DNA of 36,506 nucleotides from Lysobacterales bacterium (GTDB lineage Bacteria; Pseudomonadota; Gammaproteobacteria; Xanthomonadales; Wenzhouxiangellaceae). The notes under the pieces are model-generated. The model searched no databases and was not told the DNA's origin. It worked only from the letters and a program-made list of their open reading frames with translations. Location: assembly GCA_022360675.1 (NCBI GenBank), contig JAKSCJ010000081.1:1-36506 (forward strand), written 5' to 3'. The position numbers were made by a program, and so were the translations under genes. Of the stretch, positions 1 through 36,506 are shown one piece after another (position 1 is the stretch's first letter; each line of letters starts with the position of its first letter).

Positions 1-1350
1 CGCGCCTACGATATTCGTGGTGTGGTCGGCCGCACTCTGGATGCTTCCACCGCTCGTGCCATTGGTCGCGCTGTGGCCAGCGAGGCCAAAGAAAAAGGCG
101 GCACTCAAGTGGTGGTGGCCCGTGATGGTCGTCTCTCTGGTCCTGAGCTGTTAGCTGCGGTGACCGACGGCATCTTAGAAGCCGGTTGCGATGTGCTGGA
201 TATCGGTGCGGTGCCCACCCCGGTGTTGTATTTCGCCGTACACGAGTTAGGTGCGGGCTCTGGTGTGATGGTCACCGGCAGTCATAACCCGCCCGAGTAC
301 AACGGCTTTAAGATTATGATCAACGGCCAAACGCTGGCCGGTGAAGAGATTCAAGCGCTGCGTAAGCGCATTGAAAATAACAACTTCACCAGTGGCAACG
401 GCCGCTTGATCGACCACAATGTGCTGGACATGTACACCCAGCGTATCGGTACCGATATCCAGATCGAGCGTCCACTGAAAGTGGTGGTCGACTGCGGTAA
501 TGGTATTGCTGGTGTGATTGCGCCGCGAGTATTGCAGGCCATTGGCGCCCATGTAACGCCGCTGTATGCCGATGTGGATGGCACCTTCCCCAATCACCAC
601 CCCGACCCCAGCGTGCCGTCGAATTTGATGGACCTGAAACTGTGTGTACGTAACTTCAACGCCGATCTGGGCTTTGCTTTCGACGGTGATGGCGATCGCT
701 TGGGCGTGGTAGTGCCCTCGGGCGAGATTATCTGGCCCGACCAATTAATGGTGCTGTTTGCTCGCGATGTGCTGAAGCGCAACGCGGGTGCGTCGATTAT
801 TTACGATGTGAAATGTAGCGGTCGTTTGGCTACTGCCATTCGTGAGTCCGGCGGTGATCCGGTGATGTGGCGTACTGGCCACTCGTTGATCAAACGTAAG
901 ATGCAAGAACTCAGCGCCCCGTTGGCGGGCGAAATGAGCGGTCATTTCTTCTTCAAAGAGCGTTGGTTCGGCTTCGACGATGGCATCTATGCTGCCTGCC
1001 GTTTGCTGGAGATTCTGGCTCTGGATTCACGGCCCCCGGCTGAAGTCTTATTGGAATTAACCGGTGCGGCGTCTACGCCTGAAATCAAAGTGCCGATGAA
1101 AGAAGGCCGTAGTCAGCAGTTCATCGATGAATTCCGCCGCCGCGCGCAATTCGATGGTGCCGATATTTCCACTATCGATGGCTTGCGTGCCGATTACCCC
1201 GATGGCTTCGGTTTAGTGCGTGCCTCCAACACCACGCCGGTATTGGTGCTGCGCTTTGAAGCCGATGACGACCAAGCATTGCAGCGAATTCAGAAACAAT
1301 TCCGCGAGCAGCTGCTGGAAGTTAATCCTTATTTGGAATTGCCTTTTTAA
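1..1350 (+). CDS. algC: Phosphomannomutase/phosphoglucomutase (AlgC type), 5' end cut by window
   Basis: Alpha-D-phosphohexomutase that interconverts mannose/glucose 6-phosphate and 1-phosphate, feeding exopolysaccharide and LPS sugar synthesis. The frame is open from base 1, and its first residues RAYDIRGVVG match the family's N-terminal motif, so only a few codons plus the start lie outside the window. The GTG at base 22 is internal. Visible motifs are the phosphoserine loop TGSHNPPEYNGFK (Ser codon 280-282), the metal loop DGDGDRLG (from 682), the sugar-binding GEMSGH, and the C-terminal phosphate-binding RASNTTPVL. The 449 residues present nearly equal the usual length of about 460. The gene ends in a clean TAA followed by a GC-rich hairpin. 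Function is secure at family level; the mannose/glucose dual preference is inferred from similarity to Pseudomonas AlgC. Confidence 0.95.
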   Translation, partial: RAYDIRGVVGRTLDASTARAIGRAVASEAKEKGGTQVVVARDGRLSGPELLAAVTDGILEAGCDVLDIGAVPTPVLYFAVHELGAGSGVMVTGSHNPPEYNGFKIMINGQTLAGEEIQALRKRIENNNFTSGNGRLIDHNVLDMYTQRIGTDIQIERPLKVVVDCGNGIAGVIAPRVLQAIGAHVTPLYADVDGTFPNHHPDPSVPSNLMDLKLCVRNFNADLGFAFDGDGDRLGVVVPSGEIIWPDQLMVLFARDVLKRNAGASIIYDVKCSGRLATAIRESGGDPVMWRTGHSLIKRKMQELSAPLAGEMSGHFFFKERWFGFDDGIYAACRLLEILALDSRPPAEVLLELTGAASTPEIKVPMKEGRSQQFIDEFRRRAQFDGADISTIDGLRADYPDGFGLVRASNTTPVLVLRFEADDDQALQRIQKQFREQLLEVNPYLELPF

Positions 1351-1383
1351 AACGCGTAACGCCGCCATCACCTAGCTCTTATC

Positions 1384-1410
1384 CACTGGCCGCTCTGCGG
1401 CCAGTGTTGT
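1384..1410 (+). terminator. GC-rich hairpin after algC
   Basis: A 10-bp perfect stem, CACTGGCCGC (1384-1393) with GCGGCCAGTG (1397-1406), has a TCT loop. Only a short T-rich tail (TTGTTT) follows directly, so termination is likely but may be incomplete. Confidence 0.55.
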
Positions 1411-1475
1411 TTCGGGCTCTCTTTTTTATTCGGTATCATCATGGTGATCCTCTTGCCTAAGCGACGTCGCTATTT

Positions 1476-2024
1476 ATGTTAATCGCCTTCAATAAACCCT
1501 ATGGGGTGTTGTGCCAGTTTCGCGCTCAAGAAGGGCAACAAACCCTGGCCGACTTCATCAAACAACCTGGTGTTTATGCGGCCGGACGCTTGGATAAAGA
1601 TAGCGAAGGCTTATTGTTACTCACCGACGATGGCGTGTTGCAACAGCGTATCAGCGCACCGGGCACCGCTAGTAAATGGCCCAAGCGCTATTTGGTGCAG
1701 GTAGAAGGCGTGCCCAACGTGAAGGCATTGCAGCGTTTGCAGCGTGGCGTACGTTTAAATGATGGCCCAACCTTGCCTGCGAAAGTGACCCTTCTAGCCA
1801 AGGCGCCGGGTTGGTTATGGGATCGTCATCCGCCCATTCGCCAGCGTCGTAACATCCCTACCAGCTGGTTGCGGGTAGAATTAACGGAAGGTCGCAATCG
1901 TCAGGTGCGTCGCATGACCGCCGCTGTGGGGCTGCCCACCTTGCGGCTGATTCGTGAGCAAATTGGATCGGTTAAAGTAGAACCCCTGGCCCTGGGCGAG
2001 TTTCGAGAGATTACGGGTTTTTAA
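1476..2024 (+). CDS. rluE: 23S rRNA pseudouridine synthase, RluE type
   Basis: Isomerises one uridine of 23S rRNA (U2457 in E. coli) to pseudouridine. At 182 aa it lacks the N-terminal S4 RNA-binding domain of RsuA and RluB, as RluE does. The N-terminus [12 protein letters not shown] and catalytic motif GRLDKDSEG (catalytic Asp40, codon 1593-1595) are present. The segment [20 protein letters not shown], followed by [15 protein letters not shown], is the RluE signature I recognise best. The ATG at 1476 is used because it starts exactly at the conserved N-terminus, though its ribosome site is weak. The gene stands alone between algC and a secreted-protein gene, both on the same strand. Confidence 0.93.
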
Positions 2025-2140
2025 GTAATTAAATCTTGCCTTCAGCGGTCACCCTAATAGGCGTTGGAAAAACTGCGGTATCATCTTGATTATTGCCGTA
2101 TTTCCTGCAGAATTTGTCACTCTTCGATGGAGGCGGACTG

Positions 2141-2581
2141 ATGTTACGAAGATTGATGCCTTATTTAATGTTGCTGTTATTAAGCCCGATGGTTTGGGCA
2201 CAAGGGATGAAATCCACAGCTACACCGGGCGAACCCCACGGGATGGTCATTAGCAGTGTGGATAATCCTGGCAACAGTATTTTTGCGGTCAACATCAAAA
2301 ATATTGATGGCGGCGAGATTCCTCCCTTCCCCAGCGGCGTTTGGCTGAAACCCGGCGAGCACCAAATCAAAGGTTTTGGCTTGGTCGACAATGCCTGGAC
2401 TCAAGGCCGTGTGCGGGGTGGCTTCGACCGTTACCGGCGTAAGTTCGAACCCATCACCATCGATGTAGAAGAAGGCATGGCCTATTACATTGGTTTAAAA
2501 ACCGTGGGCCATCCCTCGGAATGGAAGCTGGTGGTATGGCGCACCGAGCCTTTAGATAACTACGATGTGGCTAAGCGTTAA
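2141..2581 (+). CDS. Small secreted protein of unknown function
   Basis: I do not recognise a family. The frame is open from a TTG at 2093, but the start is set at the ATG at 2141: GGAGG (2129-2133) lies 7 bases in front of it, and this start gives a classical signal peptide (RR, then a leucine-rich core, then VWA/Q). The 146-aa product would have a mature part of about 125 residues that is rich in glycine and aromatic residues. The pattern of WLKPGEHQIKGFG followed later by IDVEEGMAYYIGLK resembles the short beta-sandwich of PEGA-like domains, but this is only an impression. It has no cysteine lipobox, so it is probably a soluble periplasmic or exported protein. A perfect DnaA-box 9-mer (2257-2265) lies inside the gene. 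Confidence 0.75.
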   Translation: MLRRLMPYLMLLLLSPMVWAQGMKSTATPGEPHGMVISSVDNPGNSIFAVNIKNIDGGEIPPFPSGVWLKPGEHQIKGFGLVDNAWTQGRVRGGFDRYRRKFEPITIDVEEGMAYYIGLKTVGHPSEWKLVVWRTEPLDNYDVAKR

Positions 2582-2648
2582 AGCCCGCGCAGTAAAAGCG
2601 AACGAGCTTCAACTCGAGTCGTTAAACACCAAGTAGTGAAACCCCATT

Positions 2649-2680
2649 AAAAAAGCCGATGCATCGACATCGGCTTTTTT
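2649..2680. terminator. Bidirectional rho-independent terminator
   Basis: A 13-bp perfect stem (2649-2661 with 2668-2680) has a 6-base loop, A6 on the left and T6 on the right. It lies between the convergent secreted-protein gene and gshA and can serve both. Confidence 0.9.
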
Positions 2681-2756
2681 GTGCCTGAAACTATTTGTAT
2701 CTGAAGCGCCAAGCGCCAGTCAGCTGAGTCTAAGGCCAGCGCAATTTAAGCTCAAT

Positions 2757-4139
2757 TTAATAGGCAAACTCGGCAAACAACGGTGCCACCGACTCATTCC
2801 AAGCGCCATGGTAACGCTGTAGCTTGAGTTCGGCGGGGGTGAGCCCACTGTCGGCAATTTCTACCAATTGGTTCAAGAAGCGGCTTTCGTCCATGCCCGC
2901 AGCATTAAGCCTTTGGCGTGCTTGTAAACCTCGTTTGGCAATGGCCAAAACATCTTGCGCAATGTCTTGCAGGCTGCGTCCGGCCACCTGGGTTTTTAAA
3001 CCGTGGACGGGGGCGTCGAGCTGAAACTGACGTAGATCGCTCATTTGCCACTCACGAATGAGTTGCTCGGCCTCGTCCATAGCTTGGGCGTTGTATAACA
3101 AACCCACCCACAATGCGGGCAAGGCGCATAAGCGTTCCCACGGTCCACCATCGGCACCGCGCATTTCCAAGAAACGCTTCATCCGTACCTCAGGAAATGC
3201 GGTGGTGAGGTGATCGTTCCAGTCGGCCTCGGTCGGACGCTCGCCCGGCAGTGCGGGCAGTTTGCCGGCGAGAAAATCGCGGAAAGATTGCCCCGAGGTA
3301 TCAATATACTCGCCATTGCGATGCACGAAATACATGGGCACATCGAGCATGTATTCGGTGTAGCGCTCAAAGCTCATGTCGTCGTCGAAGACAAAATCTA
3401 ACATGCCGGTCCGATCGGGATCGGTACGAGTCCACACGTGGGCGCGGTAGCTCAACATGCCGCTGGGTTTGCCTTCCACAAAAGGTGAATTAGCAAACAA
3501 GGCGGTGGCTAAAGGCTGCAGCGCTAAAGCGATGCGGAATTTGCGCACCATGTCTTGCTCGCTGCTGAAATCCAGATTGACCTGCACGGTGCACGTACGC
3601 ACCATCATGTCTAGGCCTAGATCGCCGCGTTTGGGCATGTACTCGCGCATGATGCGGTAACGCCCTTTGGGCATCCACGGAATATCCTCGCGTTTGGCCT
3701 GGGGGTGGAAACCCATACCCAAAAAGCCCAAATGCAATGGCTCGGCGGCGCGTTTTACCACTTCCAAATGCTGATGTACTTCAGCACAGGTGTCGTGGAT
3801 GGATTCCAACGGCGCTCCGGAAAGCTCCAGCTGCCCACCGGGCTCTAAGGTGATAGAACCCTGGCCGCGTTTCAGGCCGATGATATGGTCGCCTTCCATG
3901 ATCGGCTGCCAATCATTGCGATGCAGCCGTTGCAACAGCTGCTGAATGCCATTGGGCTCGGCGTAAGCCACAGGCTTTTGGCCATCCCAATGAAAAACAA
4001 ACTTTTCGTGTTCGGTGCCTATGCGCCATTGCGACTCAGGTTTACAACCTGCGGCCAAATAGTCGGCCAACTGTTGCACGCTGGAGAAGGTGGCTGTGGC
4101 GTCTGACGATGCATCATTTGTGTTTGTTGACATATTCAT
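2757..4139 (-). CDS. gshA: Glutamate-cysteine ligase, plant/alphaproteobacterial (GCS2) type
   Basis: Makes gamma-glutamylcysteine, the first and limiting step of glutathione synthesis. The 460-aa protein shows the features of the plant and alphaproteobacterial class: WRIGTEHEKFVF near the N-terminus, LEPGGQLELSGAP, the region around GRYRIMREYMPKRG, RTCTVQVNLDFSSE, and FLEMRGADGGPW. The E. coli class of GshA is unrelated at this level. The start at 4139 follows an AAAGG ribosome site; a second ATG two codons in is equally possible. The gene is monocistronic, convergent with the secreted-protein gene and divergent from the opp operon. No gshB is visible in the window. Confidence 0.93.
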   Translation of the reverse strand: MNMSTNTNDASSDATATFSSVQQLADYLAAGCKPESQWRIGTEHEKFVFHWDGQKPVAYAEPNGIQQLLQRLHRNDWQPIMEGDHIIGLKRGQGSITLEPGGQLELSGAPLESIHDTCAEVHQHLEVVKRAAEPLHLGFLGMGFHPQAKREDIPWMPKGRYRIMREYMPKRGDLGLDMMVRTCTVQVNLDFSSEQDMVRKFRIALALQPLATALFANSPFVEGKPSGMLSYRAHVWTRTDPDRTGMLDFVFDDDMSFERYTEYMLDVPMYFVHRNGEYIDTSGQSFRDFLAGKLPALPGERPTEADWNDHLTTAFPEVRMKRFLEMRGADGGPWERLCALPALWVGLLYNAQAMDEAEQLIREWQMSDLRQFQLDAPVHGLKTQVAGRSLQDIAQDVLAIAKRGLQARQRLNAAGMDESRFLNQLVEIADSGLTPAELKLQRYHGAWNESVAPLFAEFAY

Positions 4140-4400
4140 GCCTTTGCATCAAAGGAGTGCAGCAGCGTGGGTCTAGTAGGACGTGAGCACCAATCCAAAA
4201 GCTGCTGGCTCTGAGGGTGGTTTGCTCGCTTAGGCGCAGATATAACGGTGACCCCCAACGAAAACAAGATGATCGCCGACAACTTACCGCAACGAACCCC
4301 GCGTTTTAACTTGTTTGCGAGAAGAATAGAGACTAATGCCGCAAGAGACCATGAAAATGGATATCAGCGGCCTTTCGCATGCGGTTTGGACACACTGCAT

Positions 4401-4409
4401 TGCTACAAT
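4401..4409 (+). promoter_or_regulatory. Candidate extended -10 promoter of the opp operon
   Basis: TGCTACAAT is an extended -10 element (TGn followed by TACAAT). The predicted start near 4416 leaves a leader of about 30 bases before the ATG at 4446. No good -35 box is visible. The rest of the 306-bp gshA-opp gap (4140-4445) holds nothing else I can support; the open frame extending upstream through it is not needed by the protein. Confidence 0.45.
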
Positions 4410-4445
4410 GCCGCACATCTGAGATTTGTTTGGTGGACCAAAACC

Positions 4446-5993
4446 ATGGCATCGCATATGCGTATCTTCTTAATCATACTGCTATTTTGTTGGCTTAGTT
4501 GCGATGCTTTAGCAGCCACAGTAAAGCGTGGCCTAGGCCCCGAGCCCGATTCACTAGACCCTCATCGAGCCCAAGGCTTATCGGCTTTAAATGTGGCGCG
4601 CGATCTATATGAAGGGCTCACTACCTTAGATGCCAAAGGGCAAATCCAAGGTGGTGTGGCGCAAGAATGGATGGTGCACGATGGCGGTTATCGTTACGAG
4701 TTTATTTTGCGCAAAGATGCCCGTTGGTCCGATGGCAGTCCAGTAACAGCCACCGACTTTGTACGTGGCTTACGGCATGCGTTGATGCCATCAACGACTG
4801 CACCTTATGCGGGCTTGCTGGATATCATTCATAACGCCCGCGGTGTGCGCCGGGGTGAGCTGCCTGAATCGAGCTTGGGTGTGAAAGCCTTAGGCATTAA
4901 TCGTTTACAAATTGTCTTAGAAAGCCCCAGCGCTTTGCTGTTACCGGTGTTAACGCATCCGGTGAGTTATCCACGACAAAAATCCTTCGGGCGCGCTTAT
5001 AACGGTGCCTTTGTTATGGCCGAGCGCGTTGCGCAATCTCATTTATTGTTAAAACCCAATCCGCACTTTCATAGTGCTGCAAGCTTACGTTTAGATGCGC
5101 TGATGTGGGTGGTGAGTGAAGACAACAATAGCGAACTCTCGCGTTATCGTGCGGGTGAATTACACATTACCGAAACAATTCCGGTGGGGCGCTATAACTG
5201 GTTGAAGAAAAACCTGCCCGACGATTTACGAGTGAGTCCTTATTTAGGGACTTACTATCTAGCGTTTAATTTGCGTCATCCAAGCTTTAAAGATCAGCTG
5301 AAACTAAGGCGTGCATTGAGTTTAGCGATTGATAGAGAAACCCTGACGCGTGTAGTTACTTCCTCGGGCGAGCAACCCGCCTTTGGCTTGGTTGCACCCG
5401 GTTTAGAAGATTACGCCTACCCAGAGCAGGTAGAGCAAACCATGACGCAGCAAGAGCGTTTAGGTTTAGCCCAAGCGCTCTATCGACAGTCGGGCTATGG
5501 TGAAGATAACCCATTACGTATAAGCTTACGCTATAACACCTCAACCCTTCAGCGGCGTATTGCAGCTGCCATTAGTGCGATGTGGCGCGAATATCTGGGG
5601 GTGGTGACAGAACTACATAATGAGGAATGGAAGGTATTCATCAATAGCCGCCGCCAAGGGAGCAATACCCAAGTGGTGCGAGGTGGATGGATTGCCGACT
5701 TGGCCGACCCGGTATCGTTTTTAGAGCCCTTTGCGGCTGATAGCAGTTTGAACTATACCGGCTTCAACGATACGCAGTACGACCAATGGCTCAGGCGTGC
5801 AGCCAATGCTGAAAATCCGTTTCAGCGTGGCGATGCATTGCGCCGGGCTGAGGCACGTTTGTTGTCGCAGCAGCCCATCATTCCTCTCTATTACTATGTG
5901 TCCAGGCATTTAGTTAAGCCGGGCGTGCGAGGGTATGTTGATAACGTGATGGATATTCACTTAAGTCGGTATTTGTCGGTGGCGGAACCATGA
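4446..5993 (+). CDS. oppA: Oligopeptide ABC transporter, first periplasmic binding protein (OppA-like)
   Basis: SBP_bac_5 (cluster C) peptide-binding protein that delivers oligopeptides to the permease. The frame is open back to 4248, but the ATG at 4446 is preferred: it is preceded by GGTGGA, lies just behind a promoter candidate, and puts a signal peptide (MASHMRIF, hydrophobic core, ALA/A) at the N-terminus. ATG 4458 is an alternative. The 515-aa product has the family pattern PEPDSLDPHRAQG at the mature N-terminus, ARWSDGSPVTATDF, a central LGTYYLAFNLRHP, and RRALSLAIDRE. It lacks a usable lipobox, so it is probably soluble, unlike its neighbour. It overlaps the next gene by 4 bp (ATGA). 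The two proteins are clear tandem paralogues. Ligand specificity cannot be read from sequence. Confidence 0.92.
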   Translation: MASHMRIFLIILLFCWLSCDALAATVKRGLGPEPDSLDPHRAQGLSALNVARDLYEGLTTLDAKGQIQGGVAQEWMVHDGGYRYEFILRKDARWSDGSPVTATDFVRGLRHALMPSTTAPYAGLLDIIHNARGVRRGELPESSLGVKALGINRLQIVLESPSALLLPVLTHPVSYPRQKSFGRAYNGAFVMAERVAQSHLLLKPNPHFHSAASLRLDALMWVVSEDNNSELSRYRAGELHITETIPVGRYNWLKKNLPDDLRVSPYLGTYYLAFNLRHPSFKDQLKLRRALSLAIDRETLTRVVTSSGEQPAFGLVAPGLEDYAYPEQVEQTMTQQERLGLAQALYRQSGYGEDNPLRISLRYNTSTLQRRIAAAISAMWREYLGVVTELHNEEWKVFINSRRQGSNTQVVRGGWIADLADPVSFLEPFAADSSLNYTGFNDTQYDQWLRRAANAENPFQRGDALRRAEARLLSQQPIIPLYYYVSRHLVKPGVRGYVDNVMDIHLSRYLSVAEP

Positions 5994-8032
5994 TCGGTGG
6001 TGCTTACCGCCTGTTCCCCCTGATTTTATTGTTGCTCTCTGCCTGTGGTGGTGGCGATGCGCCCCAACAACAGCCAGAGCCATTGTCGCGCCCGGTGCCG
6101 GTGGTACGGGTGGCGGCCGATGCACAACCCAGTCCACAGGATTTGGCCGCCCAGCAAATCTTACGCCGTGGCAATGGTGAAGAGCCTGAAACGCTAGATC
6201 CCCATCGCGCCCAAGGCGTGCCCGCCAATAATATTCTGCGTGATTTGTTCGAAGGCTTAACCATTGAGCTGCCCGATGGCCAAGTGGCACCGGGTACAGC
6301 TGAACATTGGGATATCAGCCGCGACGGTAAGCGCTATACTTTTTACTTACGCGATGATGCGCGTTGGTCTAACGGCGATGTGGTGACTGCTGAAGACTTT
6401 GTCTTTGGCTTGCGCCGTAGTGCCGATCCGGCGACCAGCTCGCCGGCCGTACAAGTGCTCTCGCCCATTGTGAATGCCCACGAGGTGTTTGCCGGCACCC
6501 TGCCCGCCGATTCGCTCGGGGTGCGGGCTTTGAATGATCACACGGTGCAAATCGATCTCGTTGCACCCACGCCTTATTTCCTGAGTCTGCTCACCCTGCC
6601 GCCAGCATATCCGGTGCATCGCCCCTCTTTGGCGGCCCATGGCGATCAATACTCACGCCCTGGCAACTTGGTGAGTAACGGTGCTTTTGTTCTGTCGGAA
6701 TGGGTGATTTATTCGCACATCTTATTGAATCGAAATCCTTTTTATTGGGATTACGAGAAGATCTACCTGGATCAGGTCTACTATTACCCCTTCGCCGATC
6801 AAAATGCCGAATTAGCCCATTACCGGGCGGGTGATTTGGACTGGACGTACGAAGTACCCAGTAGCCAATACGATTGGTTAGAGCAAAAACTGCCCGATGA
6901 GCTGTCGGTTACACCTTGGTTAGGCACTTATTATTTGGGCTTTAATCTGACCCGGGCGCCCTTCGAGGCTTTGCCTGAATTGCGTGTGGCGCTGAGTTTG
7001 GCGGTGGATCGTGAATTACTTGTGGATAAAGTGACCCGTTTTGGCGAGTTACCCACATTCCACTTGGTGCCCAAGGGTATTCCGCGCTATGAGTCGCCTG
7101 AATACGATTACGAAAACTGGACCCAGGCCGAACGCGAAGCCGAAGCCAAGCGCCTGTATCAGCGTGCTGGATACGACGAGGAATTTCCGCTTCGCATAGA
7201 GTTGCGTTACAACACCAGCGCCAATCATAAGAAAATTGCCTTGGCGGTGGCGGCGATGTGGCAGCAGGTTTTGGGCGTGGAAACCGTGTTGATTAACGAA
7301 GAATGGCGCGTGTTTCTACAAAATCGCCAACAAGGACGCATTACCGAGGTGTATCGTGGCGGCTGGATTGGTGACTACAACGACCCTTACGCCTTTTTGG
7401 AAATCTTCCACTCCCAACACCGACAAAACGACTCAGGTTATGAAAACCCCACCTTCGACCGTCTGTTAGAACGCATTGGCACCGAGCGTATTCCTTCGCG
7501 CCGCATGCGTTTATTGGCCGAGAGTGAGCGGGTATTGCTGCAAGACTTACCACTCCTACCGCTCTACACCTATGTCACCAAGCGTTTGGTTTCGCCCCGT
7601 GTACAAGGTTGGCAGCCCAATGTGATGGATAACCACCTCAGCCGCTGGATGTACATTGTGCGTACCGAAGATGAGCTGAGCCAGGCTGATCGAGAAGCGA
7701 ACGAACAAGCCCGGCGCACCACTGAATCCGAGCTTGTGGATACTGTGGATGAAACTGTGGACGTGCTTGTGGATAAGTCTTTGGATAACCTAGGCGAAAT
7801 AGCTGTAGATACGGTAACTAAAGGTGTTCAGCGAGACCCCATGGCAGGGGATAACCCTGCGGTGAGCGCTGTGGATAAGTCCATGGAAAGTGCTGATGAA
7901 GTCCAGATTCAGCGAGCCGAAATGGACGCTGAAGTTGAAGCAGAGCCAGAGCCAGAGTCTATTGCTGGAGCGGCTGAAGCGCAAGAATTGAGTCCGGAAC
8001 TTAGACCTGAGCGCATGGAGGAGGATCGATGA
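5990..8032 (+). CDS. oppA: Oligopeptide ABC transporter, second binding protein (lipoprotein) with acidic C-terminal tail
   Basis: A second SBP_bac_5 protein in tandem with the first: EEPETLDPHRAQG aligns with PEPDSLDPHRAQG, and LGTYYLGFNL and LRVALSLAVDRE recur. A lipobox, LLSAC, ends a signal peptide at about residue 19, followed by GGGD and a Pro/Gln-rich linker, so it is predicted to be a lipid-anchored periplasmic protein. The binding fold ends near HLSRWMYIV (about residue 555). The last roughly 120 residues form an extension I do not recognise, rich in Asp, Glu and Val, with four-residue repeats of the VDET/VDVL/VDKS kind. The corresponding DNA repeats a DnaA-box-like 9-mer (see findings). 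At 680 aa it is well above the usual 500-560. Its stop overlaps the oppB start (ATGA). Confidence 0.92.
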   Translation: MIGGAYRLFPLILLLLSACGGGDAPQQQPEPLSRPVPVVRVAADAQPSPQDLAAQQILRRGNGEEPETLDPHRAQGVPANNILRDLFEGLTIELPDGQVAPGTAEHWDISRDGKRYTFYLRDDARWSNGDVVTAEDFVFGLRRSADPATSSPAVQVLSPIVNAHEVFAGTLPADSLGVRALNDHTVQIDLVAPTPYFLSLLTLPPAYPVHRPSLAAHGDQYSRPGNLVSNGAFVLSEWVIYSHILLNRNPFYWDYEKIYLDQVYYYPFADQNAELAHYRAGDLDWTYEVPSSQYDWLEQKLPDELSVTPWLGTYYLGFNLTRAPFEALPELRVALSLAVDRELLVDKVTRFGELPTFHLVPKGIPRYESPEYDYENWTQAEREAEAKRLYQRAGYDEEFPLRIELRYNTSANHKKIALAVAAMWQQVLGVETVLINEEWRVFLQNRQQGRITEVYRGGWIGDYNDPYAFLEIFHSQHRQNDSGYENPTFDRLLERIGTERIPSRRMRLLAESERVLLQDLPLLPLYTYVTKRLVSPRVQGWQPNVMDNHLSRWMYIVRTEDELSQADREANEQARRTTESELVDTVDETVDVLVDKSLDNLGEIAVDTVTKGVQRDPMAGDNPAVSAVDKSMESADEVQIQRAEMDAEVEAEPEPESIAGAAEAQELSPELRPERMEEDR

Positions 8033-8961
8033 TTGCCTATGCTTTGCGCCGTCTTTTAGGTGCCATTCCCACCTTGTTGATGTTGATCACCCTGGCGTTT
8101 TTCATGATTCGTTTGTCGCCCGGCGGCCCTTTCGATAATGAACGGACCTTACCGCCGGAAATCGAAGCGAATCTCAATGCGCGCTATCACCTAGACGAGC
8201 CTTTGGCTATGCAGTACGCGCGCTATTTGGGCAATGTCTTGCGCTTCGATTTCGGGCCTTCGTTTCAGTACAAAGACTGGACGGTAAACGAACTCATCAG
8301 CAGCGGTTTTCCGGTCTCGGCCACTTTGGGTTTGCTGGCCATGGCCTTGGCTTTGGTGGTGGGTTTAAGCGCGGGTACCTATGCGGCCCTCAGGCAAAAT
8401 AGCTGGATTGACTATGGCGTGATGACCATCGCCATGACGGGTATTTCGATTCCCACTTTTGTGGTGGCACCGCTGTTGATTTTGGTGGTGGCCTTATCGC
8501 TGGGCTGGTTACCCGCCGGTGGTTGGGACTGGACGCCAGCGCGCATGGTGATGCCGGTGGTAACACTGGCCTTACCGCTGATCGCCTATATTTCGCGCCT
8601 GATGCGTGCCAGCTTAATCGAGGTGCTACATAGTAATTTTATTCGCACCGCGCGCGCTAAAGGTTTGAGCGAGCGCCAAGTGATTTTTCGCCATGCCTTA
8701 AAGCCCGCGGCTTTACCGGTTATTTCCTTTTTAGGCCCCGCCATCGCGAGCGTGCTTACCGGCTCGGTGGTGGTCGAGCGGATTTTCACCGTACCAGGTT
8801 TGGGTAGCCATTTTGTGCAGGGGGCGCTGAACCGAGATTACACCTTAGTGCTGGGTGTGGTGGTGTTTTACGGCATGTTGATTATCGTGCTGAATTTTTT
8901 GGTGGATTTAATCTACGCTTGGTTAGATCCTCGCATTCGCTATGACCGGAGGTGGTCGTGA
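8029..8961 (+). CDS. oppB: Oligopeptide ABC transporter permease OppB
   Basis: Inner-membrane permease of the BPD_transp_1 family, 310 aa, which with OppC forms the translocation channel. It shows the N-terminal helix AYALRRLLGAIPTLLMLITLAFFMIRLSPGGPF typical of OppB/DppB (in pieces: RRLLGAIPTLL, FFMIRLSPGGP), six predicted membrane segments, and the cytoplasmic ATPase-contact loop around RTARAKGLSERQVIFRHALK. The ATG overlaps the stop of the second binding protein by 4 bp and is served by an AGGAGG in the end of that gene. The stop overlaps the GTG of oppC. Confidence 0.96.
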   Translation: MIAYALRRLLGAIPTLLMLITLAFFMIRLSPGGPFDNERTLPPEIEANLNARYHLDEPLAMQYARYLGNVLRFDFGPSFQYKDWTVNELISSGFPVSATLGLLAMALALVVGLSAGTYAALRQNSWIDYGVMTIAMTGISIPTFVVAPLLILVVALSLGWLPAGGWDWTPARMVMPVVTLALPLIAYISRLMRASLIEVLHSNFIRTARAKGLSERQVIFRHALKPAALPVISFLGPAIASVLTGSVVVERIFTVPGLGSHFVQGALNRDYTLVLGVVVFYGMLIIVLNFLVDLIYAWLDPRIRYDRRWS

Positions 8962-9869
8962 GTAGCAAAGCCGAGCTCAGTTCCAAAGCCACCGTCTCGC
9001 TGCCCTCGGTGGTGCCGCGTAATTACGGATTATGGTCGGAGGCCTGGGAGCGCTTGCTGCGAAACCGCGCGGCCGTGGTGGGTGGCGTGTTACTGCTGTT
9101 GATCACACTGCTGGTTATTTTTGGCCCTTGGTTAAGCCCGTTTGATCATGTGATTCCCGACTGGGATCGCGCCGGCCAGCCGCCGGACGCCGAATCCAGC
9201 CACTGGTTTGGCACCGACGCCATTGGTCGCGATTTATTTGTACGTACCCTGATGGGTGGGCGGGTGTCGTTATTGGTCGGCATTTTGGCCACCTTAGTCA
9301 GCCTGATTATTGGTGTGGCCTATGGGGCGGTGGCTGGTTATTTTGGCGGCAAACTGGATAACACCATGATGCGCGTGGTAGACGTGCTGTACGCCATGCC
9401 CTTTATGTTTTTCGTGATCTTGCTGATGGTGGTGTTCGAGCGCAATATTTTCTTGGTGTTCGTGGCCATCGGCGCGGTGAATTGGCTCGATATGGCGCGT
9501 ATCGTGCGCGGCCAAACCTTGAGCTTAAAAAATAAAGAATACGTGCAGGCAGCCCAAGCTATTGGTGTGCCGCCTAAGCAAATTATCCTGCGTCATATCG
9601 TGCCGAATTTAATCGGCGTGGTCATTGTGTACGCCACGTTAACCGTACCACAGGTGATTTTGGTGGAGTCGTTCTTAAGTTTCTTAGGCTTAGGAGTGCA
9701 AGAACCCATGACCAGCTGGGGGGCATTGGTGAACGAAGGCGCACAAGAAATGGAAACCGCGCCTTGGGCTTTGGTGTTTCCTGCTGTGTTTTTGGCGCTG
9801 ACTTTATTTAGCCTCAACTTTTTAGGTGACGGTCTGCGCGACGCCCTAGACCCCAAAGATCACTATTAA
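8958..9869 (+). CDS. oppC: Oligopeptide ABC transporter permease OppC
   Basis: Partner permease of OppB, 303 aa from the chosen start. It has an N-terminal cytoplasmic stretch, WERLLRNRAAVVGGVLL as the first helix, a periplasmic loop with HWFGTDAIGRDLFVR, and the EAA-type loop VQAAQAIGVPPKQIILRHIVPN that docks on the ATPases. The frame is open from a GTG at 8952, but the GTG at 8958 is preferred because GGAGG (8948-8952) sits 5 bases before it and it couples to the oppB stop (GTGA overlap). Confidence 0.95.
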   Translation: MSSKAELSSKATVSLPSVVPRNYGLWSEAWERLLRNRAAVVGGVLLLLITLLVIFGPWLSPFDHVIPDWDRAGQPPDAESSHWFGTDAIGRDLFVRTLMGGRVSLLVGILATLVSLIIGVAYGAVAGYFGGKLDNTMMRVVDVLYAMPFMFFVILLMVVFERNIFLVFVAIGAVNWLDMARIVRGQTLSLKNKEYVQAAQAIGVPPKQIILRHIVPNLIGVVIVYATLTVPQVILVESFLSFLGLGVQEPMTSWGALVNEGAQEMETAPWALVFPAVFLALTLFSLNFLGDGLRDALDPKDHY

Positions 9870-9886
9870 AGGGGATCACTACTCCT

Positions 9887-10852
9887 ATGGCCTTGCTGGA
9901 AGTTCGAGATTTAATGGTTTCCTTCGCCACACCCGAAGGTGAGGTGCATGCGGTCAACAGCGTCGATTTCGACGTGGAACCCGGTGAAGTCATGGCCATT
10001 GTGGGGGAATCGGGATCAGGCAAATCGCAAACTGCCATGGCCTTATTGGGCTTACTCTCGGAGAACGGCCAAGCCAGAGGCTCCGCTTTATTTGATGGTA
10101 AAGATTTATTAAAGCTTAGCCAAAGCGAGCTGAATCAATATCGCGGCTCGCAGGTGGCGATGATCTTCCAAGATCCGATGACGGCGTTAAATCCTTACCG
10201 CACCGTGGGCTCGCAGCTGCGCGAAGTGCTCACTTGTCAGCGTCATATGGAACGCCGTCAAGCCAATCGCGAAGCCTTGGAGATGCTCGAACAAGTGCGT
10301 ATCACCGATCCGGAGCGGCGCTTACAGCAGTTTCCCCATGAATTATCCGGCGGCATGCAGCAACGGGTGATGATCGCCATGGCATTACTGGCGCGCCCGC
10401 GTTTACTCATTGCCGACGAACCCACCACCGCTTTAGACGTTACGGTGCAGGCCGAAATCTCGGAATTGCTGCGCGATTACCAACGCCGTTACGAAACCGC
10501 CATTATGTTGATCACCCACGACTTAGGCGTGGTGGCCGGTTTATGCGAGCGAGTTTTAGTGATGTACGGTGGGCGTGTGATGGAATACGGCGATGTCCGT
10601 GCCATTTATCATCAGGCCGAACACCCCTACACCGCTGGTTTGTTGCGTTCGGTACCGCGTTTGGATCGCTTAGACGACGAGGAACTGCACGGTATTCCGG
10701 GTAATCCGCCCAATTTGTTGGAATTACCCACCGGCTGCCCGTTCCAGGAACGCTGCCAAGTGGCCATCGAGCGCTGTAGCAGCCTGCCCTCGCTTACCCG
10801 TGCCAACCACGGCGGCTTACGCCGTTGTCATCTTGAAGGAGCCATTGAATGA
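9887..10852 (+). CDS. oppD: Oligopeptide ABC transporter ATPase OppD
   Basis: One of two ATPases that energise peptide import. The 321-aa protein has Walker A GESGSGKS (residues 40-47), the Q-loop in MIFQDPMTALNP, signature LSGGMQQRV, Walker B LLIADEPTTALD and an H-loop ITHDLGVV. The C-terminal oligo_HPY region carries four cysteines (GCPFQERC, ERC, RRC). This type of cysteine cluster is reported to hold a 4Fe-4S centre in a related mycobacterial Opp transporter; whether it does here is inference. The 4-bp ATGA overlap with oppF indicates translational coupling. Confidence 0.95.
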   Translation: MALLEVRDLMVSFATPEGEVHAVNSVDFDVEPGEVMAIVGESGSGKSQTAMALLGLLSENGQARGSALFDGKDLLKLSQSELNQYRGSQVAMIFQDPMTALNPYRTVGSQLREVLTCQRHMERRQANREALEMLEQVRITDPERRLQQFPHELSGGMQQRVMIAMALLARPRLLIADEPTTALDVTVQAEISELLRDYQRRYETAIMLITHDLGVVAGLCERVLVMYGGRVMEYGDVRAIYHQAEHPYTAGLLRSVPRLDRLDDEELHGIPGNPPNLLELPTGCPFQERCQVAIERCSSLPSLTRANHGGLRRCHLEGAIE

Positions 10853-11892
10853 GCGCACCGGTGCTAACTGTCGATGGCTTAAGTGTCGATTACCAAGTAC
10901 ATATTGGTGGTATTTTTAAACGCCAACACCTCACGGTGCACGCCTTACAAGACGTGAACTTCGAGTTGTATCGGGGCGAAACCCTGGGTATTGCCGGTGA
11001 ATCGGGTAGTGGTAAATCGACCCTGGCGCGTACGGTTTTGGCCTTACAGCCTGCCCGTTCGGGTCATGTGGTGTGGCGTGGTGATGATCTCTTAGCTATG
11101 GATCGTGAGGTATTGCGGGCCAAGCGCAAAGAAATGCAGATGATCTTCCAAGATCCGCTGGGGTCTTTGAATCCGCGTTTAAGTGCGGGCGAAATTATCG
11201 CCGAGCCGCTGCGTACGCATTACCCGCGGATGGCGCGTTTACAGATTCACGAGCGCGTGATTGGCATGATGAAGATGGTGGGCCTATCGCCTGAGCACGT
11301 GAACCGTTATCCCCATGAGTTTTCTGGCGGTCAGTGCCAGCGTTTGGGTATTGCGCGTGCTTTGGTGCTGAATCCACGTTTGCTGGTGTGCGACGAACCC
11401 GTAAGTGCACTGGATGTATCGATTCAGGCGCAGATTCTGCATCTATTAAAAGATCTGCAGAAAAAACTGCAATTATCGATGATTTTTATCGCCCACGATT
11501 TAAGCCTGCTGCGCTATGTGAGTAATCGCATCATGGTGCTGTATCTGGGGCAGATTATGGAAATTGGCGATCGCGCCAGTTTGTATCAAGCGCCACGCCA
11601 CCCCTACACTCGTGCCCTGATTCAATCGGTGCCCATTCCCGACCCCGAGCGCGAGCGTCGCGATCGCGAGCGTGGCCACCGTGGCGCTATTCCCTCGCCG
11701 TTTATGCCGCCTTCAGGCTGTTTATTTCACCCCCGTTGCCCGTTTGCCATTGAGCGTTGCAAGATCGAACGCCCCAGCCTGCGCCCTGTGCGCGAAGGTC
11801 ATGCCGCCTGCCATCGGGTCGAAGAATTACATCTGGAACGAGATATCGCAGCGCCAGCAGCAAGCGGCGATTCCGATACTGCCGAAGCGTAA
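10849..11892 (+). CDS. oppF: Oligopeptide ABC transporter ATPase OppF
   Basis: Second ATPase of the importer, 347 aa. It has Walker A GESGSGKST (50-58), MIFQDPLGSLNPR around the Q-loop, signature FSGGQCQRLGIAR, Walker B LLVCDEPVSALDVS and IAHDLSLLR. The C-terminal oligo_HPY part has the cysteine set GCLFHPRC...ERC...AAC, matching that of OppD. It is the last gene of the operon. No convincing terminator follows; a 9-bp inverted repeat across the stop codon (11881-11889 with 11924-11932) has a long loop and no T-run. Confidence 0.95.
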   Translation: MSAPVLTVDGLSVDYQVHIGGIFKRQHLTVHALQDVNFELYRGETLGIAGESGSGKSTLARTVLALQPARSGHVVWRGDDLLAMDREVLRAKRKEMQMIFQDPLGSLNPRLSAGEIIAEPLRTHYPRMARLQIHERVIGMMKMVGLSPEHVNRYPHEFSGGQCQRLGIARALVLNPRLLVCDEPVSALDVSIQAQILHLLKDLQKKLQLSMIFIAHDLSLLRYVSNRIMVLYLGQIMEIGDRASLYQAPRHPYTRALIQSVPIPDPERERRDRERGHRGAIPSPFMPPSGCLFHPRCPFAIERCKIERPSLRPVREGHAACHRVEELHLERDIAAPAASGDSDTAEA

Positions 11893-11961
11893 TTCCAAGG
11901 CTTAAACGTAAGCATCTGGATGCCGCTTCGGCTACGGCTTAGAAACTTCTTAACATAGGCT

Positions 11962-11989
11962 TTGTTATCCTTTGCCGCTGAAATAATAT
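11962..11989 (+). promoter_or_regulatory. Candidate sigma70 promoter upstream of the lipoprotein gene
   Basis: TTGTTA (11962-11967) and TAATAT (11984-11989) are separated by 16 bases. A transcript from here would have a leader of about 150 bases before the ATG at 12149. Confidence 0.45.
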
Positions 11990-12148
11990 AGCCCTGCTTT
12001 GTCTGTTCGTATTGAGTGTGTTTAAGCGAGCAGAATCGACAGGGTTAATCTGCAACAGTCCGGGCGGGAAATGGATGCACCCCCGTTATTGCATGGGTAG
12101 TTTTCGAGCATGGGCTCGCTCGAACTATCGGTATTGCGAGGAAACGTG

Positions 12149-12733
12149 ATGAATAATCGTGCCATTTTATTGGCCATTGCCGTAATTAGCTTGCTGCTGA
12201 GCGCTTGTGGTTCCGACCGCCGCGAACCCTTGTTAAAGCCGCCACCGGCAACGCGTATGTTGGTGTTGGGCGTGAGCAGCGATCCCATTCAAATGAGCGC
12301 GTTCGAGAAAATTTTTGCCAACACCATTCGGACTGAATCCCAAACCGTTTGCTTAGTAGGCACAGGTTTGCCCGATTTACGCGAAGGCATTAATGCACCA
12401 ACGCTGAAAGATGCCTTAGTGAAAGCCCACGCTCAAGCGGTGGTCATTAACCGTGTGGTTCCCACCGACAGCGAAGACGGCCGTGAAATGAGCTTGGATG
12501 AATACCTGCAACTGGCCCAGGACGAACGCTCTTCGTGGCGTAATCTGCAAGATGGCGTGTTGGAGTCGCGCATGTTTAATGTGGACAGCGGGCGCGAAAT
12601 TTGGCGTGGCCACTCACGTCACTTCAACCCATTAGGGCAGCTGCGTGAACTCGCCGATGCCAGCGAGCGCCTGGCCTCGAAACTGGCCGGTAGCGATGCA
12701 ATTCCTGAGCCGCTGGAAAGTAGCGAAAGCTAA
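12149..12733 (+). CDS. Putative lipoprotein of unknown function
   Basis: A 194-aa protein beginning MNNRAILLAIAV with lipobox LLSAC at about residue 20, so it is predicted to be lipid-anchored. The residues after the cysteine (GSDRR) contain Asp at +3 rather than +2, so outer-membrane sorting is allowed. The mature part has an alternating alpha/beta look (MLVLGVSSD, QAVVINRVVP, and a region ending SGREIWRGHSR). I do not recognise the family. The frame is open from 12110, but the ATG at 12149 has GAGGAAA directly in front and gives a proper signal peptide. It is monocistronic, between a promoter candidate and a strong terminator. Confidence 0.82.
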   Translation: MNNRAILLAIAVISLLLSACGSDRREPLLKPPPATRMLVLGVSSDPIQMSAFEKIFANTIRTESQTVCLVGTGLPDLREGINAPTLKDALVKAHAQAVVINRVVPTDSEDGREMSLDEYLQLAQDERSSWRNLQDGVLESRMFNVDSGREIWRGHSRHFNPLGQLRELADASERLASKLAGSDAIPEPLESSES

Positions 12734-12755
12734 ACTTGCCAGCAGTAAAGCGCAT

Positions 12756-12786
12756 AAAAAAGGCAGCGTAATCCGCTGCCTTTTTT
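12756..12786. terminator. Bidirectional rho-independent terminator
   Basis: A 13-bp perfect stem (12756-12768 with 12774-12786) with a 5-base loop, A6 before and T6 after. It separates the lipoprotein gene from the convergent DUF2269 gene. Confidence 0.92.
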
Positions 12787-12825
12787 GTTTCTAGAGCTAT
12801 TTTTTTTATGCTCAGGGCCACCCAT

Positions 12826-13293
12826 TTATACCCAAGTGGGCTTAAACATCATCAGCCCGTAAATGGCGATCATCGCCGTAAAAGCGGGAATCCCTAAATA
12901 AAACCAGTAACGCGCATCGCGCCAGTATTGCGCGGGCAGTGGCTTGGCTGTTGCCCAAGCCTGAGCCGAAACCCGGCGCATACGTAGTTGTAAGGCCACC
13001 ACCGGCAGCCAACACAAACCCGCCAAACCATATAAACACAAAGCGATGATTAACCACGGTGGAAAATCGGTCATGCCGAGCTTTTGCATTAAGAACATGC
13101 CACTTAAGGGCTGAATTACGATGGCGGGTGTGGTGAAAACCCAGTCGGCCAAGACCACCACGCGATTGGTATGCGCGATACTGGCCACATCGCCGCTTTG
13201 ATCGGCACGCCATTTGAAAAAAGCCGTACCTAAGCCGGTGCCAAATAATATGGTGGCGCTGAGAATATGAATAAGTTTTAGCATTAAATACAT
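12826..13293 (-). CDS. DUF2269 family integral membrane protein
   Basis: A 155-aa protein with four predicted membrane helices. The N-terminus MLKLIHILSATILFGTGLG is the mark of DUF2269, whose biochemical role is unknown. Its start overlaps the end of the SDR-DoxX gene by 10 bp, so the two are transcribed and probably translated together. The pair presumably belongs to one membrane-associated process, under the operator at 14711-14728. Confidence 0.88.
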   Translation of the reverse strand: MYLMLKLIHILSATILFGTGLGTAFFKWRADQSGDVASIAHTNRVVVLADWVFTTPAIVIQPLSGMFLMQKLGMTDFPPWLIIALCLYGLAGLCWLPVVALQLRMRRVSAQAWATAKPLPAQYWRDARYWFYLGIPAFTAMIAIYGLMMFKPTWV

Positions 13294-14663
13294 GCGCGGG
13301 CCTCCGCGGTTAAGGCTTTTGAATCCTCAGTGGCTTGTAGCCAATGCAATAACAAAAAGCTGGCGGCAAATAAGGGAATGTTTTTACTGATGGGCCCGAA
13401 AGGGTGCAGCCATAGCTCGGGCAGAAACAAAGTGATGAGCACGCTGTAGAGCAACATCAGCATAAGTGAGAACTTCAGCGTGCAGTGGGGGCGGCAATTC
13501 AACAATAACGCGGTACCGATCACCGCATCTAAGGCGGCAGCTGCGATGGTGAGCGGTATCTGCAAGGCGCTGGGTATAGCTAGACTCGCCAGCCAGCGTG
13601 CGCTTTCGGATAAGGGAAAACCCAGCACCGAAACCCAGGCCGTCCACAGCCATAGCATCGCCAAGCTATACCGTAAGAAGGCAAAATGTTGCTGCCAACG
13701 TTGCTGATGCCGTGCTTCGCGATAGGCTTTCGTGTTTAAGCTTGCGGCTACGCTTTTGGGCATCCAGCCGAAATGCTGCACCATGGTTTGAGCATTAGCC
13801 ACGTTTCCTTTTTGTAGCATCAACAACATATCGGCGCTGATCAAACCCTTGCTCTTAAAGGGCTTTCCCCTTAAACGCTTTCCCCAACTGCCCAATAGTG
13901 CATCGACCCAGCACCACAAACGATGGACAGCGCGAAAAGGCAGCTTGATAACATAAGCTGCCGAAGCATTTTGATCTTGGGCTTGGCGAAAGCATTGCAG
14001 AATTTCGAGCAGACTAAGTGCCTTAGGGCCCACCAGTTCAAAGGTGTTGCGTACCGGCCATTTGGATTCCACGCTCTGAATCATCGCTTTCACCACATCG
14101 TCGATATCGATGGCTTGCAATTGCTGTACACCACCATCAATCAACGGCCACACAGGCCAAGCGGCTACACGCTGTAGGCGTTCAAAACTTTCTCCCCCCG
14201 GTCCTATGATCAGCGATGGTTTAAAGATGGCCCAATCCAGCAAGCGCTGGCTTAAATCGGTGTCGGCCCTTGCTTTACTGCGTAAAAACTCGGTTTCTGC
14301 ATCGACTTTCGCCCCCAATGCCGAGAGTTGAACTACCCGCTTGACGTTTGCTTGCTCACAGGCATCGAACAAGGCTTGCGGCGCGCGTTCATGCACTTGC
14401 TGATAACTGTGCCCTGGGTGCTCGTGGATAATGCCCACGGTGTTAATAACCACATCAATGTTGTGCAGCAAGGGCAGCCAGTGCTCAGCGGTGTGGTATT
14501 CGCTGAAATCCACTTGCTGCCAACGGATAGCGCTGTGTTCTGGACTGGCTGGGTGTAGAGGAAAATGGTGGATACAGGCAAGCACTTGATGTCCACGCTC
14601 GTGTAACTTGGCCATGAGGTGGCGGCCAACAAAACCTCGAGCTCCGGTGAGCAAAATGCGCAT
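13284..14663 (-). CDS. NAD(P)-binding SDR-like protein fused to a DoxX-like membrane domain
   Basis: A 459-aa two-part protein. Residues 1 to about 300 are an atypical SDR (NmrA/NDUFA9-like) Rossmann domain: nucleotide loop TGARGFVGRHL at residues 6-16, INTVGII, and QLSALGA with the usual serine. The active-site motif reads EFLRSK where relatives have YxxSK, so the catalytic tyrosine is a phenylalanine, and the later RPS is KPS. The C-terminal part (about 330-450) has four predicted membrane helices of the DoxX-like kind. Fusions of this type next to DUF2269 occur in other proteobacteria; the reaction is unknown to me. The ribosome site CAGGAG lies 8 bases before the ATG. Confidence 0.87.
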   Translation of the reverse strand: MRILLTGARGFVGRHLMAKLHERGHQVLACIHHFPLHPASPEHSAIRWQQVDFSEYHTAEHWLPLLHNIDVVINTVGIIHEHPGHSYQQVHERAPQALFDACEQANVKRVVQLSALGAKVDAETEFLRSKARADTDLSQRLLDWAIFKPSLIIGPGGESFERLQRVAAWPVWPLIDGGVQQLQAIDIDDVVKAMIQSVESKWPVRNTFELVGPKALSLLEILQCFRQAQDQNASAAYVIKLPFRAVHRLWCWVDALLGSWGKRLRGKPFKSKGLISADMLLMLQKGNVANAQTMVQHFGWMPKSVAASLNTKAYREARHQQRWQQHFAFLRYSLAMLWLWTAWVSVLGFPLSESARWLASLAIPSALQIPLTIAAAALDAVIGTALLLNCRPHCTLKFSLMLMLLYSVLITLFLPELWLHPFGPISKNIPLFAASFLLLHWLQATEDSKALTAEARACI

Positions 14664-14710
14664 GGAACGGCTCCTGATCAGACTGTTGTTATGGGCAGTA
14701 ACTTCAAATG

Positions 14711-14728
14711 TTTCTGTAACAACAGAAA
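14711..14728. promoter_or_regulatory. Operator A of the GbsR-like regulator, upstream of the SDR-DoxX gene
   Basis: An inverted repeat TTTCTGT (14711-14717), spacer AACA, ACAGAAA (14722-14728), 48-65 bases upstream of the start of the SDR-DoxX gene. It has the same arms and spacing as the site at 15209-15226. Binding by the nearby regulator is inferred. Confidence 0.72.
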
Positions 14729-14737
14729 TTACCAGTT

Positions 14738-14769
14738 AAAAAAAGATCGCTCCCGCCTTATTGAGCGGG
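14738..14769 (-). terminator. Candidate terminator of the small membrane-protein gene
   Basis: Read on the minus strand: CGCTC (14763-14767) pairs with GAGCG (14748-14752), followed within three bases by T7 (14738-14744). An alternative pairing CCCGC/GCGGG competes. The stem is short, so the call is moderate. Confidence 0.55.
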
Positions 14770-14770
14770 C

Positions 14771-15181
14771 TTATTGTGCGCTGTGCGTTTCACGCTGATG
14801 AAGTGCTTCTGTAGCCGCCGCAAGCATTGAGGCTGGTAATACGGGTTCTGGCTTGGGCGTGTTGATCGATTTCGCGATCACCCGGCCAATGGCGGCCAAG
14901 GCGATGAAGTCACCGAGCAATATGCGAAATAAACCGTCTTTCAACTCGCGGGCGTGATTACTAATGTGGACGCTATCGGTGGGGGTGAAGTAAATCACCA
15001 GTAACAGCGGCGAAATCACCAACATAAGCTGGGTAAAGCGAATCCAGAACATAGAGCGGGTGGCCGTGCCACAGGTTTCGATCAGGATTTCATTCAGCAA
15101 GGGCAGTAGCAGACGAATCAAAATAAAACTAACGCCGATGCTGGTGATGATGAGAATGAGCAGTAAGTTGACGCTGGCCAT
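14771..15181 (-). CDS. Small membrane protein of unknown function
   Basis: A 136-aa protein with three likely membrane segments (an N-terminal LLLILIITSIGVSFILI type, LMLVISPLLLVIYF, and a weaker one around LLGDFIALAAIGRVI) and a polar C-terminal tail of about 35 residues. I do not recognise a family. The ribosome site AAAAGGAA sits just before the ATG. It lies alone between two terminators and has the regulator's operator 28-45 bases upstream, so it is a predicted member of the regulon. Confidence 0.82.
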   Translation of the reverse strand: MASVNLLLILIITSIGVSFILIRLLLPLLNEILIETCGTATRSMFWIRFTQLMLVISPLLLVIYFTPTDSVHISNHARELKDGLFRILLGDFIALAAIGRVIAKSINTPKPEPVLPASMLAAATEALHQRETHSAQ

Positions 15182-15208
15182 ATTCGTTCCTTTTAAACGT
15201 TGCGGTAA

Positions 15209-15226
15209 TTTCTGTAAATACAGAAA
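15209..15226. promoter_or_regulatory. Operator B of the GbsR-like regulator, upstream of the small membrane-protein gene
   Basis: An inverted repeat TTTCTGT (15209-15215), spacer AAAT, ACAGAAA (15220-15226), 28-45 bases upstream of the ATG at 15181. It is identical in arms and spacing to the site at 14711. Confidence 0.73.
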
Positions 15227-15237
15227 TAATTGATGGT

Positions 15238-15267
15238 AAAAAAAGCCATGTTTAAAGCCATGGCTTT
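15238..15267 (-). terminator. Rho-independent terminator of the GbsR-like regulator gene
   Basis: A 9-bp stem, AAAGCCATG (on the minus strand from 15267) with CATGGCTTT, an 8-base loop, then a T7 run on the minus strand (15238-15244). It lies directly after the regulator stop. Confidence 0.85.
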
Positions 15268-15277
15268 CGCTGTGCGT

Positions 15278-15805
15278 TTACTTTTTTCCCAAAATACTCT
15301 GCACTTTCGAGCCCAGTTGGATGAGCTTAAGTAGTGTGGATTTGGGTAACACACTCACCTGCTGGTGCCAGCGATCTAAGGTTTCCATGAATTCCATTAA
15401 GGTTTCCATGCGTGCTTTGACGCTGTCGGGCGTGTTTTTGTCTTCAGCGCTTTCCAATACACATTGGCGTAACACCGTCATGGTGGGGTCCAGTTCGCGC
15501 TGCTTGCGACCTTCTAAAATGGTTTGAAACAGCTCCCAGGGGTCTTTTAAGGTCTCGAAGTGATCGCGCCGATCCCCTAATAAATGCACCACCTTGACCA
15601 GCTTCCACGATTGCAGTTCTTTAATGCTGGTGCTGACGTTGGAGCGGGCAACGCCCAAGGTTTCGGTAATTTCTTCGGCGTTGAGTGCTTGTTCCGATAA
15701 AAATAACAAGGCATGAATTTGCGCCACGGTGCGGTTAACGCCCCAGCGGGTTCCCATTTCACCCCAGTGCAGAATGTATTTTTCCATCACGGGCGTCAGT
15801 TTCAT
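15278..15805 (-). CDS. GbsR/MarR family transcriptional regulator
   Basis: A 175-aa winged helix-turn-helix protein. The N-terminus (MEKYILHWGEMGTRWGVNRTVAQIHALLFLSE, read in parts) and the recognition helix ITETLGVARSNVSTSIKELQSW fit the GbsR subgroup of MarR regulators, which act as dimeric repressors on palindromes. The C-terminal half is helical and probably dimerises. A long palindrome overlaps its own promoter, and two short copies lie before the next two downstream units, so negative autoregulation and control of those units are predicted. The ligand is unknown; some GbsR relatives respond to choline. Confidence 0.9.
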   Translation of the reverse strand: MKLTPVMEKYILHWGEMGTRWGVNRTVAQIHALLFLSEQALNAEEITETLGVARSNVSTSIKELQSWKLVKVVHLLGDRRDHFETLKDPWELFQTILEGRKQRELDPTMTVLRQCVLESAEDKNTPDSVKARMETLMEFMETLDRWHQQVSVLPKSTLLKLIQLGSKVQSILGKK

Positions 15806-15811
15806 ACCTTG

Positions 15812-15849
15812 TTTCCAGTAATTTCTGTTGATTCAGAAATTACTGGAAA
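15812..15849. promoter_or_regulatory. Operator C: long palindrome over the regulator's own promoter
   Basis: A 16-bp perfect inverted repeat, TTTCCAGTAATTTCTG (15812-15827) with its complement at 15834-15849, around a 6-base centre TTGATT. It contains the shared TTTCTG/CAGAAA core of the other two operators. It starts 7 bases upstream of the regulator ATG (15805) and covers the predicted -10 box. Confidence 0.82.
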
Positions 15850-15865
15850 TTACATTAAAGGTCAA
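15837..15865 (-). promoter_or_regulatory. Sigma70 promoter of the GbsR-like regulator
   Basis: On the minus strand TTGACC (15865-15860) and TAATTT (15842-15837) are exactly 17 bases apart. The -10 lies inside the palindrome at 15812-15849, so a bound repressor would block RNA polymerase. Confidence 0.68.
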
Positions 15866-15880
15866 GGTTTGAATGGGTGA

Positions 15881-16162
15881 TTACTCGCCCACTTCCACAC
15901 CTTTCCAAAAGGCGACACGGTTTTTGATTTCGGCCGCAGCGGGTTTAGGGTCGAGATAAGTCCAGGCTGCACCTGGGTTTTGTTGGCCATTAACCACCAC
16001 ATCGAGATAGTTGGCTTGGCCCTTCCACGGGCAAAAACTGGTGGCGCTGCTATCTTGAAAATATTGCTTATTTAAAGATTCACGCGGGAAATAATGATTA
16101 CCTTCCACCACGACCGTGTCGTTGCTTTCGGCGATTAACTGGCCGTTCCAAATGGCTTTCAT
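15881..16162 (-). CDS. DUF427 family protein
   Basis: A 93-aa single-domain protein of the DUF427 fold. The conserved stretch WNGQLIAESNDTVVVEGNHYFP, then SFCPWKGQANYLDVVV, and AWTYLDPKPAAAEIKNRVAFW near the end match the family. The biochemical role is not established. AAGGAG stands 7 bases before the ATG. It lies 75 bp upstream of the regulator gene on the same strand, but the regulator has its own promoter in that gap. Confidence 0.9.
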   Translation of the reverse strand: MKAIWNGQLIAESNDTVVVEGNHYFPRESLNKQYFQDSSATSFCPWKGQANYLDVVVNGQQNPGAAWTYLDPKPAAAEIKNRVAFWKGVEVGE

Positions 16163-16240
16163 AGGGGCTCCTTACCTTGAAATAATAATGGTTTAAGCGC
16201 TTACAGCGAGTCACGCATAAGGTTTAGTCGTTCATTAAGG

Positions 16241-17374
16241 CTAGTAATTAATGATGATATCGGCGCGTAGCTCGTTGCCACGGCGCTGTAACCAGCCTTG
16301 TCGACGCACGGTTTCAAGCGTAGCTGTGGCTTGTTCTGCTCGTGTGAAGAACGGATCTTCGTCTTGATAGAATTGGCTGAGCTGAATGAGTGTCAGGAAT
16401 AAATGGCGCGGGCCGCCGCCTTGGGTTTTCACTTGCGCACCGCCGGGCCGTGGTGTGATGGTGCCTTGTAGTTGAATGGCTTGATCGTCGTGACTCACGG
16501 TGAGTGTGTCGATCAATAATTGCGGGCGTAATGCCAGTAATGGCATGAGATGCAAGCGAGCGTTTGGATCGCCGGCCAGCATGGCGGGTAACAGTGCAGG
16601 TAAGCGCATGACGGTTTGGCGGTCTAACGGTGCGGCGCTAAAGCGCAGCGCCAGGCGATCTAAATCACGCTCGGCGGCTTGCAGTTCGGTCAGTTGCCAG
16701 GCGTGGCGCAGGCTGCCGGTGCTGCCTTGTTCTAACCAATCCATATTGGCCTCAATTTGGCCCACGCTTAATGGCACCCCTTGCTGAGATAAGCTGAATT
16801 GATTACCGCTGAGTTGCAGCCATGTACTGAGACTGGGATATTGTTGCGCCTGCCATTGCCAGTCCAGCGTTAGTTTTTGGCTGGTGAAGCTCAGTGTTGC
16901 ATCTTGAAACTGAAGACCCTGGCCCTGTACTTGGCCCGACCAAGTCTGGCTTAGTAACGGAATGTGGAAATGGCTCTGCAGCTGCTGCCACTGCCATTCG
17001 GGGCGATAGCTTTTTAAACCTTCGGCCGCTTTAACAACACCGCTTAAGGTAAGGCCAAAGCCCAGCTTGCTATCGATATCCATTAGGCTCTGTTGCTGGT
17101 ATAACAACTGGCCGCGAGCGGCGGTCCAACCCCAGTCGGGCCGTAAATAGGGGCCATGTCGAAATACGATATCGGCTTCAAGATCGACCCCGTTAGGCAC
17201 GGGAAACACCACACGACTTTCCAACCAGCCCGCCACCACCACAATACGCTCGGGGGCGACGCCAAGCTTGGTCAGTTGTTCGGAAAGCTGCATGCGCAAC
17301 ACCCAACCCAACACGCCGGGCGTTACAGCCAGGGCAATCAAAACTATAATGAATAAGGTACGGATTCGTTTCAT
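16241..17374 (-). CDS. DUF945 (YdgA-like) family protein
   Basis: A 377-aa protein with one N-terminal membrane helix or uncleaved signal (residues about 7-26) and a long periplasmic part with beta-rich, glutamine-rich sequence. The motif FRHGPYL and the later PALLPAMLAGDPNARLHLMPL match the pattern of E. coli YdgA (HGP and LPLMLKGDP regions), which places it in DUF945, a family of unknown role. AAGGTGG precedes the ATG. The start is only 25 bp from the divergent rsmG start, so the two promoters must lie within or across the coding sequences. Confidence 0.78.
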   Translation of the reverse strand: MKRIRTLFIIVLIALAVTPGVLGWVLRMQLSEQLTKLGVAPERIVVVAGWLESRVVFPVPNGVDLEADIVFRHGPYLRPDWGWTAARGQLLYQQQSLMDIDSKLGFGLTLSGVVKAAEGLKSYRPEWQWQQLQSHFHIPLLSQTWSGQVQGQGLQFQDATLSFTSQKLTLDWQWQAQQYPSLSTWLQLSGNQFSLSQQGVPLSVGQIEANMDWLEQGSTGSLRHAWQLTELQAAERDLDRLALRFSAAPLDRQTVMRLPALLPAMLAGDPNARLHLMPLLALRPQLLIDTLTVSHDDQAIQLQGTITPRPGGAQVKTQGGGPRHLFLTLIQLSQFYQDEDPFFTRAEQATATLETVRRQGWLQRRGNELRADIIINY

Positions 17375-17399
17375 GTGCCACCTTGTGGACTCTTAAATC

Positions 17400-18065
17400 A
17401 TGCCCGAAACTGAAGGTCAACGACTCTTAAAGGCCGGCGCAGAAGCGTTGGACCTAAGCATTAACGATGAACAAATCAGACAGCTACTACACTATTTAGA
17501 TCTGTTGCTGCGCTGGAACAAAGCATACAATCTGATTGCCAATGCACCCTACCCCACCTTAGTTGCCAGACATCTACTGGATAGCTTGGCGGTGCTGCCC
17601 CATTTAAAAGGCATCACCGCAGTGGATATGGGCACGGGTGCCGGGCTGCCGGGAATGCCGCTGGCGTTAGCAGATACCAGCCGTCATTGGTGGCTGGTCG
17701 ATAGCGCAGGCAAGCGGATACGGTTTTTACGCCATGTGGTGCGCGATTTGGGTCTTGCCAACGTCACACCCATGGTGAGCCGTATGGAAGCGTGGACTCC
17801 GCCTGCTGCTGCCCCCGTTGTTGCCAACGATGCGAGCAATGGGCTAAACGCCATCATTTTACGTGCGGTAACGTCTCCCTCCCAGGCTTTAAATTGGGTT
17901 CAGCATTTACTCGTCCCTGGTTGCACATTGTACTTAATGATGGCGCGCCAAGGCATGGATGAGTTAAGCCAATTGCCGCCGGGTTTTGAGTTACGGCAGT
18001 GTCAATCGATTACCGTTCCCTTTTTAACGGGGGAACGTCATTTAGCAATGATTGAAACGGTTTAG
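17400..18065 (+). CDS. rsmG: 16S rRNA m7G527 methyltransferase RsmG
   Basis: Methylates G527 of 16S rRNA with S-adenosylmethionine; formerly GidB. The 221-aa protein has the family helix LLLRWNKAYNLIA, the RHLLDSLAV segment, SAM loop VDMGTGAGLPGMPLAL, DSAGKRIRFLRHV, and a conserved RAV after the fourth strand. Small departures (GTGAG for the common GTGPG) do not suggest loss of function. No strong ribosome site precedes the ATG. In most gammaproteobacteria mnmG lies directly upstream; here a divergent DUF945 gene does. parA follows 44 bp downstream. Confidence 0.95.
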   Translation: MPETEGQRLLKAGAEALDLSINDEQIRQLLHYLDLLLRWNKAYNLIANAPYPTLVARHLLDSLAVLPHLKGITAVDMGTGAGLPGMPLALADTSRHWWLVDSAGKRIRFLRHVVRDLGLANVTPMVSRMEAWTPPAAAPVVANDASNGLNAIILRAVTSPSQALNWVQHLLVPGCTLYLMMARQGMDELSQLPPGFELRQCQSITVPFLTGERHLAMIETV

Positions 18066-18109
18066 TTTGATCCGCTTTTTTTTATTGCGACTAGACGACG
18101 GAATTTTTC

Positions 18110-18916
18110 ATGCGAACCATCGCAATCGCCAATCAGAAAGGGGGCGTCGGTAAGACGACCACCGCGATTAACCTGGGTGCCGGGCTGGCGCGTTTAGGCC
18201 ACTCTGTATTGCTCATCGATTTAGATCCCCAGGGTAATAGTACGGTTGGTATCGGGGTTAATTTAAATAAGATTAAAGCCACCGCTTGTGAAGTGATGCT
18301 GAGCGAATGCGAACTCAGCGAAGCGGTTGTGGCTTTGGATCAAGAGCATTTGCATGTTGTTCCTTCCAATGTGGATTTAGCCGCCGCTGATGTGCAGCTC
18401 ATGCAGCGCATTGGGCGCGAAGGTATTTTGCGTAAAGCCTTGGCCACCGTGGCCGATCAGTTTGAATTTGTGTTGGTGGACTGCCCGCCATCGCTCAGTT
18501 TGTTAACGGTGAATGCCCTCACCGCCGCCGATGGCGTGCTTATTCCTATTCAGTGCGAGTACTTTGCACTAGAAGGTTTAACCTCTTTATTGGATACCGT
18601 GGAGCAAATTCGTGCCACGGTGAATCCGCATTTGGAAATCGAAGGCTTGGTGCGCACCATGTTCGATATCCGCAATAATTTATCCACCGAGGTATCGCGC
18701 CAGCTCACCGAGCATTTTGGCGATAAGGTATTTCGCACAGTGGTACCACGCAATGTTAGAGTGGCCGAAGCCCCCAGTTACGGCATGCCGGTGGTGGACT
18801 ACGATCCGGAATCTCGCGGGGCCGCCGCGTATACCGGTTTGGCGGGTGAATTCATGCGTCGCCAAGAGCAACGCGCACAACTCATGAAGGCAGGAGGTGA
18901 ACATGGCCACGCGTAA
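18110..18916 (+). CDS. parA: Chromosome-partitioning ATPase ParA (Soj)
   Basis: Walker-type ATPase that binds DNA non-specifically and, with ParB, moves sister origins apart. The 268-aa protein begins MRTIAIANQKGGVGKTT, with the deviant Walker A KGGVGKTT at residues 10-17. It has DLDPQGN (A' motif), VDCPPSLSLLTVNAL and a C-terminus like chromosomal Soj proteins, without the extra DNA-binding domain of plasmid ParA. The last codons overlap parB by 14 bp, giving tight co-expression. Confidence 0.96.
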   Translation: MRTIAIANQKGGVGKTTTAINLGAGLARLGHSVLLIDLDPQGNSTVGIGVNLNKIKATACEVMLSECELSEAVVALDQEHLHVVPSNVDLAAADVQLMQRIGREGILRKALATVADQFEFVLVDCPPSLSLLTVNALTAADGVLIPIQCEYFALEGLTSLLDTVEQIRATVNPHLEIEGLVRTMFDIRNNLSTEVSRQLTEHFGDKVFRTVVPRNVRVAEAPSYGMPVVDYDPESRGAAAYTGLAGEFMRRQEQRAQLMKAGGEHGHA

Positions 18917-19766
18917 AAAAGCGCCACTGGGACGCGGCCTGGGTGCCATGTTGAGCCGTAGTACGGAAGAAACTGAAGCCACCGACGCCGCCAGTTTGCG
19001 TGAACTGCCGTTGGATTTAATTCAACCGGGGCGTTATCAACCCCGTTCGGTGATGGATCCCGAGCGCTTGGAAGAACTTGCTTCGTCCATCCGCGCCCAA
19101 GGCGTGGTGCAGCCCATTGTGGTGCGCAAGCTCGATGCCGGCCAATACGAGATTATTGCCGGCGAACGCCGCTGGCGCGCCGCGCAAAAAGCAGGTTTGC
19201 ACGATATTCCGGCAGTGGTACGCCAGGTGTCCGATGAGGTCACCATGGCTATGGCTTTGATTGAGAATATTCAACGTGAAGATCTCAATCCTTTGGAAGA
19301 AGCCACCGCTTTGCATCGTTTAATCGATGAGTTTGCCATGACCCACCAACAAGCTGCCGATGCGGTAGGGCGCTCGCGTGCTGCCGTCAGTAATTTACTG
19401 CGCTTGTTGGAATTACCCTCTGAAGTACGCGATTTGGTAGATCGCCGCCAGCTGGATATGGGCCATGCCCGTGCTTTGTTGGCGCTGCCGAAAGATTTAC
19501 TGGTGGCCACTGCACGCCGCGTTGCCCTCGAGCAGTTATCGGTGCGAGAAACCGAGAAGCTGGTGCGCCAGCTGCTACAACCGCCCAAAGATAACAGCGC
19601 AAAGAGTGCGGGCCGTGATCCGGATATTCAGCGTCTGGAAAACGAATTACGCGATACGCTGGGCGCTAAGGTGGCGGTTCAGCATCAGAAAAATGGCAAG
19701 GGTAAATTGGTAATTCACTACCACGATCTGGATCATTTAGAAGGCGTGCTGGACAAACTGCGGTAG
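18903..19766 (+). CDS. parB: Chromosome-partitioning protein ParB (Spo0J)
   Basis: CTP-dependent DNA clamp that loads at parS and recruits ParA and SMC. The 287-aa protein has the N-terminal KAPLGRGLGAML ParA-activating motif, the CTP-binding GERRWR at residues 87-92, the ENIQREDLNP motif, helix-turn-helix THQQAADAVGRSRAAVSNLLRLL and a C-terminal dimerisation domain. The frame is open from a GTG at 18897, but AGGAGG (18892-18897) lies 5 bases before the ATG at 18903, which fixes the start. I found no convincing parS in the window. Confidence 0.95.
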   Translation: MATRKKAPLGRGLGAMLSRSTEETEATDAASLRELPLDLIQPGRYQPRSVMDPERLEELASSIRAQGVVQPIVVRKLDAGQYEIIAGERRWRAAQKAGLHDIPAVVRQVSDEVTMAMALIENIQREDLNPLEEATALHRLIDEFAMTHQQAADAVGRSRAAVSNLLRLLELPSEVRDLVDRRQLDMGHARALLALPKDLLVATARRVALEQLSVRETEKLVRQLLQPPKDNSAKSAGRDPDIQRLENELRDTLGAKVAVQHQKNGKGKLVIHYHDLDHLEGVLDKLR

Positions 19767-19956
19767 TTGCTTTGCTTACCTTTTCTTTGGCTTATCTTGA
19801 AAGTGGGTTGTCTGGAGTGTGGTGTTCAAGCACGACGCTCGCGTCCAAACCAGGGCTGGCCTAGCCGCTGAATTGTGCAGCTTTATGCAGGCGCAAGATC
19901 ACTCCCTGCTGCTGGCGGGGCGTGGTTGCTAGGTGTGTTAACCATTGGGCGTTACG

Positions 19957-21201
19957 CTATTGGAGTAAGTCTTGTGTGGCATTGGCTTCGCTGTTGGCGT
20001 TTACCGATTCGTTATGCTGCTTAGCCGTAAAGGCTTCTTCAGGTAGTTTTAAGCGCACGGCAAAACCGTGGGGCTTTAAGCGTTCTACCTTCAACTCCGA
20101 TTGACCTTTGTACAGCAGCTTGAGGCGCTCGGCCACATTGTTTAAACCAATACCGGTGCCTGGGCGTGCTTCGTTGTGCTCGGTTTCGGTACCGCTGCTC
20201 AAGTCGGGGCCATCGTCTTCCACATCAATAAATAGATTCCCCTCGCGGCGTTGTGCCCTGAGGGTGATTTCCACCGGACGGCTGGTGGCACCCACGGCGT
20301 GCTTAATGCTGTTTTCCACCAAAGGCTGCAAGATCAGCGCGGGAATCGCCAGATCTTCGGTGCCTTCATCAATAAAACTGAGATAACGCAAACGATTGCC
20401 GTAACGCAGGCGCTCGATAGAAAGATACAGCTCCACAAAGGCTAATTCGTTTTTCAGTGGCACCCGTTGTTCGTTACTGATGAGCAAGGCATGGCGCAGC
20501 AAAGCGCCCAGGGTTTCTAGCGTTTCGTAGGCTTCGTCGTTGCGTTGGGTTTCAACCAGGGCACCAATGCTATTGAGCGTATTGAATAAAAAATGCGGAT
20601 TAATCTGCATTTTTAAGCTATCGATACGAGCCAAATTGAGTTGGTTTTCGAGGCGTAAGTTATGCAAGCTCAGCTCGCGGGTTTCGCGCTCTTGATGGCG
20701 GGCAATGCGGTAGTACTTCACCACTAAACCGGCTGCCAGCACGAAGCTGTACGAAATCGTGTTCATGGTATGAAACGACACCGCGCGCTCGCCAATGACC
20801 CAATCGCGCCAGTCGCTGGGGTTGACGGCAATGGGTAACAGCACGCTGCTGACGCTCAAAAAAGCCAAATGCAGCAACACCACCCAGGGGGCGGTGCTCA
20901 TTTTGAAAGGAAGGCGAACCAGCAAAAAATAGCTGGCCGGAGCCAATAAAGCCCATAAATAGTAGTAGATCAACAGCTGACTAAACAGCTGCGACCATAA
21001 GGTATAGCTTTGCCCTTTTAAGGCCACAAAGGCTGAGCTGGCGGCGATCACCGCGATCATTGTCCAGCCGAAGGCGGCTAAGACCCAAAAGCGGGCGCTC
21101 TTGTTAAAAAAACCACTGGATCGAGCCGCCTGCGCCATGGCGCGGTGGTTCAGACCCGGAGATCGCTTGACTGAAGATGCCGTTCTTGACGTCGAAGCCA
21201 T
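19957..21201 (-). CDS. LytS/AlgZ-type membrane sensor histidine kinase
   Basis: A 414-aa protein. About residues 35-165 hold four or five membrane helices, followed by a short coiled-coil linker (RHQERETRELSLHNLRLENQ) and a His_kinase domain of the LytS class: phospho-acceptor region MQINPHFLFNTLNSIG with His203, N-box LVENSIKHAVG and G-box TGIGLNNVAERL. The polar C-terminal tail of about 30 residues is unusual. It lies 40 bp downstream of the LytTR regulator gene on the same strand and is surely its partner. The pair resembles Pseudomonas AlgZ/AlgR, but the signal is unknown. The start at 21201 has a weak ribosome site; Met22 is an alternative. Confidence 0.92.
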   Translation of the reverse strand: MASTSRTASSVKRSPGLNHRAMAQAARSSGFFNKSARFWVLAAFGWTMIAVIAASSAFVALKGQSYTLWSQLFSQLLIYYYLWALLAPASYFLLVRLPFKMSTAPWVVLLHLAFLSVSSVLLPIAVNPSDWRDWVIGERAVSFHTMNTISYSFVLAAGLVVKYYRIARHQERETRELSLHNLRLENQLNLARIDSLKMQINPHFLFNTLNSIGALVETQRNDEAYETLETLGALLRHALLISNEQRVPLKNELAFVELYLSIERLRYGNRLRYLSFIDEGTEDLAIPALILQPLVENSIKHAVGATSRPVEITLRAQRREGNLFIDVEDDGPDLSSGTETEHNEARPGTGIGLNNVAERLKLLYKGQSELKVERLKPHGFAVRLKLPEEAFTAKQHNESVNANSEANATQDLLQ

Positions 21202-21241
21202 AACAATGATTCGTCAGTTGTAGGCTGCCAACGGCGCCAAC

Positions 21242-22078
21242 CTAGGCTCTGGGCGCATGGCTGGCTTGTTTGGCAAAGCCTAATAACATGGGCAATAAAT
21301 CTTTACGGCTGCGCGCTAAAGGAATGGTGTGTTCCCCTTCTAACACCACCGCATAAAGCTTATTGGGTTTTTGGATGACCTTACGGATCGATTGCGTATT
21401 AATCAAGGCCGAGCGATGCACCCGAATAAAGCCGTCGTCGGGCAGATTCTCCGAAAAACTGCTGAGTGTTTCGCTCAACATAAAGCGGCCTTGATTGGCA
21501 TGCACATAAACATATTGACTGGCGGCTTCCACCCATATGATGTCTTCGGCGTGCAGTTGAATAATTTCATCGCCGCGTTTCACCGTAATTGCTTTGCCGT
21601 GATCCAAAGGCAAAGCGGTGACGCTGCTATCGCCGTTTTCGGGCGGGTTGCGAGCGGCCGACACTAAACGCTGGGCAAGCTCGAACACCTGTTGCTGGCG
21701 GGCGTGATGCACGGCTTTATCGACAGCCGCAATAAAACGGCTTTTTTCGATGGGTTTCACCAAGTAGTCCACCGCACTTAATTCGAACGCTTTAATGGCG
21801 TGCTGCTGGTAGGCCGTACAAAAAATAACGTACGGCGGCGTCGGTAGCTTGACGATATATTCGGCCAATTCAACACCGGTAATGCCCGGCATTTGAATAT
21901 CCAGTAAGAGTAAATCCACTGGATTATCCTGCAACCATTTCAGTGCATCGCTGGCCGTATTAAATTCTTGAACCAGATTTAATGATGGATGACGATGAAC
22001 CCAGGTTTTGAGTAAATCTCGCGCCAACTGTTCGTCGTCCACCACTACGGTGCGTAAACAAGGTGAATCCACTTCCAT
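21242..22078 (-). CDS. LytTR-family response regulator (AlgR-like)
   Basis: A 278-aa regulator. The receiver domain (about residues 9-125) has acidic pair DD at 14-15, phosphorylation site Asp60 in LLLLDIQMPG, and the conserved VDYLVKPIEKSRF. A linker leads to a LytTR DNA-binding domain (about 165-270) with DIIWVEAASQYVYVH and FIRVHRSALINTQSI. LytTR proteins bind pairs of short direct repeats and often control biofilm or envelope genes. It is the first gene of the pair, followed by the kinase. A nested inverted repeat lies 33-77 bases upstream of the start. Confidence 0.93.
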   Translation of the reverse strand: MEVDSPCLRTVVVDDEQLARDLLKTWVHRHPSLNLVQEFNTASDALKWLQDNPVDLLLLDIQMPGITGVELAEYIVKLPTPPYVIFCTAYQQHAIKAFELSAVDYLVKPIEKSRFIAAVDKAVHHARQQQVFELAQRLVSAARNPPENGDSSVTALPLDHGKAITVKRGDEIIQLHAEDIIWVEAASQYVYVHANQGRFMLSETLSSFSENLPDDGFIRVHRSALINTQSIRKVIQKPNKLYAVVLEGEHTIPLARSRKDLLPMLLGFAKQASHAPRA

Positions 22079-22110
22079 GCCCTACTCGCAATGTATCTTG
22101 AGCGATACGT

Positions 22111-22155
22111 CGTTGAATGCTCCATTTTTATGGAGTCACTATAGTGCATTCAGCG
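22111..22155. repeat. Nested inverted repeat upstream of the LytTR regulator
   Basis: The outer arms are CGTTGAATGC (22111-22120) and GCATTCAGCG (22146-22155), complementary except for one G-T pair. The inner arms are CTCCAT (22120-22125) and ATGGAG (22130-22135). It lies in the 248-bp gap between the GST stop and the LytTR regulator start. The rest of that gap holds nothing I can support. Confidence 0.6.
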
Positions 22156-22326
22156 TTAAGGAATACGTATGAGCACCATTCCCACAAGTGAATTTTGCCT
22201 GAGGTCTAATTACCCGTGGTGAGTGGCGTCAATTTTGAGCCAACGGCCCAAACCCTCCGCTATTTATTGTTATCCCCGTGATGCGAATTCTTTTTACGCC
22301 TATGATTTAAGACGTGTGATTTAAAC

Positions 22327-23004
22327 TTAAAACTGCCCCAGTTGATAAGGTCCGCCACGGCTTAAGGCCTGCTGGTATGCCGGGCGGGCTTGTATGCGAT
22401 TTAAGAAGTCGTTTAATTGAGGATAATCTTGCTGAATTAAACCGCGTGCGTGTGCCGCTTCAATGACGAAGCTCATTTGAATATCGGCAGCGCTAAATTC
22501 TGCTCCGGCAAACCAGGTTTGTTCGTTGAGGGTTTGTTCTTGGAATGCCAGATGTTTCTTTATTTGAGGTTTGATGTAACTCATTTTCACACCCATGGCA
22601 ATTATTGCCGCGCTAGGACGCATCACCAACGGCATGGGCGGTTTACTAATGCGCTCGAACACCAGTTGTAATAGCAACGGTGTGATCGCTGAACCTTCGG
22701 CATAATGCAGCCAATAACGATACTGTAACAAGGCATCGCTGCCGTGGGCCGGACGCAAGTGATGTTGTGCATCGTATTGATCTAATACGTACTCAATAAT
22801 GGCACCCGATTCGGCCACGGTGTGTTCGCCATCGGTAATCACGGGTGACTTCCCTAAGGGATGCACGGCTAATAACTCGGGCGGTGCCAGCATGGTTTTT
22901 TTATCGCGCTCGTAGTGGGCGATTTCGTAATCCACCGCCAACTCTTCCAACAGCCATAAAACCCGTTGGGAGCGCGAGTGATTTAAATGATGCACTGTGA
23001 GCAT
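22327..23004 (-). CDS. Glutathione S-transferase family protein
   Basis: A 225-aa protein with the thioredoxin-like N-terminal domain (LTVHHLNHSRSQRVLWLLEEL, with LGKSPVITDG and the ESGAIIEYVLDQY glutathione-binding turn) and an all-helical C-terminal domain (WFAGAEFSAADIQMSF). The catalytic residue is probably the serine or asparagine near residues 8-11 of the SRSQR region, as in beta/theta-like bacterial GSTs. The substrate is unknown. AAGGA precedes the ATG. It starts 41 bp after the mscS stop on the same strand, so the two may be co-transcribed. Confidence 0.9.
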   Translation of the reverse strand: MLTVHHLNHSRSQRVLWLLEELAVDYEIAHYERDKKTMLAPPELLAVHPLGKSPVITDGEHTVAESGAIIEYVLDQYDAQHHLRPAHGSDALLQYRYWLHYAEGSAITPLLLQLVFERISKPPMPLVMRPSAAIIAMGVKMSYIKPQIKKHLAFQEQTLNEQTWFAGAEFSAADIQMSFVIEAAHARGLIQQDYPQLNDFLNRIQARPAYQQALSRGGPYQLGQF

Positions 23005-23045
23005 GGTTGTCCTTAATATGCTGATGAATCGGCTAAGCGATGACT

Positions 23046-24404
23046 CTACTTGTTGTTGCTGGGCTGTGCCGTGGTCATGCTTGCGTGCGGAGTGGCCTGA
23101 TCGGGAAACTCTTTAATATAGAGATCTCGCTTGGGATATGGGATTTCGATGGCGCTTTGTTGGAACTGCTTATAAATGCTCATATACAGCTCGTGGCTGA
23201 CTAAACCGCGATCGGCCGGTTGGTCGATCCAACATAACAATTCGAAATCTAAACTGGAGTCCCCAAAGGCACGCATCCGCACCCGCGATGCCGGCGTGCT
23301 GCAAACTTTTGGATGACGATTGGCCACCTGATTCAATACGGTTTCCACCTGTTCTACATCGGAACCATAGGCCACACCCACTTTGATGCGAATTCGATGC
23401 CGTGTAGAAGGTCCGCCGCTTTCGTTAATAATTTTAGCGTTAGCAATAATCGCGTTGGGAATGGTGATTTCCACATCGTCGCGGGTAAGCAGGCGGGTAC
23501 TGCGTAAGCCCACATGGGTCACCATGCCGCGTTCGCCGGTATCGAGATTAATATAGTCGCCCAACTTGTAGGGCGTGTCGGCCACGATAAACACACCCGA
23601 GAACAAATTGGCCAAGGTGTCTTTGGCAGCAAAACCCACCGCGATACCGATCACACCAGCCGAGGCCAGCCAGGCCGCCGGATTAATGCCCCACACCATC
23701 AGTAAGGCGTAGGTGCCCAAGCCTAATAAAACAATGCTGGAAATAATGCTGAACAGCGGAATGGTGCGCTCTTCAATCACATTAAAGCGTTCTTTTAGCT
23801 TGCCTAATGCCTGTAAGATCATCTTCGCTGCGGGCATTAAGGCATTGATCCACACAATCACCACCATGCTGGCCAGAACCTTCAGCAAGGTATCGGTAAT
23901 CCAAGGCGACATGCTGATGGCGCGTAGCGCTAAGCCTAATGCGTAGAAAAAGATGGTGATAAACAGCGGCCGTGTGAGGAGATCGACTAGTTGGTCGTCT
24001 AAAGTGGATTTGGTGCGGCTGGTGATTTGGCGCACGATCTTACCTGCCACACTCGTGATAAGCCGCGAAATGAGGTAACCAACGATCACAATAATGGCCG
24101 CTTCAATCACTGGATAGCGATCGAGTGCATGCCAATAAGGCAATAGCCAGTCGGGTAGTAGATCGTGGACTTGGCCTAGTTGCTCGTTGACATCAAAAAT
24201 AGGTTCGTTGCTGGCTGGTGCTTCTGCGGGGGCGTCGCTGGTATCAGAACTCGGCGCTTGTGTCTGTACTTGTAGCTGCCGTGTGGAAAAAGCTGTGGAT
24301 AAGCTTGTGAATAAGGCTTGAGTGAACGTTTGATAAGTATCAAGTAAGTATTGCCAAGGCGCAGAATCGCTGGGTTTGAGCAACTTAGTATCGAAAATAG
24401 CCAT
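23046..24404 (-). CDS. mscS: Small-conductance mechanosensitive channel, MscS family
   Basis: A membrane channel that opens on hypo-osmotic shock. The 452-aa protein has a soluble N-terminal leader of about 90 residues rich in Ser, Thr, Ala and Pro, then about five membrane helices. The pore helix and following loop are seen in AGVIGIAVGFAAKDTLANLFSGVFI, and the beta domain in YKLGDYINLDTGERGMVTHVGLRSTRL. The frame is open from a GTG at 24419, but the ATG at 24404 is the more likely start. The N-terminal leader is longer than in E. coli MscS and its DNA contains three DnaA-box-like 9-mers spaced 12 bp apart. Confidence 0.92.
   Translation of the reverse strand: MAIFDTKLLKPSDSAPWQYLLDTYQTFTQALFTSLSTAFSTRQLQVQTQAPSSDTSDAPAEAPASNEPIFDVNEQLGQVHDLLPDWLLPYWHALDRYPVIEAAIIVIVGYLISRLITSVAGKIVRQITSRTKSTLDDQLVDLLTRPLFITIFFYALGLALRAISMSPWITDTLLKVLASMVVIVWINALMPAAKMILQALGKLKERFNVIEERTIPLFSIISSIVLLGLGTYALLMVWGINPAAWLASAGVIGIAVGFAAKDTLANLFSGVFIVADTPYKLGDYINLDTGERGMVTHVGLRSTRLLTRDDVEITIPNAIIANAKIINESGGPSTRHRIRIKVGVAYGSDVEQVETVLNQVANRHPKVCSTPASRVRMRAFGDSSLDFELLCWIDQPADRGLVSHELYMSIYKQFQQSAIEIPYPKRDLYIKEFPDQATPHASMTTAQPSNNK
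24282..24314 (-). repeat. Array of three DnaA-box-like 9-mers, 12-bp period
   Basis: Read on the minus strand these are TTATTCACA (24314-24306), TTATCCACA (24302-24294) and TTTTCCACA (24290-24282), each separated by 3 bases. The first two fit the E. coli consensus TTATNCACA and the third differs by one base. They lie within the mscS N-terminus, about 300 bp from the AT-rich mscS-atpI gap. Confidence 0.6.
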
Positions 24405-24725
24405 GAGAAGATGACGCACGATGAACTCCCGCTCTGTACTCGGTGCTTGAATCGATCCAGCCCTTAATTGTGGCGAATTCTTAAGCGAGCAATGCCCGTT
24501 ATGGCTTCAAGCTACCCGCTGGAATGCAGGGGCGCAATGAAAGAAACGCAAGAAATCGCAATTTTGCGCCAGTAAAACCCCGATTTGTGGTGATTAATTT
24601 GGTTTAAATGATAACAATTCTTATTAAGTGCGTTAGAATAAGCGCCGATTTCGATGTACACGAGGCATCGAGGTCGAATTTAACGCTAAATCTGTCCCCA
24701 AATTAATTATTGATTCGAGAAAGGT

Positions 24726-24755
24726 TTGATTCGGGATCAGATCACAAGTTATAAT
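24726..24755 (+). promoter_or_regulatory. Sigma70 promoter of the atp operon
   Basis: TTGATT (24726-24731) and a perfect TATAAT (24750-24755) are 18 bases apart, in the divergent mscS-atpI gap. The predicted start near 24762 gives a leader of about 86 bases before atpI. The rest of the gap (24405-24725) is AT-rich between about 24585 and 24650 and holds no gene. Confidence 0.72.
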
Positions 24756-24847
24756 TCCGTTGATTAGTTGGCGAGTTGATGGTTCAGCTGCCCATTTATG
24801 GGTCCGTCGCCCTGTTCGGGTTTGTCACAATTTAGGCTGAGACGCTC

Positions 24848-26361
<1,514 letters not shown>

Positions 26362-26383
26362 TACTGGCTGGCAATGGCGTTAT

Positions 26384-26446
26384 TTCACTTCTACTTTTGT
26401 AAGAAGTGAATGTAAGCATTAGCGACCGGGCAGCTTTTGACCGGTC
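26384..26446 (+). other. Two hairpins in the atpE-atpF gap
   Basis: The first stem is TTCACTTCT (26384-26392) with AGAAGTGAA (26402-26410), 9 bp. The second is GACCGG (26424-26429) with CCGGTC (26441-26446), 6 bp. Neither has a T-run, so they are more likely mRNA-stabilising or processing structures than terminators. They lie in the longest spacer of the operon (125 bp). Confidence 0.6.
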
Positions 26447-26486
26447 CTAAGAAAATGCCAACCTCAAACCGAAACGGAGGTTCGCG

Positions 26487-26960
26487 GTGGAATTATCATT
26501 AGGCACTCTGGTTGGTCAGGCGCTGACCTTCCTCATCTTCATCCTGGTCACGATGAAATTCGTTTGGCCCCCGTTGATGGAGGCGATGGAAGACCGCCGC
26601 AAGAAAATTGCCGATGGTTTGGCGGCGGCAGAAGATAGCCAGCGTCAGCTGGAGCAGGCTAAAGAAGAAGCTTTAAGCATTGTGAAAGAAGCGCGTAGCG
26701 AAGCCAATAGCATTCGCGAGCAAGCTGAATCACGTGCCTCAGGCATTCTGGATGAAGCCAAATCAGAAGCCGTAGCTGAGCGCCAACGTCAAGTGGCTGC
26801 TGCAAGCACTGAAATTAAACTGGAAGCCGAGCGCGCTCGCGAAGCATTGCGTACTCAGTTGTCTGGTCTGGTTTTAGATGGCGCAGGTCGTCTGCTCGAT
26901 AAAGAGCTAGATAGCACTGCCCATGCTGCTCTGATCGACGAGCTAGTGGCGGAGCTGTGA
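26487..26960 (+). CDS. atpF: ATP synthase Fo subunit b
   Basis: Peripheral stalk subunit, 157 aa: one N-terminal membrane helix ([22 protein letters not shown]) and a long coiled coil rich in Ala, Glu and Arg that reaches the delta subunit. The start is GTG, served by CGGAGG six bases upstream. It is followed after one base by atpH. Confidence 0.96.
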
Positions 26961-26961
26961 G

Positions 26962-27501
26962 ATGAGTGACTTAGCCGTCATCTCCCGCCCATACGCCCGA
27001 GCTGCTTTTGAAGTAGCTCAAAGCGAAGGTCAACTCGCACTGTGGTCTGACCAGCTGGCTTTAGCCAGCGCCATTGTTAGTCACACAGACATGGCCGCCG
27101 TACTGGCTAATCCACGCGTAGAGCGTGCACAAATGGCTGAACTGGTGATTGCCGCCGGTAAAGAGCAGTTTACTGCGACCGCAAGCAATCTCATTCGGCT
27201 GATGGCTGAAAATCGCCGTTTACCGGCCCTGCCTGACGTTGCCGAAGGTTTTGAAGCCTTACGCGCAGCGGCAGAAGCACGACTACCGGTAACCGTTCGC
27301 TCCGCCGTCGCATTATCAGATGAGCAACGCCAAAGCATTGAGTCCAAACTCACTACCCGTTTCGGTCGTGAAGTGGAAGCTCAATACGAATTGGATCAAG
27401 AGCTCATCGGCGGCGCCGTTATCGAAGCGGGCGATGTCATCATCGACGGTTCATTACGCAATAAGCTAGAACGTCTCAACGGCGCTCTACACAAAGGTTA
27501 A
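26962..27501 (+). CDS. atpH: ATP synthase F1 subunit delta
   Basis: Connects F1 to the peripheral stalk, 179 aa. It shows the opening VISRPYARAAFEVAQ, an NRRLPALPDVAEGF segment and the closing GGAVIEAGDVIIDGSLRNKLERL of the OSCP/delta family. The start ATG lies one base after the atpF stop. Confidence 0.96.
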   Translation: MSDLAVISRPYARAAFEVAQSEGQLALWSDQLALASAIVSHTDMAAVLANPRVERAQMAELVIAAGKEQFTATASNLIRLMAENRRLPALPDVAEGFEALRAAAEARLPVTVRSAVALSDEQRQSIESKLTTRFGREVEAQYELDQELIGGAVIEAGDVIIDGSLRNKLERLNGALHKG

Positions 27502-27544
27502 GCAAACCGCTTGGTGAATAGCACCAGGCGCCAGGGGAATTCCC

Positions 27545-29089
27545 ATGCAAACACAGTTGAATCCATCGGAAATCAGTGAGCTGATCAAACAGCGCATCCA
27601 GAATTTCGAAGCCGTAGCCGAAGAACGTAATCAAGGCACGGTGGTCAGCGTATCGGATGGTATTTGCCGCATCCATGGCCTGACCGATGCCATGCAGGGC
27701 GAAATGATCAAGTTCCCCGGCGATACCTATGGTTTGGCTTTGAACCTGGAACGCGACTCCGTCGGTGTGGTGGTGATGGGTGACTACAGTCACATCAGTG
27801 AAGGCACCACCGTTGAATGTACCGGTCGTATTCTGGAAGTACCCGTAGGCCGTGGCCTGATGGGTCGCGTTGTCGACTCCTTAGGTAACCCGATCGACGG
27901 TGCAGGCCCCATCGAAAACGATGGCTTCTCGCCCATCGAAAAAGTAGCGCCCGGCGTAATTGAACGTAAATCGGTTGATCAACCGGTGCAAACCGGTCTG
28001 AAAGCGATCGACACCATGGTTCCCGTTGGTCGCGGCCAACGTGAGCTGATCATTGGTGATCGCCAAACCGGTAAAACGGCTGTAGCCATTGACGCCATCA
28101 TCAACCAAAAAGGTACTGGCGTTAAATGTATCTACGTGGCCATCGGCCAGAAGCAATCGTCTATCGCTGCGGTAGTGCGTAAGCTGGAAGAACACGGCGC
28201 GATGGAACACACCATCATCGTTGCGGCTTCTGCTTCTGAATCTGCTGCGCTGCAGTACATTGCACCTTACTCTGGCTGTGCCATGGGTGAGTACTTCCTC
28301 GATCGCGGTGAAGATGCGCTGATTGTTTATGATGATCTGACCAAGCACGCTTGGGCTTACCGTCAAATCTCTCTGCTGCTGCGTCGTCCGCCCGGTCGTG
28401 AAGCCTACCCCGGTGACGTTTTCTATTTGCACTCTCGTCTGCTGGAACGCGCATCTCGCGTTAACGCCGACTACGTAGAAGCATTCACCAAGGGTGAAGT
28501 GAAAGGTCAAACCGGTTCTTTAACCGCGCTGCCCATCATTGAAACCCAAGCCGGTGACGTATCTGCATTCGTACCGACCAACGTAATTTCTATTACCGAC
28601 GGTCAGATCTTCTTGGAAACCGACTTATTCAACGCGGGTATTCGCCCTGCGATTAACGCGGGTCTGTCGGTATCTCGTGTAGGTGGTTCTGCACAAACCA
28701 AGATCATCAAGAAACTGGGTGGCGGTGTGCGCTTGGCACTGGCTCAGTACCGTGAGCTGGCCGCGTTTGCGCAGTTTGCTTCTGATCTTGACGAAACCAC
28801 CCGTCGTCAGCTGGAACGCGGTCAACGTGTTACCGAGCTGATGAAACAAGCTCAATACAGCCCGCTGAGTGTTTCCAATATGGCGGTTTCACTGTTCGCA
28901 GCCAACGAAGGCTTCCTGGACGATGTGGAACTGAACAAGATTGGTGATTTCGAAAGCGCTTTGATTGCTTACATGAACAGCGACCACGCAGACTTCATGG
29001 CAGAAATCCAAAAAGGCGGCTGGAACAATGACTTAGCTGGCCAAATGAAGTCAGCTTTGGAAACGTTCAAGAAAACTGGCAGCTGGTAA
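27545..29089 (+). CDS. atpA: ATP synthase F1 subunit alpha
   Basis: Non-catalytic nucleotide-binding subunit, 514 aa. The P-loop GDRQTGKT lies at about residues 171-178. Also visible are the N-terminal [44 protein letters not shown] in parts, and a normal C-terminus. AGGGGAA lies before the ATG, within a short palindrome (GGGGAATTCCC), and a G-U containing hairpin (27509-27516 with 27522-27529) precedes it. Confidence 0.98.
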
Positions 29090-29114
29090 CAGCCACTAGT
29101 TAGCGATCAGTAGC

Positions 29115-29141
29115 AGCGTGGCGTTTGTCGCCACGCTTTCT
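29115..29141 (+). terminator. Terminator-like hairpin between atpA and atpG
   Basis: A 9-bp perfect GC-rich stem, AGCGTGGCG (29115-29123) with CGCCACGCT (29129-29137), a 5-base loop, then TTCTT. The short interrupted T-run suggests partial termination or an mRNA processing point inside the operon. Confidence 0.5.
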
Positions 29142-29170
29142 TAAAGCATACAGCGACGGGCGAAACGAGT

Positions 29171-31497
<2,327 letters not shown>

Positions 31498-31500
31498 ATC

Positions 31501-31923
31501 ATGGCTACAATCCATTGTGACATCGTCAGTGCCGAAGCCTCCATCTTCTCTGGTGAAGTTGCGATGGTTTTCGCCAGTGGCGAAATGGGTGAGCTGGGTA
31601 TTGCGCCACGACATGCGCCCTTACTTACTCGCCTAAGCCCAGGTCAAGTTCGTGTTCAGTTAGCCGACGGCGAAGAAGAATTCTTCTACGTATCCGGCGG
31701 CATTCTGGAAATTCAACCGCACTTGGTTACCGTATTGGCTGACACCGCCGCCCGCGCCCATGATTTGGACGAGGCAGCGGCCGCTAAAGCGAAAGAAGAC
31801 GCAGAACGTGCCATCGAAGAGCGCCAAGGCGCGATGGAAGTGGCCGAAGCCCAAGCGCAACTGGCTCAAGCTATTGCCCAGTTGGCCGCCATTCAGCGTC
31901 AACGCAAAAAACTGAAGCGATAA
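31501..31923 (+). CDS. atpC: ATP synthase F1 subunit epsilon
   Basis: Small regulatory subunit of the rotor, 140 aa. It has an N-terminal beta barrel ([36 protein letters not shown]) and a C-terminal two-helix hairpin rich in Ala, Glu and Arg that can inhibit ATP hydrolysis. It starts 3 bases after the atpD stop and ends the operon before a strong terminator. Confidence 0.97.
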
Positions 31924-31952
31924 GCTGCTACGGCAGTGGCTCCAAGCTAAAG

Positions 31953-31983
31953 AAAAACGCCGGTTATTACCGGCGTTTTTTTT
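31953..31983 (+). terminator. Rho-independent terminator of the atp operon
   Basis: A 12-bp stem (31953-31964 with 31969-31980) with loop TATT, ending in an uninterrupted T8. Confidence 0.95.
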
Positions 31984-32132
31984 GCCTTTTGTCGACGTTT
32001 TCTAGCTTGGTGGCTGCTATTTTTAGCCGCTACTTGGCTGAATCTAACCCTATGCTGCTCAGCACTGGCTAAAACCGAATAAAAAGCACCAAAAAGGTTC
32101 TAAAAAGGTGTTTTTCTAGGCAATTTGCCCCT

Positions 32133-32151
32133 TTATAACCTCAGGTTATAA
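32133..32151. promoter_or_regulatory. Perfect 19-bp palindrome, operator-like
   Basis: TTATAACCT (32133-32141), one base C, AGGTTATAA (32143-32151). The one-base centre rules out a simple RNA hairpin, so a dimeric regulator site is the likelier reading. It stands 450 bp upstream of the csgG-like gene, in a region with no gene. Confidence 0.5.
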
Positions 32152-32247
32152 GGCTTCCCCAAGGAAACATGCCATTCGCACCGCTAATGTGCTGGGCTTA
32201 AAGGCGCATCGCTTTGATTTTTGAAAACCAATAACCGTTCACTCGGG

Positions 32248-32457
32248 TTGCTGGCAATTGGTGCCAGCAAAGCGCGCCACTACGCGCTGAAACTGTCATC
32301 TGCCTATGCCACTATAAACCCACGACACACGCATTAACTCCCTCTGTTACGGAATGTCGTTGTTAAGAATTGCTAAGGCTTGGTTCAAGCACCAAGTCTA
32401 GCTCCCGAAGGCTAGTAGGAAGCTATGTTTTGCCGGCGTCACTGCCGGCATTTTTTT
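32248..32457 (+). ncRNA. Candidate structured RNA (small RNA or 5' leader) with its own terminator
   Basis: This fills most of the 681-bp gene-free stretch 31924-32604. Hairpins in order are: TTGCTGGCA/TGCCAGCAA (32248-32270, 9 bp), AGCGCG/CGCGCT (32271-32288), CTTGG/CCAAG (near 32380-32397), CTAGC/GCTAG (near 32398-32415), then the terminator stem at 32431-32450. No open frame of note lies within it. I could not match it to a known RNA family. It may be a free small RNA or the attenuated leader of the csgG-like gene. The 5' end is not defined; TATAAA at 32313 is a possible -10. Confidence 0.35.
32431..32457 (+). terminator. Orphan rho-independent terminator upstream of the csgG-like gene
   Basis: TGCCGGC (32431-32437) pairs with GCCGGCA (32444-32450), loop GTCACT, followed by T7 (32451-32457). 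No coding gene ends here: atpC ends 508 bases earlier and has its own terminator. Confidence 0.88.
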
Positions 32458-32604
32458 GTCTTCATTTTGAGTATATTTCCCAGCCCTTCCCATCAATCCT
32501 TTCCGCTAGTCCTCTCTATATGTCGCATCTGATGGCTTGGCTACGTATTCAACATTAAGCGCCACCGCGCTTGCCGTCGGCTAAAAACTAAATAGGAAAT
32601 CACC

Positions 32605-33633
32605 ATGTTGAATGTCAGCTTGCGTCGTTTTGTATTGCCCGCAGCCCTGCTCTTTGGAGCCACGATAACACCCGTGGCTAGCGCCGCCACCGAAGTGCGC
32701 GTGCGCGATGGCGGCGGCCCTAGCATTGCCGAAGCCCAAGCGGCGGCCTATAACGGTCCACAGGCGCGTATTGCGGTGAGCCGTTTCGAGAACAAAACCC
32801 ACGACGCCGGTAATTGGTGGAATCCACAAATTGGCGATGGCATGGCCGACATGCTGACCACCGCCTTGTTCAACACCGGCCGCTTCATCGTATTAGAGCG
32901 CGAAAGCCTGGACGATGTGATCTACGAACAAGACCTGGGTGCCAGCGGCCGCATACGCCAAGACACCGCAGCGGCCATCGGCGAAATCGAAGGCGCTGAA
33001 ATTCTCGTGGTGGCCGCCGTTACCGAATTCGACGGTAACTCCGGCGGCACTCGAGGTGGTTTAGGCGGTATCGGCGGTGGCGTGCTTGGTGCCATTACCG
33101 GTGGGGTAAAAAGTGCCCATATGGCCATCGACATTCGCCTGATTGACGCCCGCACCAGCCGTATCCTGGCCGCCACCAGTGTTGAAGGCAAAGCCAAAGA
33201 CTTCAACGTGGGCGCCGCCTTGGGCGGATACACCGGCCGCGTTGGCTTAGGCGGCGCTCTGGAAACCTGGAAAAACACCCCACGCGAAAAAGCCCTGCGC
33301 CAAGTTATCGAAGCCGCCGTCGACTTCATCGCCAGCCGTACCCCAGCCCAGTATTACCGAGCCGGTGGCCAGAGCAATGCGAGCACTTCTTCAAACACAC
33401 AGAACGCGTCGAGCACCAACTCCAACTCTGGTAATAGCGGTGGCAATCAAGTGGTTGTGATTGAAGACGCCGCCCCGGTGCACAAAGGCCCCAACGCGAA
33501 AACCCCCGTCGTATTTACCTTAGGTGCTGGCACCATTTTAGATTTGGGCGTGAAAGCCAATGGTTGGATGCAGGTGAAGGAAAATGGGCAAAAGGGATGG
33601 TTGAAGCTGGAGAATACCGTGCCGGTTGAGTAA
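32605..33633 (+). CDS. CsgG/HfaB-family secreted protein with C-terminal SH3-like domain
   Basis: A 342-aa protein: a signal peptide (cleavage near ASA/A, residue 27), a CsgG domain (about residues 50-245) with QARIAVSRFENKT, IGDGMADMLTTALFNTGRFIVLERESLDDVI, GAEILVVAAVTEF and IDIRLIDARTSRILAATSVEGKA read in parts, then a Ser/Asn linker (about 255-282) and a bacterial SH3-like segment (APVHKGPNAKTPVVFTLGAGTILDL...GWMQVKENGQKGWLKLENT). True CsgG is an outer-membrane lipoprotein channel for curli; here the lipobox cysteine is missing and no curli genes are present. The role is therefore probably in the envelope but not curli export. AGGAAA precedes the ATG. Confidence 0.87.
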   Translation: MLNVSLRRFVLPAALLFGATITPVASAATEVRVRDGGGPSIAEAQAAAYNGPQARIAVSRFENKTHDAGNWWNPQIGDGMADMLTTALFNTGRFIVLERESLDDVIYEQDLGASGRIRQDTAAAIGEIEGAEILVVAAVTEFDGNSGGTRGGLGGIGGGVLGAITGGVKSAHMAIDIRLIDARTSRILAATSVEGKAKDFNVGAALGGYTGRVGLGGALETWKNTPREKALRQVIEAAVDFIASRTPAQYYRAGGQSNASTSSNTQNASSTNSNSGNSGGNQVVVIEDAAPVHKGPNAKTPVVFTLGAGTILDLGVKANGWMQVKENGQKGWLKLENTVPVE

Positions 33634-33718
33634 GGCCTGTATTTAGGTTTGTTTCTTAAGTGGCGTTTTTGTTTTTGTTTCGCCACCTATAGAAGCTGAT
33701 ATCTATAGTTACGCTGGC

Positions 33719-34097
33719 GTGTGGCGGCGAGTACCTTTTGGTGCAGCCAAAAGGTACCAAAAGCTGCTGGTGTGTTGTTAGCAATTCCCCGGTGTTTTTA
33801 ATCTTCTCGGCGACCATGATCAAACGGCTTCCTGCCTTTGATCATTGCACTCGCATCCCTGCGAGTGCTCGCCTGCGTTTTGTGAAGAGCGGTGGGGATA
33901 ACGAGGTCTTCGTCTTACCACCGACATCGATTAAAACCGTAGGCAATGCTCAGCCAGGACGGCTGAGCAAGCATTCATAGGCAGGGAGCCTTTGAATGCG
34001 TGTGCCGTGAGCTTCACGCTCACACAAAACTCAACTCAAAAATCCAAGGCGCTTTTGGGTACTTTTGCCGCCAGGAAAAAGTACCTCGCCGCCGCAC
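33719..34097. repeat. Chain of hairpins bounded by inverted repeats (mobile-like intergenic element)
   Basis: The left end (33719-33739) and the complement of the right end (34076-34097) share GTG-GGCGGCGAG followed by a TAC-TTTT stretch. Next to each end is a hairpin: 33731-33741 with 33747-33757 (11 bp) and 34058-34066 with 34077-34085 (9 bp). Between them lie at least six more: 33816-33824/33837-33845, 33847-33855/33860-33868, 33890-33895/33918-33923, 33948-33955/33961-33968, 33971-33982/33988-33999 and 34007-34012/34018-34023. No credible gene lies inside. It accounts for most of the 585-bp gap 33634-34218. Confidence 0.6.
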
Positions 34098-34155
34098 AGG
34101 GGCATAACAATAAACACCCACCGTGTAGCGGCGAAATACTAATAAAAGCTTTGCT

Positions 34156-34188
34156 AAAAAAGAAAAGCCCAGAGTAAAACTCCAGGCT
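34156..34188 (-). terminator. Rho-independent terminator of the S9 peptidase gene
   Basis: On the minus strand AGCCTGGAGT (34188-34179) pairs with ACTCTGGGCT (34175-34166), 10 bp with two G-U pairs and a TTT loop. It is followed by TTTTCTTTTT-type sequence down to 34156. Confidence 0.85.
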
Positions 34189-34218
34189 TCCCAAAAAAAC
34201 TAAACCAACAAAACCACC

Positions 34219-36192
34219 CTACTTCAACAAGTACTCCTGAAAAAACATCACCGTTAATTCACTAAACAAATCACGGTTTTCTTTCTTTCTAAAGCCATGG
34301 CCTTCGTTTAAGGCATCCATATACCACACGGCATTGCCTTGCTGGCGCAATGCAGCGACGACTTGCTCGGCTTCGGTGTAGGGTACGCGGGGGTCGTTGT
34401 GGCCTTGGGCGACGAACATGGGAATTTGCATGGCTTCTACGTGGCTTAATGGGCTGATGTTCATTAAGTGTTCGCGCATGGCGGGGTCGCGTTCGTCGCC
34501 GTATTCTACGCGGCGTAAGTCACGGCGGTAGTCTTGGGTATTTTCTAAGAAGGTGACGAAGTTGCTGATGCCCACGATATCGACTGCGGCTTTGAGTTTG
34601 TCGCTGTAGTGGGCGGCGCTGGCTAATACCATGTAGCCGCCGTAGCTACCACCAAATACCGCCACGCGTTTGGCATCCAGATCGTCTTGTTCGCCAATCC
34701 AGTCCAATAAGGCACCGATGTCTTTCACTGAGTCTTCGCGTTTAAAGCCGTTATCCATTTGCAGATACGACTTACCATAGCCTGAAGAGCCGCGCACATT
34801 GGGTGCGATGACAGCCACGCCCAGTTTAGCCACCCAGTATTGGTAGGTGCTGCTGAAGCGCGGTTGGTATTGGCCTTCGGGGCCACCGTGGATAGAAATC
34901 ACGACTGGGTGCGGGCCGGGGCCGTCGGGTTTGTAGACAAAGGCCGGAATGGTGCGGGCTTCGCCGTCGACTTGATCGAAGGTGGGGTAATGCACTAATT
35001 CGGGGCTGGCGAATTGGGTGGTGTCTAAACCGCCCACTTCACTAAAGGTCCAGCGTGATAAATCGTCTTCATCGGCGCGGCGACCGCTGAGATTCAGTAC
35101 ATAGGCATCGCTGGGGGTTTGTGCGTTATTGACGGTAAAGGCCAGGGCTTTGTCGTCGGGGCTAAAGTGTAAGCCGCTGATAATGCCCACCGGAATGGCA
35201 TCGACGCGCTGGTAGCGATCATTACTGGGGAAATATTGATACAAGCGGCTGATACCGCCTTCATTGGCAATAAAGGCACCGCGTTTGCCGCTGTGATCCA
35301 GAGCAAAAGAATCGATAGACCAAGGGATATCCTTAGTAATGACCTTCGAATCATCCGCATCTTTCAGGCTGAAATACGCCAGCTGGGCAAATTCACCATC
35401 GGCGTCGGTCACGTAGTAAAAGCCCTCGCCTTTGGCATCGAAGCTGAAGGGTAAATTGCGCGCAGGAGCGTCATCGCCACCGGCCACTTGGCGTAGCTCG
35501 CCCGAGGCGATATCCAAGACATGAATACGTGAGTCGTTCACACTGACATATTGCAGAATCAATAACTGCTTGCCGTCTTCCGAGAAATCCACCGGACCCC
35601 ACCAGTAGCCATCGTCGGCGGGCACCACCATGCGGGTGGTTTCGGGATTGGCTTTATCCATCAACCAGATATCGTTGGTGCGGCCATTACGACGGGTCGA
35701 TTGATACGCCATCATCTGACCGTCGTGAGACCAGGTCACCTGGCCATTGCGTGATTCGCCATCGGTTAATAAACGACGTTGACCACTTTGGAGATCGAGC
35801 AAGAAAATCTGCGAAAACTCACTACCGCCACTATCCATGGCGAAACTCAGCTCATTACTCTCAGGCCGCCGCTGCACACCGCTTACCGGCTCCGAGAACC
35901 ACGTTAACTGCCGCCGCGCACCGCCCGCTTCGTCGACCCGGTGAATCTGATTCACATCGGCAAAGCGAGTGCCAATAAACAAACTCTTGCCATCGGCCGC
36001 CCAGTCGTACACAAAGGCACTGCGGGTATTTTGATACCGCCGCAACTCCGAGCGAATCTCCTCGGGCACCTCAGGCACATCCTGCAACATCACATTGCCA
36101 TTATTGGCCATGCGCTCATCCACCGCCTGCGCCGTGCCAAAACAAGACACCGCCAACGCCGCTAACAACCACCGCCGAATTTCGAGCTGCAT
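34219..36192 (-). CDS. Secreted S9-family serine peptidase (prolyl oligopeptidase type)
   Basis: An exported peptidase that probably cleaves short peptides. The 657-aa protein has a signal peptide (LEIRRWLLAALAVSCF..AQA), an N-terminal beta-propeller with TolB-like blades (ending near residue 380), and a C-terminal alpha/beta-hydrolase domain. The catalytic triad is visible: Ser in GGSYGGYM (codon 34645-34647), Asp in GHNDPRVP (34393-34395) and His in EGHGF (34297-34299). It is closest in outline to dipeptidyl or acylaminoacyl peptidases. The frame is open from a GTG at 36204; the ATG at 36192 is preferred because it has a purine-rich ribosome site (GGAG/GGGGG) and begins the signal peptide cleanly. 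Exact cleavage specificity cannot be told. Confidence 0.93.
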   Translation of the reverse strand: MQLEIRRWLLAALAVSCFGTAQAVDERMANNGNVMLQDVPEVPEEIRSELRRYQNTRSAFVYDWAADGKSLFIGTRFADVNQIHRVDEAGGARRQLTWFSEPVSGVQRRPESNELSFAMDSGGSEFSQIFLLDLQSGQRRLLTDGESRNGQVTWSHDGQMMAYQSTRRNGRTNDIWLMDKANPETTRMVVPADDGYWWGPVDFSEDGKQLLILQYVSVNDSRIHVLDIASGELRQVAGGDDAPARNLPFSFDAKGEGFYYVTDADGEFAQLAYFSLKDADDSKVITKDIPWSIDSFALDHSGKRGAFIANEGGISRLYQYFPSNDRYQRVDAIPVGIISGLHFSPDDKALAFTVNNAQTPSDAYVLNLSGRRADEDDLSRWTFSEVGGLDTTQFASPELVHYPTFDQVDGEARTIPAFVYKPDGPGPHPVVISIHGGPEGQYQPRFSSTYQYWVAKLGVAVIAPNVRGSSGYGKSYLQMDNGFKREDSVKDIGALLDWIGEQDDLDAKRVAVFGGSYGGYMVLASAAHYSDKLKAAVDIVGISNFVTFLENTQDYRRDLRRVEYGDERDPAMREHLMNISPLSHVEAMQIPMFVAQGHNDPRVPYTEAEQVVAALRQQGNAVWYMDALNEGHGFRKKENRDLFSELTVMFFQEYLLK

Positions 36193-36204
36193 GAAAACCC
36201 CCAC

Positions 36205-36506
36205 TCCAAAAATAAGCCAAACGTTTTAGACGTTCAGAGTATTGCAGAAGTTAGGGGTGGGCTAAAGGGGATTACTGTTGGTGGTTGGTTTGGGGCGGTT
36301 GGGAGTTTTTTTGAAAAATATAAACGTGATTTTAAAGTTTGAAGTAAGTGATTCTAATGATACTTTTATGTCTGGTGGTTAAGATTTAAAGCTTACTGAA
36401 AGTGTGTGTTTATATGGTGGTTGAACGTTGTGATTTTTTGATTACAGGCTTGTTGTTTCAAGGCTTATTTAGCAGTAACTTTGGTTCTTGTTTTAATGTG
36501 AGGGGA
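36205..36506. other. Gene-free right end of the window
   Basis: About 300 bases with no credible gene. The part after 36300 is rich in A and T, and the part near 36270-36310 is strongly G/T-biased on the plus strand. It must contain the S9 peptidase promoter, but I could not identify -35/-10 boxes with confidence. Confidence 0.5.

Follow-up and report, generated by a model that had tools for sequence, protein, structure and literature searches.

We found that a 36,506-nucleotide stretch of DNA from a Lysobacterales bacterium (hereafter, the window) very probably encodes a GbsR-type autorepressor that acts at three sites, one of them over its own promoter and the other two in front of genes for membrane proteins. 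The three sites share a palindromic core that is found exactly nowhere else in the genome, and the arrangement around the regulator gene is conserved in distant relatives. The type of regulator is known; this branch of it is not described in the papers searched.

Three inverted repeats precede three transcription units

A previous reading of the window from its sequence alone (the sequence-only reading) had pointed to shared inverted repeats 5' of three minus-strand units, and we confirmed both the coordinates and the cores of these repeats. All three palindromes fall within 1.13 kb, and the genes, all on the minus strand, run from the regulator through the small membrane protein and SDR-DoxX to DUF2269 in the direction of transcription. 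Operator A (14711-14728, minus strand, TTTCTGTAACAACAGAAA) lies 5' of the SDR-DoxX gene, and operator B (15209-15226, minus strand, TTTCTGTAAATACAGAAA) lies 5' of the gene for the small membrane protein. Both are exact instances of TTTCTGT-N4-ACAGAAA, as had been proposed. Operator C (15812-15849, minus strand; core 15822-15839, TTTCTGTTGATTCAGAAA) lies over the regulator's promoter and has the form TTTCTG-N6-CAGAAA, with one mismatch in the 14-bp core. This core lies midway in a longer inverted repeat whose two 16-nt arms (15812-15827 and 15834-15849, separated by 6 nt) complement each other without a mismatch, which makes the site a 38-bp dyad overall. The sequence-only reading was right that site C covers the regulator's -10 box and wrong to describe it as a 16-bp palindrome.

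Within the window alone, the repeats are not striking: if three mismatches are allowed, there are 3 matches, and 17 of 100 shuffled sequences also reach 3. This window-only chance test was not decisive, and we used genome-wide and cross-genome tests instead. When we scanned the whole 3.91-Mb genome, which the earlier reading had suggested as a check, the motif was not scattered: the exact 12-bp core (TTTCTG-N6-CAGAAA) was present only at sites A, B, and C. With one mismatch there were 7 cores, versus 6 for a reversed control pattern, and these 7 sites are mostly within open reading frames and lack the operator flanks.

The regulator gene, its promoter, and the terminators

The regulator (15278-15805, minus strand) is a GbsR-type protein of the MarR family with 175 amino acids, a winged helix at about residues 24-80, and a single cysteine (Cys115). 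It matches Pfam MarR_2 above the cut-off (E = 1.4e-9) and PDB entry 1ku9 (Mj223; E = 3.9e-10), and the similarity of its winged helix to those of GbsR and Mj223 places it among the GbsR-type MarR proteins. Its match to the NCBIfam model for CudC (E = 3.9e-14) has just 52.8 bits against a cut-off of 218 bits and is below threshold.

The regulator's promoter (15837-15865, minus strand) consists of a -35 box, TTGACC (15865-15860), a 17-nt spacer, and a -10 box, TAATTT (15842-15837), which sits in the right arm of site C. The orthologues have TTGACA at the position that matches this -35 box, and in them, too, the operator overlies the regulator's -10 box. At operators A and B, a search by eye found neither a canonical -35 box nor TTGACA at the spacing that C has. 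The DUF427 gene 5' of the regulator has no match in the orthologous loci, so we consider it to be outside the unit.

Each unit was said to end in its own terminator, and this held, with hairpins of differing strength. An intrinsic terminator 3' of the regulator (15238-15268, minus strand; -14.3 kcal/mol, z = -3.6) has a strong hairpin and seven T's (15238-15244), and the bidirectional terminator 3' of DUF2269 (12756-12786, minus strand; -21.9 kcal/mol, z = -5.4) is also strong. The hairpin 3' of the small membrane gene (14738-14769, minus strand; -10.6 kcal/mol, z = -1.6), with seven T's at 14738-14744, is weaker and is a probable terminator.

The membrane-protein genes

The small membrane protein (14771-15181, minus strand) has 136 amino acids, three helices, and an invariant Cys37-Gly38 pair (model pLDDT 83). 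Its orthologues are 40-65% identical and have the same position in the locus. It belongs to no Pfam family, and a fold search gave no usable match. The next gene (13284-14663, minus strand) encodes a 459-amino-acid protein in which an NDUFA9-like SDR domain (Pfam NAD_binding_10, E = 5.3e-15) is fused to a DoxX_3 membrane domain (E = 1.7e-20; 73.9 bits versus a curated Pfam cut-off of 25). Residues 5-255 of the protein, across the Rossmann domain, match the 39-kDa (NDUFA9) chains of complex I in PDB by sequence (E down to 2.6e-18). This gene overlaps by 10 nt with the gene for a four-helix membrane protein of family DUF2269 (12826-13293, minus strand; E = 5.2e-53; 179.6 bits versus a curated cut-off of 28; model pLDDT 90). 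For DUF2269, the best Foldseek hit had E = 0.53, and many of the rows were cytochrome oxidase subunit III; we dropped a fold assignment because VIA-align returned generic four-helix bundles, with designed proteins on top. Neither DUF2269 nor the small protein had a characterised homologue among its matches.

Across the aligned orthologues, every protein of the locus has an invariant or near-invariant cysteine: Cys115 in the regulator, Cys37 in the small protein, Cys94 in DUF2269, and Cys102 in the SDR protein. The papers on DUF2269 that we found do not address its function, and DUF4166, a family that is often encoded nearby in relatives (see below), appears in none of the papers searched. A table of the response of A. 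vinosum to pyrite has one DUF2269 gene as down (-2.12) and lists none of its neighbours.

Elsewhere in the window (4248-11892), the open reading frames can be read as two oligopeptide-binding-protein-like genes in tandem, with genes for two permeases and two ATPases after them; together they apparently form a single ABC transporter operon in which the binding protein is doubled.

The operators and genes are conserved in orthologous loci

We collected 43 orthologous loci (398 kb in total) by protein, not by motif; a few pairs are near-copies, so the 43 are not independent. Allowing one mismatch, the palindrome is present before the regulator in 38 of the 43 loci (the counterpart of operator C) and just after the regulator in 32 of the 43 (the counterpart of operator B), with a single match elsewhere and none for the reversed pattern. 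Operator A has no counterpart in these relatives. The sites and the genes of the proposed compact regulon are conserved, but three operators are not the general arrangement: relatives have two, one before the regulator and one just after it. A profile of the 38 upstream sites extends beyond the core to TT(c)AGTAATTTCTGT-N4-ACAGAAATTACTGAA, with an invariant G at +23. The distance between the operators mostly tracks the length of the regulator gene, which gives no support to looping between them.

Orthologous loci retain the repeats as well as the genes, which is the outcome that the sequence-only reading had asked about. At least 14 gammaproteobacterial loci have the regulator followed by the small membrane protein, SDR-DoxX, and DUF2269 in that order, and further loci have the same order minus the small protein. 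DUF4166 often comes next, although the window's own genome has no DUF4166. In more distant members (Kiloniellales and others, Verrucomicrobiota), the regulator is mostly still preceded by the operator; this holds for Alphaproteobacteria and for most of the Verrucomicrobiota loci. The genes downstream are then other SDR genes, accompanied by either DUF4166 or a thiol-disulfide oxidoreductase of the DCC1-like type. The regulator's orthologues are 74-82% identical, while the membrane proteins of the loci are only about 33-65% identical. The regulator was absent from all 36 genomes of the same family that we examined, so its distribution is patchy.

The motif also co-occurs with the regulator. Among 274 genomes of the class, 16 have a close regulator, 18 have the exact 14-bp motif, and 11 have both. 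In other words, the motif is in 11 of 16 genomes with the regulator versus 7 of 258 others (p about 1e-11, or more precisely about 9e-12, Fisher exact test). The other 5 of the 16 lack the exact motif, and those that we examined carry near versions of it. The exact motifs in class genomes that lack a match to the regulator (for example, G090, G219, and G309) look like chance occurrences, as their flanks differ and no searched gene is near. In genome G097, one exact motif occurs twice, on contigs C492 and C530 (L085 and L119), with identical flanks and no searched gene adjoining; perhaps this is a repeated element.

Two of the class genomes (G236 and G094) have an additional operator on another contig, before a gene for a TIGR01777-type SDR. 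In G094, this operator (L118, position 2571) is 66 bp from the start of the SDR gene; in G236 (L117, position 2790), it precedes a small membrane ORF plus the SDR gene. As predicted sites, these remote operators independently support the idea that the regulator acts on SDR genes in trans, and they raise the possibility of a wider regulon in such relatives.

The third operator appears to be special to this genome

The small membrane gene and the SDR gene lie almost end to end in relatives, where they form one operon and no palindrome intervenes. In the window, the small membrane gene is followed first by a terminator and operator A and only then by SDR-DoxX. The third operator thus appears to be special to this genome, with the ancestral operon having been split there. 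The gene upstream of operator A and the gene upstream of operator B end in the same 12-mer (AAACGCACAGCG; 14779-14790 and 15268-15279), and each of the downstream intergenic stretches consists of the 12-mer, then a hairpin, seven T's, and the operator. Aligning the two stretches gives a score of 74, versus 45 +/- 5.7 for shuffled sequences, and the operator itself contributes part of this score. Because the 12-mer is shared by both gene ends, duplication is suggested as the origin of operator A, and it is plausible from the sequence that the first intergenic stretch was the one copied.

An A/T tract (seven T's or A6T3) lies at -16 to -10 from the TTTCTG of the downstream operator in nearly all of the 32 loci that have one. 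In the relatives it mostly occurs without a good hairpin; the window's tracts (15238-15244 and 14738-14744) form the U-runs of the hairpin terminators. This conserved tract may be a promoter element or a bending element.

Proposed mechanism and alternatives

By homology with the characterised repressors CydE and CioR, we infer that the regulator binds these sites and represses. Each of the TTTCTGT-N4-ACAGAAA operators would be occupied by one dimer or by two adjacent dimers. At site C, the bound regulator would cover the -10 box and hold its own level low, and at operators A and B, it would repress the SDR-DoxX/DUF2269 operon and the small membrane gene. A signal that frees the repressor would then lead to the production of a module in the membrane: an NDUFA9-like SDR that would bind NAD(P) and is tethered by DoxX, together with DUF2269 and the three-helix protein. 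A self-repressed membrane regulon that is linked by the repeat had been proposed before, and the uniqueness of the sites and the conservation of the loci support it, with binding as a prediction.

The NDUFA9-like SDR, DoxX, DUF2269, and (elsewhere) the thiol-disulfide oxidoreductase make a role in redox or respiratory stress at the membrane our best guess for the module, albeit a tentative one. As for the signal, we would guess that it is perhaps a thiol event at the single, clade-specific Cys115; by analogy with CioR, it could instead be a metal or a respiratory signal. A bolder reading, which as a whole seems rather unlikely to us, is that of a separate GbsR subfamily spanning Gammaproteobacteria, Alphaproteobacteria, and Verrucomicrobiota, in which Cys115 is a thiol/redox switch and the operator is a double dyad, its two CydE-like halves lying 18 bp apart. 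It would control a new membrane redox enzyme that comprises the NDUFA9-like SDR-DoxX protein, DUF2269, and the three-helix protein, joined in relatives by DUF4166 and the DCC1-like oxidoreductase.

The downstream operators might instead gate elongation, with transcription starting at the regulator promoter and the bound repressor serving as a roadblock or as an aid to termination (one operon with two gates). The A/T tract would fit this: nearly all loci have it 10-16 nt ahead of their downstream operator, and it coincides with the terminator U-run in the window. However, the tract has no good hairpin in most relatives, and in G236 and G094 the SDR genes behind the remote operators have no regulator gene ahead of them, so we view gating as improbable. 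It is also quite improbable that the regulator activates at A and B, where there is no clear -35 box, by aiding RNA polymerase, and represses only itself, at C. TTGACA is indeed conserved before the regulator's site and not before the downstream sites, which have the A/T tract at a fixed distance. But the palindrome opens with the same TAA/TTA-TTT, the would-be -10 box, at both places, which implies that a bound protein blocks the polymerase, and CydE and CioR are repressors. An osmoprotection regulon, as for GbsR and OpuAR, with a regulator that senses choline or glycine betaine, is suggested by the nearest NCBIfam model (the choline regulator CudC); given the low CudC score (52.8 versus 218 bits) and that neither the window's locus nor the orthologous loci examined contain a transporter or choline gene, we consider it very unlikely. 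Finally, the palindromes are short and AT-rich, and their number in the window could be reached by chance at three mismatches, but it is hardly credible that they are mobile or structural repeats, or sites for an unrelated protein, that lie beside a MarR gene by chance, as they are unique in the genome, have fixed positions around the regulator across phyla, co-occur with it, and contain the CydE half-site.

Comparison with known systems

The sequence-only reading was essentially right about the locus; what it missed was the wider conservation and the link to CydE. It had described a regulon of unknown purpose, yet there is a tie to known biology: the group to which the regulator belongs is sister to that of CydE and CioR, which repress cytochrome bd. 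CydE, from Alishewanella sp. WH16-1, is a GbsR-type autorepressor of cydEAB whose footprint covers TATTTCAGAAATTTCTGAAAGTTCA (PMC6096048). Like our regulator, it belongs to this family and is encoded first in its cluster, and its site (TTTCAGAAATTTCTGAAA) uses the same TTTCTG/CAGAAA half-site (PMC6096048). Unlike our regulator, CydE controls cytochrome bd, and its half-sites are back to back (CAGAAA-TTTCTG). The window's operators have TTTCTG-N6-CAGAAA and not the CydE-type arrangement, TTTCAGAAA-N0/1-TTCTGAAA, which cydA-linked regulators in the same order do carry. From its sequence, the extended operator can be read as two CydE-like dyads 18 bp apart, hence possibly as a site for two dimers. 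The regulator's neighbours are the membrane protein, SDR-DoxX, and DUF2269 rather than cydAB or cioAB, and this genome's cydA is on another contig with no such operator near it. In a tree that included cydA-linked regulators (but left out CydE and CioR themselves), a clade of ten rows, the cydA-linked ones among them, separates with 100/99 support, and the window's regulator lies elsewhere. Cys115 is present in 47 of 51 members of the window's clade versus 0 of 11 in the cydA clade (with L113 counted in the latter), and the recognition helix differs from that of the cydA-linked regulators at residues 53 (A/S) and 60 (S/G).

CioR of Chromobacterium violaceum is also GbsR-type; it binds and represses its own cioRAB promoter and is induced by cyanide (PMC11837568). 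Its target is a cytochrome bd quinol oxidase, and SDR-DoxX/DUF2269 genes are not described there (PMC11837568). GbsR and OpuAR of Bacillus are local repressors of the same MarR subfamily, but their ligands are choline or betaine and their targets are osmoprotectant genes (PMC6207618). A survey of GbsR proteins described a group of 80 that were linked to neither cytochrome bd nor osmostress and whose function was often unpredictable (PMC6207618). We found no earlier description of the present system in the literature searched, which included only a minority of the subscription journals.

Among solved structures, the best match of the SDR domain is NDUFA9, an atypical SDR that is the 39-kDa accessory subunit of complex I. 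Unlike NDUFA9, the SDR here is fused to DoxX and is encoded in a small regulon away from complex I genes. The system gives several widespread membrane families without an assigned function (DUF2269, DoxX_3-SDR, DUF4166, and DCC1-like) one common, predictable switch, and the function of these families becomes testable via whatever releases the repressor. It also offers a natural shift of operator arrangement between sister groups of repressors, with back-to-back half-sites in CydE and TTTCTG-N6-CAGAAA here, paralleled by fixed changes in the recognition helix.
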